A stretch of DNA of 64,000 nt from Terriglobia bacterium (GTDB lineage Bacteria; Acidobacteriota; Terriglobia; Terriglobales; Acidobacteriaceae), in contig JAIQFP010000004.1 in the NCBI GenBank assembly GCA_020073165.1, positions 186,001-250,000 of the forward strand. The letters run 5' to 3'. The notes under the pieces were generated by a model, which saw nothing but the letters and a program-made list of their open reading frames with translations, was not told the origin of the DNA and ran no database searches. How positions within the stretch are numbered: the stretch's first letter is position 1; each line of letters starts with the position of its first letter. Of the stretch, positions 1-64,000 are shown piece after piece. Position numbers and translations under genes: made by a program.

Positions 1-93
1 CAGCGTCAGGATAACGAGGATCCCAGCATGGCGGCTCACAGCAAAACTGCCGAGCTTGGCTCGGCCGGACGGGTCAAGAACCCGTTTCCGCAT
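1..93 (-). CDS. N-terminus of an unidentified gene, cut by the window edge
   Basis: The ATG at 93-91 opens a frame that runs off the window (start MRKRVLDPSGRAKLG, then a hydrophobic stretch near residue 25). It lies just after the ccmI-like gene on the same strand, so it is probably the next gene of the cytochrome c maturation operon. The first 16 or so codons coincide with a two-hairpin repeat at 49-90 that resembles one inside imuB, so the true start could lie further in. Only 31 codons are visible, and no family can be assigned. Confidence 0.4.
   Translation of the reverse strand, partial: MRKRVLDPSGRAKLGSFAVSRHAGILVILTL
49..90. repeat. two-hairpin GC-rich repeat (family C, copy 1)
   Basis: A GCCGAGC/GGCTCGGC hairpin (49-65) is followed by an ACGGGT/ACCCGT hairpin (69-86). 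The same order, hairpin of GCCGAGC type then hairpin on GGACG, recurs at 7932-7982 inside imuB. Both copies fall within open frames. Confidence 0.5.
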
Positions 94-107
94 GGGTTGG
101 GGTGAAC

Positions 108-428
108 TCAAACTCTGGCTCCTTTGCTATCGCGGATCACGGACGCGGCAGAGGAAGCGGCTTCTTCCAGGCGCGCGATCTCGGCCAGGACGGCGGCTGC
201 TTCCTCCTCCAGCGAGGCTTTCAACGACAGGTAGTCTGCGTCGGGTACCTTGCCGGCCTTGTACTCGAAGTTGAGGTCGCGCAAATTCTCGTACACGGCT
301 TCCTTGCGCTCGCGCAGATAGGAGAGCCGAGTCTTCTCCGGACCGAGGTACAGCTTGCCCGGAAGATAGAAGACATAAACCAGGGTTCCCAGCGTGATGA
401 GGATGCAGGCCAAGACGGCAACGCTCAT
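108..428 (-). CDS. CcmI-like cytochrome c biogenesis protein
   Basis: A 106-residue protein with one N-terminal membrane segment (about residues 3-20), then a basic and acidic helical region (RERKEAVYENLRDLNFEYKAGK), as in the N-terminal module of CcmI. That module helps present apocytochrome c to the heme lyase on the outer face of the inner membrane. It lacks the TPR part of full CcmI, so it is a short form. Its ATG overlaps the ccmH stop (ATGA), which indicates translational coupling. The family call rests on the DLxFEYxAGK pattern and the ccmF-ccmH context. Confidence 0.75.
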   Translation of the reverse strand: MSVAVLACILITLGTLVYVFYLPGKLYLGPEKTRLSYLRERKEAVYENLRDLNFEYKAGKVPDADYLSLKASLEEEAAAVLAEIARLEEAASSAASVIRDSKGARV

Positions 429-913
429 GTTTCGGTATCCTTCCTGGCTTCTTCGCGGAAGTGCTCCAGTTCGGCGCCACTGACAGGAGCAACAGCGTCA
501 GCGCGCGGGACCAGCGGGCGATTCCTCCAGGTGCGCACGATCAGCACCATCGTGGTTAGCCCCAGTACCAACGCCAGGTAAGGCATAATCCATGCGACGC
601 GGTTGAAGCCGGTGGTGGTAGGCGCGGCGATCACCGTTGTGCCGTATTTCTGTACAAAGGCCTGCAAGGCCAAATCGTCGCTATCGCCACGATCGAGCGC
701 GGCCATCAGTTCGCCGCGCATGTTGTCAGAATACTTGCAGCCGACGTGGTTGCACTCGAGCAGTATCTGGCTGCAACCGCAGACACACATCATGCGGTGG
801 CCGAGATCATTGAAGCGCGCGCCTTCGTCGCCCGCGCCCAGAAAAGTGAAGAGAGCACAGCAAAGCAGCGTCAACTGAGTTGCGCGCCGGAGAGTACCCT
901 GCCGCACTCGCAT
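425..913 (-). CDS. ccmH: cytochrome c maturation protein CcmH (variant cysteine motif)
   Basis: A 162-residue protein with an N-terminal hydrophobic segment (residues 13-26), a cysteine-rich periplasmic domain and a C-terminal membrane helix (about 110-130). CcmH proteins reduce or hold the CXXCH cysteines of apocytochrome c before heme attachment. The canonical CcmH motif is LRCxxCQ. Here the region reads MMCVCGCSQILLECNHVGC, with Cys43, 45, 47, 54 and 59. The ATG at 913 overlaps the ccmF stop (TAATG), so I start there and not at the longer frame from 1036, which lies inside ccmF. The ATGA overlap downstream places it in one operon. Confidence 0.85.
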   Translation of the reverse strand: MRVRQGTLRRATQLTLLCCALFTFLGAGDEGARFNDLGHRMMCVCGCSQILLECNHVGCKYSDNMRGELMAALDRGDSDDLALQAFVQKYGTTVIAAPTTTGFNRVAWIMPYLALVLGLTTMVLIVRTWRNRPLVPRADAVAPVSGAELEHFREEARKDTET

Positions 914-2946
914 TAATCCGCTCCTACCGGGGCCGCCTGCACTCTGGCGGGCGCCGTGAGGCGTACGGGCACGGCATTCGGCACCAACGCAATGATGGTT
1001 CCGAAAACCATTAACATCCAGCCTGCCCAGATCCACGGCACCATGGGATTCAAGTGTGCCTTGATGATAGGCCGGCCCGTGTCCTGGTTTAAGCCTTCAT
1101 AGACGAGATAAAGGTCTTTGACCAGGAGAAAATCCTCTTTCACCGTGGGGTGAATCTGCGGCATGGTCTGGGTTTGCTGGCTGGCTTTGTAGAAACGGCG
1201 CTCGGGGTACATGGTGTCGATCTGCTTGCCGTTCCGGAACACGTCAATAATGGCCCACTCACTGCCGTAGTTCGGTTTGTCTTCCTGGGTGTAGGAGCGG
1301 CACACCAGCGTGTACGGGCCAATCTGCATCTTGTCGCCGTAGCCCATCTCTTTTTCCTGGTCGAGATTGAAGGCCGAGCCCAGGAACCCGATGATCACCA
1401 CCGCCACGCCAAAATGCACGATGTAGCCCCCGTAACGGCGGGTGTTGCGGTGTCCCAGATGGACCATCGAGGCCAGCAGATTCTGGTGGGTGTGGCCCGA
1501 GATAACGCGGGCGCCACGGACAAATTCCGAAACCACGGTCAGTGCAACCAGGACGGCCAGCATGGCCGCCATCAGTGCGTAGAAGTAGGAAACATCAGCC
1601 CAGGGGCGCACCCCGAAAATCATCATCAGGACACCGACGAGAACCGCGCCGATCGCCGGCCACATGAAATTTCGCTTGATGCTCTCGGTGGAAGTCTTGC
1701 GCCACGCCAGCAGCGGGCCAACCGCGGTGAGCAGCAGCAGCAATAGCGCCACCGGAATTGCCACCTTGTTAAAGAAGGGCGGGCCGACCGTGACTTTCGT
1801 TCCTTGTACCCACTCCGAGAGGATGGGGAAAAGCGTTCCCCACAGCACCGTGAAACAGAACATCACAAACAGCAGATTATTGAACAGGAAGCTGGACTCG
1901 CGCGAAACGATCGACTCGAGTCTGTGCTCGCTGCGCAAATGAGTCCGGTTCTTCACGTAGAAGAAGGCGCACGTCGCAAAAATCAGGGCCAGGAAGCCGA
2001 CGAACCAGTTGCCGATCGAGGACTGCGCGAAAGCATGCACCGAACTGACCACGCCGGAGCGGGTCAGGAACGTCCCAAAGATGCAGAGGCCGAAGGTGAT
2101 GAAGATGAGCCACATGTTCCACACCTTCAGCATGCCGCGCTTCTCTTGCATCATCACCGAGTGCAGGAAGGCCGTGCCCGTGAGCCACGGCATAAACGAG
2201 GCGCTTTCGACCGGGTCCCATCCCCAGTAGCCGCCCCAGCCCAGCACGGAGTACGCCCAGTGCATCCCCAGGAAGACGCCGCAAGTGAGGAAGCCCCAGG
2301 TCACCATGGTCCAGCGGCGCGTGATGTTGATCCACTTCTCGCCGGGATAGCGCATGATCAGTGCACCCAGAGCGAAGGCAAACGGAATGGTGAATCCCAC
2401 GTAACCCAGGTACAGCATGGGGGGATGAATCACCATTTCCGGATATTGCAGCAGCGGGTTCAGACCGTTTCCGTCCGGGGGAAGCTCACCCGTCATGACT
2501 GCGAAGGGATGTGCGGCAAAATTCAACAGCAACAAGAAGAAGACCTGGACGGCAGCGATGATGACCGAGGCGTAGGCAAACAGGCGGGCGTCGGTTTTGT
2601 GCCGCAGCCGCAAAACCAATCCGTAGGTCGCCAACAACAACGACCAGAACAGCAGCGAGCCTTCTTGTCCGGACCACAGGACGGCGAACTTATAGGCTAT
2701 GGGCAGATCGCGATTGCTATGGTGGAAGATGTAGGCGATCGAGAAGTCGTCCTGGAAGGCGGCTACGACCAGCACCACCGCGGCGAGGAAAACGATGCCA
2801 AACACGGCAATTCCGGCGCGGCGCGCAGTTTCTCCCAGTCGCTCCGAGCCGGGGCCGGGACGGGCAAGCGCCAGCAATCCAGCCAGGAAGGAGTACGCAC
2901 TCAGGGCTAACGCGAGTAAAAGGGCGAAACTGCCGACTTGTGACAT
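913..2946 (-). CDS. ccmF: cytochrome c heme lyase subunit CcmF
   Basis: A 677-residue, strongly hydrophobic polytopic protein, the usual length for CcmF. The WWD heme-handling signature is clear (WGGYWGWDPVESASFMPWL, about residues 233-251) together with conserved histidines of the HMW region. CcmF ligates heme from CcmE to apocytochrome c in the inner membrane. The start MSQVGSFALLLALALSAYSF is the first ATG of the frame. It is the most upstream gene of the visible operon ccmF-ccmH-ccmI-like, so a promoter should lie in 2947-3200. Confidence 0.95.
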   Translation of the reverse strand: MSQVGSFALLLALALSAYSFLAGLLALARPGPGSERLGETARRAGIAVFGIVFLAAVVLVVAAFQDDFSIAYIFHHSNRDLPIAYKFAVLWSGQEGSLLFWSLLLATYGLVLRLRHKTDARLFAYASVIIAAVQVFFLLLLNFAAHPFAVMTGELPPDGNGLNPLLQYPEMVIHPPMLYLGYVGFTIPFAFALGALIMRYPGEKWINITRRWTMVTWGFLTCGVFLGMHWAYSVLGWGGYWGWDPVESASFMPWLTGTAFLHSVMMQEKRGMLKVWNMWLIFITFGLCIFGTFLTRSGVVSSVHAFAQSSIGNWFVGFLALIFATCAFFYVKNRTHLRSEHRLESIVSRESSFLFNNLLFVMFCFTVLWGTLFPILSEWVQGTKVTVGPPFFNKVAIPVALLLLLLTAVGPLLAWRKTSTESIKRNFMWPAIGAVLVGVLMMIFGVRPWADVSYFYALMAAMLAVLVALTVVSEFVRGARVISGHTHQNLLASMVHLGHRNTRRYGGYIVHFGVAVVIIGFLGSAFNLDQEKEMGYGDKMQIGPYTLVCRSYTQEDKPNYGSEWAIIDVFRNGKQIDTMYPERRFYKASQQTQTMPQIHPTVKEDFLLVKDLYLVYEGLNQDTGRPIIKAHLNPMVPWIWAGWMLMVFGTIIALVPNAVPVRLTAPARVQAAPVGAD

Positions 2947-3508
2947 GACAAGATCAGTATTTTTTCAGAAACAACCCGCCTCGGCAACCTCAAAGGCCCC
3001 GCAAAGCTATTGTGGGTTGGAGCTTTATCCAGGTTCGGAGGTTGCCCCCAGCTGCTTCCGAGCCGACGAAGGAGCCCCGTACGGGGCTGGCCAATCAAAG
3101 TGGATACCAGTGTATCGCACAGAGCGGGTGCGGCGCACAAACTCTCGAAAGTGCACGTTGGTTGCCAGGAAAGGGACAGTGATCAGGGCGGGAAACAGAC
3201 GTTTTCTTCCGTTGAAGATCGAGGTTTTTGCGGGAAGATGCTCGGACGTAGCAGCTTGTTCAAAAAACTGTCGTTCAAATTCTCGTACTGTTTCCCCTGG
3301 TAACCGATTACCCGAAGACTTTGGCGACCCAGGAGCCAGCAACAGAACCGCTGTACCGGCCGGCGAAAACAGAGGGAAATCTCGCACAGCGGGGCTTGCC
3401 GACACCCAACTGTATGGGATCGAGTGGAGGAGCAGAACTTCAGGCAGGCAGAACTCGATTGCCAGCTAAGGGCGCACAACGCACTGCCCGCCTCCCAGAA
3501 TTCTCGAC
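2947..3508. other. 562-bp gene-free region with a 16-bp palindrome
   Basis: No frame here has a recognisable protein; the longest (3025-3405 minus) has no family features. A perfect 16-bp palindrome AGCCCCGTACGGGGCT lies at 3073-3088, without a T-run, so it is a poor terminator. The region should carry the ccmF promoter. Confidence 0.5.
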
Positions 3509-3760
3509 CTAGGCGGTCTGCTGCCGGTTGTAACGAGCCATGACTTCGCGCTCGGCCACCAGCCAATCGTCGTGGTCGCGGCCCGGCGTGCATCCACGCT
3601 GCTCGTATAACTCGTAGGCGCGGCGCCGAATTTCGCCTTCCAGGTCGATGGGAATGGGCGAGGAGTTTCTCTTGACTTCAGCCGCAAGACGAACTTCGGG
3701 CATGGTTGCTGCCTGCTTGCGGGAAGAGCCGTTGGTGCGGGGAGTCTTTGCTCTAGCCAT
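3509..3760 (-). CDS. DUF2934 protein
   Basis: An 83-residue protein. Residues 42-75 (EIRRRAYELYEQRG, then DHDDWLVAEREV) match the DUF2934 pattern common in Acidobacteria and some Proteobacteria; function unknown. The N-terminal 40 residues are basic and Ser/Thr-rich. I start at the ATG at 3760 because a GGAG sequence lies 6 to 9 bases before it; the longer frame from 3853 adds residues without family resemblance. It is monocistronic in appearance. Confidence 0.85.
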   Translation of the reverse strand: MARAKTPRTNGSSRKQAATMPEVRLAAEVKRNSSPIPIDLEGEIRRRAYELYEQRGCTPGRDHDDWLVAEREVMARYNRQQTA

Positions 3761-3942
3761 CGTCGGATACTCCTTACATATACCAAGATTCAGGAATGAA
3801 TCGAATTGATGAATTAGCCACATACACGTTGACCTCGAACTGATGAGCCCCACGTAGAAAGGTGGCGAATGATGGAGTCATCATAACCCGGATTGCTGTG
3901 GATGTGTGAGGCGAAAGAGAAAATTAATACCTTCGTAATGTT

Positions 3943-3979
3943 TGAGTACCGGGGACCGAGTTGCGCGTGCCGAGTCAAA
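3943..3979. repeat. 7-bp period repeat downstream of dnaE2
   Basis: Imperfect heptads GAGTACC, GGGGACC, GAGTTGC, GCGTGCC, GAGTC. The same heptad words (GAGTTGC, GAGTACC) recur in the same orientation inside dnaE2 at 4509-4544. Confidence 0.7.
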
Positions 3980-3991
3980 CGCCGGTTTTGC

Positions 3992-6900
3992 TCAGTAGAA
4001 GTCGTGCGACGGTGGCTGGGCGCGGGTGATGGAAAGCGGCCGCACCCGGTCAGCTTTCACTGAAATCACGTTGTCCTGGTTCTGCAAAACTCCTTCCACC
4101 ATCAAAAACTGCTCAGACGTAAGCAGTAGCCGGTTTTTCTGAAACAGGTCTGGCGTGACGATGGCGTTGGCCACGCCGGTTTCGTCTTCCAGGCTGAGAA
4201 AGACAAAACCTTTGGCGGTGCCGGGACGCTGGCGGGCGATGACGCCTCCGCCAATGCGCACATGCTGGCCGTTGGGAATGCTGCGAAGTTCGCTGGCCTT
4301 GCGGATGCCAAGAGCGGCCATGTGCGCGCGGTGATACGCCATGGGGTGTGGACCTACCGTCAAGCCGGTGCCGCGAAAGTCGGCTACCAGGCGCTCTTCT
4401 CCATTCATGGGGCGCAGCGGAGATTTGGCGTCAGGCTTGGAAAGTTCATCCAGCAGCGGGCCGGAATGGCGGACGGCGCGCTCGACCTGCCAGAGGGCGT
4501 CGCGTCTGTTGAGTTGCGAGTTGCGAGTACCGGGTACCGAGTGAAGATCAGTGCCGATTGAATTCAACGCTCCAATTTCCGCTAAGGTATTCAACTCGTC
4601 CTTGCGCAGTTCGGGGACGCGGTGGACGAGATCGCGAACGGAGGTAAACGGGGCGAGGTTGCGCTGATGAACCAGAGCTTGAGCGGCTTCCTCGCGCAGT
4701 CCGCGGTCATAACGCAGGCCGAGGCGGAGAGCGGGTTCGCCATTGGACTGATTGTGGTCATTCGCATCTTGGCCAACGACCAACGACGAACGACCAACGA
4801 CCGGACTGACAACTGGTTCCAACGTACAAGCCCACTCCGACCGCATGACATCGATCGGGAAGATTTTCAATCCGTGTCGCTGCGCATCTTTCACGATGGT
4901 CGCAGGACGATAGAACCCCATGGGCTGATTGTTCAGCAAAGCGGCGGTGAAAGCTGCCAGGTAATGACATTTCAGGTAGGCGCTGGCATAGGCGATCAGG
5001 GCGAAGCTGGCGGCGTGCGATTCGGGGAACCCGTAGAGGGCGAACGAACTGATGGCGAGGACGATCTCCTCTTGCGCTTCGTGCGCGATGCCATTGCGAG
5101 TCATGCCGGCGCGGAGCCGGATCTCGATTTCTTTCATGCGGGCTTGCGAGCGTTTGAATCCCATGGCGCGGCGCAGTTCTTCGGCTTCGCCGCCCGTGAA
5201 TCCGGCGACGACCATCGCCATGCGCAGCAACTGCTCCTGGAAGAGCGGCACGCCCAGGGTGCGCGCCAGCACCGGTTCGAGCGAAGGATGAGCATAAGTC
5301 ACAGGCTGGCGGCCCTGGCGGCGCTGTAAATAAGGATTCACCATCTGGCCAACGATGGGGCCGGGGCGGATGATCGCCACCTGCACCACGATGTCGTAAA
5401 AACGCTGTGGGCGCAGGCGCGGCAGGCACGACATCTGGGCGCGGCTTTCGATCTGGAACATGCCGATAGTGTCAGCCTGCTGCAGCGCGGAATATACCGT
5501 GGGATCGTCGGGCGGCAGGTGGGCGAGGGCCACTTCCTCTTTGTAACTATCGTGGATGAGCTGGATGGAATCCTCCAGCACGGCCATCATGCCCAGACCG
5601 AGCAGGTCTACCTTAATAATGCCGAGGTCAGCGCAGTCTTCTTTATCCCACTGCACCACCACGCGGCCCGGCATGGATGCGGGTTCGAGCGGGACGACAG
5701 AATCGAGTTGTCCCTGGCAGATGACCATGCCGCCGGAATGCTGACCAAGATGACGGGGCAAATCCTGCACCGCGACGCAAAGTTCGAAATACTTGCGCAG
5801 GCGCGGATGGCGCAGGTCGAGGCCGGCGTCGTGAAAGCGGTGATCTAAGGTATCGTTCTGATCTCGGTATTCCCAGGTGGAAACGGCGGCTGAGACTTTG
5901 TCGAGAGTTTCGGGATCGAAGCCCAGCGCTTTGCCCATTTCGCGTCCGGCCATGCGGCTGCGATAAGTGATGACATTGGCAGTCATAGCGGCGCCGCGCT
6001 CGCCGTAGCGCTGGTACAGATACTGGATGACACGCTCGCGCTGGTCGCCGCTGGGCAGATCGAGATCAATGTCGGGCCACTCGCCACGTTCTTCAGAAAG
6101 AAAACGCTCGAAAAGCAGGTCCATGCCGACGGGATCGACGGCGGTGATGCCAAGCGAGTAGCAGACGGCGCTGTTGGCAGCAGAGCCGCGTCCTTGCGCC
6201 AGAATTTTATGCTCGCGGCAGAAGCGGACCAGGTCCCAGACGATGAGAAAGTAGCCGGCCAGATCGAGTTTTTCGATAAGAGTAAGTTCACGCTCAATCT
6301 GGCGGCGGGCGCGGGTTCGGAGATCGGTTGCCGCCCGGCCATAGCGCTGCTGAAAGCCTTCCCAAGTGCGCTCGCGCAGGAACGACATCATGGTCTCGCC
6401 CACAGGCACGGGATATTTGGGGAACTGGTATCCCAGATCGCTGAGAGCGAATTCAAGGCGTGAAGAAAGCTCGACGGTATGGGCAACGGCCTCGGGCAGG
6501 TCGGCAAAGAGTTGCTCCATCTCTTGCGCTGATTTCAGATGACGCTCGGAGTTGCGCGCCAGCAGGCGTCCGGCGGTGGCCAGCGTGCGATGGTGGCGGA
6601 TGGCAGTGAAAACATCGCAGAGTTCACGCTGGCGGCGCGTGGCATAGCACACGCCGTTGGTGGCCAGCAGCGGAAGCCGGAGGGAGCGCGCCAGTTCGAT
6701 AGCGGCGCGGTTGCGCGCTTCCTGCTCGCGATGGAAGTGACGTTGCAGTTCAACGTAAACATTGGCGTGGCCGAAAATTGCGGCCAGGCGATTGACGGCG
6801 CGGCGCGCTGCTTCCGTGCCGCCATGAGCGAGAGCAACGGCAAGAGGGCCATCATCACCGCCGGTCAGGCAGATGAGTCCGGCTGCGTGTTCTTCGAGTT

Positions 6901-7267
6901 CCGGTTCGCGGACGGCGCCTTCACCTTTTTTTGCGCGCAACTTCATTTTGGTGATCAGGCGGCAGAGATTCTGGTAACCGAGGCGGGAAGCGACGAGAAG
7001 GGGAATGCGAAACTCACCATTGTCATTCCTCGCTTCGCTCAGGATGACACCAGACAAAGTTTTACACGTCACCTCTGCCCCGATGTGCGCCTTCAGTTCC
7101 GCTTTCTTGGCCGCCATGTGGAAGCGGGGCGCGCCGTAAACGCCGTCGCGGTCGAGAAGAGCCATGGCGGGCAGGTTCAGGCTGGCGCAGGTTACTACCA
7201 GATCCTCCGGCAGGGAGGCGCCTTCGAGGAAGCTGAAAGCGGAGCGAGAATGGAGTTCGACGTACAT
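3992..7267 (-). CDS. dnaE2: error-prone DNA polymerase III alpha subunit DnaE2 (ImuC)
   Basis: A 1091-residue C-family polymerase. It opens with the DnaE2-type PHP start MYVELHSRSAFSFLEGAS, has the palm signatures GRGSAANSAVCYSLG and the catalytic aspartates of PDIDLDLPSGD (about residues 405-415), and ends with an OB-fold region. With ImuA and ImuB it carries out damage-induced translesion synthesis. I use the ATG at 7267, since the longer frame runs into imuB. Three segments look inserted relative to the family: residues about 68-82 (palindromic repeat), about 821-832 and about 908-920 (heptad repeats). All keep the frame. The last gene of imuA-imuB-dnaE2. Confidence 0.95.
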   Translation of the reverse strand: MYVELHSRSAFSFLEGASLPEDLVVTCASLNLPAMALLDRDGVYGAPRFHMAAKKAELKAHIGAEVTCKTLSGVILSEARNDNGEFRIPLLVASRLGYQNLCRLITKMKLRAKKGEGAVREPELEEHAAGLICLTGGDDGPLAVALAHGGTEAARRAVNRLAAIFGHANVYVELQRHFHREQEARNRAAIELARSLRLPLLATNGVCYATRRQRELCDVFTAIRHHRTLATAGRLLARNSERHLKSAQEMEQLFADLPEAVAHTVELSSRLEFALSDLGYQFPKYPVPVGETMMSFLRERTWEGFQQRYGRAATDLRTRARRQIERELTLIEKLDLAGYFLIVWDLVRFCREHKILAQGRGSAANSAVCYSLGITAVDPVGMDLLFERFLSEERGEWPDIDLDLPSGDQRERVIQYLYQRYGERGAAMTANVITYRSRMAGREMGKALGFDPETLDKVSAAVSTWEYRDQNDTLDHRFHDAGLDLRHPRLRKYFELCVAVQDLPRHLGQHSGGMVICQGQLDSVVPLEPASMPGRVVVQWDKEDCADLGIIKVDLLGLGMMAVLEDSIQLIHDSYKEEVALAHLPPDDPTVYSALQQADTIGMFQIESRAQMSCLPRLRPQRFYDIVVQVAIIRPGPIVGQMVNPYLQRRQGRQPVTYAHPSLEPVLARTLGVPLFQEQLLRMAMVVAGFTGGEAEELRRAMGFKRSQARMKEIEIRLRAGMTRNGIAHEAQEEIVLAISSFALYGFPESHAASFALIAYASAYLKCHYLAAFTAALLNNQPMGFYRPATIVKDAQRHGLKIFPIDVMRSEWACTLEPVVSPVVGRSSLVVGQDANDHNQSNGEPALRLGLRYDRGLREEAAQALVHQRNLAPFTSVRDLVHRVPELRKDELNTLAEIGALNSIGTDLHSVPGTRNSQLNRRDALWQVERAVRHSGPLLDELSKPDAKSPLRPMNGEERLVADFRGTGLTVGPHPMAYHRAHMAALGIRKASELRSIPNGQHVRIGGGVIARQRPGTAKGFVFLSLEDETGVANAIVTPDLFQKNRLLLTSEQFLMVEGVLQNQDNVISVKADRVRPLSITRAQPPSHDFY
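4509..4544. repeat. heptad repeat inside dnaE2
   Basis: Heptads GAGTTGC, GAGTTGC, GAGTACC, GGGTACC, GAGTG on the plus strand. Read as part of dnaE2 (minus) they give SVPGTRNSQLN, a segment that looks foreign to the family. Confidence 0.75.
4773..4805. repeat. heptad repeat inside dnaE2
   Basis: Period-7 array CCAACGA, CCAACGA, CGAACGA, CCAACGA, CCGG. Translated on the minus strand it gives VVGRSSLVVGQ within dnaE2. The same GACCAAC heptad recurs between genes at 32547 and 63501. Confidence 0.8.
7021..7049. repeat. palindromic repeat (family B) inside dnaE2
   Basis: TGTCATTCCT and AGGATGACA form the arms of a 29-bp inverted repeat with the core CGCTTCGCTC. This TGTCAT...ATGACA type is a familiar dispersed bacterial repeat. 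Here it is translated in frame as SGVILSEARND near the DnaE2 N-terminus. Confidence 0.75.
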
Positions 7268-7281
7268 GATTCCAATTTCAT

Positions 7282-8901
7282 TCAGTCGTAGGTGCCTTCC
7301 ACGAACCATCCTCCGCTGAGCAGATCGCGCACCAGGCGGTAGAGCGCGAGGCCGGTCTCGGCCTGCAGAGCGATGTCCCATTCGTCGCGGGACCAGCCCT
7401 CTTGCTGCCACCAGTCGCCGGAGGAGCGCCATGGCCCGGCCACCCAGACGATTTCCCCCTGGAGTTCCGGGCGCTTGGGACAGGCGATACGCGTGGGCCG
7501 GCCGTCGTATAACGTCACCGTCGCCCGCATGGGAGGGCGGAACAGGCGCAGCGCAGTGACAGCATCGCTGGGTTCACCGGCTGGCTTTCGGGTGGCGGAA
7601 GGCTTGCCCCCTTGCGGTTCGACTGGAGCGAAGCGCTGTATGCGGAACGCGTCTGGACGATGACTATCCAGCAACTCCAAACATCCGACTTTGTTTTGGC
7701 CGACGATGCCGGCAATTCTCGCCAGTGTGAGCTCGAGCTTTTCCGGTTCCGGCGAAGGCGGAAGGAACAGGCCACTCTGCGCGGCGCGCGGACGCACAGG
7801 TTCGGCGGCAAGATGGATTTTCACAATCGGCGCGCCGGGCGGATGCGCTTTGAGATCAAGCTGCAGCAGCTTGAGGAAAGTCCTGGCGTCCAGCAGAGGG
7901 ACGGGGAGGCGCAGGGTACGGCGGAAAGCTTGCCGAGCCGGGGCTCGGCCTGGACGGACGAGGGCGTCCGTCCCCACGTGGGTGGTCGTGGATTCTTCTT
8001 CCTGCCATCCGCTTTCCAACTCCAGCTGCAGCCGCAATTCCTGGGTTGCCAGGGCGCGCGCGGCCAGGCGAGCGCACAATTGCTCCAGCAACCGGCCCAG
8101 CAGGAAGGCCAGCGGTTCCAGCAGGACCAGGGGATATTCCAGTTCGATGACTTCTTCAAAAATCAGCGGTGGCTCGACTGGAACCAGCGTGCGCGAGGTC
8201 GCGCCACGGGCCAATTGCTGCAGGCGGACGCCTTGCTGCCCCAGGCGTTCGCTAAGGGCTACATCCGGCAATGCGGCAAGAGCCCGCAGATTGCGCACTC
8301 CCCAGCGAGCCAAGGTTTCCAGAAGCCGCTCAGGCTCCTGTCCGTCGTCGAAGAGCTTGGGATCTGCGAACAAAACTTCCAGGGGGAGATTCCCTAACTG
8401 TTCGGCTTCTTTTCCGGCGGGGACTACGAGGACCCCAAAAAATCCCCGGGCCGCTAGCACCGCCGTGTCCGGGTTGGAGGCTATGGCAACATTGGCTTCC
8501 ACGCCGAGGTCCGAGGCGCGGCGGGCCAGGTCGCGGCCGATCTTGGGCAGTTCGCCAAAAAGTGTTTCCAGCCCGGCCAGGTCGAGCAGGATGGTGTCGC
8601 AGGCGGCATCTTCCACGCGCGGCGAAAAAGACTGGGCGCAATCCAGCAAGGCGGCGTGCGTGGCGGCTTCCTGCAGGGGAGAGCGCGGGCGCAATACCAG
8701 GCCGGCACAGGCCTCCACCTGCAGCCTGGTCATGCCGGGTTCCACGCCTGCGTGGCGGGCCTTTTCATTCACCGCCAAGACTATCTGCAGCGGGGCTTTG
8801 CCTTCGAGCACGGCCACGGCCTGCGGGCGCAGCTCCGGCTCGGCGCGCAGCAGCGCCTCCAGGGGAAAATCGGGAACGAAGATGCAGGCGAAGGCAGTCA
8901 T
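7282..8901 (-). CDS. imuB: Y-family-like mutagenesis protein ImuB
   Basis: A 539-residue Y-family DNA polymerase homologue starting MTAFACIFVPDFPLEALLR. ImuB proteins lack catalytic acidic residues and act as the hub that ties ImuA, DnaE2 and the beta clamp together. Here the palm region is likewise not a good match to an active DinB. The ATG is at 8901, and the stop lies 14 bases before the dnaE2 start. Residues about 305-324 (GTDALVRPGRAP) are encoded by a GC-rich hairpin repeat at 7932-7982 and look like an in-frame insertion. Confidence 0.92.
   Translation of the reverse strand: MTAFACIFVPDFPLEALLRAEPELRPQAVAVLEGKAPLQIVLAVNEKARHAGVEPGMTRLQVEACAGLVLRPRSPLQEAATHAALLDCAQSFSPRVEDAACDTILLDLAGLETLFGELPKIGRDLARRASDLGVEANVAIASNPDTAVLAARGFFGVLVVPAGKEAEQLGNLPLEVLFADPKLFDDGQEPERLLETLARWGVRNLRALAALPDVALSERLGQQGVRLQQLARGATSRTLVPVEPPLIFEEVIELEYPLVLLEPLAFLLGRLLEQLCARLAARALATQELRLQLELESGWQEEESTTTHVGTDALVRPGRAPARQAFRRTLRLPVPLLDARTFLKLLQLDLKAHPPGAPIVKIHLAAEPVRPRAAQSGLFLPPSPEPEKLELTLARIAGIVGQNKVGCLELLDSHRPDAFRIQRFAPVEPQGGKPSATRKPAGEPSDAVTALRLFRPPMRATVTLYDGRPTRIACPKRPELQGEIVWVAGPWRSSGDWWQQEGWSRDEWDIALQAETGLALYRLVRDLLSGGWFVEGTYD
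7932..7982. repeat. two-hairpin GC-rich repeat (family C, copy 2) inside imuB
   Basis: GCCGAGCC/GGCTCGGC hairpin followed by GGACGGACG/CGTCCGTCC hairpin. The organisation matches 49-90. It is translated in the imuB frame. Confidence 0.65.
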
Positions 8902-8903
8902 TA

Positions 8904-8933
8904 GTTGTCAGCAATCAGCCGTCAGTCATCAGG
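8904..8933. repeat. heptad repeat between imuA and imuB
   Basis: Heptads GTTGTCA, GCAATCA, GCCGTCA, GTCATCA. It is roughly the inverted complement of the array at 9080-9111, so the two bracket the 3' end of imuA. Confidence 0.7.
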
Positions 8934-8943
8934 AAAAGCGGCG

Positions 8944-9822
8944 CTACAAAATCCGCACCGCTTTGGTGGCGAAGGCGGTCGTAGCCGATCGCACCGGCTT
9001 GCGTTCCAGGCGCGAATGCAGCAGTTCTCCTTCGACTTCGAGTTGATCCAGAAGTTGCGCGTGAGCCGGTGACGTTTTCCCTGACGGCTGATGGCTGAAG
9101 GCTGACGGCTTCTTTCCCGGCTGAAGTTTCAGCAGCAGCGCAGCGCAACTGGGGGCGCATGGCGCCTCGGCGATGACGAACAGCACGGTAGGCGTGTTCT
9201 CCACGGCGCGTTGAAAACGAAACCAGGAGGTCAGTGGGATGCGGCGCGCGGCACGGTATGGAATCCCGCCCAGATCAATGGCCACCATCCCAAAGCCGCC
9301 GCTTTGCAAAAGCAGATCGGTGACGCGGAGCGCCTGCTCCAGCGAATCGTCCATTCGAGAGTGGCGATCGTTTTGATGGTTCTTTGTCTTCTCTGCAGCT
9401 CTAGTCCTGAGCGCAAGCTTCTTTCCTCCGCACCGCACCCACAGCAATTGTTCGAAGTCCACACCTGCCGCGGCCGCAGACACAGGATCGAAAGCATCGC
9501 TGGCATCCACCAGGGCGCAAGCTTCCTGCCGTTGAGTAGCTGCCGCCAGAGCGGCCACCAGCACGCTGGTCCGTCCTGAAGAGGCAGGTCCGCAAATTTC
9601 CGTCAGGCATCCCCGCGGCAACCCGCCGGTGAGGGCGTCGAATTCGCGGATGCCGCTGGAAACCATTTCCGGCGCGGGCCGCACCTCGAGGCGAGAGGCC
9701 GGAGCAACTCCGGCGAGCTTGGGTATGGCAGACAGGCGGCTCAGAAGGAACGCGGATCGTTCCTGGGGAAAAGCAACGGAATAGCCCGGCGCGGGCTGGG
9801 CGCAAACGAGCGGGGAAGACAT
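8944..9822 (-). CDS. imuA: RecA-like mutagenesis protein ImuA
   Basis: A 292-residue RecA/SulA-like ATPase-fold protein. A P-loop-like GPASSGRTS lies near residue 80 and a conserved FDALTGGLPRGCLTEI stretch precedes it. ImuA partners ImuB in SOS-type mutagenesis. I prefer the ATG at 9822 (GAGG six bases upstream) to the TTG at 9849. Residues about 238-248 (PSAFSHQPSGK) come from a heptad array, after which the sequence resumes as VEGELLHSRLERKPVRS, which looks like native ImuA. First gene of imuA-imuB-dnaE2. Confidence 0.88.
   Translation of the reverse strand: MSSPLVCAQPAPGYSVAFPQERSAFLLSRLSAIPKLAGVAPASRLEVRPAPEMVSSGIREFDALTGGLPRGCLTEICGPASSGRTSVLVAALAAATQRQEACALVDASDAFDPVSAAAAGVDFEQLLWVRCGGKKLALRTRAAEKTKNHQNDRHSRMDDSLEQALRVTDLLLQSGGFGMVAIDLGGIPYRAARRIPLTSWFRFQRAVENTPTVLFVIAEAPCAPSCAALLLKLQPGKKPSAFSHQPSGKTSPAHAQLLDQLEVEGELLHSRLERKPVRSATTAFATKAVRIL
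9080..9111. repeat. heptad repeat inside imuA
   Basis: Heptads CCTGACG, GCTGATG, GCTGAAG, GCTGACG. In frame with imuA, and inverted relative to 8904-8933. Confidence 0.75.
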
Positions 9823-9950
9823 AAGAACCTCGAAAATTTCAGGGAGCAACGAAGCCGGAAAGGCCTCGTGGCGAACGCGGAATATTTCGCTTTTTATTCG
9901 CCTTCGAGATTCTGCTACTGCCGCGAGGAGGCTGTCAAGGCAATTTATAA

Positions 9951-9963
9951 CTACATGTATACA
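9951..9963. promoter_or_regulatory. candidate operator upstream of imuA
   Basis: CTACATGTATACA contains the overlapping palindromes TACATGTA and GTATAC in an AT-rich stretch about 130 bases before the imuA ATG. The imuABC operons are typically SOS-controlled, so this could be a LexA-type site, but it does not match a named LexA box well. Speculative. Confidence 0.25.
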
Positions 9964-10047
9964 AATGGCTTACTGGAAACGCGAGAGCCGGGTCGCAGAA
10001 TTGATTAGGTTGGGGCGCACACGGATGCGCCTCTCGCTTCTACCCTT

Positions 10048-11061
10048 CTACATCGTCAACACCACACGAAACTGCGCCTTGCCGCTGAACATCCGCGCAT
10101 AGGCCTCATTGGCTTTGGCGAGCGGATACTTCTCAATCATCGGACGTACGCCGGTCAGTTCCGCGAAGCGCAGCGTATCTTCCGAGTCGGTGGGAATGCC
10201 TGAAGGCCATCCCTGAATGCTTTTCCTGCCTGTAATGAGCTGGAACGGAGACACCTCGATGGGATCCGGGGTCGCACCCAGGACTACCATCTTGCCGTTC
10301 ATCCCCAGCCCATCTACGAGCGAAGACATGGCTTTCGAACTCGGGGCCGTCGCCAGGATGACTTTTGCGCCGCCCATCTTCTGCAATTCTTCAGCGGCGT
10401 TGGTTGCCTGGCTGTCGATGTAGGCGTTTGCGCCCAGTTTCTTCGCCAAGGCGGCATTCTCCATACCGCGGCCAACGGCCACCACTTTGTAGCCAAACCT
10501 ATTGGCGAACTGGACCCCCAAGTGCCCCAACCCGCCGATGCCTTGCACGGCCACCAGGTCCCCAGGGAGCGCACCCGCGTGGCGCAAAGAATTGAAGGTG
10601 GTAATGCCGGCGCACATGAGTGGTGCCGCCTCGGCGGCATCCAAACTCTCCGGCATCAGCGCGAGTGCCTCTACTGGCACAATCATGTATTCGGCGTAGC
10701 CACCGTCGTAGGTGATCCCCGGGATCTTCAAATTGACACAGATGCCAAAATCTCCGCGGCGGCAGGCGAGGCAAGTGTTGTCTTGACCGCCGTGCCATCC
10801 CACGCCAACGCGCTGCCCCTTCCTCCAAGTGGTAACGCCCGCACCTGCTTCGTCGATTACACCCGCCACTTCGTGCCCGGGTACTCGCGGATACTGCAGT
10901 CCTGGCCACAGATTGTCTTTGGTGAGGTGATCGCTGAAGCAAATCCCGCAGGCCTGCACGCGAATCCGCACGTGACCCGGGGGCGGCTGCGGGATGTCCC
11001 GCTCCACAATGTCAAGATCACTACCCGGCTTGGTCACCTGCGCTACTTTCATTCTGGCCAT
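10048..11061 (-). CDS. zinc-dependent alcohol dehydrogenase (MDR family)
   Basis: A 337-residue medium-chain dehydrogenase. The catalytic zinc site is visible (Cys of CGICFSDH, then GHE). The NAD(P) Rossmann motif is GIGGLGHLGVQFA (about residues 174-186). The structural zinc lobe reads DNTCLACRRGDFGIC, so three of the four cysteines are present and the first is Asp. It should oxidise alcohols or reduce aldehydes; the substrate cannot be told. ATG at 11061, stop TAG at 10048. It appears to be a single gene. A GC-rich inverted repeat at 10012-10031 lies just past its stop, without a T-run. Confidence 0.9.
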   Translation of the reverse strand: MARMKVAQVTKPGSDLDIVERDIPQPPPGHVRIRVQACGICFSDHLTKDNLWPGLQYPRVPGHEVAGVIDEAGAGVTTWRKGQRVGVGWHGGQDNTCLACRRGDFGICVNLKIPGITYDGGYAEYMIVPVEALALMPESLDAAEAAPLMCAGITTFNSLRHAGALPGDLVAVQGIGGLGHLGVQFANRFGYKVVAVGRGMENAALAKKLGANAYIDSQATNAAEELQKMGGAKVILATAPSSKAMSSLVDGLGMNGKMVVLGATPDPIEVSPFQLITGRKSIQGWPSGIPTDSEDTLRFAELTGVRPMIEKYPLAKANEAYARMFSGKAQFRVVLTM

Positions 11062-11182
11062 CGAATTCTCCTTATCTTGCTTTTCGTTTGATCAGAAGTG
11101 CATTGGACTTTCCCTTGGATGAATCGGCCGGCTTGACGGATTCAGGCAACAGAGAAAAACGTGGCGCGGTCGAGCGGAGACC

Positions 11183-11211
11183 TCGACGGAGCATGACGAA
11201 GCCCGTATAAT
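11183..11211 (+). promoter_or_regulatory. sigma70-type promoter of tRNA-Glu
   Basis: TCGACG (11183-11188), a 17-base spacer, then a perfect TATAAT (11206-11211), placing transcription start near 11218, 47 bases before the tRNA. Confidence 0.6.
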
Positions 11212-11264
11212 TTCCAGTGAGCGCGGGCCGAAAGTCTGCTCGCGATGCCTCGCCAGTCAAGGAT

Positions 11265-11339
11265 GGCGCTATCGTCTAGGGGTTAGGACGGAAGATTCTC
11301 AATCTTCAAACCCGGGTTCGATTCCCGGTAGCGCTACCA
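11265..11339 (+). tRNA. tRNA-Glu (anticodon CTC)
   Basis: A 75-base cloverleaf: acceptor GGCGCTA pairs with TAGCGCT (the first pair is G-U), the anticodon loop is TTCTCAA (CTC), the T arm contains GGTTCGATTCC, and the CCA end is encoded. Reads GAG codons. Confidence 0.95.
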
Positions 11340-11637
11340 GCCTTTCCGTTTCGCCCTGTTCCATCTGCAACTCCAGCGGGCCGACAACCAGCCAGAGGTT
11401 TGCCCACCGCGACTGATGTCCCGTGACTGCGCGGTGTGCGGCTTCATCGGCATCTTCTCTCAGCGCAGTCCGCAGTAACCATTTATTCACCGAGAATTCA
11501 TCGCGTTTTAACAATCCCGCGATTGATCGCTTGTATTTTCAGGAGTCCTGAGACTGGAGAATCGTTTTCAGATTTTTTGCGGTTGTTTTGGTGCGCATGA
11601 GTAGAAGTGCACGTCCATCAATTCTGTGGGAGGACAA

Positions 11638-13473
11638 ATGAAGCGAGCTATAGCAGTTGCGCTGTCCCTGATGATCACCGCAAGCGCGTTTGCGGCGCCG
11701 GCGGGGCAGGACACCAGTGCAGGCACAGCCAAGAAAACCAGTACGAAGAAGACGGCCAAGCGCGCCTCGACCACGCCCAGTTCCCCGGAGCTCCAGGCCA
11801 TGAAGGAGGCCCTGGACTCACAACAGAAACAGATCCAGCAGCTGATGCAGGAGTTGCACAGCCGAGACCAGGTGATGCAGCAACTGCAACAGCGGCTCGA
11901 TCAGAGCCAGAGTGCGGCCACGGATGCGCAGAGCAAGGCCGATGCGGCGGCTTCGCAGGCCGCCCAGCAAGCGCAAGCAGTCACCGATTTGCGCAGCGAC
12001 GTCTCTGACATGAAACAGAATTCGGCCAATACGGCGCTGACCCTGCAGGAGACGCAGAAGAGCATCAACGAGATAGGCAGCCCGCTGGCCATCCACTACA
12101 AGGGCATCACCATTACTCCGGTTGGTTTCCTGGCGGCAGAATCGGTGTATCGGCAGAGGGGGCTGGCTGCCGACGTGAACACGCCTTTCAATTCGATCAC
12201 TTTCGCCGGTGCTTCGCCCAACCACATTTCTGAGTTTTTTGGCTCCGGGCGGCAGTCACGTGTGGCCTTCCTGGCCGAAGGCAAACTGAAGAGCACCAAA
12301 GTGTCAGGCTACGTGGAGGCGGACTTTCTCTCCGCGGGCGTCACCTCCAACAACAACCAAAGCAACAGCTACACCTTTCGGCAAAGACAGCTTTGGGCTC
12401 AGGCGGCTCTAAGCGACGGCTTGACGTTTACCGGTGGGCAGATGTGGAGCCTGCTGACGGAAACCAAGAAGGGAATGGACAACCGCACCGAGGCGCTGCC
12501 CATGACCATTGACGCGCAGTACACCGCGGGCTTCAGCTGGGCGCGGCAGTTTGGTTTCCGCGTCACCAAGAATTTCAACAACAAGGTCTGGCTGGGGTTC
12601 TCGGTGGAAAACCCTCAGACGACGTTTGCCGCGCACGGGGCTTCCAGCAATTTCCTGCTGGGCAGCGCGGGTGCCGGCGGCGGTCTTTACAACACGACCG
12701 CAAACTACTCGTTCAATTCGGCTCCCGATCTCATCTTCAAGGCTGCCTTTGAACCGGGCTTTGGCCACTACGAGATCTTCGGGGTCGTCGCCCAGTTCCG
12801 CGACCGTGTCTTTCCCTGCGCTACCGCGGACTCAGAAACCACATGCCAGGGCATACTCGGGCCTTCGGCAGCCGGTGCTTTCAATGACAACAAGACCGGC
12901 GGCGGCATCGGCGCCAACGCGCGCGTGTCGGTGTGGAACAAGAAGATCGACCTGGGGGTTCACTTCCTCGGGGGCAACGGTGTGGGCCGCTATGGCACCA
13001 CCGGGCTGCCCGATGCTACGGTCCACGCAGACGGTACGCTGGCGTTGATCCGAAGCTACCAGGCGCTAGGCACACTCGAATTTCATTACCCGAAGTTCGA
13101 TGTGTACATGAACGGCGGTGGAGAATATGCGGCCCGGACTGCGTTTCTCAAGTCACCCGGCAGCGGCGTGGGTTACGGTTCGCCCTTCTTTCCTAATTTC
13201 ACTTGCTCCACAGAACCGGTGCCCGGCTCGGGCGGGTTCGCGCCGGGTTCGTTGGGGAGCAACTGCACCGGCGATACTCGCAACATCATTGAGGGTACCT
13301 TCGGATTCTGGTATCGCTTCTACAAGGGCCCGAAGGGGACGGTTCAGTTCGGGCCGCAGTACTCCTACGTGGTGCGCAATACCTGGGCGGGCGTGGGCGC
13401 GCCCGGGGTTACCAATGCGCCACACGGGGTAGAGAACATGATTCTCACGTCCTTCCGCTACTACTTGCCCTAA
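11638..13473 (+). CDS. outer-membrane porin with N-terminal coiled coil
   Basis: A 611-residue protein. Signal peptide MKRAIAVALSLMITASAFA, then a Lys/Thr-rich linker, a Gln-rich coiled coil (about 50-130, SQQKQIQQLMQELHS type) and a long region with the alternating, aromatic and Gly/Asn-rich character of a beta barrel (about 145-611), ending in YYLP. This layout is that of acidobacterial phosphate-porin-like or OprP-like proteins; the coiled coil likely trimerises or spans the periplasm. The start is the ATG at 11638 with GGGAGG just upstream. Followed by a strong hairpin. Confidence 0.85.
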   Translation: MKRAIAVALSLMITASAFAAPAGQDTSAGTAKKTSTKKTAKRASTTPSSPELQAMKEALDSQQKQIQQLMQELHSRDQVMQQLQQRLDQSQSAATDAQSKADAAASQAAQQAQAVTDLRSDVSDMKQNSANTALTLQETQKSINEIGSPLAIHYKGITITPVGFLAAESVYRQRGLAADVNTPFNSITFAGASPNHISEFFGSGRQSRVAFLAEGKLKSTKVSGYVEADFLSAGVTSNNNQSNSYTFRQRQLWAQAALSDGLTFTGGQMWSLLTETKKGMDNRTEALPMTIDAQYTAGFSWARQFGFRVTKNFNNKVWLGFSVENPQTTFAAHGASSNFLLGSAGAGGGLYNTTANYSFNSAPDLIFKAAFEPGFGHYEIFGVVAQFRDRVFPCATADSETTCQGILGPSAAGAFNDNKTGGGIGANARVSVWNKKIDLGVHFLGGNGVGRYGTTGLPDATVHADGTLALIRSYQALGTLEFHYPKFDVYMNGGGEYAARTAFLKSPGSGVGYGSPFFPNFTCSTEPVPGSGGFAPGSLGSNCTGDTRNIIEGTFGFWYRFYKGPKGTVQFGPQYSYVVRNTWAGVGAPGVTNAPHGVENMILTSFRYYLP

Positions 13474-13488
13474 CGCGCGGTACGGATC

Positions 13489-13524
13489 GCCTCCGGTGCG
13501 ACTGGAGTTTGCACCGGAGGCGGT
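13489..13524 (+). terminator. hairpin terminator after the porin gene
   Basis: GCCTCCGGTGC (13489-13499) pairs with GCACCGGAGGC (13511-13521), a perfect 11-bp stem with an 11-base loop, followed by GGTTT. It sits 15 bases after the stop. Confidence 0.75.
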
Positions 13525-13541
13525 TTCCATCTAGATACTCT

Positions 13542-14447
13542 TCAGGCGGTGGCCCGTGACGGTTCACCCTGGGCGCTGCTGCCATCCCGAAAGTTAAACA
13601 ACCGCAGTCGTTCACGAACGATCTTGGTTATGGCTTCCAAAGCGCCGGGCAGAATCTTGTACGGTGCAACTTCACCAGTCCCCGCGAGTGCAGCCTCCAG
13701 CCCGCGGCGCCAGGCCAGGCGCAGCTCGGTATTGATGTGAATGATGGTGATACCCGCCTGGATGGCCTTTTTGAAATCGTCGTCGTTGGTCCCCGAACCG
13801 CCGTGGAGAGTGAGGAAGATTCCGGTCGCCTGTTCGATCTGACGAATCCGCTCGACGTCGAGGCGCTTTTGGGCTTGTCCCCGGACCATGCCTTGCAAGA
13901 GACCGTGCATGTTGCCAACCGCCGGGGCCAGCACATCGATCCGGGTCTCTTCCATGAACTGCCGGGCCTGTTCCGCAGTCGTCAGGGAGCTCATCCCCTC
14001 GGGCGCTTTATCCAGAATCTCAGAGGCCGTCCCTATGTAGCCGATCTCTCCTTCCACCAGAACCGAAGGGTTAATGGACTTGATGGCCTCCACCCCTCGC
14101 CTGGTCTCGGCGACGTTTTGCTCGAAGGAGAGCTCCGAGCGATCGAAGATGATCTCGTCAAACCCCGCCCTGGCGGCCTCCTCAGCCTTGGAGAGGGAGT
14201 GGGTGTGATCGGCATTGAGAAAGATGGGATAGTTGTGCTCGTCCCGCAGGCTCTTGACGAGGGCGGCAGCCTGCCGGACCCCAATCAGGGCGCGCTCGCC
14301 TTCGGAAACCCCGACCATTACCGGCACGTTCAGTTCTTGCGCGGCGGAGAAGACCGCCTTAAGGGTAACCAGGTCGGAGAAATTGAAATGACCGACGGCA
14401 ACCCCGCTGCGTTGTGCCTGGCTCAAGATCTCAGATAATGTTTCCAT
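13542..14447 (-). CDS. class II (zinc) ketose-bisphosphate aldolase
   Basis: A 301-residue protein of the FbaA/GatY/KbaY fold. Likely metal ligands and active residues: Asp80-His81 in NADHTHS, the VEGEIG glutamates (132/134), His181 in GNMHG and His215 in LHGGSG. It cleaves a ketose bisphosphate to dihydroxyacetone phosphate and an aldehyde, most likely fructose-1,6-bisphosphate or tagatose bisphosphate. Sequence alone does not settle which. ATG at 14447; convergent with the porin gene, separated by the terminator. Confidence 0.9.
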   Translation of the reverse strand: METLSEILSQAQRSGVAVGHFNFSDLVTLKAVFSAAQELNVPVMVGVSEGERALIGVRQAAALVKSLRDEHNYPIFLNADHTHSLSKAEEAARAGFDEIIFDRSELSFEQNVAETRRGVEAIKSINPSVLVEGEIGYIGTASEILDKAPEGMSSLTTAEQARQFMEETRIDVLAPAVGNMHGLLQGMVRGQAQKRLDVERIRQIEQATGIFLTLHGGSGTNDDDFKKAIQAGITIIHINTELRLAWRRGLEAALAGTGEVAPYKILPGALEAITKIVRERLRLFNFRDGSSAQGEPSRATA

Positions 14448-14633
14448 CGCGTTCTCCGCTCCGCGATCCTCGACACGCGAATCCCGTTACGTCGGCGATT
14501 TCGACGGAGAAAACATTCTACGAGATTTCCAACCTGGGCGAGCTTGTCAAATGAGTCCGGACGTGGGGAAAGGGTCAAGACAAGCGAGATGGACGGCAGG
14601 ACGCTGAACCGGTTTGGCGAAGGTTTCGCGGGG

Positions 14634-14993
14634 CTAGAAAGGCGCCCGTGAAATTCGCCGCTTGGGCGCCACGCTGCGGACGGGTGGGGTTCGCCTGAGC
14701 GTTCTCCACGCGGAGCCACTGATTAGCCAGAAGCCTGCGGCCGACGCTGCCATGAAGATGAAGACCAAAACCGTGGTGATGAGAGACCGGTAGGGTTCGA
14801 GGCTAACGCTCACCATGTCCCAGTCGGTAAGGGGCCATACGATTTGCACGTACACTCCGACGATCACCAGGACAGCAGCGAAAACCAGCATGATCGTGAG
14901 TGCGCCCACACCCAGGCTCTCGAACACAATCATGGCCCAGTGTTTCAGCGAGCCGGGTTCGCTGGTTTTGCGCTTGGGCTGGAGACTTGGCAT
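14634..14993 (-). CDS. small membrane protein, unknown function
   Basis: A 119-residue protein with two strong membrane helices (about residues 28-53 and 70-92) flanked by basic tails. No family recognised. The start MPSLQPKRKTSEP is the only ATG that precedes the first helix. Probably inner membrane, with both ends cytoplasmic by the positive-inside rule. Confidence 0.6.
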   Translation of the reverse strand: MPSLQPKRKTSEPGSLKHWAMIVFESLGVGALTIMLVFAAVLVIVGVYVQIVWPLTDWDMVSVSLEPYRSLITTVLVFIFMAASAAGFWLISGSAWRTLRRTPPVRSVAPKRRISRAPF

Positions 14994-15085
14994 GGGTGAT
15001 CGCTTAAGCTGATATTACGGCGATTCCCGCAGTTCGGGCAGGTGACTAAAGTGTCTTTCCAGCCCAAGCCCCCGGACGAGTCCCG

Positions 15086-15613
15086 CTAATTGGCCTTGGT
15101 CGCTTTACCCTCCATTATGCTGGCATAGTTCCCGTCCTCCCCAGCCATCTCAAACTTGAAGCTGTAGGAGGTGGCAGAGAGTTCCTTGATGGTGAAGCGC
15201 TCCTTCATGATCTTGCCACCCATCTTGTTTTCACTGGTCCAGGTCCAGGTGTCGCCGGAGAGTGTCCCCTTCGAGTGGCCAGCCTCGCCCATGCTATTAA
15301 AGGCGTCATAGGTATAGACCTTGTCTTCCGGGTTGTATCCCATGTAGGCCACGCCGATGCCGTTGCCCATGTCGCTCTTGAAGTCATCATGGAGGACCAG
15401 GAAGAAATTGCCCTGCATCCACTCGACCTTCTCGGTTTCCGTCATTTTGCCGCCCGGGCCAAACGGGCCGGGCTTTATGTCTCCGTCGAGCGTCCAGGTG
15501 CCCACGAAGTAGTCCAATTTTTTCAACTCTGGGGCCGGCGTCAGCGGACCCATTTGGGCCGCTGCAAACGCCCCAAGCAGCAGGCATGCAAACAAACAGG
15601 CGATCGTTTTCAT
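15086..15613 (-). CDS. secreted DUF1579 protein
   Basis: A 175-residue protein with a signal peptide (MKTIACLFACLLLGAFAAAQ) and a DUF1579-type lipocalin-like body: LDYFVGTWTLDGD near residue 35, then repeated beta strands to the end. DUF1579 proteins are small exported proteins of unknown role. The ATG at 15613 is preceded by AAGGAG at good spacing, better than the TTG one codon earlier. Confidence 0.85.
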   Translation of the reverse strand: MKTIACLFACLLLGAFAAAQMGPLTPAPELKKLDYFVGTWTLDGDIKPGPFGPGGKMTETEKVEWMQGNFFLVLHDDFKSDMGNGIGVAYMGYNPEDKVYTYDAFNSMGEAGHSKGTLSGDTWTWTSENKMGGKIMKERFTIKELSATSYSFKFEMAGEDGNYASIMEGKATKAN

Positions 15614-15728
15614 CAAATTTTTCTCCTTCTAGGAATTCAGTGCGGAGTTGCATTTCCCGAGCAGGGCGATAGTAGAGTCCGGCAGGATGCCGAGTCAATG
15701 CGCGATAAGTCCCGACCGTGTAGGCACC

Positions 15729-17393
15729 CTACATCGGAGGCGGCTCCGGCTCGGCGGAGCCGTCGGCGCGTGGGTCAGAGGCGCCGTACTTCACTTTGGC
15801 CTTCGAATCGTGAAGCACCGCCTGCCCCCTCCCCATGCGGGTGGAATACTCTTTCTGAACGTCCAGCTTGTGCCCCATGGCGGAGAGCTTTTCGCGGACG
15901 GCTGGCCCGACCCGCGACTCGATCACAATGTTGCAGCCGCGATCGGGGCTGACGGTAAAACGGGCGTTCTCCAGGGCTGCCTGGATATTCATGCCGTAGT
16001 CCACCACGTTGGAGACGAACTGCGCATGCGCCAGCGGTTGATTGGCCCCGCCCATGATGCCGAATCCAATGTGCTCGTAGCCCTTCTCCATAAAGGCCGG
16101 AATGATGGTGTGGAAAGGACGCTTGCGCGGCGCCAGCACATTGGGAGACACGGGGTCGAGCGAGAACAGCGCGCCGCGGTCCTGCAGCACGAAGCCCATG
16201 CCGCGTACCGTGATGCCCGAGCCGAAGGCTTCGTAATTGCTCTGAATCAGCGAGACGATGTTGCCCTCACGATCGACCACGGAAAGGTAGGTGGTATCGC
16301 TGGCGGGGGTGCCGTAGGCCGCGCCACAGTTCGCCTTGTTGGGATCGATCAGGTTCGCGCGCTCCTTGGCATACTCCTTGGACAGCAGTCCCTTCACCGG
16401 AACCTTGGCGAAACGCGGATCGGCGTTGTAGCGCTCCAGATCGGCGTAGGCCAGCTTCATGGCTTCGATCTTCTTGTGCAGTTCGGCGACGCTGAGCGGG
16501 CCGTCGGGCGAGGGCGGCGAGGTCTCCATGATATTCAGCATCTCGAGCGCGGCCATGCCCTGGCCGTTGGGAGGAAGCTCGTAGACGGTCCAGCCACGAT
16601 AGGTGGTCGAGATGGGTTCCACCCACTCCGGAGAGAATTGGGCAAGGTCATCGGCGGACATGGTGCCGCCCAGCGCCTGCGATGTGCTCAAAATAGCGCG
16701 AGCAACTTCGCCCTTGTAGAAGGCGCTGGCTCCATTCTGCGCGACCAGGCGCAATGCTTTGGCGACGTCGGGATTCTGGAAAATTTGTCCGAGCGCCGGA
16801 GGCTCGCCGTTAGGGAGAAAGACGCGCCGGCCCTCGGGATCATGTGCGAAGGAATCTGCCGCATCCTCCCAGTACCCGTGAATGATCTCTGGCACAGGAT
16901 AGCCCTGCTCTGCATAGAAGATCGCGGACTGGAACAGGTCCTTCCAGGGCAGCCGTCCGAAGCGCTCATGCAGCGCATTCCAGCCCGCCACGGCGCCGGG
17001 CACGGTGACGGAGTCAATGCCGAACGGAGGCATAGACGTCGCGCCTTTCGCCTTCAAGTGCTCGACGGTCAGGCCTTGCGGCGCCCAGCCGCTGGAGTTC
17101 AATCCGTAGAGCCTGCCGGTCTTGGCCTCCCAGTAGATGGCAAACAGGTCACCGCCCATGCCGTTCATCATGGGTTCGGTGACGCCGAGCACGGCATTGG
17201 CTGCAATCGCCGCATCGACTGCGGAGCCGCCCCGTGCCAACACCTGCGCCCCCGCCACGGAAGCCTGCACGTGGCTGGTGGCTACGATGCCGTAGTGCGT
17301 GATCACCATCGAACGGGCGTGAGAGCGGGCTTGGGCAAACATGACGGGAACCAGCGAGAGAATCAGAAAGGCAAGAAGAAGAGAGATGCGCAT
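15729..17393 (-). CDS. ggt: gamma-glutamyltranspeptidase
   Basis: A 554-residue periplasmic Ntn-hydrolase precursor. Signal peptide MRISLLLAFLILSLVPVMFAQA, large subunit with LARGGSAVDAAIAANAVLGV, and the autocleavage site before Thr367 in SDTTYLSVVD, which would free the small subunit with Thr367 as nucleophile. The GSGI and GGANQPLAHAQ segments of the small subunit are present. It hydrolyses glutathione or other gamma-glutamyl amides or transfers the glutamyl group. I start at the ATG at 17393 because it gives the signal peptide; the longer frame overlaps the glycosylase gene. Confidence 0.93.
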   Translation of the reverse strand: MRISLLLAFLILSLVPVMFAQARSHARSMVITHYGIVATSHVQASVAGAQVLARGGSAVDAAIAANAVLGVTEPMMNGMGGDLFAIYWEAKTGRLYGLNSSGWAPQGLTVEHLKAKGATSMPPFGIDSVTVPGAVAGWNALHERFGRLPWKDLFQSAIFYAEQGYPVPEIIHGYWEDAADSFAHDPEGRRVFLPNGEPPALGQIFQNPDVAKALRLVAQNGASAFYKGEVARAILSTSQALGGTMSADDLAQFSPEWVEPISTTYRGWTVYELPPNGQGMAALEMLNIMETSPPSPDGPLSVAELHKKIEAMKLAYADLERYNADPRFAKVPVKGLLSKEYAKERANLIDPNKANCGAAYGTPASDTTYLSVVDREGNIVSLIQSNYEAFGSGITVRGMGFVLQDRGALFSLDPVSPNVLAPRKRPFHTIIPAFMEKGYEHIGFGIMGGANQPLAHAQFVSNVVDYGMNIQAALENARFTVSPDRGCNIVIESRVGPAVREKLSAMGHKLDVQKEYSTRMGRGQAVLHDSKAKVKYGASDPRADGSAEPEPPPM

Positions 17394-17442
17394 ATTCACC
17401 TGACCGGGTAAGGGCGCATTCTGCGGCGCAGAGGGGTGGTTG

Positions 17443-18033
17443 TCAAGCAGCCACGATCTGCGAATACCGGAAGCACTCCACCAGGTGATCATTCACCATG
17501 CCCACCGCCTGCATGAACGCATAACAGATAGTCGAGCCGACAAAATTGAACCCTCGTTTCTTCAGATCTTTGCTCATCGCATCGGAGTCCGGTGTGCGGG
17601 CTGGAACTTTCCTGGTAGAGCGCCGCAAATTCACCTTCGGTTTCCCGTCCACAAACTGCCAGATGTAGCGGTCGAAGGAGCCGAACTCTTCCTGCACCCG
17701 CAGGAACGCTTTTGCATTTTGCACGGCGGAAGCGATCTTCAACCGGTTGCGAATGATGCCGTCATCCCGCAACAGGCTTTGAATCTTGCGGCGGTCGTAG
17801 CGTGCAACCCGCCCTGGATCGAAGTGGTCGAAGGCGGCGCGATAGTTCTCCCGTTTGCGCAGGATGGTATCCCAGCTCAGGCCGGCTTGTGCGCCCTCCA
17901 AGATGAGAAATTCGAAGAGCCGCCGGTCATCATGTTGGGGCACGCCCCACTCCTCATCGTGGTAGCGGATCGCGAGAGGGTTGCGCGCCCATGCGCAGCG
18001 GACGAGAGATGCAAATTTTCCTTTCTCGATCAT
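17443..18033 (-). CDS. tag: DNA-3-methyladenine glycosylase I
   Basis: A 196-residue HhH-type glycosylase that removes 3-methyladenine from alkylated DNA. The family zinc-snap ligands are visible: Cys near residue 13 (RCAWA), His in YHDEEWGVP, and His and Cys in VNDHLVECFR near the C-terminus. LEGAQAGLSWDTILRKR is the signature following the zinc residues. I start at MIEKGKF (18033); the longer frame adds 25 residues with no family match. It is followed by ggt after a 49-base gap, possibly one transcript. Confidence 0.93.
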   Translation of the reverse strand: MIEKGKFASLVRCAWARNPLAIRYHDEEWGVPQHDDRRLFEFLILEGAQAGLSWDTILRKRENYRAAFDHFDPGRVARYDRRKIQSLLRDDGIIRNRLKIASAVQNAKAFLRVQEEFGSFDRYIWQFVDGKPKVNLRRSTRKVPARTPDSDAMSKDLKKRGFNFVGSTICYAFMQAVGMVNDHLVECFRYSQIVAA

Positions 18034-18133
18034 GAGAGCCCATGCGCGCCTGCATCCTACGGGGGCCAGGCCCCCCGCAAAAGCCGCCCGCCCTTCGACC
18101 TCGTTCACTGGACTGTGCCGCCGCGCTACCGTG

Positions 18134-18844
18134 CTATTGCAGCGATTTGGGATCGGAGCGGTTCTTGGGGGTCTTCTTGTTCAGGAGCGCGACCAGTTCC
18201 TCCGCAGAGGCCGGGATCTTCACCTTGCCTTCCCGGATGATCTGCTTCGCGCTGAGTTTCTGTCCGTAGAGCTTCTCGTTGGCGCTTCCGTCCGAGCGCA
18301 GGGTGGAACCTTCCAGCGAGATTCCGGCGAACAGTCCCTTGGACCGGGAATACGACAGAATTTCGGCACTCATCACCACGTCAGTTGCACCTTCAGCGGA
18401 ACGCCCCTTGGGGCCAGCGGCGGCGGAGGCGTTTGCGCCCAACTTTACTTTGCTGCTCAGCAGCGAACGTGCTCCCTTCGGATTCATCACCAGCAGCACG
18501 AAGTCCGTGGCCTGCCCGCCCAGTTGGAACCCGATGTTGACACCTTCCAGCGCATACAGAGCCGGCGCTCCCCACGGTCCAGTGTAGTGCTGGCCGCTGC
18601 GGCAGATCATGACGCCACGGCCGTAGCTGCCGCCGATTCCGAACGCACCTTTCTTTACCGAAGGCAGAATGATCACGCACTCGGCCTTGTCCAGCAGGTC
18701 TTGGGGAATGTCATCCGGGATGTCCAGGATCTCTTTCAGAACCTCGCTGGAATCCTTTACCCGGTCTTCTTCTTTCTCGTTATCAGCGGCAAGAGCTGGG
18801 AGCACAAGGGCACACGTGAGGAGCAGAGCCAGCAGCGTTTTCAT
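18134..18844 (-). CDS. secreted SYLF-domain lipid-binding protein
   Basis: A 236-residue protein. Signal peptide MKTLLALLLTCALVLPALAA, an acidic linker, then a SYLF (DUF500/Ysc84) domain from about residue 65: AECVIILPSVKKGAFGIGG, GVMICRS and FQLGGQATDFVLLVMN. SYLF domains bind phosphoinositide or other acidic lipids in eukaryotes; in bacteria the exported versions have no established role. The ATG at 18844 has GGAGG upstream. The C-terminal tail is basic and Pro/Lys-rich. Confidence 0.88.
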   Translation of the reverse strand: MKTLLALLLTCALVLPALAADNEKEEDRVKDSSEVLKEILDIPDDIPQDLLDKAECVIILPSVKKGAFGIGGSYGRGVMICRSGQHYTGPWGAPALYALEGVNIGFQLGGQATDFVLLVMNPKGARSLLSSKVKLGANASAAAGPKGRSAEGATDVVMSAEILSYSRSKGLFAGISLEGSTLRSDGSANEKLYGQKLSAKQIIREGKVKIPASAEELVALLNKKTPKNRSDPKSLQ

Positions 18845-19122
18845 GAATCCTCCGTTGGGTTGAGACTTTATCTTAAACCAGGGGCCAGCACTTTGACCGT
18901 AGCGGGAAGTGCATCGAGCTTGCCCCCTAAATAGCAGATGCAGCACGTGTTCTTCCATGACCAAACGTGTGCTCCTTTTGTAACTTGGCACTGCCACAAG
19001 CCTCCCCTAGAGTCAGAGAGGCAAGAACCGTCCCCACGGTGGCTTTCGGCCCTTCGCGTGCATCTATATGTCCAGGAAGCCTCTGGCCGTGGGTTGTGGT
19101 GAAAATTTTGGACTGGTTGGGA

Positions 19123-20103
19123 ATGAAGTACACGAGGTCCTTCTGTTTCGGAGCGCTGATGCTGGTCGCGGTGCAACTTCCGCTCGTGGCCCAGAGCGCC
19201 TCTCTGCTTCACCCTTCCAACATGGCCGTGGCCACCTCGACAGCTGATTCCGACCAGGCCGATTCCGTCCTGACGATCAAGAAGCGGGTGGACGAGGTCA
19301 ACGTTCTGTTTATTGCCACCGACCGCCACGGCAAGTTCGTCCGCAACCTGAACCAGAACGATTTCACCATTCTGGACGACCACCAGCCGCCGCAAGCCAT
19401 CGTGGATTTCCGGCGTGAGACCGACCTGCCACTGGAACTGGGACTGTTGGTGGATATCAGCGGCTCGGTGCGCAGCCGCTTCGACTTCGAACAGCAGGCA
19501 GCGGTTGACTTCCTGCAGCACACCCTGCGCCCCGGCTTCGACAAAGCCTTCGTGGTGGGCTTCAATGGCCACAGCCAGTTGATGCAGGACTTCACCGATA
19601 ACGTTGAACTGCTTTCCGTTGGCGTATACCGCTTGCGCAGCGGCGGCGGCACGGCGCTATACGACGCCATCTACCGGGCATGTCACGACAAGCTGATCAA
19701 GGGCCAGTCCGATCATCCGGCGCGGCGTGCGATCGTGGTGGTCAGCGACGGTGAGGACAACCAGAGCGAGGTTACCCGGGCGCAGGCGATCGAGATGGCG
19801 CAGCGCGCTGAAGTCATCATCTACGCCATTTCCACCGACGACAGCGGCCTGATCCTGCGTGGTGACAAGGCCCTTGAGCAACTCGCCGACGCGACCGGCG
19901 GCCGCGCCTTCTTCCCCTACAAGATGAAGGACATCAAGAACTCGTTCAACTCGATTGAAGACGAGCTGCGCAGCCAGTACATCGTCTCCTACCGGCCGGC
20001 GAATTTCGATGCCGACGGCCGCTACCGCTCCATCCAGATTACCGCCTTGAAGAAAGACCTCCAGGTCCGCGCCCGTAAGGGCTACTACGCCCCACGGCAG
20101 TAG
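19123..20103 (+). CDS. VWFA-related acidobacterial domain protein
   Basis: A 326-residue exported protein: signal peptide (residues 1-25), an N-terminal beta domain typical of this acidobacterial family (KRVDEVNVLFIATDRHGKFV), then a von Willebrand A domain with the MIDAS DISGS motif (Asp111, Ser113, Ser115), the Thr-containing GGGTALYDAI and a VVVSDGEDN aspartate. The tail YRSIQITALKKDLQVRARKG closes the family. Likely binds a protein or ligand through a divalent metal. The ATG at 19123 gives the signal peptide. Confidence 0.9.
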   Translation: MKYTRSFCFGALMLVAVQLPLVAQSASLLHPSNMAVATSTADSDQADSVLTIKKRVDEVNVLFIATDRHGKFVRNLNQNDFTILDDHQPPQAIVDFRRETDLPLELGLLVDISGSVRSRFDFEQQAAVDFLQHTLRPGFDKAFVVGFNGHSQLMQDFTDNVELLSVGVYRLRSGGGTALYDAIYRACHDKLIKGQSDHPARRAIVVVSDGEDNQSEVTRAQAIEMAQRAEVIIYAISTDDSGLILRGDKALEQLADATGGRAFFPYKMKDIKNSFNSIEDELRSQYIVSYRPANFDADGRYRSIQITALKKDLQVRARKGYYAPRQ

Positions 20104-20118
20104 GACCAGCGCATCTGC

Positions 20119-20601
20119 TCAAGCCCCCTTTTTCAGCTCCTGAGCCCCCTTGTTCGATTGGTAGTGTCCCGGCGTCACCCGGAAGGCAATGCTCAAACGG
20201 TTCCAGGCATTGATGGTAGTCACCGCCAGGGTGAGGTCGGACAGTTCCTTCTCGCTGAAGTGCGGGCGCACGCGCTCGAACACCTCGTCGGGCACATGTC
20301 CCTGGGTGATCCGCGTTACCGCCTCCGCCCACTCCAGCGCCGCGCGTTCGCGCTCGCTGTAGTAGGGGGACTCCTCCCAGGCATCCAGCCCGTATAGCCG
20401 CTGCTCGTTTTCCCCGAGGGCCCGCAGATCTTTCCAGTGCATGTCGATACAGTAGGCGCAGCCATTGATCTGCGAGACCCGCAGCTTGATCAGATCCTGC
20501 AGCTTCTCTTCCAGGCCGGAGGTGTGCAGATATTCTTCCACGCCCAGCAATGCTTTCAAGGCGCCAGGCGCGACGGCATAAGCGTTCAAGCGAGGTTTCA
20601 T
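20119..20601 (-). CDS. carboxymuconolactone decarboxylase / AhpD-like peroxidase family protein
   Basis: A 160-residue all-helical AhpD-fold protein with the redox signature Cys48-Ala-Tyr-Cys51-Ile-Asp-Met-His55. Members reduce peroxides via the CxxC pair or use the fold for other chemistry. Here the intact CxxCxxxH suggests an alkylhydroperoxidase. Full length for the family. ATG at 20601 with GGAGC close upstream. Convergent with the VWFA gene, 15 bases between stops. Confidence 0.9.
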   Translation of the reverse strand: MKPRLNAYAVAPGALKALLGVEEYLHTSGLEEKLQDLIKLRVSQINGCAYCIDMHWKDLRALGENEQRLYGLDAWEESPYYSERERAALEWAEAVTRITQGHVPDEVFERVRPHFSEKELSDLTLAVTTINAWNRLSIAFRVTPGHYQSNKGAQELKKGA

Positions 20602-20701
20602 GATGCTCCTTTCGGAGAAGTGGCTTACGGGTTTGGATGAAAACCGGGGTCGCGGGTTGCAGATTATCGCCGCACGCTAGGTCTCGCGTGGCCAGCGTCT
20701 T

Positions 20702-21678
20702 TCACGGTTGTGGAACTAGGAGGAACCCCTCGTCTTCTTTTCCCTTGTAATCTCCCCAGCCCACGATCTCGCCGCGATTGTTGATGCCGGTGGCGGCTTC
20801 CAGTTTCCAGCCGGAGCCGGGAGCAATGCGCTCGTTCAAGTCGTGAAACCCGGAAGTCTCTTCCCACACAAAGGCTCGTAGCGCATCGGAGGGGGGGCGA
20901 AGGAGCCAACGATCACGTCACAATCATTGAAGGCCCTGGGCTGGCTGGGAAACTTGGGTGACAAATCCAGACGAACGAGTTGGCCCTCTTTGTATAGCAG
21001 GATGCGGGGAAATACCTGCACGAGGACGTGTCCAGCATCGTTGATGGCCAGCGCGGAGCTATAGTCTTCGCCCGGCACGATACGCTGGATTCCATGCGTC
21101 TTGTCCCAAAGGAACGCGTGGTAGAGGCCCTGCGAATCGTAGAACTCACCCACCACCTGGCCTTGATTGTTGATCCCGGTGGCGGCGCCCCCGCAGCATG
21201 CTCCCAGATCGACAGCAGCCTGGTTTTTCCAGAGGACAGGGACCGTCCCGGCTTTTCCACTAACGGCCGATTCGCCCGCGATCTCGTCCGCATCGTCAAT
21301 CGCGTTGGGCTTGGACTGTTCACCGGACAGCAGGGTGAGCTTGCCGTCCTGGAAAATGAAGGCGTGCCGCTTGCTTGCATCGTTATTGGTCGCAACCCCG
21401 ATCAGGTGACCGGCGGTGTTCAGGCCGAGACCCTCGGCGAGCTCGAACCCAGCGGGTAGGCCGATCTGCTTTTGTCCTTCCTTTTCCGACCACAAAGCCG
21501 CGTGGTGTGCAGGAGTGGTCCCGGCGACTTGGCCGGAATCGTTAATTCGCGCCGGCCGCAGGGGCAGAGCGATCAATTTGTAATGTTCGGCGATGCACTG
21601 TCTGCCGGATTGTCCGGCCAGGACTTGCGCCGAGATGACCGCGAGGAACAGGGCCGCGGAGAAGAGAAAGCGTCGCAT
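20702..21678 (-). pseudogene. HAF-repeat secreted protein, frameshifted at a C7 run
   Basis: The signal peptide MRRFLFSAALFLAVISAQVLA is followed by repeated modules with GINNQGQVVGEF and HAFLWD, the HAF repeat pattern of exported proteins of unknown role. The frame breaks at a run of seven G (plus strand 20891-20897). The open frame continues only to a stop at 20836, whereas the frame obtained with one more C on the minus strand restores LRAFVWEETSGFHDLNERI and GINNRGEIVGWGDY up to a TGA at 20702. It is therefore a one-base deletion in a homopolymer: a real pseudogene, phase variation or a sequencing error. The ATG lies 5 bases past the stop of the TonB receptor. Confidence 0.8.
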
Positions 21679-21682
21679 CAGT

Positions 21683-24034
21683 TCAGAAGCCTCCACGCAG
21701 GCGAATCGCAAAGGTACGTCCCGAAGCGACCGCCGTGCCCGAGAAGATCCCGGCAAAATTGATGACGTTCAAACGGTCGGCAAGGTTGAAGGCGTCCGCT
21801 TGCACGCGGAGGGAGCGTTGATCGTGAACCCACAGATCGCAGCCCAGCGAAGCGTCTATTGTCGCGGACGGCCGCACCCGGCCCCTGGCGAAATTCACTT
21901 TGCCCACGACATTCGGTCCAAACTGCTCCACCAGCGTGGGCAGATCGACCGGACCGTTCAGTTCAACCGGCAGTCCACTTCCGTAAGAGCCCGCGACCGC
22001 AGCCCAGAGGCGGCCGGTAATCTGATAAAGAATACGTCCGTTCGCCGTATTCCGCTGGTCCTGGGTAATGGGGACGGTGATGGAGGAATTGAGCTGGCTG
22101 GTGTCGTCGCCCAGGAACAAGCCTCCTGCTACCGGAAGGTGTGCTCTTCCCAGAAGGTACGAATAGCCGAGCGCGCCCGAGACCCTTCCCCAACGGGGAA
22201 TCTCGAACTTGCTCTCCACCCCATAAATGGCGGCCTGATGAAAGGCAATGGGGAAGCTCACCCCGGTGTTCAGCAACAAGTCATCGTCAGGGAAGTTATG
22301 GATCTCGCGGCGAAAATAGCTGACGGTCCAAGAGGTCTTGTTGAACAGGCTCTTGGTCAATCCGGCTTCATAGTAGTTTCCCCGCGCCGGACGGACGGGC
22401 AGGAACGCACTCGCTGGGTTCAGGCTACGAGCGGCCTGCGAACTGGGCAGCAACAGGTTCTCCGTTGCCGGCGTCTGAAAAATGCGGTCATAGGACGCAC
22501 GCAGTAGCACACCCGCTGACGGAAAATAATAGGCCGCTCCCAGTCGCGGACTGAGCGCCGCCTCGTCCACCAGAAGGTGGTAATGGTCCCAGCGCAGCCC
22601 CGCATTCAGAGTGAAGTTCCCAAACTTCATCGTGTCCTGGCCGAACACCGATTCCTCCACGTCATGCCTGTGCCCGGAGAAATTGAAACTCAGCGGAGTC
22701 GAAGGGTCGAAGAAGGAAGCATCGGTGATGTGGTAGGAAAAAGCCTCGTGCAACGCTGCTACGATTACATCTGCTCCGGCCTTCCAATCGTGACGCCCGT
22801 GATGGCCGGCAACGGCGGTGCGCAGATAGCCCTCGCGAAATCCACGGTCCTGCGCGGGAGCAATGGGAGTCGATTGCGCATTCGAGTTCAGGTCTGCCGC
22901 CAGGTCGCGACCTCTGGCCTGCACACTGGCCAACAGGTTCGGCGAGAAGATGTGCTGGTAGGATATCTGCCCGCTGACTTCATCCGTCCCCCGGTCCTGC
23001 CGCTGCCCGGCTTCCTGCTGCACTCTTTCATTGGGCACCAGGAACGAGGTCCGGCCGTAGCGCAGCGATATCTGCAAGCGATCGCGTTCCCCGAAGTCGT
23101 GCTCAAAGCCGGTGCCAAGTCCGAAGTTCGAACCGTTGTTGGTGAAGTTCTCTTCCACCGGGGGATCCAGGTAGCGGTCGGTACGAGCTCCGGTCAGGCT
23201 GAAGGTGGCCGCATTTTGCCCCCGCTGGTAGGCGCCGGAGGCAAATCCGCCCACCGTGCCGAAACTGCCTCCCTGCACCGAGCCCGTGGCGTGGAATCCA
23301 GGCTCCTTGGCGCGCGTGGTGACAGCCTCGACCACGCCGCCCAGCTTGCGTCCGAATTCGGCAGGATAGCCCCCGGTCATGATGTTGACCGACTGCAGTT
23401 CCTCAGCGTCGAGGGACGGAGCGAACGCTGGAGAGCGGTTGTCCAGGACGGGAAGCCCGTCGACCACGACCTGAGTGTCGTACTCCGCGCCCCGGGGATG
23501 CAGCACTCCGTTGGCTTCAAGCAGCCAGCCGGGCTGCACCCGCACCAGGTCAACCACTCCACGGCCGGGCGAAGATGCCGGACTTGGGCGCAAATTCTCC
23601 GGGCCCAGATGGAAAGCCATGCCGGTTTGAATCGGATCCAGCAGGGTGGGTGAATCAGTCACCGGAACCTGGGTCTGAACTGGGGCCACCTTCATGATGG
23701 CAACGTGACTCAAAGGGATCGGAGAACGGATATCCAGCAGGACTGAATACTCGGCAAAACCGTCCGCGCGCAGGTTGAGCCGGTACACGCCGAAGGGCAA
23801 ATCCCGGGCGACGTAAGAGCCTTCCCGGCCAAACGTAAAGGCTCGCCGGAACTGATTCATCTGGCTGGTGAGTGTTCCGCTAGCCCCCAGAGTCCGTCCG
23901 GTTGTGTCTTTCACCGCAAGGCGCAGCTCCCCGACGCTGGCTTGCGCCGCCATCTGCGGCACCAAGACCAGAAGCAGGAGCGCGAGTCCCCACGGTCCCC
24001 AACCCCGCCAACAGCTTGTATTGCGGATATTCAA
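21683..24034 (-). CDS. TonB-dependent outer-membrane receptor
   Basis: A 783-residue protein: signal peptide (GLALLLLVLVPQMAAQA), a carboxypeptidase-regulatory-like beta domain (about 33-115), a plug domain (about 165-260; VQPGWLLEANGVLHPRGAEY, VVVDGLPVLDNR) and a barrel of about 500 residues ending with FAIRLRGGF, a terminal Phe as expected. These receptors import large ligands by TonB energy. The start is a TTG at 24034, as no ATG precedes the signal peptide. It overlaps nothing, and the HAF gene follows after 4 bases, so the two are probably co-transcribed. Confidence 0.88.
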   Translation of the reverse strand: MNIRNTSCWRGWGPWGLALLLLVLVPQMAAQASVGELRLAVKDTTGRTLGASGTLTSQMNQFRRAFTFGREGSYVARDLPFGVYRLNLRADGFAEYSVLLDIRSPIPLSHVAIMKVAPVQTQVPVTDSPTLLDPIQTGMAFHLGPENLRPSPASSPGRGVVDLVRVQPGWLLEANGVLHPRGAEYDTQVVVDGLPVLDNRSPAFAPSLDAEELQSVNIMTGGYPAEFGRKLGGVVEAVTTRAKEPGFHATGSVQGGSFGTVGGFASGAYQRGQNAATFSLTGARTDRYLDPPVEENFTNNGSNFGLGTGFEHDFGERDRLQISLRYGRTSFLVPNERVQQEAGQRQDRGTDEVSGQISYQHIFSPNLLASVQARGRDLAADLNSNAQSTPIAPAQDRGFREGYLRTAVAGHHGRHDWKAGADVIVAALHEAFSYHITDASFFDPSTPLSFNFSGHRHDVEESVFGQDTMKFGNFTLNAGLRWDHYHLLVDEAALSPRLGAAYYFPSAGVLLRASYDRIFQTPATENLLLPSSQAARSLNPASAFLPVRPARGNYYEAGLTKSLFNKTSWTVSYFRREIHNFPDDDLLLNTGVSFPIAFHQAAIYGVESKFEIPRWGRVSGALGYSYLLGRAHLPVAGGLFLGDDTSQLNSSITVPITQDQRNTANGRILYQITGRLWAAVAGSYGSGLPVELNGPVDLPTLVEQFGPNVVGKVNFARGRVRPSATIDASLGCDLWVHDQRSLRVQADAFNLADRLNVINFAGIFSGTAVASGRTFAIRLRGGF

Positions 24035-24128
24035 GGCTTGCAGGACATCTTAAACCGGACGGCCCTGCGGGGCTGTTCAACCGGCCCTGCGGTCAGGCTG
24101 CCAACCGGGGATGGGACCGCAGGGCGCA

Positions 24129-25730
24129 CTACTGCGCAGCGCTCCCGGTGGCTTGGTTCGTGCCCAGCAAGCCGTACACCGACAGCGTCTTGACCGCCGG
24201 AACGTACACCTTTCCGTTGGCAATAGTCGGGACGGCAAACTTCACCGCTCCTCCAGCGCCGTCCCGCGACGAATTCTGGGTGCTGTCGTAGAGTTCGTTG
24301 TCCAGATTGGTGGCGTCGTAGGCCCGCAGAATGCAGGAGCTACCATCGGTTTGCAACACCCAGGCGATTCCATTGCTGTCGCCGTTGGCGGAGATCGACG
24401 GCGTGGGTCCCGGGTAACTGATAAACACGGCAGACTCCGAAGTCGGCGAGGTGGACAACAACCCCGTGCTGGGATTGAACGCGTACATCTTGATGAAGTC
24501 GTACGAGCCGCCAAAGTACACGTTGTTGTTCCACCAGGCAGGCATTGCCCAGACGCCGCCGACCGCAAGGTCCAGGTGTTGGACGATCTGGTCGTTGTTG
24601 TTGGGATTGTAGTGTCCCATGTGATCGCGATCGATCAGGTAAACCGTGCCTTCCTTGCCGGCCTGCACCAGCAGGTGCCGGTGCGGGCCAGTCTGGTCCG
24701 GCAGCAGGAGCACTCCCCCTGAACCGAGATCGACATCGCCGTTTTCCAGCGAGTCCTGGTCATAGGGAGTGAAGTAGTCGGAAACCTTGAAGCGATTGGT
24801 GGTGGGCAGTGGAAGTTTGATGATGGAATCCCCGAAGTCGCGGCCGCCGCCGTCGACGTCAAACGTGCCGTTGCCGCTGGCGACAAACAGGTTGAACCTG
24901 GCGTCCGCCGCAAGGCCCGCTCCCGAAGCCCAGAAGCCACCCAGGCCGGCGTCGGGGGTCGAGTTCCACACCGCCTTCTGGGCCAGCGTCTGCGTATCGT
25001 AGCTCATGATCCAGCCGTGGTAGGGACCGATGTCGCAATGCGAAGCCCAGCCGATGTAGACCGCGCCGCTCTGCAGCAGCAATCCCGGACGCTGGCTGTG
25101 GCGCAGGGGATCGAAGGTGATGAAGCCGTTCACCGAACCGTCGCCGCTGCCCTTGACCTTGGCCCGGATGACCACGGGGCCGCCGAACTTCTCGGCGCCG
25201 GTGGCGATGTCGAGCGCATGCAGGCGCTGGACAAACTTGCCCCGCTCCTTGGTCTTGGCCACCACATAGAGCGTGCCGCTGGCGGTGTCGATCACGGGTG
25301 TTCCGGTCACGCCGATCTCCGGTATCAGATCGCTACAGCCTACGTCGTTGCTGGAGACCGTAGTGATGCCCTGGGACGGATTAATGAAACTGGTCTTCCA
25401 CAAAGGCGAAGCGTTGCTGCCAGTATTGTTGTCGGCGTCGAAGGCATACACGCTATCGTGCTCGGTTGCCACGTAGACGACGTTGTGCGTGCCTTTGCTC
25501 GGAATGCTGACGTTCGGAACATAGAGCGGCTGGGCATACACGAAGCCGTCTACCGCCTGCGAGAACAGTTTGCCAAAGGTGGTCACGTGCACGTTGGCAG
25601 GAGTAAGGATGGTCTCGCTGGTATTTTGCCCGGTGCGGCTGTTGTCATTATGAAAGGTGGTGACGCGGACCTGGGCGGAAGCCAAGGCGGCAAGCGACAG
25701 GATTAATGTTGCAAGGCAGAGCGACTTCAT
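24129..25730 (-). CDS. secreted PQQ-type beta-propeller protein
   Basis: A 533-residue protein with a signal peptide (MKSLCLATLILSLAALASA) and repeated propeller blades: VVYVATEHDSVYAFDAD, TLYVVAKTK, VNGFITFDP, NLFVASGNG and KVYVPAVKTLSVYGLL. In Acidobacteria this family is usually labelled pyrrolo-quinoline-quinone repeat protein. The catalytic residues of a PQQ dehydrogenase are not evident, so enzymatic activity is unproven. ATG at 25730. The TonB receptor follows on the same strand after a 94-base gap. Confidence 0.85.
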   Translation of the reverse strand: MKSLCLATLILSLAALASAQVRVTTFHNDNSRTGQNTSETILTPANVHVTTFGKLFSQAVDGFVYAQPLYVPNVSIPSKGTHNVVYVATEHDSVYAFDADNNTGSNASPLWKTSFINPSQGITTVSSNDVGCSDLIPEIGVTGTPVIDTASGTLYVVAKTKERGKFVQRLHALDIATGAEKFGGPVVIRAKVKGSGDGSVNGFITFDPLRHSQRPGLLLQSGAVYIGWASHCDIGPYHGWIMSYDTQTLAQKAVWNSTPDAGLGGFWASGAGLAADARFNLFVASGNGTFDVDGGGRDFGDSIIKLPLPTTNRFKVSDYFTPYDQDSLENGDVDLGSGGVLLLPDQTGPHRHLLVQAGKEGTVYLIDRDHMGHYNPNNNDQIVQHLDLAVGGVWAMPAWWNNNVYFGGSYDFIKMYAFNPSTGLLSTSPTSESAVFISYPGPTPSISANGDSNGIAWVLQTDGSSCILRAYDATNLDNELYDSTQNSSRDGAGGAVKFAVPTIANGKVYVPAVKTLSVYGLLGTNQATGSAAQ

Positions 25731-26055
25731 GCGATCCCCCTGGTGCAGGACTCCAGGCTAGCAGTGCGAAATCCCCCGGTATGCCATGACGGTAGCTGGT
25801 CGAAGAGGCGATTCGAGGCGTCAAGAACTCTTTACCGAGCATAGCAAGCGTGTCAAGAGATGAGGGCGGCTAGAGACTTTCGCCTCCAAGCCGGGCGGCG
25901 CACTCGCAGAGCGCGGTTTCGCGCCCGTAAGTGCTTGCAGGGCGGAGACAAAGGTTGTGCTGCGGAGGGTCAAGGTGGTGCTACAATTTCGGCAGATCAG
26001 CCGCGGCGTTGATCCCCACCGATTGCCGCAACGCAGTCCGAATTCGGGGCTCTTC
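25731..26055. other. 325-bp divergent intergenic region
   Basis: Lies between two divergently read genes and should hold both promoters. No gene, hairpin or conserved motif stands out. TACAAT at 25982-25987 is a possible -10 hexamer for the plus-strand gene. Confidence 0.4.
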
Positions 26056-26889
26056 ATGGCAAGGACGCGAACGAAGATCGCAGTCATTCTGATGTCAATG
26101 TTGCTGTGCTTGGCGGCAGCGACTCCGGTCTACGCCACGCAGCGGCGTGCCGCGCCCAAGCCCGTTGCCAAAGCGCCGGAATCCACGCCCGCTATCGAGG
26201 TCGTCCAGCCGCCTCCGCAGCCACTCACGCTGGAGCAGCAGCCTGCGTCTCCACCGCGGGTCAGTTATCAAGACGGCCTGTTGACCATCGCGGCGCACAA
26301 CTCCACCCTGGGGGACATTTTGCGCAGTGTGCATGCGCAAACCGGGGCCGCGGTGGATGTTCCGGGGAATGCGACCGAGCGGGTCGTGGGCCATTTCGGT
26401 CCGGGGCCGGCGCGGGAGGTGCTGGCGGAGTTGCTGAATGGATCGCATTTCAATTATGTGATGTTGGGATCGGCGACCAACCCGGACACACTGGAGCGTG
26501 TGATCCTGACGTCGAGGACCGGTGGTCTGCCTGAAACCTCATCTGTAGCTCAGGTGGCCAGCCGGCCGGTCGTCTCTCCTCCGGCTCCGGTTGAGCCCCA
26601 GGAAGAGCCGCTGGACGCCAACAGCGACGAAGATTTCTCCGATGACCAGGTGGCGGACCAGCCGGCCGAAGAGGCGCAACCCGACCAGAACCAGGATGCC
26701 AGCCAACAGCAGCAAGAGCAGCAGCAACTGCAGCAGCAAGGATTCCCCAATGCCCAGCCGGGGGTGAGGAGTCCAGAACAACTGCTGCGCGAGTTGCAGC
26801 AGCGGCAATTGCAGCAGCAGGGCAACCCTCAGGTCCCACCGCCAGGGTTCCCGGTTCCTCCTAATCAGCAGTCGCAGCCGCCGCAGTAG
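26056..26889 (+). CDS. exported protein with STN-like domain and Gln/Pro-rich tail
   Basis: A 277-residue protein: signal anchor (ALL of residues about 5-25 hydrophobic, ending PVYA), a Pro-rich spacer, an STN/secretin-N-like domain at about 75-145 (GLLTIAAHNSTLGDILRSVH, then VLAELLNGSHFNYVMLGS), an acidic stretch, and a C-terminal third made mostly of Gln, Pro and Asn. STN domains occur at the periplasmic end of secretins and TonB receptors. A free one suggests a periplasmic adaptor. The start is the ATG at 26056. No neighbour reveals a partner. Confidence 0.7.
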   Translation: MARTRTKIAVILMSMLLCLAAATPVYATQRRAAPKPVAKAPESTPAIEVVQPPPQPLTLEQQPASPPRVSYQDGLLTIAAHNSTLGDILRSVHAQTGAAVDVPGNATERVVGHFGPGPAREVLAELLNGSHFNYVMLGSATNPDTLERVILTSRTGGLPETSSVAQVASRPVVSPPAPVEPQEEPLDANSDEDFSDDQVADQPAEEAQPDQNQDASQQQQEQQQLQQQGFPNAQPGVRSPEQLLRELQQRQLQQQGNPQVPPPGFPVPPNQQSQPPQ

Positions 26890-26993
26890 GCTTCAAGTTC
26901 TGGCGCCACTGGCTCCGCCAGAAGGTGTGGCTGATGCGTTGACTTGCCCGCAGTCTGATGTCGCGGTGCACAATTCCGCTGGAGTGGGCGACC

Positions 26994-27134
26994 GTCTGGA
27001 AGCAGATTGTTCCGCTCGATCCCACCGGTGTCTCCACCATCGGACCCATCCTGATGACACCGAACGGAAAGACGTACGTCTATGGTTTCCATCGCACGCT
27101 CGGAGACCTTTATCTGGTGGAGGGGCTGAAGTAG
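26994..27134 (+). pseudogene. relic of a WD40-type Ser/Thr kinase C-terminus
   Basis: The frame reads VWKQIVPLDPTGVSTIGPIL and ends TYVYGFHRTLGDLYLVEGLK before a TAG. From memory of the family, this LTPDGKxYxYxxxRxLSDLYLVEGL ending closes the propeller of many acidobacterial serine/threonine kinases. No kinase domain or start lies upstream; a stop precedes the fragment near 26938. It is best read as a gene remnant. Confidence 0.55.
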
Positions 27135-27176
27135 ATTTCCGTAAGCCTGGGCCGCGACACCGGAGAACTGAATCCT

Positions 27177-27353
27177 TCAGTCGCCGCTGGCGTGCGTCTC
27201 GATCAATACAGGGGTGCCAACAGCTGGTTGCCGGGTCTGGTGGGAAAAGGCGTAGAGGATGGTAGTGACGGCGCCGTAGGCGGCCAGGATGCCGACTGTT
27301 ACCGCCAGAATCGCTGTGGAACTGAGAACGAACACCACCCAGAGACTACCCAA
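27177..27353 (-). CDS. possible small membrane protein
   Basis: A 58-codon frame from a TTG at 27353, with GGGAAGG upstream, encodes LGSLWVVFVLSSTAILAVTV and then GILAAYGAVTTILYAF, one or two membrane helices, followed by a polar tail ending HASGD. Composition is unlike random frames here. No family is recognised. The start codon is uncertain and a short upstream frame from GTG ends inside it, so a frameshifted longer gene is possible. Confidence 0.4.
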   Translation of the reverse strand: MGSLWVVFVLSSTAILAVTVGILAAYGAVTTILYAFSHQTRQPAVGTPVLIETHASGD

Positions 27354-27567
27354 GTTCGGCCTGCCTTCCCGTGAAATGCCGCAGCCGCAAGTCCGGAGGT
27401 TCTTTCACGGAATCCGAGGGGACCACGCGGCGCGAACCTTTCAATCTACCCGCGTTGACGCTTGCTGCTGTTAGCAAATAAGATACGTGAGTAGGGTTGC
27501 GCACCCCCACTCTCCAACATTTCAGGGGACCCGTCCATATTACGGAAGGGCATTACTTTCGGACTCC

Positions 27568-30378
27568 ATGGCGATTACCAAGATTTCGGTGCGCGGGGCG
27601 CGCCAGCATAACCTCAAGAATATAGACGTCGAAATCCCCCGTAATACCCTCACTGTGATTACCGGCCTGAGCGGGTCGGGCAAGTCCTCACTGGCCTTCG
27701 ACACTATTTATGCCGAGGGCCAGCGACGCTATGTGGAGACGCTTTCGGCCTACGCCCGCCAGTTTCTCGACCAGATGGAGCGCCCCGACGTGGACGCCAT
27801 TGACGGGCTGAGCCCGTCGATCTCCATCGAGCAGAAAACCACCAGCCGGAGCCCGCGGTCTACGGTGGGAACGATTACAGAGATTTACGACTATCTTCGA
27901 CTTTTATTCGCCACCATCGGAGCGCCGCATTGTCCCAAGTGCGGGCGCGCCATCGCGCGCCAGTCGGCGGAGCAGATCGTGCAGCGGGTGATGGCCCTGA
28001 CCCCGGAAGACCGGGTGATGCTGCTGGCGCCCATCGTGCGCGGGCGCAAAGGCGAGTTCAAGAAAGAGATGGAGAAGCTGGTCCAGCATGGTTTCACCCG
28101 GGCGCGCGTGGACGGCGAACTGGTCAACCTGGAAGACGACCTGCGCCTGGACAAGCGCAAGAACCACACCATCGAAGTAGTGATTGACCGTCTGTTGGTG
28201 AAGCCGGGGATTGAGCACCGGCTGGAACTTTCCGTTGGGCTGGCCATGAAGCTGGCTGGCGGGCTGGTGCAGGTCGCGGTGGTGGGCGGGGAAGAACAGC
28301 TTTATTCGGCGCGGCTGGCGTGTCCGGATTGCGGCATCAACGTCCCGCAACTCGAGCCGCGGTCGTTCTCGTTCAACAGCGCGTATGGAGCATGCCCGGA
28401 GTGCCATGGGCTGGGCAGCCGCTACGACTTTGATCCCGCCAAGATCATCGTGGATTGGTCGAAGCCGCTGCTGGATGGCGGTCTCGGACCAGGCTCGGGC
28501 TCGTCGAACCTGCAGCACATGCTGCACATCACCGCGGCGGCGCATGGTCTCGATCTGTCCACACCTTTCGACAAGTTTCCGGAGAAGACTCAGAACCTGT
28601 TGTTGTACGGCGAGTCGGGCAAGGGCAAGACGGGATTCCTGGGAATTCTCGGATACCTGAAGCAGATGGTGGAGGAATCCACCTCCGACACTTACCGCGA
28701 GTACCTGCTCGACTACATGTCAGCCACGGAATGTCCAGCGTGCGGGGGCCGAAGGCTGCGGCCGGAGAGCCTGGCCGTGAAGGTCAACGGCATGTCCATC
28801 GCTGAATTCACGGCGATGCCGGTGTCGCGCGCGCTGGACGTAGCAAGCAAGATCAAGCTCGGAGGGCGCGAGGAGGCGATTGCAGGCCGGGTGGTGCACG
28901 AGATCTTCGAGCGCCTGCAATTCTTGAATGCGGTTGGGCTGGGGTACATCTCGCTGGATCGCTCAGCGGCGACGCTTTCCGGCGGTGAGGGGCAGCGCAT
29001 CCGCTTGGCTACGCAGATCGGCTCCAAGCTGCGGGGTGTTTTATATGTGCTCGACGAGCCTTCCATCGGATTGCATCACCGCGACAATAATCGCCTGCTG
29101 AAATCCCTGGAAGAACTGCGCGACCTGGGCAACACGGTCTTGGTGGTGGAGCACGATGAAGAGACCATCCGCCGCGCCGACTACGTGATTGACCTGGGAC
29201 CGGGCGCGGGGCGGCATGGAGGTGAACTGGTGGCGCACGGCACGCCCGAGGAGATCATGAACGTGCCGGAATCGCTCACTGGCGCCTACATCTCAGGCCG
29301 GACGCAGATCGAGATGCGCGCGGAGCGGCGGCAGCCTAACGGCGCGGGCATCAGCATTCTGGGTGCCCGGGAAAATAATCTGAAGAATCTCGACGTCACT
29401 TTCCCGTTGGGCGTGATGACGGTGGTGACCGGCGTCTCGGGCTCGGGAAAGTCCACCCTGGTGAACGACATCCTGTACCGGGCGCTGGCCAAGAAGCTCT
29501 ATCGCTCGCGCGAGGAACCCGGCACCCACAAAATGATTGCGGGCGCCGAGAACATTGACAAGGTTATTCGTATTGACCAGTCGCCTATCGGGCGCACCCC
29601 GCGCTCGAATCCGGCGACCTATACCGGAGTGTTCGCGCCAGTCCGCGATCTCTATGCCATGCTGCCGGAGGCGCGCGAGCGCGGCTACAAGCCGGGACGG
29701 TTCTCGTTCAACGTGTCCGGCGGGCGCTGCGAAGCCTGCCAGGGCGAAGGCCAGCGGCGGATTGAGATGAACTTCCTGCCCGATGTGTACGTGCTTTGCG
29801 ACGTGTGTGGTGGCAAGCGCTATAACCACGAGACCCTGGCGGTGAAGTACAAAGACTGCTCCATTGCCGACCTGCTGGAAACGCCGGTGTCGGATGCGTT
29901 GCCGATTCTGGAGAACATTCCCCAGGTGCGCCAGAAGCTGCAAACTCTGGTGGACGTAGGCCTGGGCTACATCCACCTGGGGCAATCGGCGGTGACGCTT
30001 TCTGGGGGCGAGGCCCAGCGCATCAAGCTGGCGCGGGAGTTGAGCAAGCGGCAGACGGGGAAGACCCTTTACCTGCTCGATGAGCCGACAACCGGCTTGC
30101 ACTTTGACGACGTCAAGAAATTGCTGGACGTCCTGCACCGGCTGACCGATCTGGGGAATTCGGTCATCATCATCGAACACAACCTGGACGTCATCCGCAA
30201 TGCGGATTGGATCATTGATTTGGGCCCGGAGGGCGGGGAAGATGGCGGCCGCGTCGTGGCCCAGGGCACGCCCGAGAATGTAGCGCGGAACAAGAAGTCG
30301 TATACCGGGCAGGCCCTGGCGCATTTCTTCGCCGGCAATGGAAGGGGAGCCCTGCAGGGTAAAGTCTCCACCGCTTGA
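27568..30378 (+). CDS. uvrA: excinuclease ABC subunit A
   Basis: A 936-residue UvrA, normal length. Two ABC modules: Walker [10 protein letters not shown] (residues 33-41) and GVSGSGKST in the second half, both LSGGE signatures ([14 protein letters not shown] and [14 protein letters not shown]), and zinc-finger cysteines (CPDC...CPEC; CEAC...CDVCGG). It recognises bulky DNA lesions and loads UvrB. I start at the ATG at 27568 ([17 protein letters not shown]); the longer frame adds 27 unrelated residues. No clear LexA box was seen upstream. Confidence 0.97.
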
Positions 30379-30463
30379 CGGGTGGGTGCGATTGCGGTTC
30401 CGGCATTGCACGTGCGTGGCTTTCGTGTAGATTCAACTCAGCAACTTCGGATTTCAGACTCGC

Positions 30464-31300
30464 TTGTCTTCGCCGCCCAATCCGTTTTTCGATGCCAATG
30501 CGCCTTCGGGTCTTGAAACACCCCCCTCGGCGCCGTTGCCCCCGCTTGCAGAGAAGCAGCCTCCGATAGAAGACCCGATCTGGACGGGATGGGAGGTGCT
30601 GGCCCTGGGTGCAGTCACCGTCTTCCTGGCCATGTTTCTTTTTCCCCTGCTGGTGACGCTGGCAGCGCACAAGTGGATCTATCCCCGGGCTCCGCTGACC
30701 GAGATTGTGCGGTATCCCGGCCTCATCGTGCTTTCCCAACTGCTCTCCTACGTGGTGATTCTCGGGTTCATGTATTCCATCGTGCGGCGCGATCGGACGG
30801 TGGATTTCTGGCAAGCCATTCGTTGGAATTGGCCGCGCAATGCCGGAGCCTACCTGTTGCTGGGCATTGTGCTGTCGTTTTCGCTGCAGGCATTCGCGCA
30901 TCTGCTGCCGATCCCCAAGAACCTTCCGATTGACCAGTTTCTCCGTACCACGCGGGAAGCCTACCTGCTGTCCATCTTCGGAGTGACTTTCGCTCCGCTG
31001 CTGGAAGAACTGTTTTTCCGTGGTTTCCTCTATCCAGTGCTGGCGCGCCGGTTGGGAATGGGAGTTGCGGTTTTCCTGACCGCCCTCGGCTTCGCCGCCA
31101 TTCACGGCGCGCAACTCATGTATTCCTGGGGGCCCGTGCTGATCATTTTCATGGTGGGCTTGGCCCTGACCGTGGTGCGCGCCCGAACCAAGTCGGTGGC
31201 CGCCAGCCTGCTGACCCACATTGCTTACAACGGAACCCTCTCCACTCTGATGTATGTCGCCACAGACGGGTTCCGACATCTGGAGAAACTGAACCAGTAG
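30464..31300 (+). CDS. CPBP-family intramembrane metalloprotease
   Basis: A 278-residue polytopic protein. A Pro-rich N-terminus (about 40 residues) precedes some seven hydrophobic segments. The Abi/CAAX-protease motifs are intact: Glu181-Glu182 and Arg186 in LEELFFRG, His214 in AAIHGAQ, and His252 and Asn256 in LTHIAYN. The family cleaves or processes membrane substrates; bacterial substrates are mostly unknown. The start appears to be TTG at 30464, as the next ATG codons lie within the membrane part. Confidence 0.85.
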   Translation: MSSPPNPFFDANAPSGLETPPSAPLPPLAEKQPPIEDPIWTGWEVLALGAVTVFLAMFLFPLLVTLAAHKWIYPRAPLTEIVRYPGLIVLSQLLSYVVILGFMYSIVRRDRTVDFWQAIRWNWPRNAGAYLLLGIVLSFSLQAFAHLLPIPKNLPIDQFLRTTREAYLLSIFGVTFAPLLEELFFRGFLYPVLARRLGMGVAVFLTALGFAAIHGAQLMYSWGPVLIIFMVGLALTVVRARTKSVAASLLTHIAYNGTLSTLMYVATDGFRHLEKLNQ

Positions 31301-31351
31301 TATGCGGACAGCCTCCTGACTCCTTAATACTTCGTGTTATCGTAGATTTCC

Positions 31352-31951
31352 ATGTCTTCCGCCCGTCAGGAGCTCTTGCGGTTGCTGGCAGCCAAGTCGT
31401 TTCGGCTGGGCGAGTTCAAGCTTTCGTCCGGGGCCAGGAGCGACTACTACGTGGACTGTCGCACAACTACGCTGGACGCCAAAGGAGCGCGGCTCACGGG
31501 GCAGGTTTTCCTGGATGAAATTCGCACCCGGGGATGGCATCCGCAGGCCATCGGCGGACTGACGATGGGGGCTGATCCCATCGTGGTCGCGGTGGCGGTA
31601 GTCGGCCAAATGGATGGGTTCCTGGTGCGCAAGGCGGAAAAGCAGCACGGCACCGGTCGCCGCATCGAGGGTTTCCACGAGAAGGGCGCGAGGGTGGTGA
31701 TTGTGGACGACGTGTGTACGACCGGAGCGTCCACCATCCAGGCGATCGAGGCCGCGCGCGAGTTTGGTTTCAAGGTGGTTGGGGTGATGTGCCTGGTGGA
31801 GCGCCCGGAGGCGGGTGGGCGGGCGAACGTGGAGAAAGCAGCCGCTCCCGCGCCCTTTGTGGCGGTCTACACGGCCGATGACGTTCGCCTGGAACACCTG
31901 CGACAGGATGACGAGACCTCGCCCGGGATGCCGGCCGTGGGTGGGACCTAG
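31352..31951 (+). CDS. pyrE: orotate phosphoribosyltransferase
   Basis: A 199-residue OPRTase converting orotate and PRPP to OMP in pyrimidine synthesis. The PRPP-binding motif VVIVDDVCTTGAS lies at residues 115-127, and the Lys/Ser loop KLSSGARSDYYVD at about 23-35. Full length. The ATG at 31352 has no obvious Shine-Dalgarno, but TATCGT or TAGATT hexamers lie 3-13 bases before it, so the mRNA may be leaderless. No other pyr gene is adjacent. Confidence 0.93.
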   Translation: MSSARQELLRLLAAKSFRLGEFKLSSGARSDYYVDCRTTTLDAKGARLTGQVFLDEIRTRGWHPQAIGGLTMGADPIVVAVAVVGQMDGFLVRKAEKQHGTGRRIEGFHEKGARVVIVDDVCTTGASTIQAIEAAREFGFKVVGVMCLVERPEAGGRANVEKAAAPAPFVAVYTADDVRLEHLRQDDETSPGMPAVGGT

Positions 31952-32021
31952 AAACGGTCCGGTCGGCCTGCAGTCATGAACATACTGAGGAATTGCTGCG
32001 AAGCGCATAAGGTGTTGAAAA

Positions 32022-32579
32022 ATGCCTGACCGGAAAAAATCAACGCCTCTCAGGTTCCCTGTGCTCGAACACGGGGCGGAGTCTCTGGTTCAGGGCTACT
32101 TGATGCGTCGCAACATCTTGACCTACCAAGCTCCACGCAAGAACGAGGGATACGACCTGATCTGTATACATCCCGACCCCAGCAAGAAAGTGAAGCGCGT
32201 CATCCGAGTACAGGTTAAGAGTCGCTATCAGATCGACTGCGACCGCAGTGTCGTTGTCCCCAAGAAGAGCCTGGGTAAGTTTGATTTTGTCGTTGCTGTA
32301 TTCTTGAACGTGGGGTATTTCTACCGCAAAGCTGAGGGCCTGAACGGCAAAGAAGAGAAAGCTGAGTTCTTCACGCTCCCGGCAGTATGGGTCGAACAGC
32401 ATCTAAACAAAAGAAGTTCGTGGGGGAAGCTCAGTCTCAAACAGCCAAGTGTCGACCGATTCAAGGATGACAAAGGGTTCGAGCTAATCGCTAAACGCCT
32501 CGGGATCGACTACCCTGCCCGCTTGCAACGAACCACATCACGACGGGCGAACGACCAACGACCAACGACTGACTCATGA
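32022..32579 (+). CDS. PD-(D/E)XK-like protein of unknown function
   Basis: A 185-residue protein. Residues 43-67 carry GYDLICIHP and then [11 protein letters not shown], the D...(E/Q)xK arrangement of nuclease-fold proteins, with Gln in the place of the acidic residue, preceded by a helical region. This resembles DUF4365-like or group I intron endonuclease-like domains; enzymatic activity is uncertain. The last 15 or so residues are translated heptad repeat. The stop overlaps the mtnA start (ATGA). Possibly acquired: it sits alone between housekeeping genes. Confidence 0.65.
32547..32573. repeat. heptad repeat at the orf32022-mtnA junction
   Basis: Heptads CGAACGA, CCAACGA, CCAACGA, CTGACTC. 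It encodes the C-terminus of the upstream gene and runs up to the mtnA ATG. Confidence 0.8.
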
Positions 32580-33631
32580 TCCAGACTCTCGAATGGACCG
32601 ACTCCGGCGTGCGCTTCATTGACCAGACGAAGCTGCCGACCGAAGAAACCTACGTGACCTGCAAGACCCATGAGCAGGTGGCCGACGTGATCCGCAACAT
32701 GGTGGTGCGGGGCGCTCCGGCTATTGGTGTCGCTGCGGCCATGGGCATTGCGCTCGGCGTGAAGAATTCCAAGGCTGAGAACGGCGCGGAGCTGAAAAAA
32801 GACTTCGATCAGATTTGTGAAGTGATCGGGAAGACCCGGCCCACCGCGGTCAATCTCTTCTGGGCGATCCGCCGCATGCGCGAGAAGTTCGAATACCTGC
32901 GCATGCGTCCGCTGGCCCAGATTAAGCAGGCTTTGATCGAAGAAGCGCAGCGCATGCACGCCGAAGACATCGCGGCCAACCAGGCCATGGGACGGCATGG
33001 CGCCACCCTCATGCCACAGAGTGGGGGAGTGCTCACGCATTGCAATGCGGGCGCGCTGGCGACCTGTGGTTACGGGACCGCGCTGGGCGTGATCCGCGCG
33101 GCGGTGGAGCAGGGCAAGAAGATTCACGTGTACGCCGACGAGACCCGTCCCTTCCTGCAAGGATCACGGCTGACTGCCTGGGAGCTGATGAAAGACGGCA
33201 TTCCCACCACCGTCATCTCCGACAACATGGCCGGAGCCATGATGAAACAGGGCAAGATTGGCGCCATCGTGGTGGGTGCAGACCGCATCGCGGCCAATGG
33301 CGACGTGGCCAACAAGATTGGCACTTACACGGTGGCGGTGCTGGCCAAGGAGCACGACATCCCGTTTTATGTCGCTGCACCGTTCTCCACCATTGACCTG
33401 GAGACACCCGACGGGAGCAAGATTCCCATCGAGCAGCGCAATCCGCGGGAAATCACCCACATTGGCGGTAAGCAGATGGCGCCCGAGGGAGTCGAGGTGG
33501 AGAATCCCGCGTTTGATGTAACTCCGGCGAAGTATGTGACTGCGATCGTCACCGAGCGCGGTATTGCCCGACCACCGTACGGAGAGGCGCTGCGAAAGCT
33601 GGAAAGCCAGCACTTAGCAGTTAGCACTTAG
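32576..33631 (+). CDS. mtnA: S-methyl-5-thioribose-1-phosphate isomerase
   Basis: A 351-residue member of the eIF2B-related isomerase family, first step of converting methylthioribose-1-P in methionine salvage. Family hallmarks: [14 protein letters not shown] (about 45-58), [17 protein letters not shown] with the catalytic Cys (about 154-170), and [18 protein letters not shown] with the catalytic Asp (about 236-253). The ATG overlaps the upstream stop. The C-terminal residues (SQHLAVST) and the stop come from a heptad-type repeat. Confidence 0.95.
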
Positions 33632-33660
33632 AGCCTCTAACAAAACCCCGGCGCGGCGCG
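33608..33660. repeat. left arm of an inverted repeat pair (heptad plus AACAAAACC)
   Basis: CAGCACTTAGCAGTTAGCAC (heptad words) is followed by CTCTAACAAAACC. Both motifs return inverted at 35437-35535, about 1.9 kb away. The heptad part covers the mtnA stop codon. Confidence 0.65.
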
Positions 33661-33661
33661 C

Positions 33662-34519
33662 TTACCAGGCGAGCCCTGCTCCTTCGCCGGCACGACGTGA
33701 CAGATTTTCTCGAACTGGTGGCACACCGTCCGAACGGCGCGATCCGCGACGTGGGGCGGATAGGTAAACCCTTCGCGCCATACCACGAGTAATCCTCACC
33801 TCGTTTCTTGGTAGTCTCAATTTGAAATACCACCCCCAACCTGTTAGTGGCCTGTTGCACAGCCAGCCACTTCGATCGGCCGGGCCGGCAAAGAGAATGA
33901 GATTTCCATCGGGATCCATGACAATGAAGGTTCTAGCACCCCAAGGCTCCTTCTTGAGTGTCTGATGAAAGCGCACTCCTGTGGCCTGGTAACTCAAGAA
34001 GAGTTGTTTGATCTCATCTGCGGTAGCGACGGTGAGGGAAGCGGAGAGCAGATGCTCGCGCTCGCGAATATCGCCAATGAACACGGGTTCGCCCACCACC
34101 CTCAATGCAAGCCGCGCATGATCGCGAGCGACTTGGCCGTAGTATGGCGGATCGCCATAGACGAAGTCGACCGCGAAGCCGAGCTTATGGGTATAGAAAT
34201 CACATGATGCTTTGATATCGGCAACGAACAATTGTGCTGAGGTTGAACTGAGAATAGGGCGTGGTACACGGTGTCCGGCTTCATGGGTCATGACATGGGC
34301 TCCTGATTTGAGCGCCTGCCATCCCTCGAAACCCATCTGCCGAGCCACTAGCTCCTGTGCATCGGCGAGCTTAAAGTTCGCGTCCAATATCTGCTCGTCG
34401 CTGAAATGGCGAAACCGAGGTAGTGCAGCCCTGATTTGGGGTGCGACTGGATAATACCGTTCACGGTGCCAACGCAGATATTGTTTGGCTTGCTTCCTGA
34501 GGTTTTCGATGTTCGGCAT
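33662..34519 (-). CDS. VOC (glyoxalase-like) protein with N-terminal helical domain
   Basis: A 285-residue protein: an N-terminal helical module (residues about 1-75, ENLRKQAKQYLRWHRERYYP and ARQMGFEGWQALKSG) often found before glyoxalase domains, then a VOC domain at about 88-205 (SAQLFVADIKASCDFYTHKL to FIVMDPDGNLILFAGP). The substrate is unknown. The last 70 or so residues are basic and low complexity, run into the inverted-repeat arm, and are probably not native. I start at MPNIENL (34519). Confidence 0.72.
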   Translation of the reverse strand: MPNIENLRKQAKQYLRWHRERYYPVAPQIRAALPRFRHFSDEQILDANFKLADAQELVARQMGFEGWQALKSGAHVMTHEAGHRVPRPILSSTSAQLFVADIKASCDFYTHKLGFAVDFVYGDPPYYGQVARDHARLALRVVGEPVFIGDIREREHLLSASLTVATADEIKQLFLSYQATGVRFHQTLKKEPWGARTFIVMDPDGNLILFAGPADRSGWLCNRPLTGWGWYFKLRLPRNEVRITRGMARRVYLSAPRRGSRRSDGVPPVRENLSRRAGEGAGLAW

Positions 34520-34915
34520 AGGCGCAGCTGTGTTTCTATTTAGGCGGGCGTTGCCCTTTCGCAATGACCGATGCGCCCTACGCCGCATGAAAATAGTGCC
34601 TCGGCAGAGTGCAGTTGTCAACAGATGCGTCTTGTGTTCGCGCGATAGGATCGCTGGACGGAGAGCACATAAAAAAGCCCGCGTCTCACCCTTGTTGCTT
34701 TTCAAACTGAGACACTACCCGTTTTTTGGAGCGCTTCTCCGGTCATCAACGGCAATTCCTGCTCCATGCAAGTTCGATAATCGAAGTCGCGCGTGCAGGC
34801 CAAATTCAGTGATTCGCTGGCGTAAACTAGTCCACGGTCAGGAACGCACAGCGGGTTTCGCGCATGAATTGCTTAATGCATTGAGCGGCGTTTAGTTTGG
34901 CAAAAGGAGGCTGTT
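34520..34915. other. 396-bp divergent intergenic region
   Basis: Lies between two divergently transcribed VOC genes. It contains AT-rich patches (a T-run near 34721-34726, A-run near 34671-34676) but no gene, hairpin or recognised motif. It probably holds both promoters. The codon-like frame at 34485-34895 has no family character. Confidence 0.4.
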
Positions 34916-35290
34916 ATGCCTGTTGAATCATGCATCCCGATCATTCCGAGCGCAAACCTGGAGAAGAGTCTGCGTTTGTGGGCTGATGGTCTCGGATTCT
35001 CGATGAGTTCAGAAATGAGCAAAAACGACAAGCTGATCTTCTGCATGCTTCGGAAAGACGACCTATGTTTCATGCTGAACCAACGCGCGGGGACTCCGGT
35101 CAAGCCGGAAGACTACGAGGGCATTCGACTCTACTGGGCGGCGAAGGATATACACAAAACCAGAGAGCGATTGAAGAGCCTTGGGTACGGTGTTTCAGAA
35201 CTCGAACATCGAGACTACGGGCAGACCGAGTTTTTCCTTACCGACGACGACGGCTATTCGCATTGCTTCGGCGTCCCTACACAAAGATAG
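34916..35290 (+). CDS. VOC / bleomycin-resistance-type protein
   Basis: A 124-residue single VOC domain: CIPIIPSANLEKSLRLWADG at the start, a paired beta-alpha-beta-beta-beta unit, and FFLTDDDGYSHCFG with an acidic residue near the end. Such proteins bind or inactivate hydrophobic drugs, or act as dioxygenases or isomerases. No metal triad is certain. The start has a strong AAAGGAGG. Lies within the 33.6-35.5 kb segment bounded by inverted repeats. Confidence 0.82.
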   Translation: MPVESCIPIIPSANLEKSLRLWADGLGFSMSSEMSKNDKLIFCMLRKDDLCFMLNQRAGTPVKPEDYEGIRLYWAAKDIHKTRERLKSLGYGVSELEHRDYGQTEFFLTDDDGYSHCFGVPTQR

Positions 35291-35436
35291 ACATCTCCAT
35301 GCAACCCAGTCGAACTGCGAATCAAGAAAGCTTCAAACTGCGCAGTGGACCGGTGCGAGCCATTGCAGGAAGTCGAGGCGCCCATGCCCCATTCACGCTA
35401 CCTCGCCGACGAGGATCAGGCTTCGGAGGTTTTGTT

Positions 35437-35535
35437 ACACGCTCCTAGCATTTGGCCCCCAAAGGCTGCCGTAGGGCTCAATGCAAGACTGTCATGGGCT
35501 AAGTGCTAATTGCTAATTGCTAATTGCTAAGTGCT
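35437..35535. repeat. right arm of an inverted repeat pair
   Basis: GGTTTTGTTACACGCTCC (35437-35454 region) is the inverted counterpart of the AACAAAACC motif of the left arm. GCTAAGTGCTAATTGCTAAT (heptads, 35498-35535) is the inverted counterpart of the heptad part. About 45 extra bases separate them here. Confidence 0.65.
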
Positions 35536-35536
35536 G

Positions 35537-36211
35537 ATGTTCCCCGTCACCCAATCCGAGATCTCCTTCGAAAGCGGCGGCAAGCCGATTCGTCTCGATC
35601 GTTTCCTGCCCAGCGGCAACGGGCAACGATTTCCTACGGTGGTCGCGCTTTACGGCTCGGGCGGCGGGTTTGCCTCGATGTCCGAACCGGCGAGTTTGCT
35701 TGCCAGCCAGGGTTTCGCGGTCTACGTGCTGCATTACTTCGACCGCACCGGCACGAACGCAGCGGACAAAGAAACCATCTTCCGCAATTTCCCGCTTTGG
35801 ATGAAAACCCTGTGGGATGCGATCAGCCACGTGGAACAGCAGCCGCAGGTGGACGCGGAGCGCATCGCGCTGTTGGGATTTTCTTTAGGTGCCTACCTGT
35901 CGCTCTCCAACGCGGCCATCGACAAGCGCGTGCAGGCGGTGGTTGAATTTTTCGGCGGTCTGCCAAAGGAGATGAAACTCTTCATGCGGCGGCTGTGCCC
36001 GGTGCTCATTTTGCACGGCGAAGCCGATTCCACCGTCCCGGTCCAAGAGGCGTATCACTTGCAAGCAGTGCTGGAAAAGAAGCAGATTCCGTACGAGATG
36101 CAGATTTATCCGGGTGCGGGACATGGGTTCAGCGGGGAAGTATGGCGGGACGCCGGGCTGCGCACGCTATCGTTCTTGAAGAGATATCTGGTGGCAGGCT
36201 CAAAGACTTAA
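35537..36211 (+). CDS. dienelactone hydrolase family protein
   Basis: A 224-residue alpha/beta hydrolase with the triad Ser116 (GFSLG), Asp164 (HGEADSTVPV) and His196 (PGAGHGF). DLH members have a Cys nucleophile in the classical enzyme; here it is Ser, as in many esterase-like relatives. Substrate unknown. I start at the ATG at 35537; GTG 35531 lies within the heptad repeat, which directly abuts the gene. Confidence 0.85.
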   Translation: MFPVTQSEISFESGGKPIRLDRFLPSGNGQRFPTVVALYGSGGGFASMSEPASLLASQGFAVYVLHYFDRTGTNAADKETIFRNFPLWMKTLWDAISHVEQQPQVDAERIALLGFSLGAYLSLSNAAIDKRVQAVVEFFGGLPKEMKLFMRRLCPVLILHGEADSTVPVQEAYHLQAVLEKKQIPYEMQIYPGAGHGFSGEVWRDAGLRTLSFLKRYLVAGSKT

Positions 36212-36250
36212 CCGCAAAGCTCGCAAAGAAATGCCGCAAAGGGCGCAGAG

Positions 36251-36290
36251 AATCCCAAGGCCTATAGCCTAACGCCCAGAGCCTAACTAG
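36251..36290. repeat. heptad repeat at the 3' end of the receiver gene
   Basis: Heptads CAAGGCC, TATAGCC, TAACGCC, CAGAGCC, TAACTAG on the plus strand, reaching the stop of the minus-strand gene. Confidence 0.7.
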
Positions 36291-36934
36291 ACCGCCGCTT
36301 CGTCTTCCGGCGCCCCGTGCCTCCGCAGCAACTGCGGCAGGTTCTGGGAGAACGCCGAGCGCGGCAGCACCATGTCGCATCCCACCTCGTGGGCCTTCTG
36401 TTTCAAATCCCCTTGCACGTGGGAGAGGAAGCCAATGATCGAGGTCCCCTTCTTGAGCTTGGTCTTGAGTTTGGGAATCAGGACCAAAGGCTTGGCGTTG
36501 GCGTTGTTCAGGTCAAAGATGATGAGCGAGGGCTTTTCTTCCCCGTTCTGCTTGAGGTGCTCCAGCAGGTCCTTCTCGGTCTTGACGAACTCAACCTTCA
36601 CATTGAGCTTGCGTGCTGTCTCCTGAATCTTGGCCAGGAAGAACAAGTCGTCCACAAACGCGAAGATGCGCGGAGTGGCGTCCTCGCGCTGGGGAAGCGG
36701 CTCGGGTTCCACGGGCGCGTAGGAGGGAGCGAAGCCGGGGCGCATGCGTCCGGGACGAGGCCCATTGCCGCCTTGCGCGGCGCGGTAACTGTGGTCCATG
36801 GGGGCGGTGTAAATTCCGCCGTGCTGTTGGCGATCGCGGCCAGGCTGTCCGCCCCGATTGGGGGGACGACGCCCGCGCCGCCGTCTGCTTCTCCCTCCCC
36901 CGCCAGCGGAGGGATGTCCGGGTCCTACGTTCAT
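36287..36934 (-). CDS. receiver-domain protein with Arg/Gly-rich N-terminus
   Basis: A 215-residue protein. Residues 1-85 are low complexity, rich in Gly, Arg and Pro (GGGGRSRRRRGRRPPNRGG), as in RNA-binding tails. Residues about 87-205 form a response-regulator-like fold: IFAFVDDLFFLAKI, SLIIFDLNN with a possible phospho-acceptor Asp, and a C-terminal GCDMVLPRSAFSQ. No output domain. It could be a single-domain regulator tied to RNA or DNA through the tail, or a pseudo-receiver. Confidence 0.72.
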   Translation of the reverse strand: MNVGPGHPSAGGGGRSRRRRGRRPPNRGGQPGRDRQQHGGIYTAPMDHSYRAAQGGNGPRPGRMRPGFAPSYAPVEPEPLPQREDATPRIFAFVDDLFFLAKIQETARKLNVKVEFVKTEKDLLEHLKQNGEEKPSLIIFDLNNANAKPLVLIPKLKTKLKKGTSIIGFLSHVQGDLKQKAHEVGCDMVLPRSAFSQNLPQLLRRHGAPEDEAAV

Positions 36935-37250
36935 AGTCGTCTCGTTTTACAGTTCTGCATTAGGTCCATTCGAAAGGACCCTGTTTTGGTGCCCTGGTTG
37001 CTACCGCTTTCTGGGTGGTACTTCGCGTCGCGCACGTTGGTGCGGCGTGCGTAGAAACCCGGTGCGGTTGGAACTCACTTGAATGATCTTTATGTCCGTC
37101 TTGGCGCCTGGAGCAGAGGGCGCGGAGGGCCAGCTAGGGAGCATGGCCGCTGGGAACAAGATGATGGTACCGCCCTCAGCGGATTTTGCGCAAGTCCAAA
37201 GTCGGAGTAATTTTGCACAATAGTAACCTGCCCGGCACAGCGCAAACCTT
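36935..37250. other. 316-bp region without a recognised gene
   Basis: Lies between two minus-strand genes, upstream of the receiver gene, and presumably carries its promoter. The minus frame 37001-37264 has no family character. No repeat or hairpin of note. Confidence 0.4.
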
Positions 37251-38504
37251 CTACCCTCTCCCACTCACCTGGCGTGCCCATTGCATGGCTTGCCAATAGA
37301 CACCGGCCACGTCGTCCTTCGGCAAGTGGAGCAGGCGGGCCAATTCGGCGGCCGCGGGCCATTCACCCGACTCCTGCGCCAGCATGAGGCGAAAGATGGT
37401 GCGCAGGTGGCTGGGTCCGCCCAGGATCACGTTCTTGATGGCCTGATCGAGCGGGACTCTTTCCAACAACTCCGACATCGGTATTTCCAGCACGGCATCC
37501 ATCAGGGACATCAGTCCCATGAGGAACAGGTCGGAGCCACCGTGCGCCACCCTGGGAGCAAGCAGCTCGCAGAAGCGCGCCCGAACCAGGGCGGAGAGTA
37601 CCAGTTCACTGGACTTGGTCTGGCCCGCGCCCATGGTGGCGACCAGCTGTACCCAGCGGCGGATTTCGCGCTCCCCCAGCATGGTCAGAGCGTGCCGCAC
37701 CGAGTGAATCTCATTGCCGAAGCAGAACCGCGCCGAGTTCAGATAGCGCAGCAGGCGGTAACACAGCGAGACTTCGCTCTTGACCAGTTGCTCGATCACG
37801 CGCAGGTTCAGTTCGGCACGCGAGACCTCCTGCAGCATGCGCAGATAGTTGGCCAGGTTGCGGGGAATGTCGCGCGCGGTCAGCACTTCCGGCCGGCGAA
37901 AGAAATAACCCTGGAAGTACAGGAAACCCCGGCTGCGGGCGGCGTGGAATTCCTCCCGGGTCTCCACCTTTTCGGCAAGCACGCGATGACGCCCCCCATA
38001 CCGCCGCACGATCGCGCTCTGTTGCTCAGGGGCGGTGGACCTCAGATCCACCTTGAGGATGTCAGCCATCGCGGCCAGGGGTTCCCGCGGGCCATTGGCG
38101 ATGAAGTCATCCAGCGCGATCAGGTACCCGGACTGTTTGAGCCGCTGGCAGGCGGAGACCACGATTTCATCGGGATGCACGGTCTCCAGCACTTCGATCA
38201 CGGTCTGCCGCGGAGGCAGCAGGACGGCATAGTCTTTCACCAGCACATCGCGGGTGCAGTTGACGAAGGCGTAGTGTTTGTCGCAGAGAACGTCCAGTCC
38301 GAGCAGCAGGGAACTATCCAAAGTGCTGCGGGAGGCGGCATCGCTGTCGCGGCAGCGAAAGTAGTTTTCGACGCCGTCGCGAAACAGCAATTCGTAACCG
38401 AAGACGTTCTCGTCGGCAGTGAGGATGGGCTGGCGGGCCACGAAGCGCAGCCCCGGATCAGGCGTGGACTCTTTCGACCCGTGAGTAAAGACGGGAGTGG
38501 TCAC
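37251..38504 (-). CDS. EAL-HDOD regulatory protein (degenerate EAL)
   Basis: A 417-residue two-domain protein. Residues about 20-210 are an EAL-like domain, with FGYELLFRD where active phosphodiesterases have EALxR, LDDF as the DDFG-like motif, and ILKVDLRST for the KID-type strand. Residues about 215-400 are an HDOD domain (VKSEVSLCYRLLRYLNSA, ALTMLGEREIRRW). The changed EAL motif suggests loss of c-di-GMP hydrolysis and a binding or protein-contact role, as in YuxH-type proteins. The start is GTG at 38504. Confidence 0.88.
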   Translation of the reverse strand: MTTPVFTHGSKESTPDPGLRFVARQPILTADENVFGYELLFRDGVENYFRCRDSDAASRSTLDSSLLLGLDVLCDKHYAFVNCTRDVLVKDYAVLLPPRQTVIEVLETVHPDEIVVSACQRLKQSGYLIALDDFIANGPREPLAAMADILKVDLRSTAPEQQSAIVRRYGGRHRVLAEKVETREEFHAARSRGFLYFQGYFFRRPEVLTARDIPRNLANYLRMLQEVSRAELNLRVIEQLVKSEVSLCYRLLRYLNSARFCFGNEIHSVRHALTMLGEREIRRWVQLVATMGAGQTKSSELVLSALVRARFCELLAPRVAHGGSDLFLMGLMSLMDAVLEIPMSELLERVPLDQAIKNVILGGPSHLRTIFRLMLAQESGEWPAAAELARLLHLPKDDVAGVYWQAMQWARQVSGRG

Positions 38505-38703
38505 CCATGTGTAATCGGCAGGATTGCCAGTGAAGTTTAGCCGGCGCGGATCTCGTGTTGCTCAAGCGGCGACACGCAAAGCCCCTCTAGTTTCGTCGGC
38601 CAGACGGCCGCGAGTTTAGCAAGGGGATTGCCTCGCGCTACGGTTAGGAATGCTTGCGTAGGGCCGGGAACACCTTGGTAACATCGCCAGGTGAACGACG
38701 GCC

Positions 38704-38731
38704 GAGGTCTGACCTCTGACATTCGAGGTTC
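38704..38731. repeat. heptad repeat adjoining tRNA-Val
   Basis: Heptads GAGGTCT, GACCTCT, GACATTC, GAGGTTC, directly after the 3' end of the minus-strand tRNA. Confidence 0.65.
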
Positions 38732-38806
38732 TGGTGGGCGCTATAGGATTCGAACCTATGACTTCCACCGTGTGAAGATGGCACTCTACCGCTGAGTTAA
38801 GCGCCC
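38732..38806 (-). tRNA. tRNA-Val (anticodon CAC)
   Basis: A 75-base cloverleaf on the minus strand: acceptor GGGCGCT pairs with AGCGCCC, the anticodon loop is TTCACAC (CAC), the T arm contains GGTTCGAATCC, and CCA is encoded. Reads GTG codons. Confidence 0.95.
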
Positions 38807-38824
38807 ACGCTTTGCGGCCCGTAT

Positions 38825-38830
38825 ATTGTA
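38825..38830 (-). promoter_or_regulatory. -10 element of tRNA-Val
   Basis: TACAAT on the minus strand, 18 bases before the tRNA 5' end. No convincing -35 hexamer at 17 bp. Confidence 0.45.
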
Positions 38831-39069
38831 GCAAACGAACCAGTTTCGCGCTCACCCCGGGCATGATAGCCTATCTCCCGCAGGTTCCCCGGGTCGCTGC
38901 CGACAGCCCCGGAAGAACTCGCGCCAAGCTGCCGATGCCCACCGAACCCAGAGCCGTGAAAGTGCCCGTACCCCCTTCTCGGGAAGAGGCTTCCGGGTTC
39001 CCTTCCCGTCCGGCAGAAGCGCAACTTTCGCCCTGGGCAGGGGTTCACTCCAGTGTGAGCAGCGTGGCC

Positions 39070-39714
39070 ATGGATCGCGGGTTGCTCGCGATGAGGGGCG
39101 TGACTCCTTCGCTTGCGGAGGCGGACCCGGCTGTGCCCAGCGATGGGCTGAGCGATGCCGAGGTCATGCTGCGCGTGAAAGCTGGGGACGAGTCGGCCTT
39201 CGCCTACCTGGTGCAGAAGTACCGTCGGCCGATGGTGAGTTTCATGTATCGCACGGCGCGCAACGCGGCGGTGGCGGAAGATCTGGCGCAGGAAGTCTTC
39301 CTGCGGGTGTACCGCTCCCGGGAGAGCTACGAGGCGAGCGCCAAGTTCACCACCTGGTTGTATCGCATCGCGACTAATCTGGCGGTCAACTACACCCGTG
39401 ATACTCGCCACGAGCGGGCCGAGAATGCAGTCAGCCTGGATGAGCCGGATGAAACGACCGGGCTGACACCGGATGTGCCGGACAACTCGCTCACCGCGGA
39501 AGAGACTATGTTGCGGCGGGAGCGCATGGCGGCGATTCGCCGCCGCGTCCAGGGTTTGCCGGAGCGGCAGAGAATCGCCGTGATTATGCACAAGTACCAG
39601 CAGATGGATTACCGGCAGATTGCCGACGTCCTGAAGCTGAGCGAGTCCGCCACCAAGTCGCTGTTGTTCCGCGCCTATGAGACGTTGCGGACGCAGCTGA
39701 GAGAGTTTGTGTAA
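39070..39714 (+). CDS. ECF-type RNA polymerase sigma factor
   Basis: Sigma70-family regulator. Region 2 starts at LSDAEVMLRVKAGDESAFAY and includes EDLAQEVFLRVYRSRESYE and FTTWLYRIATNLAVNY. Region 4 is LPERQRIAVIMHKYQQMDY with the helix-turn-helix LKLSESATKSLLFRAYETL. The start is uncertain: the frame stays open from 38812, with ATGs at 38863, 38935, 39070 and 39091 and no clear Shine-Dalgarno. I choose 39070 (MDRGLLAMRG), near the core domain, giving 214 residues. Followed after 10 bases by its anti-sigma factor. Confidence 0.85.
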   Translation: MDRGLLAMRGVTPSLAEADPAVPSDGLSDAEVMLRVKAGDESAFAYLVQKYRRPMVSFMYRTARNAAVAEDLAQEVFLRVYRSRESYEASAKFTTWLYRIATNLAVNYTRDTRHERAENAVSLDEPDETTGLTPDVPDNSLTAEETMLRRERMAAIRRRVQGLPERQRIAVIMHKYQQMDYRQIADVLKLSESATKSLLFRAYETLRTQLREFV

Positions 39715-39724
39715 AGGAACCATA

Positions 39725-40198
39725 ATGAACTGCAATGAGATTCGCGAACGGATGCCGGACCTGGCCGCCGGGCTGAGCGCGGTCACGCCGGAACTGAGTG
39801 AACATCTCCGCGCCTGCGCCGGGTGCGCGGGCGCACTGCAAGAACTCCGCCAGACCATGGCCCTGCTGGACGAGTGGCAAGTTCCGGAGCCCTCGCCGTA
39901 CTTTGACGTGCGGCTGCAGGCGCGCCTGCGGGAGGAAATGGCGAAGCCACCCGCGGGCTGGCTGCAATGGTTCCGCAAGCCCGCACTGGCAGTGTCGCTG
40001 GCGGTGCTGATGGTGGCGAGTGTGACTTTGTTCCGCAACGGAGCAGTGAATCCCCCTGCGCCCGGGCCTTTGGCGGCCGCCGAGCCTGGCACCGCGGTCG
40101 GAGACCTGCAGGCACTCGACAAGAATCACGATTTGTATTCTGATTTTGATGTGCTCGATGATCTGCAAGTGCAGCAGGATGTGAACGCGAATCCGTAG
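39725..40198 (+). CDS. zinc-finger anti-sigma factor
   Basis: A 157-residue protein. MNCNEIRERMPDLAAG leads into the anti-sigma zinc motif HLRACAGC (H-x3-C-x2-C) at about residues 30-37. A single membrane helix (about 90-108, ALAVSLAVLMVASVTLF) and a short periplasmic tail rich in Asp and Leu follow. It should hold the upstream sigma factor at the inner membrane until a signal arrives. GGAACC precedes the ATG by a few bases. Operonic with 39070-39714. Confidence 0.85.
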   Translation: MNCNEIRERMPDLAAGLSAVTPELSEHLRACAGCAGALQELRQTMALLDEWQVPEPSPYFDVRLQARLREEMAKPPAGWLQWFRKPALAVSLAVLMVASVTLFRNGAVNPPAPGPLAAAEPGTAVGDLQALDKNHDLYSDFDVLDDLQVQQDVNANP

Positions 40199-40205
40199 AT
40201 TGGCG

Positions 40206-40844
40206 ATGTGGCGAAGTTCTGGACTTGGGGACGATGGGGGTAAGGTGTCGCGGCTGAAGGGCATAACCGTGTGGGTGGCGACGACCAGCCTGGCGCTGGG
40301 GTTTGCCGCCGCGCCCGGCTGGGCGCAGCAAAACCGTCGCAACGATCGCCAGCAGCAGCGCGCCGAAGCGCGCCGCGAGGGCCGCGGCCACGCCGGAGAC
40401 TGGTTGCGCCGCTACAAGGACCTGCCTCCGGACCAGCAGCAGAAGGCCCTGGATAATGATCCCCAGTTCAAGAATCTTCCGCCGGAGCAGCAACAACAGC
40501 TGCGCGAGCGGTTACAGCGCTTCAGCAGCCTGCCGCCGGACCAGCAACAGCGCATCCTGAACCGCATGGAAACCTGGGAGCACCTGACGCCGGACCAGAA
40601 GCAGCAGGCGCGGGGACTGTTCCAGCAACTGCAGCAGCTTCCCCCGGAGCGCCGACAGAAGCTGCAGACGGCCATCGAGGATCTGCGCGCCATGCCGCCC
40701 GCCCAGCGTCAACAGGTGATCGATTCCCAGAAGTTCAAGAGCCAGTTCTCGCCCGAGGAGCGCGGCTTGCTCAATGGCATCTCGCAGCTGCCCCTGGCCC
40801 CTGCCGATGGCGCGCAAAACGAGTCGGCGCCGGAAGAGCCCTAA
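40206..40844 (+). CDS. DUF3106 exported Gln-rich repeat protein
   Basis: A 212-residue protein: signal peptide (GITVWVATTSLALGFAAAPGWAQ), then a series of degenerate 20-25 residue units with LPPDQQQ, LPPEQQQQLRERLQRF, LTPDQKQQA and LPPERRQKL, the DUF3106 pattern. Helical, resembling heavy-metal sensor CnrX/ZraP-type repeats. Immediately after the anti-sigma gene, so a candidate periplasmic partner of that signalling system. I use the ATG at 40206; a GTG at 40245 (VSRLKG) is an equally good signal-peptide start. Confidence 0.8.
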   Translation: MWRSSGLGDDGGKVSRLKGITVWVATTSLALGFAAAPGWAQQNRRNDRQQQRAEARREGRGHAGDWLRRYKDLPPDQQQKALDNDPQFKNLPPEQQQQLRERLQRFSSLPPDQQQRILNRMETWEHLTPDQKQQARGLFQQLQQLPPERRQKLQTAIEDLRAMPPAQRQQVIDSQKFKSQFSPEERGLLNGISQLPLAPADGAQNESAPEEP

Positions 40845-40957
40845 GCTCGCCGGAGGGTAGCCACATCCCGCGAGTGAATCCGTAAACCGAACCGGCCGGA
40901 CCTCATCGTGGGCTTGCCCGCTCTGCCGGCGCCCACCATCTTCATCCCGCGAAGCGG

Positions 40958-41884
40958 TTATCGCCGCAGCAGGTTCCTGGCAATAAAAAATACGTTGGCC
41001 GGACGCTCCGCCAGGCGGCGCATCAGGTAGGGGTACCACTCGGTGCCGAACGGGATGTAGACGCGCATGCGCCAGCCCTCGCGGACCAGGCTCTGCTGCA
41101 GGTCGCGGCGGATGCCGTGCAGCATCTGGAATTCAAAGTGGTCGCGAGGGATACTTTCGCGGGTGGCGAAGGCCTTGGCTTGGTTGATGATATTTTCGTC
41201 GTGCGTGGCCAGGCCGTGGTAAACGTCGCTCTTCAGCAGGATCTTCATCAACTTAACGTAGTTGGCATCGACCTCCGACTTTTTCTGAAAGGCGACCTCC
41301 GGCGGCTCCTTGTAGGCGCCCTTGCACAGACGGATGCGGATGCCGTCGGCGAGAAGTTTCTCGATGTCACTCTCCGACCGCCGCATATAGGACTGGATGA
41401 CTGCCCCCACGCAGCCCCGGTTCCCGGGCATACTGTGCAGGTGGTGGACAAAGTCGAGGGTGCGCTGGGTGTAGGGCGAGCCTTCCATGTCCACGCGGAC
41501 GAAGTTGCGCGGGGTCATGGCAGCTGCCTTGGCTACCAGCCGGGTGACCTGCTCGGTGGCGAGGTTAGGATCCACGTCCAGCCCCATGTGGGTGAGCTTG
41601 ACCGAGATGTTGGCGTCCAGTTCGCGGACCGCAATTTCATCGAGCAGGTGGTGGTAAAGCTGGGCGCTGGCGCGGGCCTCGTCGGCGTTGGTGACGTTCT
41701 CTCCCAGATTGTCGATCGAGACGCCCATGCCCAACTGGTTGACGGCGAGAGCGGCGCGCAGAACGTCTTCGGGCTGGGTACCGGCCACGAAACGGGAAGA
41801 CATGCGCTGGCCGATGGCGGAACGCTCGGCCACCGCGCGCAGGTGACGGCTCTCCGATAGATAGATGAAGAGCGCCCTCAGCAC
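40958..41884 (-). CDS. proline dehydrogenase
   Basis: A 308-residue stand-alone FAD (beta/alpha)8 proline dehydrogenase, oxidising proline to pyrroline-5-carboxylate. Family motifs: ISVKLTHMGLDVDP, VRVDMEGSPYTQRTL, GIRIRLCKGAYKEPPEVAF and FEFQMLHGIRRDLQ, ending RRLAERPANVFFIARNL with the substrate-binding RR pair. The GTG at 41884 (MLRALFIYLSES) fits the family start; the longer frame to 41995 adds cysteine-rich sequence unlike it. The P5C dehydrogenase is not in the window. Confidence 0.9.
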   Translation of the reverse strand: MLRALFIYLSESRHLRAVAERSAIGQRMSSRFVAGTQPEDVLRAALAVNQLGMGVSIDNLGENVTNADEARASAQLYHHLLDEIAVRELDANISVKLTHMGLDVDPNLATEQVTRLVAKAAAMTPRNFVRVDMEGSPYTQRTLDFVHHLHSMPGNRGCVGAVIQSYMRRSESDIEKLLADGIRIRLCKGAYKEPPEVAFQKKSEVDANYVKLMKILLKSDVYHGLATHDENIINQAKAFATRESIPRDHFEFQMLHGIRRDLQQSLVREGWRMRVYIPFGTEWYPYLMRRLAERPANVFFIARNLLRR

Positions 41885-42034
41885 GGAATGCCTGCAGCGT
41901 TGGAGGGGATGAGTGTATGAATGCCTTGCGCGTGCATGAAGTTCACAGAAATTTGTATCACAAGCACAGGGGATTGGAAGTAGGACTACCGTCACAGGGG
42001 GCGGTGAAGTAGGACGGTGATTGAGATTGGGCAG

Positions 42035-42373
42035 CTACTGCGGATCGAATTTGAATTCAACGGGTTCCCGGGTCTCGTGCCCGGCGGGCTCCCACTTCCA
42101 CTTGCGGACGGCATTCTCGGCGGCCTGCACCAGCAGCGGATGTCCACCTCTGATTTCGACCGACTTTACCGTGCCATTGCCGGCCACCACGGCGTCCACT
42201 TTCACGATCCCTTTCAGGTTCATGGTGCGGGCCATTTCTGGGTACACGGGCACCACCCGGTTTATCACTTTGCGTTTGCTTTCAGGTTGGTCTTGCTGAG
42301 CGAGGGAAACGGCGGAGCTGAGCAAAGCCACCCAGCAGAATGCCAGTACCGCGAGTGCAGTCCAGCGTCGCAT
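42035..42373 (-). CDS. short TonB C-terminal-domain protein
   Basis: A 112-residue protein with a signal peptide or anchor (ALAVLAFCWVALLSSAVSLA) and a TonB C-terminal fold: PVYPEMARTMNLKGIVKVDA to AAENAVRKWKWEPA. Full TonB has a long Pro-rich spacer, which is missing here, so it is unlikely to reach the outer membrane by itself. Such short forms are common in Acidobacteria; their role is unclear. Confidence 0.82.
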   Translation of the reverse strand: MRRWTALAVLAFCWVALLSSAVSLAQQDQPESKRKVINRVVPVYPEMARTMNLKGIVKVDAVVAGNGTVKSVEIRGGHPLLVQAAENAVRKWKWEPAGHETREPVEFKFDPQ

Positions 42374-42481
42374 AGGACACCGCCCAACAATCCCAGCTTA
42401 GCGGGGATGGTAATTTCCTCGAAGATAACCAAGGTAACTTTGCGGCAGGTTGACCGGGGAAGCGGCTGCGTCTCACCGAGC

Positions 42482-42751
42482 TTAAGCCACGTAGGTGTCA
42501 TCCACGTAACACCAGCGCCACCGCTCGCCGGGCTCGAACGACTGGATGATGGGGTGTTTGGTGTGATGGAAATGCGCGCGAGCGTGCTTGTTTTTCGAGG
42601 AATCACAGCAGCCGACGTGACCGCAGATCAGGCATTCTCGCAGGTGGACCCAAGTATCGCCCATCTCCAGGCATTCCTTGCAGCCCTTGCCGCTAGGGGT
42701 CACGTCGCGGATTTCTCTTACATGAGGACAAGTCGCTTGTGCTTGGGCCAT
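42482..42751 (-). CDS. UBP-type zinc-finger protein
   Basis: An 89-residue single-domain protein of the ZnF-UBP family known from eukaryotic ubiquitin hydrolases. Likely zinc ligands: Cys8 and His10 (ATCPHV), CKEC, CLICGHVGCCDSS, and the His cluster HARAHFHHTKHP. The fold in eukaryotes binds the ubiquitin C-terminus; bacteria of this type have no ubiquitin, so the ligand is unknown. Complete by comparison with the domain length. Confidence 0.88.
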   Translation of the reverse strand: MAQAQATCPHVREIRDVTPSGKGCKECLEMGDTWVHLRECLICGHVGCCDSSKNKHARAHFHHTKHPIIQSFEPGERWRWCYVDDTYVA

Positions 42752-42989
42752 GGGTCACCTCCCGTGGAGCCATTAAAGACTTTTCACAGCCCGGTGCGCA
42801 AGCGGCGCAGCCTCGGTGGTTCCAGGCACCCCTGGGCCGACGCTGATATGGCTGTCTTGCAGGCCAGTGCGGCCTCGAGTGCCATTGTTCGCAAGAAATT
42901 CTGAGTTGCTGGTTTTTGTCCTGGTTCTTCCATGAAGGTTTTGGCGAGCAGGTCGAGACTGTGCTAGCATCCGTCGCCCGGAGGATGGC

Positions 42990-44612
42990 ATGGATGGGTT
43001 GATGATGAACTACCCGCTTACCCTGGTGCATTTGTTGGAGCGGGTTAATCAACTGTTCGGCAAAGTGGAGGTGGTCTCCCGGCTGCCGGACCGCTCCATC
43101 CACCGTTACACCTATGCGGACTTCTATCGGCGTGCGCGGCAACTGGCTAAGGCGCTGCAGCAGGCAGGCATCCAGCGTGGAGACCGGGTTGCCACGCTGA
43201 TGTGGAACCATTACCGGCATCTCGAAGCTTATTTCGGAATTCCAGCTTGCGGCGCGGTGACGCACACGCTGAACCTGAGATTGCATCCCAACGAAATCGG
43301 CTATATCGCAAATCACGCCGGGGATCGCATCCTTATCGTGGATGACGTGCTCCTCCCCCTCTTTGAAAGGTTCAAGAACCATGCTCGCTTCGAACGGGTG
43401 CTGGTAGTACCGCACTCGGCGACCGCAGGAGGCTACGAAAACTACGAGGATTTCATTGTCCGGGGTGAGGGAGCATTCGACTACCCCAGGCTGGAAGAGA
43501 ACGAGGCCGCAGCCATGTGCTACACCTCAGGCACGACGGGGAAGCCGAAGGGAGTGCTCTACTCCCACCGCGCGCTGGTGTTGCACTCGTTTGCCTTCGC
43601 ACTCCCGGACGCGTTCGCGGTCGGGCAAAAAGATGTTCTTATGGCACTGGCGCCCATGTTCCACGCCAACTCGCACGGGATTCCCTATGTCGGCGTGATG
43701 CTGGGGGCGAAGCTGGTCCTACCCGGCCCGCATGTGGACGGAGAGAGCCTGCTGGAGTTGTTTCAGTCTCAGCAGGTCACTGTGACCACGGCTGTGCCCA
43801 CGGTGTGGCTCATGATCCTCGAGGGTTTGGAGAAGGATCCTGGTCGTTGGAGGCTGGCGCCGAAGCTACGCGGGCTGGTGGGCGGCAGTGCGCCGCCAGA
43901 GAGCATGATCCGCGGCCTAGACCGCCACGGTGTGCGCATCCTGCACCTCTGGGGCATGACCGAGACTACCCCCGCGGCCACGGTTAGTCGCCTGAAGTCC
44001 TACATGCGCGAACTGTCCATCGAACAAAAGTACGCGGTGCGCTGCCGCCAGGGATGGCCGCTGCCCTTCGTGGAAATACGTGCCATGGGAATTCAAGGGG
44101 AGGTGCCCTGGGACGGCGAGACTGTCGGCGAACTGCAAGTGCGAGGGCCGTGGGTGGCAGCCAGCTACTACAACATGCCCGAGGAAAGCAGACGCTGGAC
44201 CGAGGACGGCTGGTTCTGCACCGGCGATGTGTGCACCATCGATTCCGAGGGCTTCATGAAGATCGTGGACCGCACCAAGGACATGATCAAGTCCGGAGGG
44301 GAATGGATCAGCTCGGTGGACTTGGAGAGCGCACTGATGGATCATCCTGCCGTCAGGCAAGCGGCAGTGATCGCGGTGCCGCATCCCAAGTGGGATGAGC
44401 GGCCGCTGGCAGTGATCGTTTGCAAGGATGGTGAAAAGCTGGACGAGAACGACCTGTGTAGCTATCTGGGGCAGAAATTCTCGAAGTGGCAATTGCCCGA
44501 TGCGTTCGTATTTGTCAATGAGCTGCCGCACACCTCCACCGGGAAGTTGTTGAAGAGTGCCCTGCGGGAGCAATACAAAGGGTGGAAGTGGGCTGAGGGA
44601 GGCAGAGTCTGA
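42990..44612 (+). CDS. long-chain acyl-CoA synthetase (AMP-binding)
   Basis: A 540-residue adenylate-forming enzyme. The phosphate loop [16 protein letters not shown] is at about residues 178-193, A5 [12 protein letters not shown] at about 318, A7 TGDV, and A10 with the catalytic Lys ([13 protein letters not shown]). It activates a medium- or long-chain fatty acid to acyl-CoA through acyl-AMP. GGAGG sits 8 bases before the ATG at 42990. TrxB follows convergently after 10 bases. The exact chain length is not deducible. Confidence 0.92.
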
Positions 44613-44634
44613 CTCCTGACTCCTACCGTCCCTC
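44608..44634. repeat. heptad repeat between acyl-CoA ligase and trxB
   Basis: Heptads GTCTGAC, TCCTGAC, TCCTACC, GTCCCTCC across the two convergent stops. Confidence 0.55.
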
Positions 44635-45555
44635 CTCTTCCAGGAGCTTTTCCACTTCCAAAGCGGCCATGCACCCCGTGCCCGCAGCGGTGATGGCCTG
44701 GCGGTAGCGGCGGTCCTGAACGTCGCCACAGGCGTAGACGCCGGGCACGCGCGTGAACACGTAGTTAGTCGTCTTCAGATATCCGTCCTGGTCGGTGTCG
44801 AGCTGACCTGCAAACATCTTGGCGTTGGGGACATGCCCGATGCCCAGAAACATGGCGCTGGCCGTCAGTTCCCAGACTTTTCCGGTTTTCACATTGCGTA
44901 GCTTGAGGGCGGTGACTTCCTTCTTCGACGCGTCGAGAACATCGTCCACTACGGTGTCGGTGAGAAAGTGGATCTTACCGTTGTGCCGGGCGCGGTCGAG
45001 CATGATCTTGGAGGCGCGGAACTGGTCGCGGCGGTGAATCAGCGTGACCTTGGTGGCGAAACGAGTGAGGAAGAGCGCTTCTTCCATGGCCGAATCGCCG
45101 CCGCCGATCACGGCGATTTCCTTGCCGGAGAAGAAGAAGCCGTCGCAGGTCGCGCAGGACGACACGCCGTGTCCGATCAGCGCCTGCTCATTGGGCAATC
45201 CCAACCACCGCGCCGAGGCGCCACTGGCGACGATCAGGGTGCGGGTTTGAATGGTTTCCTTGCCGAAGTGCAGGGTGAAGGGACGCTTGCTGAGGTCGGC
45301 GCTGACCACGTGACCGTGTTGGTACTCGGCGCCAAACCGCGCCGCCTGCTTGCGCATGTTTTCGATCAACTCCGGCCCCTGGATGCCTTCGGGAAAGCCG
45401 GGGAAGTTTTCGACCAGGGTCGTGAGGGAAAGCTGGCCTCCGGGCTCGTGGCCCTCGAGCACCAGCGGTTTGAGGTTAGCCCGCGCACTGTAAAGCGCGG
45501 CGGTGTGCCCGGCGCAGCCCGAGCCCATGATGACGACGTTGCGGATGTTGTCCAT
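44623..45555 (-). CDS. trxB: thioredoxin reductase
   Basis: A 310-residue NADPH-dependent FAD flavoprotein. FAD motif GSGCAG (11-16), redox-active Cys134-Ala-Thr-Cys137-Asp, NADPH motif GGGDSAMEEA and C-terminal GDVQDRRYRQAITAAGTGCM. Note Cys14 within the FAD motif, where Pro or Ala is usual. Reduces thioredoxin in the cytosol. ATG at 45555. Confidence 0.95.
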   Translation of the reverse strand: MDNIRNVVIMGSGCAGHTAALYSARANLKPLVLEGHEPGGQLSLTTLVENFPGFPEGIQGPELIENMRKQAARFGAEYQHGHVVSADLSKRPFTLHFGKETIQTRTLIVASGASARWLGLPNEQALIGHGVSSCATCDGFFFSGKEIAVIGGGDSAMEEALFLTRFATKVTLIHRRDQFRASKIMLDRARHNGKIHFLTDTVVDDVLDASKKEVTALKLRNVKTGKVWELTASAMFLGIGHVPNAKMFAGQLDTDQDGYLKTTNYVFTRVPGVYACGDVQDRRYRQAITAAGTGCMAALEVEKLLEEEGR

Positions 45556-45681
45556 AAATTTCAGGTTTCTTCACCACCGAGTCACAGAGGATAAACGAAA
45601 GAAGGCGCTGTGTCTCCGTAGTTGTGTGCCGCACATTAATAGATTGCAGATTTCAGATTTGGTTTCACGACACCGGTGTCG

Positions 45682-46404
45682 CTACTTCTTTTTGGCCGAT
45701 GGCTTGGGTTTGCTCCTGGCTGTACCTGCGACACGCGCCAACTCGTCGGGAACCGTGTGCTGCGCGCCCAGCAGGGCGCGGTAGTTCGCGACAATGCCGG
45801 AGGCGCTCTGGAAGAGCGGTTCGTACGCGCTCTGGTCGGGCGCCGGACCCTCTGCGGTGGCGAAACAACGGGCCAGCACCACCGAAGACTTACCGAATCG
45901 CTCCAACTTGATGCGGCTGGCCGGAGTGTTGGTGGCCAGCATGGCAGCAGGCGTGGTCACCGACGACGCGCTGTCCTCGATGGAGACTTGCAGCAGGTCC
46001 TTGGGATCGCGCACCCGGAGCACCAGCGTCTCCACCATATTCTTTGAATCGACGCTGAAGGAATACTGTACGGTGGAGAACAGGGCCTGCACCGAGAATT
46101 CGCGGCGCATGCGCACCCAGTTTGCGGTGGCGGAATCGGAAGAGGCCGGCTTGCTTCCGGCGGGCTGCAGAAAGTCAGGGCTCTGCTCCAAGGTCGAGCG
46201 TCCGCGGGCGATCTCGAAGTCAGGGCTGAAAAGCGGTTGCTTAGGAACCTTCGCCAGGGCCGAGGCGATCTCTTGCTTCTCTTCCGGCGAGGGGGTGCAT
46301 ACATTCAGCACATTGACTTTTACCTGCGGTTTTGCAGGTTCTTGCGCGCTCGCCAGCGGCAGGAGAGCGAGGCTGATTAAGCATGTCAGGATGCTTCGGA
46401 GCAC
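45682..46404 (-). CDS. secreted protein, unknown function
   Basis: A 240-residue protein with a signal peptide (SILTCLISLALLPLASAQ), an N-terminal segment with NVCTPSPEEKQEIASAL, a beta-rich middle and a basic tail (ARSKPKPSAKKK). No family recognised, though it resembles exported proteins that I associate with Acidobacteria. The start is a GTG at 46404 with TAAAAT six bases upstream, so the mRNA is probably leaderless. Confidence 0.7.
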   Translation of the reverse strand: MLRSILTCLISLALLPLASAQEPAKPQVKVNVLNVCTPSPEEKQEIASALAKVPKQPLFSPDFEIARGRSTLEQSPDFLQPAGSKPASSDSATANWVRMRREFSVQALFSTVQYSFSVDSKNMVETLVLRVRDPKDLLQVSIEDSASSVTTPAAMLATNTPASRIKLERFGKSSVVLARCFATAEGPAPDQSAYEPLFQSASGIVANYRALLGAQHTVPDELARVAGTARSKPKPSAKKK

Positions 46405-46410
46405 GGAGGG

Positions 46411-46416
46411 ATTTTA
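46411..46416 (-). promoter_or_regulatory. -10 element for a leaderless transcript
   Basis: TAAAAT on the minus strand, six bases before the GTG at 46404; no Shine-Dalgarno is present. Confidence 0.45.
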
Positions 46417-46467
46417 TCAGGCGGCAGGCTGCAGCGGGTCGGTGGTCTGGGGTGGCGACTCGGAATC

Positions 46468-46499
46468 AGATGCCTGACACCTGAGACGTGAGACCTGCC
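46468..46499. repeat. heptad repeat before the 66-codon gene
   Basis: Heptads GCCTGAC, ACCTGAG, ACGTGAG, ACCTGCC. With the array at 46719-46805 it brackets the small gene 46517-46717. Confidence 0.65.
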
Positions 46500-46504
46500 T
46501 TCAG

Positions 46505-46510
46505 TAGAAT
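46505..46510 (+). promoter_or_regulatory. -10 element for a leaderless transcript
   Basis: TAGAAT, six bases before the ATG at 46517. Transcription would start at or within a base or two of the start codon. Confidence 0.45.
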
Positions 46511-46516
46511 TACTTC

Positions 46517-46717
46517 ATGGCAAACCTGACCCTGATTTACGGCATGCGGCTGCTGCCCTCGGATGAAGTGGCGGAAGTTGGAGACGCGACCCTGAAGCTG
46601 AGAAATGGGCGTGAGGCGAGGGTCACCATGCACCTGCTGGAAGGCAGCAAGGAAGACATCGAGAAACAGTTGAAAACCAGCCTGGACGCATTCTTCGACT
46701 TTTACCCGGAAATCTGA
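46517..46717 (+). CDS. small conserved-looking protein, unknown function
   Basis: A 66-residue soluble protein (MANLTLIYGMRLLPSDEVAE to LDAFFDFYPEI) with a predicted beta-strand start and an acidic, amphipathic helical end. Codon use is like its neighbours and it has a -10 hexamer at leaderless distance. No family recognised. Heptad repeats flank both sides. Confidence 0.6.
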   Translation: MANLTLIYGMRLLPSDEVAEVGDATLKLRNGREARVTMHLLEGSKEDIEKQLKTSLDAFFDFYPEI

Positions 46718-46718
46718 C

Positions 46719-46805
46719 GGCCGACCTCAGACCTCGGACCTCGGACTGTCGTTCAATAATTTGCTGAGGTCTGAGGTCCGACGTCTAAGGTCCGACGGTC
46801 GACGC
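46719..46805. repeat. heptad repeat with inverted arms
   Basis: Left arm with GACCTCA, GACCTCG, GACCTCG (46722-46745), core TGTCGTTCAATAATTTG, right arm with CTGAGGT, CTGAGGT, CCGACGT, CTAAGGT, CCGACGG. The arms are inverted complements, so a long hairpin can form. Confidence 0.75.
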
Positions 46806-46813
46806 TCGTCCTC

Positions 46814-46819
46814 TATAAT
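46814..46819 (+). promoter_or_regulatory. -10 element of the SpoIIE phosphatase gene
   Basis: A perfect TATAAT ending 15 bases before the ATG at 46835; the leader would be about 8-10 bases, with no clear Shine-Dalgarno. Confidence 0.5.
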
Positions 46820-46834
46820 CAAGTCTGGTTCATC

Positions 46835-49021
46835 ATGCGGCTGTTTTACCATGATCTGCGGATCTGGCTCGAGGTCCATGGCCTGCTGCCCACCAGTCGT
46901 GTGGCGCGGAGCGCCTGGTACCTCCTGGGACTGGATGTGTTTCTGTTCGTGCTGCAGAAGCTGCTCGGGCTATTCAAGGTTGCCTTCGGGCAGGGCTTGG
47001 GCGGGTGGGTCACTTTCCTGAGCTTCGTGGTCGGGGTCCTGTTCATCATCCTGATCTACCGCTGGCTGAAGGTAAAGCTGCTGTGGCGGCTACGCAACCG
47101 CCTGATCGTGGCCTACGTGTTTATCGGGGTCACGCCCGTGGTGCTGCTGGTGGCCCTCGTCTCCGGTTCGCTCTACCTGTTTGCCGGCCAGTTTGCCACG
47201 TTCATTGTGACCAGCGGTCTGAACTCCGAACTGCAAAGCCTGCAAGCGGCCAATTCGGCCATCGGGCATGAAGTGGCTGTGGGTTTCGAGGCAGGCCGGA
47301 GCAATGACTCCTCCGCGCTGGTGAGTCTCCGCCGCGCCGACAAGGATTGGGCCGATCGCGAGATGTACGCCTGGATCAACGGCAAGCTAGTGCTGGACAG
47401 TTCCGCGGTGGCGCCGTCCTCTCCACCCGTGGTGCCGGCATACGTCAAAGATTCGTTCCGCGACATCGTCCGCGATCACGACAAACTTTTCCTGCGGGTG
47501 GCGGAGGTGATCCCCTCCAGGAGCGGCACGCTGATCGTGCTCTCCAGCGAGCCGCTCGACCAGCATCTGCTGCTGAAGCTGGCGGAGAACCTGGGGGAAG
47601 TCACGCTCTACGCCTCGGGCCTGAAACTGAGCCGGGTGGACAAGCCTCCGGGCAGTGTATCCGTGGAGACGAACAAACCCGCGGACAGCCAGTTGCATGG
47701 CTCGCTGAGCGTGAAGAAACCCGAGGGCGACTATGTCCTCGACACAGGCAAGGCGGCGCTGGTACCGACCTACACGGCAGGAACCGTCCCCGCCCCGGCA
47801 CGCAGCCTGGACCGCCAAGTCACGTTTCCAACCACTGTGCGGGTGGTGAATTGGGAGACAGGAGATACCTCGCAGCCCATCGCCATCAGTGTGCAGACCA
47901 GGCTGTCGAAGCTGTACGACCGGCTGTTCAGCTCGCTGGGGGATATTGCACCGGCGGCGGAATTCTTTCTGCTGTTCGTCGCCATCGTGTTCGGGATCAT
48001 CGAATTGTTCGCGCTGGTCATCGGCACGCGTTTGTCGCGCACTATTACCAAGGCAGTTGCCCAGCTCTACGAAGCCACCAAGCACATCAACCGCGGCGAC
48101 TTCAGCCACCGTATCCCGGTGAAGTCCAGCGACCAGTTGGCGACCCTGGCCAACTCGTTCAACTCCATGACCGCGTCGATCGAAAAGCTGATTGAAGAGC
48201 AGAAAGAGAAACAGCGGCTGGAGAACGAACTGGCGATCGCCCAGGAAGTACAGGCGCAGCTCTTCCCCAAACAGATTTCGCAGCTGGCGTCGCTGGAGGT
48301 GCATGGCTTCTGCCGGCCGGCGCGCACCGTGAGCGGGGACTACTATGACTTTCTCACGGTGGATTCCGACAAGCTTTTGCTGGCGGTGGGCGACATCAGC
48401 GGCAAAGGGATTTCGGCGGCGCTGCTGATGGCGACCATCCATTCCGCGGTGCGCGCCTACAGCCTGGAGGGCACCCCGATCTTGCGCGAACCGGTGGCGG
48501 TGGGTGCGGCCGCAGGATCGGGGCTGATGCTGGCTTCCGGGCTACACGGTGGAGAGGTGTCTCCGGGTACGCTCTTGGCTCTGCTGAATCATCAGCTCTA
48601 CGAGAGCACGCCTGCGGAAAAGTACGCAACCTTGTTTCTGGGAATCTATGACGGGCACGCGCACCGGCTGACCTACAGCAATGGCGGCCACTTGCCACCC
48701 ATTGTCATGACCGAGGAGGGGACCGTGCGCCGGCTGGAGGCGGGCGGGACAGTAGTGGGCTTGTTTGATGGCCGGCACTACGAAGAGGGCTGCATCCAAC
48801 TGCACCGCGGCGAGATCTTCTTGGCCTACAGCGACGGTGTGACCGAACCAGAAAATGATTTCGGCGAATTCGGAGAGCACCGCCTGATCGAGTTGGTACG
48901 GGAAAACCGGGCCTTGCCGCTGGCGAAAATCAGCGAACAGGTAACCGCCGCCGTGGATGACTGGATCGGGCCCAACGAACAACCCGACGACGTGACCCTG
49001 GTCCTGGCAAGAGTGCGGTAG
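46835..49021 (+). CDS. membrane HAMP-SpoIIE PP2C phosphatase (RsbU-like)
   Basis: A 728-residue protein. N-terminal hydrophobic helices (about 30-60, 65-85 and 95-120), a large extracytoplasmic sensor region (about 120-370), a membrane helix (375-400, EFFLLFVAIVFGIIELFAL), a HAMP domain (about 400-445, KSSDQLATLANSFNSM), a coiled coil (QRLENELAIAQEVQAQLFP) and a C-terminal SpoIIE phosphatase (about 490-728; GDYYDF, VGDISGKGISAALLMA, GVTEPEN, DDVTLV metal-binding Asp). It probably dephosphorylates an anti-sigma antagonist on sensing an external signal. No partner gene is adjacent. Confidence 0.9.
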   Translation: MRLFYHDLRIWLEVHGLLPTSRVARSAWYLLGLDVFLFVLQKLLGLFKVAFGQGLGGWVTFLSFVVGVLFIILIYRWLKVKLLWRLRNRLIVAYVFIGVTPVVLLVALVSGSLYLFAGQFATFIVTSGLNSELQSLQAANSAIGHEVAVGFEAGRSNDSSALVSLRRADKDWADREMYAWINGKLVLDSSAVAPSSPPVVPAYVKDSFRDIVRDHDKLFLRVAEVIPSRSGTLIVLSSEPLDQHLLLKLAENLGEVTLYASGLKLSRVDKPPGSVSVETNKPADSQLHGSLSVKKPEGDYVLDTGKAALVPTYTAGTVPAPARSLDRQVTFPTTVRVVNWETGDTSQPIAISVQTRLSKLYDRLFSSLGDIAPAAEFFLLFVAIVFGIIELFALVIGTRLSRTITKAVAQLYEATKHINRGDFSHRIPVKSSDQLATLANSFNSMTASIEKLIEEQKEKQRLENELAIAQEVQAQLFPKQISQLASLEVHGFCRPARTVSGDYYDFLTVDSDKLLLAVGDISGKGISAALLMATIHSAVRAYSLEGTPILREPVAVGAAAGSGLMLASGLHGGEVSPGTLLALLNHQLYESTPAEKYATLFLGIYDGHAHRLTYSNGGHLPPIVMTEEGTVRRLEAGGTVVGLFDGRHYEEGCIQLHRGEIFLAYSDGVTEPENDFGEFGEHRLIELVRENRALPLAKISEQVTAAVDDWIGPNEQPDDVTLVLARVR

Positions 49022-49362
49022 GAGCACTCAGCCCTCAGCCCTCAGCCTCCCGATCTCCTGCTCGGGTTCCAATTGCCATTCACCCCGGTGCAGTTTTCGC
49101 AGGTCTCGGTTGGTATTTCGGAATCAGATCAACGTATAGCAGGGAATCCGATAACTGAATCCTCAGTGCTGCGTGCTCGCACAAAGATCGGGGCAGCCAC
49201 TCGACGGTTGGCGACCGGGTCCTCTGCTCAGAAACCCAGTACACGACAGCACCGGTGCGGCTGCCCCGAGGCCCCGCGCACCCGCAAGGAATCAGCAGGC
49301 ACGCCCGCGCGGAGCAAACTTGGAATATCAGGGTGAGTAACGGGTATCAGGAATAGGGACGA
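49022..49362. other. 341-bp region, heptad repeat at its start, no recognised gene
   Basis: GCCCTCA heptads at 49026-49050 follow the phosphatase stop. The plus frame 49073-49336 has no family character. Nothing else is recognisable. Confidence 0.4.
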
Positions 49363-49653
49363 CTAGCAGAGCCGGGTACAGAGCAAGGAGAGGCGGGAGT
49401 TCGAAGCAGCGAGCGCCGGCACAACGCAATCCGCAAGCTGTGTCCCTACGAGCGGACTGGGGAGCGATACTCTTTCAACCTCGGCCACGACCGTGGCTGA
49501 GCGCACTGGCGCCGAAGACAACCGTGCCCTGGCGGCCACCGGGGCATTCCCGCCATGAAATGTAAAGTCGGGCAGGTCCACCTGGGGCAGAATCAGGATC
49601 AGCGCAAACAACGCCAGTTCGAAAATGAGAAGAAGCCACTTCCAGCGGTTCAT
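49363..49653 (-). CDS. small membrane-anchored protein, unknown function
   Basis: A 96-residue protein beginning MNRWKWLLLIFELALFALIL, an N-terminal membrane anchor, then an Ala/Val/Ser-rich periplasmic region. No family seen. The ATG at 49653 is two codons downstream of a possible longer start. Confidence is moderate because the C-terminal part is low complexity. Confidence 0.5.
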   Translation of the reverse strand: MNRWKWLLLIFELALFALILILPQVDLPDFTFHGGNAPVAARARLSSAPVRSATVVAEVERVSLPSPLVGTQLADCVVPALAASNSRLSLLCTRLC

Positions 49654-49815
49654 GGGACCCACACTTGCTGCTGGCGAGGAGAGTAGGCGATTGCTGATTA
49701 CGGTGTCAAGAGACGGACGTCTCTGCGCTGGGGTTACCCCAGGTGATGTTTCCCGCCTGCGACTCCTCCCTGTGTTATTTCCCTCGGCTGTTCCCCTTGG
49801 TAGCTAGCGCACAGG

Positions 49816-49840
49816 GTCATGTGAGGAACCTCACCATGAC
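49816..49840. promoter_or_regulatory. inverted-repeat operator candidate upstream of the NuoEF/Glt operon
   Basis: GTCATGTGAGG, AA, CCTCACCATGAC: near-perfect arms, with weaker matches extending outward to CTAGC and GGCTAG. There is no T-run, so a regulator site is more likely than a terminator. It lies 110 bases before the first gene. Confidence 0.45.
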
Positions 49841-49950
49841 GCGTGGCTAGAGTCACTGCCCATGTGCCCTTCAAGAGTCTTTAATCGAATGTTGGCTGGA
49901 GTTACGCGACAGCCGCTGTAAGCCAGCAAACCTCGTGCCAGGAGCGGGTT

Positions 49951-50202
49951 ATGGCGATGGAAGACATGCTCAACTGCCCCCTGTGCCAGGGTCATGCCCG
50001 GGTCAGCCGGGCGGAACTGATCGGCATGCTGACCGACCGGAATTTGCGGGAAAAGATCGAGAAGTATCTTGCTGAACTCACCTCCGCCGAGGGCGCTTTG
50101 ACAGAGGTGGGAGTAAATGGGAGCGGGGCGCGGGACTTCCAGAAAGAGGTTCACAGTTGGAACCCGCAACTGCCGATATGGCGGAGAAGCCCGAAGGAGT
50201 AA
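49951..50202 (+). CDS. small CxxC protein heading the NuoEF/Glt operon
   Basis: An 83-residue protein. Residues about 8-15 carry CPLCQGHA, a CxxC that could be half a zinc ribbon or a redox pair, followed by helices (MLTDRNLREKIEKYLAEL) and a polar C-terminus. AGGAGC precedes the ATG at 49951. The next gene follows after 45 bases, in the same direction, which suggests a role in assembly or regulation of the complex. No family recognised. Confidence 0.65.
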   Translation: MAMEDMLNCPLCQGHARVSRAELIGMLTDRNLREKIEKYLAELTSAEGALTEVGVNGSGARDFQKEVHSWNPQLPIWRRSPKE

Positions 50203-50247
50203 ACCCCGTCTTGGACAGGAATTCATAACTCGGAAAAGGCTGCCACT

Positions 50248-50769
50248 ATGCCGCAGGTCGAAATGGATAAAGTGGAACCGCTGCTGGAGCAGTACGAAGA
50301 TCAACGCCTCAACCTCATACCTATTCTGCAGGATGTCCAGGAGACATACCGCTATTTGCCCGAACTGGTGTTGCGCCGGATCTCCAAGAAGCTGCGGGTG
50401 CCGCTGACCGAGGTGTACCAGGTGGCGACCTTCTACCGTTGCTTCAGCCTGGTGCCGCGGGGCAAACATGTGATCCAGGTCTGCCTGGGGACCGCCTGTC
50501 ACGTACGCGGAGCGCCGCGCGTGCTCGACCGTATCCTGCGCGACCTCAAGCTGCCGCATGCAGGCACGACCGAGGACCTGCAGTTCACGGTGGAAACGGT
50601 GCGCTGCATCGGCTGCTGCGGCCTGGCCCCGGTAGCGCGAGTGGACAACACAAATACCCATCCCCACCTGACGCAGGCCAAGGTGGGTGGGCTACTCAAG
50701 AAATATCAAGAAAAGGCCGAGGCGCCGAAGGCAGCCAAGCCGGACGAGGCGAGCCATGCTAAAGCTTAA
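50248..50769 (+). CDS. NuoE/HydC-like [2Fe-2S] subunit
   Basis: A 173-residue thioredoxin-like ferredoxin subunit. The cluster cysteines are Cys79 and Cys84 (CLGTACHV) and Cys120 and Cys124 (CIGCCG). The helical N-terminus (PILQDVQETYRYLPELVLRR) is standard for NuoE, HoxE or HydC. It passes electrons to or from the NuoF-like partner. A Lys/Ala-rich tail follows residue 150. The stop overlaps the next gene by 14 bases. Confidence 0.9.
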   Translation: MPQVEMDKVEPLLEQYEDQRLNLIPILQDVQETYRYLPELVLRRISKKLRVPLTEVYQVATFYRCFSLVPRGKHVIQVCLGTACHVRGAPRVLDRILRDLKLPHAGTTEDLQFTVETVRCIGCCGLAPVARVDNTNTHPHLTQAKVGGLLKKYQEKAEAPKAAKPDEASHAKA

Positions 50770-52606
50770 GTCGCCCCACGAAATCAAAGAACTGCAGTTG
50801 TGCCTGGAAGCCAGTGAAACCACGCGGCCCTGCATCTCGGTGTGCGCCGGCAGCGGTTGCAAGGCTTCCGGAGCCGACAACGTCATCGCCTCGCTGCGCA
50901 AGGAACTCGAAAAGCGCAACCTGGCGGGCACCATCGATCTGAAGAGTACCGGCTGCCATGGTTTCTGCGAGAAGGGTCCGGTCATGATCGTGTGGCCGGA
51001 GAAGGTCTTCTACAACGGCGTGAGCCAGAGTGACGCCAAGGACATCGTGGCCAGCGTCATGAACGGCCACAAGCCGGTGGAGAAACTCCTTTATAAGGAT
51101 CCGAACACCGGGGAGCGCATTCTGCACGAGCATGAGGTGCCTTTCTATGCTCGCCAGCAGCGCATCCTATTCGGCAACAACGGCAAGCTCGATCCCAAGG
51201 ACATCCGCGACTACATCAAGGTGGGCGGATATCACGCGCTGGGCCGCGTGCTCCTGGACTTCACTCCCGAGCAGGTGGTGGAGAGCGTGAAGCGCTCTGG
51301 CCTTCGCGGCCGCGGCGGAGCTGGTTTCCCGACGGGAGTGAAGTGGGAAGCTCTGCGTAAAAGCACGGTCCATCCTCGCTACATTGTGTGCAATGCCGAT
51401 GAGGGCGATCCTGGCGCATTCATGGATCGCAGCTTGCTTGAGGGCAATCCGCACAGTGTGATCGAGGGCATCATCATCGGCGGGTACGCGCTGGAAGCCA
51501 AAGAAGCCTACGTCTATGTCCGCGCGGAGTATCCCCTGGCAGTAGAGCACTTGAGCGTTGCCATTCAACAGGCCGAGAAAGCCGGGCTGCTGGGCGACAA
51601 CATTCTGGGCACAAAAATGAGTTTCCGCATTCACCTGGTGCAAGGGGCGGGAGCGTTTGTCTGCGGCGAGGAAACCGCGCTGCTGGCCTCGATCGAAGGC
51701 AAGGTCGGTGAACCGAATCCCCGGCCGCCGTATCCGGTGCAGAAGGGTCTGTGGGGAAAGCCCACCGTCATCAACAACGTCAAGACGTGGGCCAGCGTGC
51801 CGGTCATCATCAATAAGGGCGCGGACTGGTATGCCTCCATCGGCACCGAGAAGAGCAAGGGCACCATGGTGTTCTCGCTGGTGGGCAAAATCAACAACAC
51901 CGGACTGGTGGAAGTGCCCATGGGCATCACCCTGCGGGAAATGATCTACGAGATTGGCGGCGGTATTCCCAAGGGCAAGCAACTCAAAGCCATCCAGATC
52001 GGCGGCCCCTCGGGCGGCTGCATTCCCGCCAGCATGATCGACCTGCCCATCGACTACGAAGCCCTCACCCAGGCCGGCTCCATGATGGGTTCCGGCGGCA
52101 TGGTGGTCATGGACGAAGACACCTGCATGGTGGATGTGGCGCGCTACTTCATGGAGTTCCTGGAAGAAGAGTCCTGCGGCAAGTGCTTCCCGTGCCGCGA
52201 AGGCACGCAGCGGCTGAAAGACATCCTCAACCGCATTTCGCAGGGCAAAGGAGCGGAAGAAGACCTGGAGTTGCTCGACGACGCCGGCTGGATGATCAAG
52301 GAAACCTCGCTGTGCGGCCTGGGTCAGACCGCGCCGAATCCGGTGCTCTCAACTCTTCGGTACTTCCGCGACGAATACGAAGCCCACATCCGCGACAAGA
52401 AGTGTCCGGCGAAGGTCTGCCGTGAACTGATTGTCTACGAGATTGACGAAACCATTTGCGACGGTTGCCATGCCTGCGTGCGGGTGTGCTCCTCCGACGC
52501 CATTCTCGGGGAGAAGGACAAGGTTCACGAGATTGAATCCGCCAAGTGCATTAAGTGCGGCGCTTGTATCGAAGTCTGTCAACCCAAGGCAGTACTGGTT
52601 CACTAA
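50756..52606 (+). CDS. HydB/NuoF-like NAD(P)H-binding flavoprotein, bifurcating-type architecture
   Basis: A 616-residue protein. Domain order: a thioredoxin-like [2Fe-2S] domain (Cys30, 35, 67, 71), an NADH-site GRGGAGFPTG (about 184-193), the FMN region CNADEGDPGAFMDR, GAFVCGEETALLASIEGK, the [4Fe-4S] site SCGKCFPCREG with the later CGLG, and a C-terminal double [4Fe-4S] ferredoxin (CDGCHACVRVC and CIKCGACIEVC). NuoF of complex I lacks the first and last modules; HydB, HndC and Sporomusa-type Nfn subunits have them. The ATG is at 50756, overlapping the NuoE-like stop. Confidence 0.92.
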   Translation: MLKLKSPHEIKELQLCLEASETTRPCISVCAGSGCKASGADNVIASLRKELEKRNLAGTIDLKSTGCHGFCEKGPVMIVWPEKVFYNGVSQSDAKDIVASVMNGHKPVEKLLYKDPNTGERILHEHEVPFYARQQRILFGNNGKLDPKDIRDYIKVGGYHALGRVLLDFTPEQVVESVKRSGLRGRGGAGFPTGVKWEALRKSTVHPRYIVCNADEGDPGAFMDRSLLEGNPHSVIEGIIIGGYALEAKEAYVYVRAEYPLAVEHLSVAIQQAEKAGLLGDNILGTKMSFRIHLVQGAGAFVCGEETALLASIEGKVGEPNPRPPYPVQKGLWGKPTVINNVKTWASVPVIINKGADWYASIGTEKSKGTMVFSLVGKINNTGLVEVPMGITLREMIYEIGGGIPKGKQLKAIQIGGPSGGCIPASMIDLPIDYEALTQAGSMMGSGGMVVMDEDTCMVDVARYFMEFLEEESCGKCFPCREGTQRLKDILNRISQGKGAEEDLELLDDAGWMIKETSLCGLGQTAPNPVLSTLRYFRDEYEAHIRDKKCPAKVCRELIVYEIDETICDGCHACVRVCSSDAILGEKDKVHEIESAKCIKCGACIEVCQPKAVLVH

Positions 52607-52617
52607 AGGAGAATGCC

Positions 52618-53349
52618 GTGCCAACGTTGAAGATCAACGGCATCGAAGTCGAAGTCGAAAAGGGGATGACGGTACTGGAAGCCGCGCGCTTCCTGGGCAT
52701 CCCCATTCCTACCCTGTGCCATGAAGACGCGCTCCAGCCCTACGGCGCCTGCCGCCTGTGCCTGGTGGAGGTCTCGAACGGAAGAAAGACCACCCTGCAA
52801 GCGTCCTGCTGCCTGCCTGCCGATGACGGCCTGGTGGTATTTACCCACTCGGCAAGGGTGGAGCGGGCGCGCAAGCTGCTGCTGGAGATGTACGTGGCCA
52901 CGTGTCCCAGCTCCAAGCGCATTCAGGACATGGCCTCGGCCATGGGCTTGCGCGAGTGCCGCTACGAGGCCAAGCACGAGACCTGCATCCAGTGCGGCCT
53001 GTGCGTGCGCATGTGCGAGCAGCAGATGATGGCCGGGGCGATCGGCTTCTCCGGACGAGGCGTAAACCGCAGCGTCACCCGGCCCTTCGACATGACCAGC
53101 GAGCTGTGCCGCCAGTGCGGCGCCTGCCTGTTTATCTGCCCGGTGTGCGAATCACGCTGCCAGGGGCCGCAGGCCGAGAGCACGCTGTGTAACGGCTGCC
53201 TGAACATTTCGACCGTGTGTTTCCAGAGTTACGACAACGCCATGTGTTTCCTCGAACCGTGTCATGCCTGCGAGATCGGCGGACCATTCCGTGCCGACGT
53301 CGGGGTAAAACCGCGGTCGAAAGATCTTACCCACATAGTGGGCAAATAG
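52618..53349 (+). CDS. HoxU/NuoG-N-like iron-sulfur protein without the His-Cys cluster
   Basis: A 243-residue protein. Plant-type [2Fe-2S] ferredoxin (Cys34, 45, 48 and 64 or 65), then a region where NuoG and HoxU carry the HxxxCxxCxxxxxC cluster but here only Cys96 remains (YVATCPSSKRIQDMA). Next are two [4Fe-4S] sites (Cys123/126/129/133 and Cys164/167/170/174) and eight further cysteines up to residue 218 (CNGC, CFLEPCHAC). The start is GTG at 52618 with AAAGGAGAA upstream. Confidence 0.88.
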   Translation: MPTLKINGIEVEVEKGMTVLEAARFLGIPIPTLCHEDALQPYGACRLCLVEVSNGRKTTLQASCCLPADDGLVVFTHSARVERARKLLLEMYVATCPSSKRIQDMASAMGLRECRYEAKHETCIQCGLCVRMCEQQMMAGAIGFSGRGVNRSVTRPFDMTSELCRQCGACLFICPVCESRCQGPQAESTLCNGCLNISTVCFQSYDNAMCFLEPCHACEIGGPFRADVGVKPRSKDLTHIVGK

Positions 53350-53362
53350 TGGAGAAACTGCC

Positions 53363-54943
53363 ATGACCTTTACGCGCCTGAATGCCTCCGCCGCCACGCT
53401 GACCAAGAATCGCACCGAAGATTCCGTCAGCCCGTTTAGTGGAATGTGTGCAACCTGTGTCGATGGCTGTATCGGCATGTGCGAGATCGGCAAGAGTGCC
53501 TATCGCGGTGCCGAAATGATTTATCCCCAACCTTTCGGCATCATCACCACCGCCTCGCAGAAAGACTATCCGGTGGATCTGTCGCACTTCACCATCCTGG
53601 GGCGCGCTGCGGGCGCCTGGGGAATCGAAGAGGACTCCAACCGTGCTCTGTTCCCGGCCGTGGACCTGGAGACCACGATCGGCGCCGATAACGGCATCAA
53701 GTACAAACTGCCGTTCACGGTAGCGGCCATGGGCTCCACCAACGTGGCCAAGAACAACTGGCCCGGACTGGCGGTAGGCGCGGCCATCACCGGCACGGGC
53801 ATCGCCGTCGGCGAGAACGTGGTCGGCATGGATATGGAATCGAGATTCGACAACGGCAAGGTGATTTCCAGCTCCGACCTGGAGTGGCGCATCCAGTGCT
53901 TCCGTGAGTGGCAGACGGACGGCTACGGCGAGGTCTTCATCCAGGCCAACGTGGAAGACACCATGCTGGGCGTGCAGGAGTACGCCATCAAGAAGCTGGG
54001 CGTGAAGGCAGTTGAACTGAAGTGGGGCCAGGGCGCGAAGGACATCGGCGGCGAAGTGAAGATCAAAGACCTGGCCAAGGCCCAGGAGCTGTACAAGCGC
54101 GGCTACGTGGTGCTGCCGAACCCCACCAACCATGTTGTGATTGAGGCTTTCAGGAAGGGTGCATTCCACGAGTTCGAGCGCCACTCGCGTGTCGGTATGG
54201 TCACGAAGGATGGGTTCCTCAAGCGTGTCGAGGAACTGCGCAAAGCGGGCGCTCGTTGGATTACGTTGAAGACCGGGGCCTACCGGCCGGTAGACCTGGC
54301 TCGCGCGGTGAAGTTCGCTTCACTGGCTAAACTGGATCTGCTGACGGTGGACGCAGCCGGCGGCGGCACCGGCATGAGCCCCTGGCGCATGATGAACGAG
54401 TGGGGCATCCCGGGAATCGAGTTGCACTCGTTGCTGCGCCAGTACTGCGACGAACTGGCCCGCAAGGGCGAGTACGTTCCCCCGATCGCACTGGCCGGCG
54501 GGTTCACCTTCGAAGACCAGATCTTCAAGGGCTTCGCGCTGTGTGCCCCGTACGTGAAGATGATTGCCTGGGCGCGCAGTCCGCTGGCAGCGGCGATGGT
54601 GGCCAAGAACATCGGCAAGGCCATCGAAGGCCAGAGCCTGCCGATTTACATCGAGCGCTTCGGCACCACGGTGGATGAGATCTTCGTCAGCTCCACTGAA
54701 CTGCGCGAGAAGTACGGCGACCGCTTCAACAAGCTGCCCACGGGAGCCATTGGGTTCTACACCTACTATCAGCGTGTAGCCCAGGGCCTGCGGCAACTGA
54801 TGGCGGGCGCCCGCAAGTTCGGCTGCAAGTACATCACTCGCGACGACATTGCGGCGCTGACGCCGGATGCCTCGCGCATCAGCGGCATTCCGCTGGTGAC
54901 CGACATGGACAAAGAAGAAGCCGCAGCAGTTCTGGCTCTGTAG
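53363..54943 (+). CDS. glutamate-synthase-type FMN domain protein (GltB2-like), atypical
   Basis: A 526-residue (beta/alpha)8 FMN protein related to the synthase domain of glutamate synthase: TVDAAGGGTGMSP, GIPGIELHSLLRQ, PIALAGGFTFEDQI. The glutaminase domain is absent. The C-terminal [3Fe-4S] motif CxxxxCP of GltB is also absent (that region reads SLPIYIERFGTTVDEIF). Instead the N-terminus has Cys29-x2-Cys32-x3-Cys36-x3-Cys40. It is the last gene of the operon, 13 bases after the Fe-S gene. Reaction and substrate are unknown. Confidence 0.85.
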   Translation: MTFTRLNASAATLTKNRTEDSVSPFSGMCATCVDGCIGMCEIGKSAYRGAEMIYPQPFGIITTASQKDYPVDLSHFTILGRAAGAWGIEEDSNRALFPAVDLETTIGADNGIKYKLPFTVAAMGSTNVAKNNWPGLAVGAAITGTGIAVGENVVGMDMESRFDNGKVISSSDLEWRIQCFREWQTDGYGEVFIQANVEDTMLGVQEYAIKKLGVKAVELKWGQGAKDIGGEVKIKDLAKAQELYKRGYVVLPNPTNHVVIEAFRKGAFHEFERHSRVGMVTKDGFLKRVEELRKAGARWITLKTGAYRPVDLARAVKFASLAKLDLLTVDAAGGGTGMSPWRMMNEWGIPGIELHSLLRQYCDELARKGEYVPPIALAGGFTFEDQIFKGFALCAPYVKMIAWARSPLAAAMVAKNIGKAIEGQSLPIYIERFGTTVDEIFVSSTELREKYGDRFNKLPTGAIGFYTYYQRVAQGLRQLMAGARKFGCKYITRDDIAALTPDASRISGIPLVTDMDKEEAAAVLAL

Positions 54944-54968
54944 TTCCGGGAATTACCCAGCCAGTCGA

Positions 54969-55002
54969 GGCGGGTGGACCTAACCGGGTCCGCCCGCCTT
55001 TT
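54969..55002 (+). terminator. rho-independent terminator of the NuoEF/Glt operon
   Basis: GGCGGGTGGACC and GGTCCGCCCGCC pair around a short loop (one T-G mismatch type pair), followed by TTTT. It lies 26 bases after the stop. Confidence 0.8.
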
Positions 55003-55050
55003 CTCCTCTAGATAGGTACCGTATCGATGAGTGGTAGGCCCCACTCGGGG

Positions 55051-55500
55051 TCACTGACTGAGCGGAACGCTGTAGTGCGAGGCGACGACCTGCCAGCGCC
55101 CGTCTATTTTCATCCAAACATCGGTCAGCCGGTCGCGATACTCGTAGGGTTTGCCCTTGGAACTTCCGGTTTCGTGATATGCGCCCGTGACCACCGCCGT
55201 ATTTCCATGCAGACGCACCTTCAGTTCGGAGAGCGCGGCTACGTCCACATGGACGGTAGAATCGGCGCTGTGGCTGATGTAGCCGGCTTTTCCGTAGGTG
55301 CTGCCGTCCTCGACGGTGATGACGAAGTCCTCGGCCAGCAGAGACGCCAGTATGCTGATGTCGCGGGCCTTGTAAGCTTCCGTCCATTTCCGTTCGAGCG
55401 TGAGAATCTTCACGCTTTCGGGAGATTTCGATTGTGCCATGGAAAGGGCTGGCAAAATCGAAAGGAAGAGGAGGATGAGCTTGGGAAAGGTTCGCGGCAT
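55051..55500 (-). CDS. exported NTF2-like (DUF4440/SnoaL) protein
   Basis: A 149-residue protein with a signal peptide (MPRTFPKLILLFLSILPALSMA) and an NTF2-like cone: ILTLERKWTEAYKARDISIL, LLAEDFVITVEDG and WMKIDGRWQVVASHYS. This family includes isomerases and many binding proteins; no catalytic residues are certain. I start at the ATG at 55500, which gives the signal peptide; the longer frame overlaps the OsmC gene. Confidence 0.85.
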   Translation of the reverse strand: MPRTFPKLILLFLSILPALSMAQSKSPESVKILTLERKWTEAYKARDISILASLLAEDFVITVEDGSTYGKAGYISHSADSTVHVDVAALSELKVRLHGNTAVVTGAYHETGSSKGKPYEYRDRLTDVWMKIDGRWQVVASHYSVPLSQ

Positions 55501-55627
55501 GTCTTTTTCTGGCACAGTTTCGGTCCTCCGCCAAGTCGCTTGCGAGTGACCTCGCACCCAGCATGCCCGCGCGTCTACAATGGCATCCGGGCATAAAAGC
55601 CAAAATTCATACATTGAGGAGATACGC

Positions 55628-56053
55628 ATGCAACGCAAGGCAAGCGCGGTATGGAAGGGCGGACTCAAAGATGGCAAAGGGACGGTGTCGGCTACCAGCG
55701 GTGTGCTGGCGAACACTCCCTATTCCTTCACCACGCGTTTTGAAAATACTCCCGGCACCAACCCCGAAGAACTGATTGCCGCCGCGCACGCCGCCTGCTT
55801 CTCGATGGCGCTTTCTGCGCAGTTGGGCGGCGCGAACCTCACCCCGGAGAGCATCAACACCAGCGCTACGCTGACCATGGAAAAGCTGGATTCCGGCTGG
55901 ACCATCACTGCAGTCCATCTCGATGTGGTGGCCCGCGTGCCTAAGGCGGATGCAGCCGCGTTTCAGAAAGCGGCCAACGACGCGAAGAGCGGATGCCCGG
56001 TCTCCAAGGTGCTCAAGGCCAACATCACGATGGATGCGAAATTGGAAGGCTAG
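55628..56053 (+). CDS. OsmC family peroxiredoxin
   Basis: A 141-residue OsmC-type hydroperoxide reductase. The two redox cysteines are Cys57 (AAHAACFSMALS) and Cys123 (SGCPVSKVL). Reduces organic peroxides in the cytosol. The start MQRKASAVWKG (55628) has GAGGAG upstream; the 16-residue extension is not needed. Divergent from the NTF2-like gene. Confidence 0.94.
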   Translation: MQRKASAVWKGGLKDGKGTVSATSGVLANTPYSFTTRFENTPGTNPEELIAAAHAACFSMALSAQLGGANLTPESINTSATLTMEKLDSGWTITAVHLDVVARVPKADAAAFQKAANDAKSGCPVSKVLKANITMDAKLEG

Positions 56054-56060
56054 CAAGGGC

Positions 56061-56100
56061 GCTAGGCTTTGGGCTTTAGGCTCTAGAGTCCAGAGCCTAG
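56061..56100. repeat. heptad repeat between osmC and the DHp gene
   Basis: Heptads GCTAGGC, TTTGGGC, TTTAGGC, TCTAGAG, TCCAGAG, CCTAG, reaching the stop region of the minus-strand gene. Confidence 0.7.
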
Positions 56101-56321
56101 CTTTGCGACCGCAGAACCTCGCGAATCTGGTGATTGATGCGGGCAGCCTCTTGCGAAGCGGAGTCAATCATCCGCACCCACTCCTCGTGCCTGGCATCCA
56201 ACTGGACCTGCCCGAGCAGGTAAGTGGCCTGCAGGATGGTCTCCAGCGAATTGCTGAGGTCGTGGGCGAGAGTACGGAGACGGCGGGTGACGTCGTCCGG
56301 CAGCTTTTGAGAAGTTTCCAT
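56097..56321 (-). CDS. free-standing histidine-kinase dimerisation-like domain
   Basis: A 74-residue helical protein. LRTLAHDLSNSLETILQATY has the H-box form (AHDLxNxL) of a kinase dimerisation domain, followed by a second helix (WVRMIDSASQEAARINHQI). There is no ATPase domain, no membrane segment and no kinase gene nearby. It might be phosphorylated by another kinase, like an Hpt protein, or act as a dimerisation antagonist. Confidence 0.6.
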   Translation of the reverse strand: METSQKLPDDVTRRLRTLAHDLSNSLETILQATYLLGQVQLDARHEEWVRMIDSASQEAARINHQIREVLRSQS

Positions 56322-56438
56322 TGCGGTCTCCGCGGCTGCGAGTCGGGCCTGCGAGGTTTGACAGCCAGCGACACGCCTGTAGAATATTACTCGTAGTCCT
56401 TTCCTGACAGGCAGCCCGCAAGGTTGCCGCCACTATTT

Positions 56439-56525
56439 GCCATCGTGGCGGAATTGGCAGACGCGCATGGTTCAGGTCCATGTACCCGCAAGGGTGTGGG
56501 GGTTCGAGTCCCTTCGATGGCACCA
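56439..56525 (+). tRNA. tRNA-Leu (anticodon CAG)
   Basis: An 87-base class II tRNA. Acceptor GCCATCG pairs with CGATGGC, the anticodon loop TTCAGGT lies between CATGG and CCATG, the long variable arm is ACCCGCAAGGGTG, the T arm contains GGTTCGAGTCC, and CCA is encoded. Reads CTG codons. Confidence 0.95.
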
Positions 56526-56602
56526 ACGCAATTTGTTCCAGTGAGTTCCAGAAATTACCAATTCGTGACTCCCGGCTGACCGGAGCCGGCGCCTCGTTCC
56601 CG

Positions 56603-56608
56603 TATAAT
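56603..56608 (+). promoter_or_regulatory. -10 element of the trp/aro cluster
   Basis: A perfect TATAAT ending 8 bases before the trpC ATG, with no Shine-Dalgarno between. The mRNA would be leaderless or nearly so; this also leaves no room for a leader-peptide or TRAP-type attenuator. Confidence 0.55.
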
Positions 56609-56616
56609 CGGTTGCG

Positions 56617-57438
56617 ATGCCCGCCAGTCTTGATCAGATTGTCGCTGCCGCGCGCCGTCGTGTAGCTGAAACCAGGCGGAGCGCCGATTTGCGCGAACTC
56701 GAGCGGCTCGCGGAAGCCCACGCTCCGCGCGGGTTTCGGCGGAAACTCAAGGCGGTCGCGCAGTCGGGGCCGGCGATCATCGCAGAACTCAAGAAAGCGT
56801 CTCCTTCGCGCGGGCTGATTCGAGCCGCCTTTGATGCCGCAAGCCTGGCCAAGGAGTTGGAGAGCGCAGGCGCGGCGGCGCTGTCGGTATTGACCGAAGA
56901 GGAGTTCTTTCAGGGATCGCTCGAGAATCTGCGCCTGGCCTCGACCAGCACAAAGCTGCCGTGCCTGCGTAAGGATTTCATCGTAGATGAGTTTCAGATG
57001 CTGGAAGCGCGGGCCTACGGCGCGGATGCGGTTCTGCTGATCGTAGCCGCGCTGTCGCCGGCGGAACTGGTGGGGCTGGCGATGTTGGGCCGCGACTATG
57101 AACTCGACGTGCTGTGCGAAGTTCACGACGAAGAGGAACTGGAGCGCGCTGTAAATGCAGGCTGCAACCTGATCGGCGTGAACAGCCGCCATCTGCGGAC
57201 GTTCCAGGTGGATTTGGCGACCGCATTCCGCCTGGCGGAGCGGATTCCGCACAACGTGGTGAGTGTGGCGGAGAGCGGTATCCACACCGGCGCCGAGATC
57301 GCCCGCCTTCGCGCCGCGGGATACCAGGCGTTCTTAATCGGCGAGTCGCTGATGAAAGTAGAATCGCCGGGCCAGGCACTGCGTGAGTTGCTGGCTGACG
57401 CCGTCAAAACTCCAATCCCCGTCCCTGCCGAAAACTGA
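56617..57438 (+). CDS. trpC: indole-3-glycerol phosphate synthase
   Basis: A 273-residue TIM-barrel enzyme closing the indole ring in tryptophan synthesis. Signatures: IIAELKKASPSRGLI (catalytic Lys), LPCLRKDFIVDEFQ, VLCEVHDEEEL, GVNSRHLRTF, SVAESGIHTGAEI and FLIGESLM. Full length. First gene of trpC-trpF-trpB-trpA-aroQ-aroF-tyrA; trpE, trpG and trpD are not in the window. Confidence 0.96.
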   Translation: MPASLDQIVAAARRRVAETRRSADLRELERLAEAHAPRGFRRKLKAVAQSGPAIIAELKKASPSRGLIRAAFDAASLAKELESAGAAALSVLTEEEFFQGSLENLRLASTSTKLPCLRKDFIVDEFQMLEARAYGADAVLLIVAALSPAELVGLAMLGRDYELDVLCEVHDEEELERAVNAGCNLIGVNSRHLRTFQVDLATAFRLAERIPHNVVSVAESGIHTGAEIARLRAAGYQAFLIGESLMKVESPGQALRELLADAVKTPIPVPAEN

Positions 57439-57465
57439 GAACCGGGAACTGGCAACTGAAAACTG
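57431..57465. repeat. heptad repeat between trpC and trpF
   Basis: Heptads AAAACTG, AGAACCG, GGAACTG, GCAACTG, AAAACTG; it begins at the trpC stop. Confidence 0.75.
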
Positions 57466-57470
57466 GTTTC

Positions 57471-58133
57471 ATGACTTGGATTAAAGTCTGCGGAATCACA
57501 AATCTGGAGGATGCGCTCACCGCGGTGGATGCCGGGGCGGATGCGCTGGGGTTTGTGTTTTACGAAAAAAGTTCGCGGAGAATTGAGCCGCAAACAGTAC
57601 GGGAGATCGTGCGCCAGTTACCGCAGGAGGTGGAGAAGGTGGGCGTGTTTGTAAACAAGTACGAGGATGCGATCTGCGACTGCGCGGAAAAGACTGGGCT
57701 GACCATGGTGCAATTTCATGGGGACAATGAGGATCCTCATGCCGCTGACCTGATTGTTCGGCGGAGGCCCGATCTTAAGGTGCTGGTCGGGATTTCCATG
57801 CTCGATCCTGTCCCAGAGGGCAGTGCAATGATGTGGTCCCCGGACAGCGTGCACGCATACCTGGTGGATTCCGGCCAATCGTCTCATCGCGGCGGGACAG
57901 GCAAAACGTTTGATTGGGAACAGGGGCGCAAGAGCGTTGACGTGATCAAGACCCTCGGTCGCGTGGTCGTGGCGGGCGGGTTGAATTCTGCAAATGTCGA
58001 ACGGCCACTGCGAATTCTTCAACCTTGGGGCGTGGACGTGTCTTCCGGTGTTGAGGCTCAACCGGGGAAGAAGGATCCGGAGAAAGTTCGTGCCTTTGTC
58101 CAGGCCGTACGGGCCGCAGAGAAGAGTGCTTGA
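57471..58133 (+). CDS. trpF: phosphoribosylanthranilate isomerase
   Basis: A 220-residue TIM-barrel enzyme for the Amadori rearrangement in tryptophan synthesis. [12 protein letters not shown] (catalytic Cys), [44 protein letters not shown] and [16 protein letters not shown] are all as in the family. The stop is followed two bases later by the preferred trpB ATG. Confidence 0.95.
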
Positions 58134-58135
58134 AA

Positions 58136-59422
58136 ATGGCAACGTCCAGAGTGCCCTCGGCGAACACAAGGTCCCTCGACTCCGCGATTCGCTTGCGGGG
58201 CAAGCGAACCGCTCCGCTCGGGATGACAGAGAGTGGGAGCACGAGAAAGAGTGCTGGACGATTTGGCCCGTATGGCGGGCGCTACGTTCCCGAAACCCTG
58301 ATGGCGGCACTTCAGGAGCTGGAACGCCAATACGAGAAGGCCAAGCGCGACCGCAAGTTTCAAGCCCGGCTCGATGAACTGCTACGCACCTACGCTGGGC
58401 GTCCGACGCCTCTGTTCTTTGCGCAGCGGCTGACCCGGCGGCTGGGGGGCGCGAAGATCTATCTCAAGCGCGAGGACCTCCTCCACACCGGAGCGCACAA
58501 GATCAACAACTGCCTGGGGCAGGCGCTGCTGGCCGAGCGTATGGGGAAGCGCCGGATCATCGCCGAGACCGGCGCCGGGCAGCATGGGGTAGCCACGGCC
58601 ACAGTGTGCGCGCTGTTCGGCTTCGAGTGCGTGGTCTACATGGGCACCGAGGACATGCGGCGGCAGGAGCTGAACGTCTTCCGCATGCGGCTGCTGGGTG
58701 CTGAAGTGCGCGGCGTGGAATCCGGTTCGCGCACCCTCAAAGACGCCATCAACGAAGCCATGCGCGATTGGGTGACCAATGTCCGCAGCACGCATTACCT
58801 GCTCGGCAGCGTGCTGGGCGCGCACCCTTATCCCACCATGGTGCGCGACTTTCACAAAGTAATTGGGCGCGAGGCGCGGGCGCAGATACTCAAGGCTGAG
58901 GGCAAGCTGCCGGCGGCCATCATCGCCTGTGTGGGCGGCGGGTCGAATGCCATTGGCATCTTTCATGAGTTTCTGAAAGACAAGAAGGTGAGATTGGTCG
59001 GCGTAGAAGCTGGCGGACGGGGCGACGCGCTCGGTGAGCACGCAGCGCGCTTCCGTGGCGGCTCGCCGGGTGTGCTGCAAGGAAGCTACTCTTACGTCTT
59101 GCAGGATGCTGCCGGGCAGATTGCGACCACTCACTCGGTTTCTGCGGGGCTCGACTACCCCTCGATTGGTCCCGAGCACGCGTGGCTCAGGGATAGCGGC
59201 CGCGCGGAATATGTTCCCGCGTCGGACGAAGAAGCACTGGCAGGATGTACCTTGCTGGCCCGGACGGAAGGGATCATTCCGGCGCTGGAATCGGCGCATG
59301 CAGTGGCCGAAGTGGTCAAGCGTGCCCCAAAGATGGAAAACTCGGAGATTGTAATCGTGAACATCTCCGGACGCGGGGACAAAGACATGGGAATCCTAAA
59401 GGAGAAGCTGAAGCTGGATTAG
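58136..59422 (+). CDS. trpB: tryptophan synthase beta chain with repeat-derived leader
   Basis: A 428-residue PLP enzyme joining indole and serine. The PLP Lys is in HTGAHKINN, and the phosphate loop is [10 protein letters not shown]. The family body begins at about residue 42 ([16 protein letters not shown]). The residues before it are encoded largely by a palindromic repeat (58169-58229), translated as [20 protein letters not shown]. The ATG at 58136 is coupled to the trpF stop. The ATG at 58223, inside the repeat, is a plausible alternative start and would give a normal length. Confidence 0.92.
58169..58229. repeat. palindromic repeat (family B) at the trpB leader
   Basis: Minus-strand reading: TGTCATCCCGAGCGGAGCGG, then a CTTGCCCCGCAAG hairpin and GAGTCGAGGGACCT. 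It shares the TGTCATyCC...GAGCG type with the copy inside dnaE2 (7021-7049). Confidence 0.7.
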
Positions 59423-59445
59423 TCGATCACCGAGTTCTTGTCCTC

Positions 59446-60246
59446 ATGGCACTCTCCTTCGCAAAGCACCCTTCTCTCGTCGCCTACGTCACCTGTGGCG
59501 ATCCCGACCTCGCGACTACGCGTGAGATTGTGCTGGCCGCGATCGGTGCGGGCGCGGAAGTGGTTGAGCTGGGGGTTCCCTTCAGCGATCCGCTGGCGGA
59601 TGGCCCCGTGATCCAGCGCGCCAGCGAGCGCGCTCTGCGACGGGGAACGGCGCTCGCCGATGTGCTGCAGCTGGCCAAAGAGGTCCGCAAACAATCGCAG
59701 GCTGGCCTGATCATCTTTTCGTATCTGAATCCGATCTTGCGCATGGGGCTGGCGAAGTTCGCCGCCGTGGCACAGGATGCGGGTGTCGACGGCGCCCTGA
59801 TCACCGACCTGCCGGTCGAGGAAGGCGACACCTACCTCGCCGAGATGAGAAAAAGAAATCTGGCGACAATCTTCCTGGCGGCGCCGACCAGTCCGGACGA
59901 CCGGTTGAAGCAGATTGCCCAAGTGTCAACCGGATTCGTGTATGCGGTTTCGCGAACTGGCGTCACTGGCGCCCGCAAGCAGTTGCCAGACGATGCCCGG
60001 GATATGGTTCGCCGAGTGCGCAAATACACGAAACTGCCCGTAGCCGTGGGCTTCGGCATCTCTACGCCGGAACAGTTTGCCGCAGTGGGAGAGTTCGCCG
60101 AGGCAGCCGTGGTGGGCAGTGCCATTGTGGAAACGATCGAACGCAATCACGGAAAAGAAGCCGAGGCTGTGGCAGAATTCATAAGAGAGCTAACAGTCGT
60201 CAGTCGTCGGTCGTCGGCAAGAACCGACCTACGCAAGAGCCGCTGA
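59446..60246 (+). CDS. trpA: tryptophan synthase alpha chain
   Basis: A 266-residue TIM-barrel partner of TrpB, cleaving indole-3-glycerol phosphate. VELGVPFSDPLADGPVIQ holds the catalytic Glu and the DPLADGP loop, DLPVEE the catalytic Asp, and AVGFGIS the phosphate site. I use the ATG at 59446. The last 18 or so residues (TVVSRRSSARTDLRKSR) come from a heptad array, so the native tail has been replaced or extended. Confidence 0.95.
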   Translation: MALSFAKHPSLVAYVTCGDPDLATTREIVLAAIGAGAEVVELGVPFSDPLADGPVIQRASERALRRGTALADVLQLAKEVRKQSQAGLIIFSYLNPILRMGLAKFAAVAQDAGVDGALITDLPVEEGDTYLAEMRKRNLATIFLAAPTSPDDRLKQIAQVSTGFVYAVSRTGVTGARKQLPDDARDMVRRVRKYTKLPVAVGFGISTPEQFAAVGEFAEAAVVGSAIVETIERNHGKEAEAVAEFIRELTVVSRRSSARTDLRKSR

Positions 60247-60273
60247 CGGCCGACGACTAACGACCAGCGACTG
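60194..60273. repeat. heptad repeat with inverted arms, trpA-aroQ junction
   Basis: Left arm CAGTCGT, CAGTCGT, CGGTCGT, CGG (60194-60217) encodes part of trpA. The right arm (60242-60273) contains GACGACTAACGACCAGCGAC, roughly its inverted complement. It ends just before the aroQ ATG. Confidence 0.8.
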
Positions 60274-60278
60274 ATTTT

Positions 60279-60599
60279 ATGGACATCGCAGATTGGCGCA
60301 AGAAGATCGACGAGCTGGACCGTAAGCTGGTGGAGTTGCTGAACCAGCGGGCACAGGCGGCGCATGAAATCGGCAAGCTGAAGCGTGGCGCCGGAATGCC
60401 GATCTACGAGCCGGACCGTGAGCAAGCGGTGTTCGCCAACGCGCGCAAGGCGAACCAGGGGCCGCTGCCCGATCGCAACCTGATGCGCATCTACGAGCGC
60501 GTTATGGACATCATGCGCCAGATCCAGCAGGAGGAGATTGCGCCCCAGGCAAGTGCCAACGCAGGAGACACGGAATTGGATTCGGATGTAAATGACTGA
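60279..60599 (+). CDS. chorismate mutase (AroQ type)
   Basis: A 106-residue helical mutase converting chorismate to prephenate. IDELDRKLVELLNQRAQAAHEIGKLK holds the Arg and Lys of the active site, and later helices have YEPDREQAV and RIYERVMDIM. It is the free AroQ form, with no fusion to DAHP synthase or dehydratase. The three steps chorismate mutase, DAHP synthase and prephenate dehydrogenase are adjacent. Confidence 0.92.
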   Translation: MDIADWRKKIDELDRKLVELLNQRAQAAHEIGKLKRGAGMPIYEPDREQAVFANARKANQGPLPDRNLMRIYERVMDIMRQIQQEEIAPQASANAGDTELDSDVND

Positions 60600-60604
60600 G
60601 AGCA

Positions 60605-60691
60605 GCCGTCAGTCTTCGGTGGTCAGTCGTCAGCGAACACCCAAACACGCTGAAGACCTGCCGACGACTGATGACTGATGACCGAAGACTG
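60605..60691. repeat. heptad repeat with inverted arms, aroQ-aroF junction
   Basis: Left CCGTCAG, TCTTCGG, TGGTCAG, TCGTCAG. Right GACGACT, GATGACT, GATGACC, GAAGACT, close to the inverted complement of the left. A CAGCG/CGCTG pair lies in the core. Potential long hairpin. Confidence 0.8.
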
Positions 60692-60696
60692 TTCTT

Positions 60697-61716
60697 ATGA
60701 TTGTTGCCATGCAGGAAATCGCGACCGAGGAGCAGATCCAGCAGGTGATCGAACACCTGGTGCGCATGGGCTTCTCCGTGCACCGCACTACTGGAGAGCG
60801 GCAGACGGTGCTGGCTGCCGTGGGCGCGCGCGTGGATTTCGACACCCGCAACCTGGAGGTGCTGGGCGGAGTGCAGGAGGTGCACCGCATCAGCGCGCCG
60901 TACAAACTGGCAGGACGCAGTTTCCGGCCGCAGGGAACCGTCGTCCAATTTGCCAACGGACTGCAGATCGGCGGGGACGAAGTTGTAGTCATGGCAGGGC
61001 CCTGCTCGGTGGAGTCGCGGGAACAACTCTTCAAAGTCGCCGAGCAAGTGTCGAAGGCGGGCGCGCGGGTGCTGCGCGGCGGGGCCTTCAAACCGCGCAG
61101 CTCGCCATACTCGTTCCAGGGGCTCGGCATAGAGGGTCTCAAGCTGCTGCGCGAAGCCGGCGACCGCTTCGGCATGCTGGTCATCAGCGAAGTGATGGAG
61201 ATCTCGCAGATCGAGATGATGCTGCCCTACGTGGACATCCTGCAGGTAGGAGCGCGCAACATGCAGAACTTCAACCTGCTGCGGGAGCTAGGCAAGGTCA
61301 AGAGCCCGGTGCTGCTCAAGCGCGGCATCGCGGCCACGCTGGAGGAATTGCTGCTTTCGGCGGAGTACATCATGGCGGGTGGCAACTACGATGTGATCCT
61401 ATGCGAGCGCGGCATCCGTACGTTTGAGACTTACACGCGCAACACCCTCGACATTTCGGCCATTCCCATCATTAAGCAGCTGTCCCACCTGCCGATGACG
61501 TCGGACCCGTCACATGGCACCGGGCGGCGCGACAAGGTCGCGTCCATGGCGCGAGCCTCGGTCGCCGCCGGCGCGGATGCGCTCTTGATCGAGGTCCACC
61601 ATGACCCTGACAAGGCGCTGTCGGATGGCGCGCAGTCGCTGTATCCCGAGCAGTTCCGTCAATTGATGGGCGAACTGCGCATGATCGCACCGGCGGTGGG
61701 GCGGAAGATTGCTTGA
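60697..61716 (+). CDS. aroF: 3-deoxy-7-phosphoheptulonate synthase
   Basis: A 339-residue DAHP synthase of the KdsA-like (AroA-I-beta) type, first step of the shikimate pathway. An N-terminal ferredoxin-like regulatory domain (residues 1-75, [19 protein letters not shown]) precedes the barrel with [40 protein letters not shown] and [11 protein letters not shown]. That regulatory domain usually confers feedback control by Phe or Tyr. The start is ATG 60697, with ATG 60709 as an alternative. Confidence 0.94.
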
Positions 61717-61744
61717 GGGGAAGTTCAATCAATATTCAATCTTT

Positions 61745-61772
61745 TCTCCGTGCCTCCGTGCCTCCGTGGTGA
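61745..61772. repeat. 8-bp period repeat upstream of tyrA
   Basis: CTCCGTGC, CTCCGTGC, CTCCGTGG, an octad version of the short-period arrays. It ends a few bases before the tyrA ATG. Confidence 0.65.
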
Positions 61773-61779
61773 GCTCTGA

Positions 61780-62661
61780 ATGCCCATTCGCCAGATCACG
61801 ATCATCGGCAACGGCCTGATTGGCGGTTCCCTTGGGCTGGCCCTTAAGAAGCACCGCTTCCTCGGGCGGATTGTGGGCTGTGATCGCGCGGCGGTGCTGG
61901 AGCGCGCGCGTGACCGTGGGGCAATCAGCGAGGGCCACACCGATCCAGCGGATGCGGTGCGCGGCAGCCAAGTCGTGGTGCTGGCAACGCCGGTCAGCCG
62001 CATCATCGACCTGATCGGCCACCTTGGCCCGTCTCTTCCCGCAAAAACTCTGCTGACCGACGTGGGCAGCACCAAGGCCGAGGTTTTAGCGCGAGCGACC
62101 AGGGTATTTGGCAAGAACACCCGCCATCGTTTTCTGGCCGGCCATCCTATGGCGGGAAAGGAACAGTCCGGCGTCGAGTTCGCCGACCCAGACCTTTTCC
62201 AGGGAGCAGCTTGGTTCGTCACCCCAGCACCGGGGCAGAACGTCTATGACGGCCTGAGTGGAGAATTTCTGGGCTGGGTGGAAAAGATTGGTGGGCGTAT
62301 CGCCGGCATGGACGCACAGCAGCACGACGAGCTGTGCGCCTGGATCAGCCACTTGCCGCAGATGATCTCAACTGCACTGGCCGCCGCACTGGTTGAGGAA
62401 TTCGGCGTGGATGCTCCCCTGCTCGAGGCTGGGGGACGCGCTCTGCGAGAAATGACGCGCATTTCCGCCAGTCCCTATTCCATGTGGCGTGACATCGCGC
62501 TTACCAACAAGAAAAACATTCGGGCAGCCCTGCTGAAACTGGAACAGCGGCTGGCCCATATCCGGGAGAATCTCGACACGCGCGAATTGGCAGAGGAGTT
62601 CGAGCGCGCACACCACCTGAACAAGAGAGGCACGCAGACGCGGAGAAAATTGAAGGATTGA
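61780..62661 (+). CDS. tyrA: prephenate dehydrogenase
   Basis: A 293-residue NAD(P)-dependent enzyme oxidising prephenate to hydroxyphenylpyruvate for tyrosine. Dinucleotide motif GNGLIGGSLG (10-19), the catalytic His and binding region HRFLAGHPMAGKEQSGVEFA, and HDELCAWISHLPQMIS. No ACT domain is present, so allosteric control by tyrosine may be weak or through the catalytic domain. Last of the aromatic cluster. Confidence 0.94.
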   Translation: MPIRQITIIGNGLIGGSLGLALKKHRFLGRIVGCDRAAVLERARDRGAISEGHTDPADAVRGSQVVVLATPVSRIIDLIGHLGPSLPAKTLLTDVGSTKAEVLARATRVFGKNTRHRFLAGHPMAGKEQSGVEFADPDLFQGAAWFVTPAPGQNVYDGLSGEFLGWVEKIGGRIAGMDAQQHDELCAWISHLPQMISTALAAALVEEFGVDAPLLEAGGRALREMTRISASPYSMWRDIALTNKKNIRAALLKLEQRLAHIRENLDTRELAEEFERAHHLNKRGTQTRRKLKD

Positions 62662-62697
62662 GTCATTGAGGCATTGAATCATTGAGACATTGAGTCT
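62656..62697. repeat. 8-bp period repeat after tyrA
   Basis: ATTGAGTC, ATTGAGGC, ATTGAATC, ATTGAGAC, ATTGAGTC. It begins at the tyrA stop. Confidence 0.8.
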
Positions 62698-62738
62698 TGT
62701 GACATCGGGCCAGTGACTTCCCATGATTCAATTTCGTT

Positions 62739-62744
62739 TACAAT
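62739..62744 (+). promoter_or_regulatory. -10 element of scoA
   Basis: TACAAT ending 9 bases before the scoA ATG, without a Shine-Dalgarno; probably a leaderless or very short-leader transcript. Confidence 0.45.
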
Positions 62745-62753
62745 CGCTCTCTT

Positions 62754-63461
62754 ATGAACAAGGTGGTAGCCAGCGCCGAGGAGGCGATCCGCGACGTTTT
62801 CGACGGCGCCACCATCATGGTAGGTGGCTTCGGGTTGTGCGGCATGCCCGAGAATCTCATCCGGGCACTGGCGCGCAAGGGCACGAAAAACCTCACCACC
62901 ATCAGCAACAACGCGGGCGTCGACGGTTTCGGCATGGGGTTGCTGCTGGCCAACGGGCAGATTCGCCGCCACATCGGAACCTACGTCGGTGAGAACAAAC
63001 TGTTGGAGCAGATGGTCCTGGACGGCCGGGTGCAACTCGACCTGGTACCGCAAGGGACGTTTTCCGAGCGCATTCGTGCGGGCGGTGCGGGCATCGCGGC
63101 GTTTTTTACTCCCACCGGTTTTGGCACGGTCGTGGCCGAGGGCAAGGAGACCCGCGAGTTCGACGGGCGCATGTACGTCATGGAGCACGCTCTGCGGGCC
63201 GACTTCGCCTTCGTGAAGGCCTGGAAGGGTGACCGGTGGGGCAATCTCGTCTACCGCAAGACCGCGCGCAACTTCAATCCCATGATGGCCACGGCGGCGA
63301 AGGTCACCATCGCCGAGGTCGAGCATCTGGTCGAACCCGGCGAACTGGATCCTGACCTCGTGCAGACGCCAAGCGTGTATGTGAAGCGTATCTTCCAGGG
63401 CGAGTTGTTCGAGAAGCGAATTGAGAAGAGAACAGTGAGAAAAGCAGTCGTTGGTCGTTAG
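62754..63461 (+). CDS. scoA: 3-oxoacid CoA-transferase subunit A
   Basis: A 235-residue class I CoA-transferase alpha subunit. DGATIMVGGFGLCGMPENLI (about residues 17-36) is the oxyanion-glycine signature. It moves CoA from succinyl-CoA or another donor to acetoacetate-like acids. The last few residues (AVVGR) and the stop lie in a heptad repeat. Paired with the B subunit downstream. Confidence 0.94.
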   Translation: MNKVVASAEEAIRDVFDGATIMVGGFGLCGMPENLIRALARKGTKNLTTISNNAGVDGFGMGLLLANGQIRRHIGTYVGENKLLEQMVLDGRVQLDLVPQGTFSERIRAGGAGIAAFFTPTGFGTVVAEGKETREFDGRMYVMEHALRADFAFVKAWKGDRWGNLVYRKTARNFNPMMATAAKVTIAEVEHLVEPGELDPDLVQTPSVYVKRIFQGELFEKRIEKRTVRKAVVGR

Positions 63462-63551
63462 TCGTCGGCCGTACGCAGGGATCGCACCGAGTGAGGATTC
63501 TGCGTGGCCAGCGACCAAAGACCAACGACCAAAGACCAACGACCAACGACC
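63444..63551. repeat. heptad repeat with inverted arms, scoA-scoB junction
   Basis: Left arm GTCGTTG, GTCGTTA, GTCGTCG, GCC (63447-63470), about 30 bases of core, right arm CGACCAA, AGACCAA, CGACCAA (repeated) up to the scoB ATG. The arms are inverted complements. Confidence 0.85.
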
Positions 63552-64000
63552 ATGAACAAAGTCGGCAAAGATCTCGACAAGCGCGAACGCATCGTGAAGC
63601 GCATTGCGCGCGAATTGCGTGATGGCTTCTACGTGAACCTCGGCATCGGCATGCCCACGCTGGTGGCGAACCACGTGCCTCCGGGCATGGACGTGATTCT
63701 GCAATCGGAGAACGGGATGCTTGGCATTGGCCCCTATCCGGTCGAAGGGCAAGAGGATGCCGACCTGATCAATGCGGGCAAGGAGACCGTCAGCGAATTG
63801 CCGGGGACAGCTTATTTCTCCAGCGCGGATTCCTTTGCCATGATTCGCGGCGGCCACGTTGACTTGAGCGTGCTCGGCGCGATGGAAGTAGACCAGGAAG
63901 GCAACCTGGCCAACTGGATGATTCCTGGCAAAATGGTCAAGGGCATGGGCGGCGCCATGGACCTGGTGGCCGGGGCGCGCCGCGTGATCATCGCCATGGA
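63552..64000 (+). CDS. scoB: 3-oxoacid CoA-transferase subunit B, truncated by window end
   Basis: The first 149 residues of the beta subunit. The catalytic Glu lies in [20 protein letters not shown] (about residue 54), with the [15 protein letters not shown] start. The frame is open to the last base of the window. Partner of scoA; the start is the ATG at 63552, directly after the heptad array. Confidence 0.94.

Follow-up and report, generated by a model that had tools for sequence, protein, structure and literature searches.

The imuC locus of the window

The window, the whole 64,000-nt stretch of Terriglobia bacterium DNA analysed here, carries the error-prone polymerase gene dnaE2 (imuC) on its minus strand, next to two reading frames which, from gene order, we take to be the Y-family-like partner imuB and the RecA-like partner imuA (Table 1). 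The imuC open reading frame spans 3992-7432, with the ATG at 7267 as its likely start. A first-pass annotation of this DNA had described a palindromic TGTCAT...ATGACA repeat translated inside the PHP domain of dnaE2. The 29-bp element is present exactly as claimed. A TGTCAT-gap-ATGACA arrangement would be expected 0.04 times by chance in the window. It is read in frame on the coding minus strand, inside the Pfam PHP match, as TCKTLSG-VILSEARND-NGEFRIP, in which VILSEARND represents ImuC residues 74-82 counted from the ATG at 7267. As a repeat the element stood up, but as a palindrome it is weak when taken alone: its inverted-repeat score is 7 (shuffle p = 0.32), the repeat search found no inverted repeat of at least 12 bp at this place, and its DNA fold has z = -2.28. 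The element is therefore significant because it is repeated in the genome (41 matches to its end motif) and not by its palindromicity.

Table 1 Features of the window and repeat elements of related loci
Feature	Location	Strand	Basis or remark
Collapsed A-family palindromic repeat (putative), read as VILSEARND	7021..7049	-	Sequence, genome motif matches
dnaE2/imuC, error-prone C-family DNA polymerase	3992..7267	-	Pfam PHP, polymerase, HHH and OB domains; relatives
Hot spot I, PHP-domain beta-hairpin loop, slice GAEVT...FRIP	7001..7081	-	Repeat inserts in relatives; pLDDT < 50 at residues 72-83
Hot spot II segment EPVVSPVVGRSSLVVGQDANDHNQSNGEPA	4730..4819	-	24 aa beyond core; pLDDT < 50 at residues 822-842
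Hot spot III segment SIGTDLHSVPGTRNSQLNRR	4502..4561	-	Window insert <15 aa; pLDDT < 50 at residues 908-917
imuB (presumed)	7282..8901	-	ORF; tblastn relatives upstream of imuC in 93/106 loci
imuB stretch with repeat-like segment TTTHVGTDALVRPGRAP, in frame	7912..8016	-	By eye
imuA (presumed)	8944..9849	-	ORF
Repeat-like KPSAFSHQPSGK within imuA, in frame	9046-9111	-	By eye
Second A-family end motif of the window	58210..58227	+	5' side of PLP-enzyme gene resembling trpB
Acido-Lenti-1 in ImuC	L096:7151-7197, L128:7123-7168, L140:7077-7122, L141:7207-7252	antisense	Rfam
Acido-Lenti-1 in ImuC	L142:7095-7140 and 7184-7230, L086:2922-2967, L074:1465-1510	antisense	Rfam
Acido-Lenti-1 inverted around Y1_Tnp (RAYT-like) gene	L266, L270, L271, L272, L274, L277, L281, L283, L186, L187
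A-end inverted pair around GIY-YIG gene	L284, L290, L291, L292, L298, L318, L319, L322, L327, L332

A dispersed repeat translated in unrelated genes

A genome-wide search for copies, with scoring of those in coding frames, identified a dispersed repeat, hereafter family A, that is in frame in dnaE2, lipB and mnmG. The 18-nt end motif of A matches 41 places (24 exactly) in the 4.6-Mb window genome, against none for its reversed control, and it occurs in 46 of 61 genomes, with a total of five control matches over all 61. In lipB and mnmG of the window genome, the repeat lies in frame within the Pfam domain match. All 41 window-genome copies were scanned for open frames, 14 were followed and eight besides imuC were sent to Pfam; several of the others sit upstream of a likely gene start and may lie outside the coding sequence. 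The compact 29-bp form occurs once in the window genome and, with up to two mismatches, once each in three of the 60 other genomes. The residues vary in the ImuC family, and only this presumably collapsed form is unique.

The first-pass annotation had likened the element to those of Rickettsia, and a repeat with palindromic ends that is dispersed and translated in at least three genes, dnaE2 among them, supports the parallel. Rickettsia palindromic elements (RPE) are described as palindromic DNA translated in unrelated genes (Ogata et al. 2000, 2002; as cited in PMC10969869 and PMC3733652). The likeness is one of the kind of phenomenon: copies of A are dispersed and palindromic, the window copy itself weakly so, they are in frame in three unrelated genes of the window genome (imuC, lipB and mnmG), and the peptide is tolerated. 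As far as RPE are described in these sources, the present case differs in its phylum, presumably another one, and in that several repeat families share one loop of orthologous imuC genes.

A second repeat, family B, is also dispersed, its motif being found in 28 of the 61 genomes with 326 matches against 51 for the reversed pattern (both summed), a weaker control than that for A. Searching with a degenerate genome pattern yielded chance matches by the thousand and was abandoned; loci L001-L030 from that search served only in one all-loci scan. In the first 63 nt of free A copies (L240-L263), the inner-stem letters vary and, by eye, mostly stay complementary.

Repeat families in the hot spot I loop of ImuC

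ImuC was compared among the 30 best-scoring loci and the best 80 of 593 further loci, the latter carrying Acidobacteriota taxon names (judged from the names); four duplicates (L095, L105, L115 and L146) were removed before counting, giving 106 distinct loci including the window. The aligned proteins have three insertion hot spots, namely the PHP loop (hot spot I) and reference residues 826-850 (II) and 912-925 (III). The hot spot I loop is in frame in all 106 loci and contains stops in none, in a sample chosen as best-scoring in which broken genes may be under-sampled; both flank frames were found independently.

The loop varies from 39 to 228 nt. The earlier statement that relatives have a short loop at this place is correct for 43 loops of at most 51 nt, but not for 24 loops of 93 nt and 39 of other lengths (57-228 nt). 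Nearly all 93-nt loops (23 of 24) share a conserved WLPH-type form. According to simple regular-expression motif rules, the 106 loops comprise 43 short, 23 WLPH-type, nine A, six B, three C, three D, one A+B, one B+D and 17 other loops; the palindromic repeat families that occupy this loop thus number at least four, some loops hold none, and among the 39 loops of other lengths 16 are without an assigned family. In a palindrome test against shuffles (p <= 0.01), 18 of 106 loops pass, including 17 of 28 with at least 96 nt and one of 11 with 57-90 nt, and none of the 43 short or the 24 93-nt loops does. The loop class changes at least 23 times on the ImuC tree, a quick tree without bootstrap in which insert columns were left out, and close relatives differ in class (L067 B, L128 other, L141 D).

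VILSEARND is absent from the short-loop and WLPH-loop loci, and the codon offset of the insert is identical between VILS of the window and seven relatives with full-length A. The window form is most simply explained as a collapsed copy or remnant of the longer palindrome carried by these relatives; judging from the sequence, it would join the full-length element's left end to the final 9 bases of the right end. On the ImuC tree, the window lies outside the clade with full-length A, and common descent of the insert is thus unsupported there.

Repeats inside or beside the remnants of other repeats were seen by eye within single loops (L093:4722-4861, L100:4401-4628, L085:3979-4101 and L072:1324-1521). 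These comprise a small repeat inside A in L093, B-arm remnants next to an A repeat in L100 and to a D repeat in L085, and, in L072, B arms flanking another palindrome on both sides.

Inserts in other ImuC loops and in the neighbouring genes

Inserts of at least 12 aa are present at hot spot II in 39 and at hot spot III in 41 of the 106 genes, among which 15 and 18, respectively, are palindromic (an earlier run gave 14 and 19). The hot spot II segment of the window is not significantly palindromic (p = 0.23). Different hairpin repeats stand in frame in the three ImuC loops of related genera. In a uniform count of inserts of at least 12 aa, ImuC has 144, with 46 palindromic, ImuB has 72, with 10 palindromic (counted on 82 of 93 ORFs, those of at least 400 aa), and DnaE1, the sole non-cassette gene serving as insert control, has two, with none palindromic. 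Inverted repeats with a score of at least 20 number 34 in 106 ImuC genes (shuffled, 4.2), 15 in 93 ImuB genes (1.2) and none in 40 DnaE1 genes (0.2); with a score of at least 18, the numbers are 53 (14.4), 25 (8.0) and two (3.6), respectively. A score of 16 was too loose, with 44 matches in shuffled ImuC, and 18, 20 and 22 were used instead. The genes for DnaE1, the replicative paralogue, were assigned as the second match with roughly 30% identity; they represent 40 of the 61 genomes, and 27 of these 40 are among the 30 ImuC-yielding genomes.

A structure model of the window ImuC, based on a shallow alignment and with a moderate mean pLDDT of 68.7, has pLDDT < 50 at all three hot spots, parts of the core being of low confidence too. 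Hot spot I is located between the modelled strands 59-69 and 85-92, and its loop is probably disordered. The L096 model, with a low mean pLDDT of 61.3, has residues 72-117 below 50 and was used for that alone.

Divergence of full-length A inserts

The full-length A element in ImuC of the seven relatives is 116 bp long in six and 140 bp in L093, which has a nested repeat; the copies start with TGTCAT and end with ATGACA. Over all 21 pairs of the seven genes, pN/pS is 0.93 in the insert versus 0.14 in the gene body, and the peptide of the insert is not conserved. Among the six genes with a 116-bp copy, the three codon positions diverge by 0.156/0.223/0.161 in the insert and by 0.112/0.061/0.420 in the body, third positions in the insert changing about 0.4 times as fast as in the body with no codon periodicity. 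Paired columns of the insert diverge by 0.138 and unpaired columns by 0.313. The consensus fold of these six copies has 45 pairs, 8 of them doubly changed. Columns 1-13 pair with columns 104-116 (12 pairs), forming terminal inverted repeats as in MITEs; the loop sequence on either side of the insert is too variable for a clean alignment with an empty site. Pairing in the inner 13-bp stem amounts to 93.6%, and six of its pairs have double changes; shuffles average 2.2 double changes and only 1 of 500 reaches six, and slid controls give 1-2. L093 was left out of the fold and codon-position analyses on account of its nested repeat and kept in pN/pS. The inserted DNA thus appears to evolve as a hairpin and not as a peptide.

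In the first 63 nt, the best-matching A copies outside ImuC have a similarity of 0.81-0.94 to ImuC copies, compared with a mean of 0.79-0.88 among the ImuC copies themselves and 0.61-0.65 for the average outside copy. Because the best outside copies thus reach the level of similarity seen within ImuC, exchange or re-insertion may explain the kept pairing.

Candidate partners of the repeats

With up to two mismatches, A ends were found near small stand-alone GIY-YIG genes in 21 of 34 loci (or 17 of 30 once the window genome is left out), near UvrC-size GIY-YIG genes in none of 14 loci and at DnaE1 loci in none of 40; 13 of the 34 small GIY-YIG loci are without an A end. At 0, 1, 2 and 3 mismatches, the numbers are 8, 14, 21 and 25 of 34 for small GIY-YIG, none of 14 throughout for UvrC-size, 0, 1, 1 and 3 of 32 for Y1_Tnp, and 0, 0, 0 and 3 of 40 for DnaE1 loci. 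The DnaE1 and UvrC loci together have one A end in 195,680 bp. An inverted pair of A ends surrounds the small GIY-YIG gene in 10 of 35 loci, a count that includes L330, which overlaps L319 and was left out of the 34. The small set leaves out six further matches with open frames of 261-394 aa and includes four window-genome genes, one of which, C23, prompted the idea and was added despite exceeding the size limit (open frame of 405 aa, running into the next gene). Each of the four small GIY-YIG matches of the window genome has an A end no more than about 120 bp away. The small GIY-YIG nuclease is a possible candidate partner of the A repeat, itself present in 46 of 61 genomes. A search of the literature, covering titles and the starts of abstracts for part of the matches, found no paper linking GIY-YIG to palindromic repeats or REPs. 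The idea that A ends are the terminal repeats of Y1_Tnp genes was rejected: none of 32 Y1_Tnp loci has an A end at up to 500 bp from the centre, and one of 32 has in a wider frame.

Among 50 scanned sources, the window included, the Rfam family Acido-Lenti-1 (RF01687) lies inside ImuC in seven and inside ImuA in four, in frame and in antisense orientation, the ImuA genes being recognised by eye. All eight ImuC elements are at reference residue 840. The window has no RF01687 covariance-model match above the gathering score. The family is dispersed, with matches at E <= 0.001 in 36 of 61 genomes, 33 of them over the cut-off, and 21 matches in the window genome. As in REP/RAYT systems, in which the repeat flanks a Y1 gene, and unlike A, Acido-Lenti-1 adjoins the Y1_Tnp gene at 16 of the 32 loci and lies on both sides, inverted, at 10; 20 of the 32 places follow list order after L187, with G058:C37 passed over, and some of these 20 had been noticed beforehand as near Acido-Lenti-1. 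In the window genome, none of six Y1 genes is adjoined by Acido-Lenti-1. The arrangement suggests that the Acido-Lenti-1 "RNA" is a transposase-associated terminal hairpin.

Interpretation

The most probable reading, which we hold with good though not full confidence, is that the window element is a copy of the dispersed family A repeat which lives in a protein-coding gene, is tolerated in a loop of ImuC and evolves in a hairpin-like manner. It would be one of many such repeats that pass through the imu genes of these bacteria. We infer that they reach their sites by transposition, with the driving enzyme acting in trans. A may be moved by units encoding small GIY-YIG nucleases and the Acido-Lenti-1 repeat perhaps by Y1/RAYT-like transposases, and more repeat families with their own transposases likely exist. 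Most landings in genes would be purged, and those in tolerant loops of a dispensable SOS mutasome would survive if the frame is kept; dnaE2 is nonessential in every genetic study cited by PMC3919608 in the part concerned. Pairing may then be maintained by selection on structure, by template-switch correction or by exchange with other copies, and the inserts would turn over, nest and collapse.

Target choice, instead of protein tolerance, could account for the clustering if an old palindromic insertion had served as a landing pad and later repeats preferred hairpin DNA. The nested and adjoining repeats seen by eye in L072, L100, L085 and L093 fit such a history, but inserts of this kind occur in three separate ImuC loops and in ImuB and ImuA too, all three ImuC sites are low-confidence loops of the model, as tolerance would have it, and DnaE1 is without such inserts. 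We consider a landing pad rather unlikely.

The slow third positions of the full-length insert without codon periodicity, the lower divergence of paired columns, the compensatory changes in the inner stem and the recurrence at one site of differing sequences of hairpin character would also agree with a hairpin selected for a cis effect on imuC or its messenger, which would slow translation and tune the amount of polymerase, the peptide being a by-product. However, free A copies are complementary as well (by eye), so that pairing appears to be a trait of the family and not specific to imuC, exchange with free copies is possible, and 43 of 106 loops, at 51 nt or less, are too short for a full-length element; selection in cis is improbable in our judgement. 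We give similarly little credence to the further-reaching combination in which A would be the terminal repeat of an undescribed GIY-YIG-driven mobile unit and the imuC hairpin, and not its peptide, would be selected for acting in cis on the SOS mutagenesis polymerase, as a brake or a sensor, while hairpins of unrelated sequence would take each other's place in the loop.

It is very improbable that the loop residues form a functional, conserved segment of ImuC with a coincidental palindrome. The 23 loci with a conserved WLPH-type loop indicate that selection is possible in some lineages, but VILSEARND is missing from short and WLPH loops, the end motif has 41 genome matches versus none for its control, and pN/pS of the A insert is near 1. 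Hairpins inside reading frames mark known bypassing elements, but a segment skipped by the ribosome or removed by RNA splicing needs neither frame nor freedom from stops, and with both kept in all 106 loops such removal is scarcely credible and was rejected.

Protein-coding palindromes, best known from Rickettsia, have here a natural series in one error-prone polymerase gene: the same three loops in 106 loci hold differing hairpins, are short or are empty, and tolerance versus altered mutagenesis becomes testable.

Relation to described repeats

Intragenic palindromes in Rickettsia and REPs in DnaE2 have already been published; the mobilisers are possibly new here. The sections of Di Nocera et al. 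2013 (PMC3733652) on intragenic REPs report that GTAG/CGTC REPs occur within DnaE2 and further genes of DNA synthesis and repair, at different sites apart from recB, and put forward both a neutral-loop and a mutator (mutability) idea, an effect of such inserts on mutagenesis thus having been raised in 2013. An insert in DnaE2 of Acidobacteria is not described in that text on intragenic REPs, and unlike GTAG/CGTC REPs, neither the 29-bp nor the full-length A has GTAG or CGTC at its ends.

Acido-Lenti-1 was listed as a probable RNA, probably not cis-regulatory (Weinberg et al. 2010, PMC2864571, in its entry on this motif); it is also named in PMC10059132, and its function is described as little known in the relevant passage of PMC13298647 (2026). 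In contrast to that listing as RNA, it is here a dispersed repeat beside Y1_Tnp genes, in frame in ImuC and ImuA. An Rfam "non-coding RNA" that behaves like a repeat associated with transposases, and whose copies in some genes are translated, matters by itself. The TIRtrons/TIRYT of Acidobacteria, Y1-type transposase genes flanked by inverted repeats of which some are genome-repeated (PMC3733652), resemble Acido-Lenti-1 in this flanking; the TIRtron/TIRYT section of that paper does not mention Rfam Acido-Lenti-1, and the likeness to its Koribacter repeats is one by description. In the window genome, the Y1_Tnp genes at L228, L232 and L233 are flanked by other inverted repeats.
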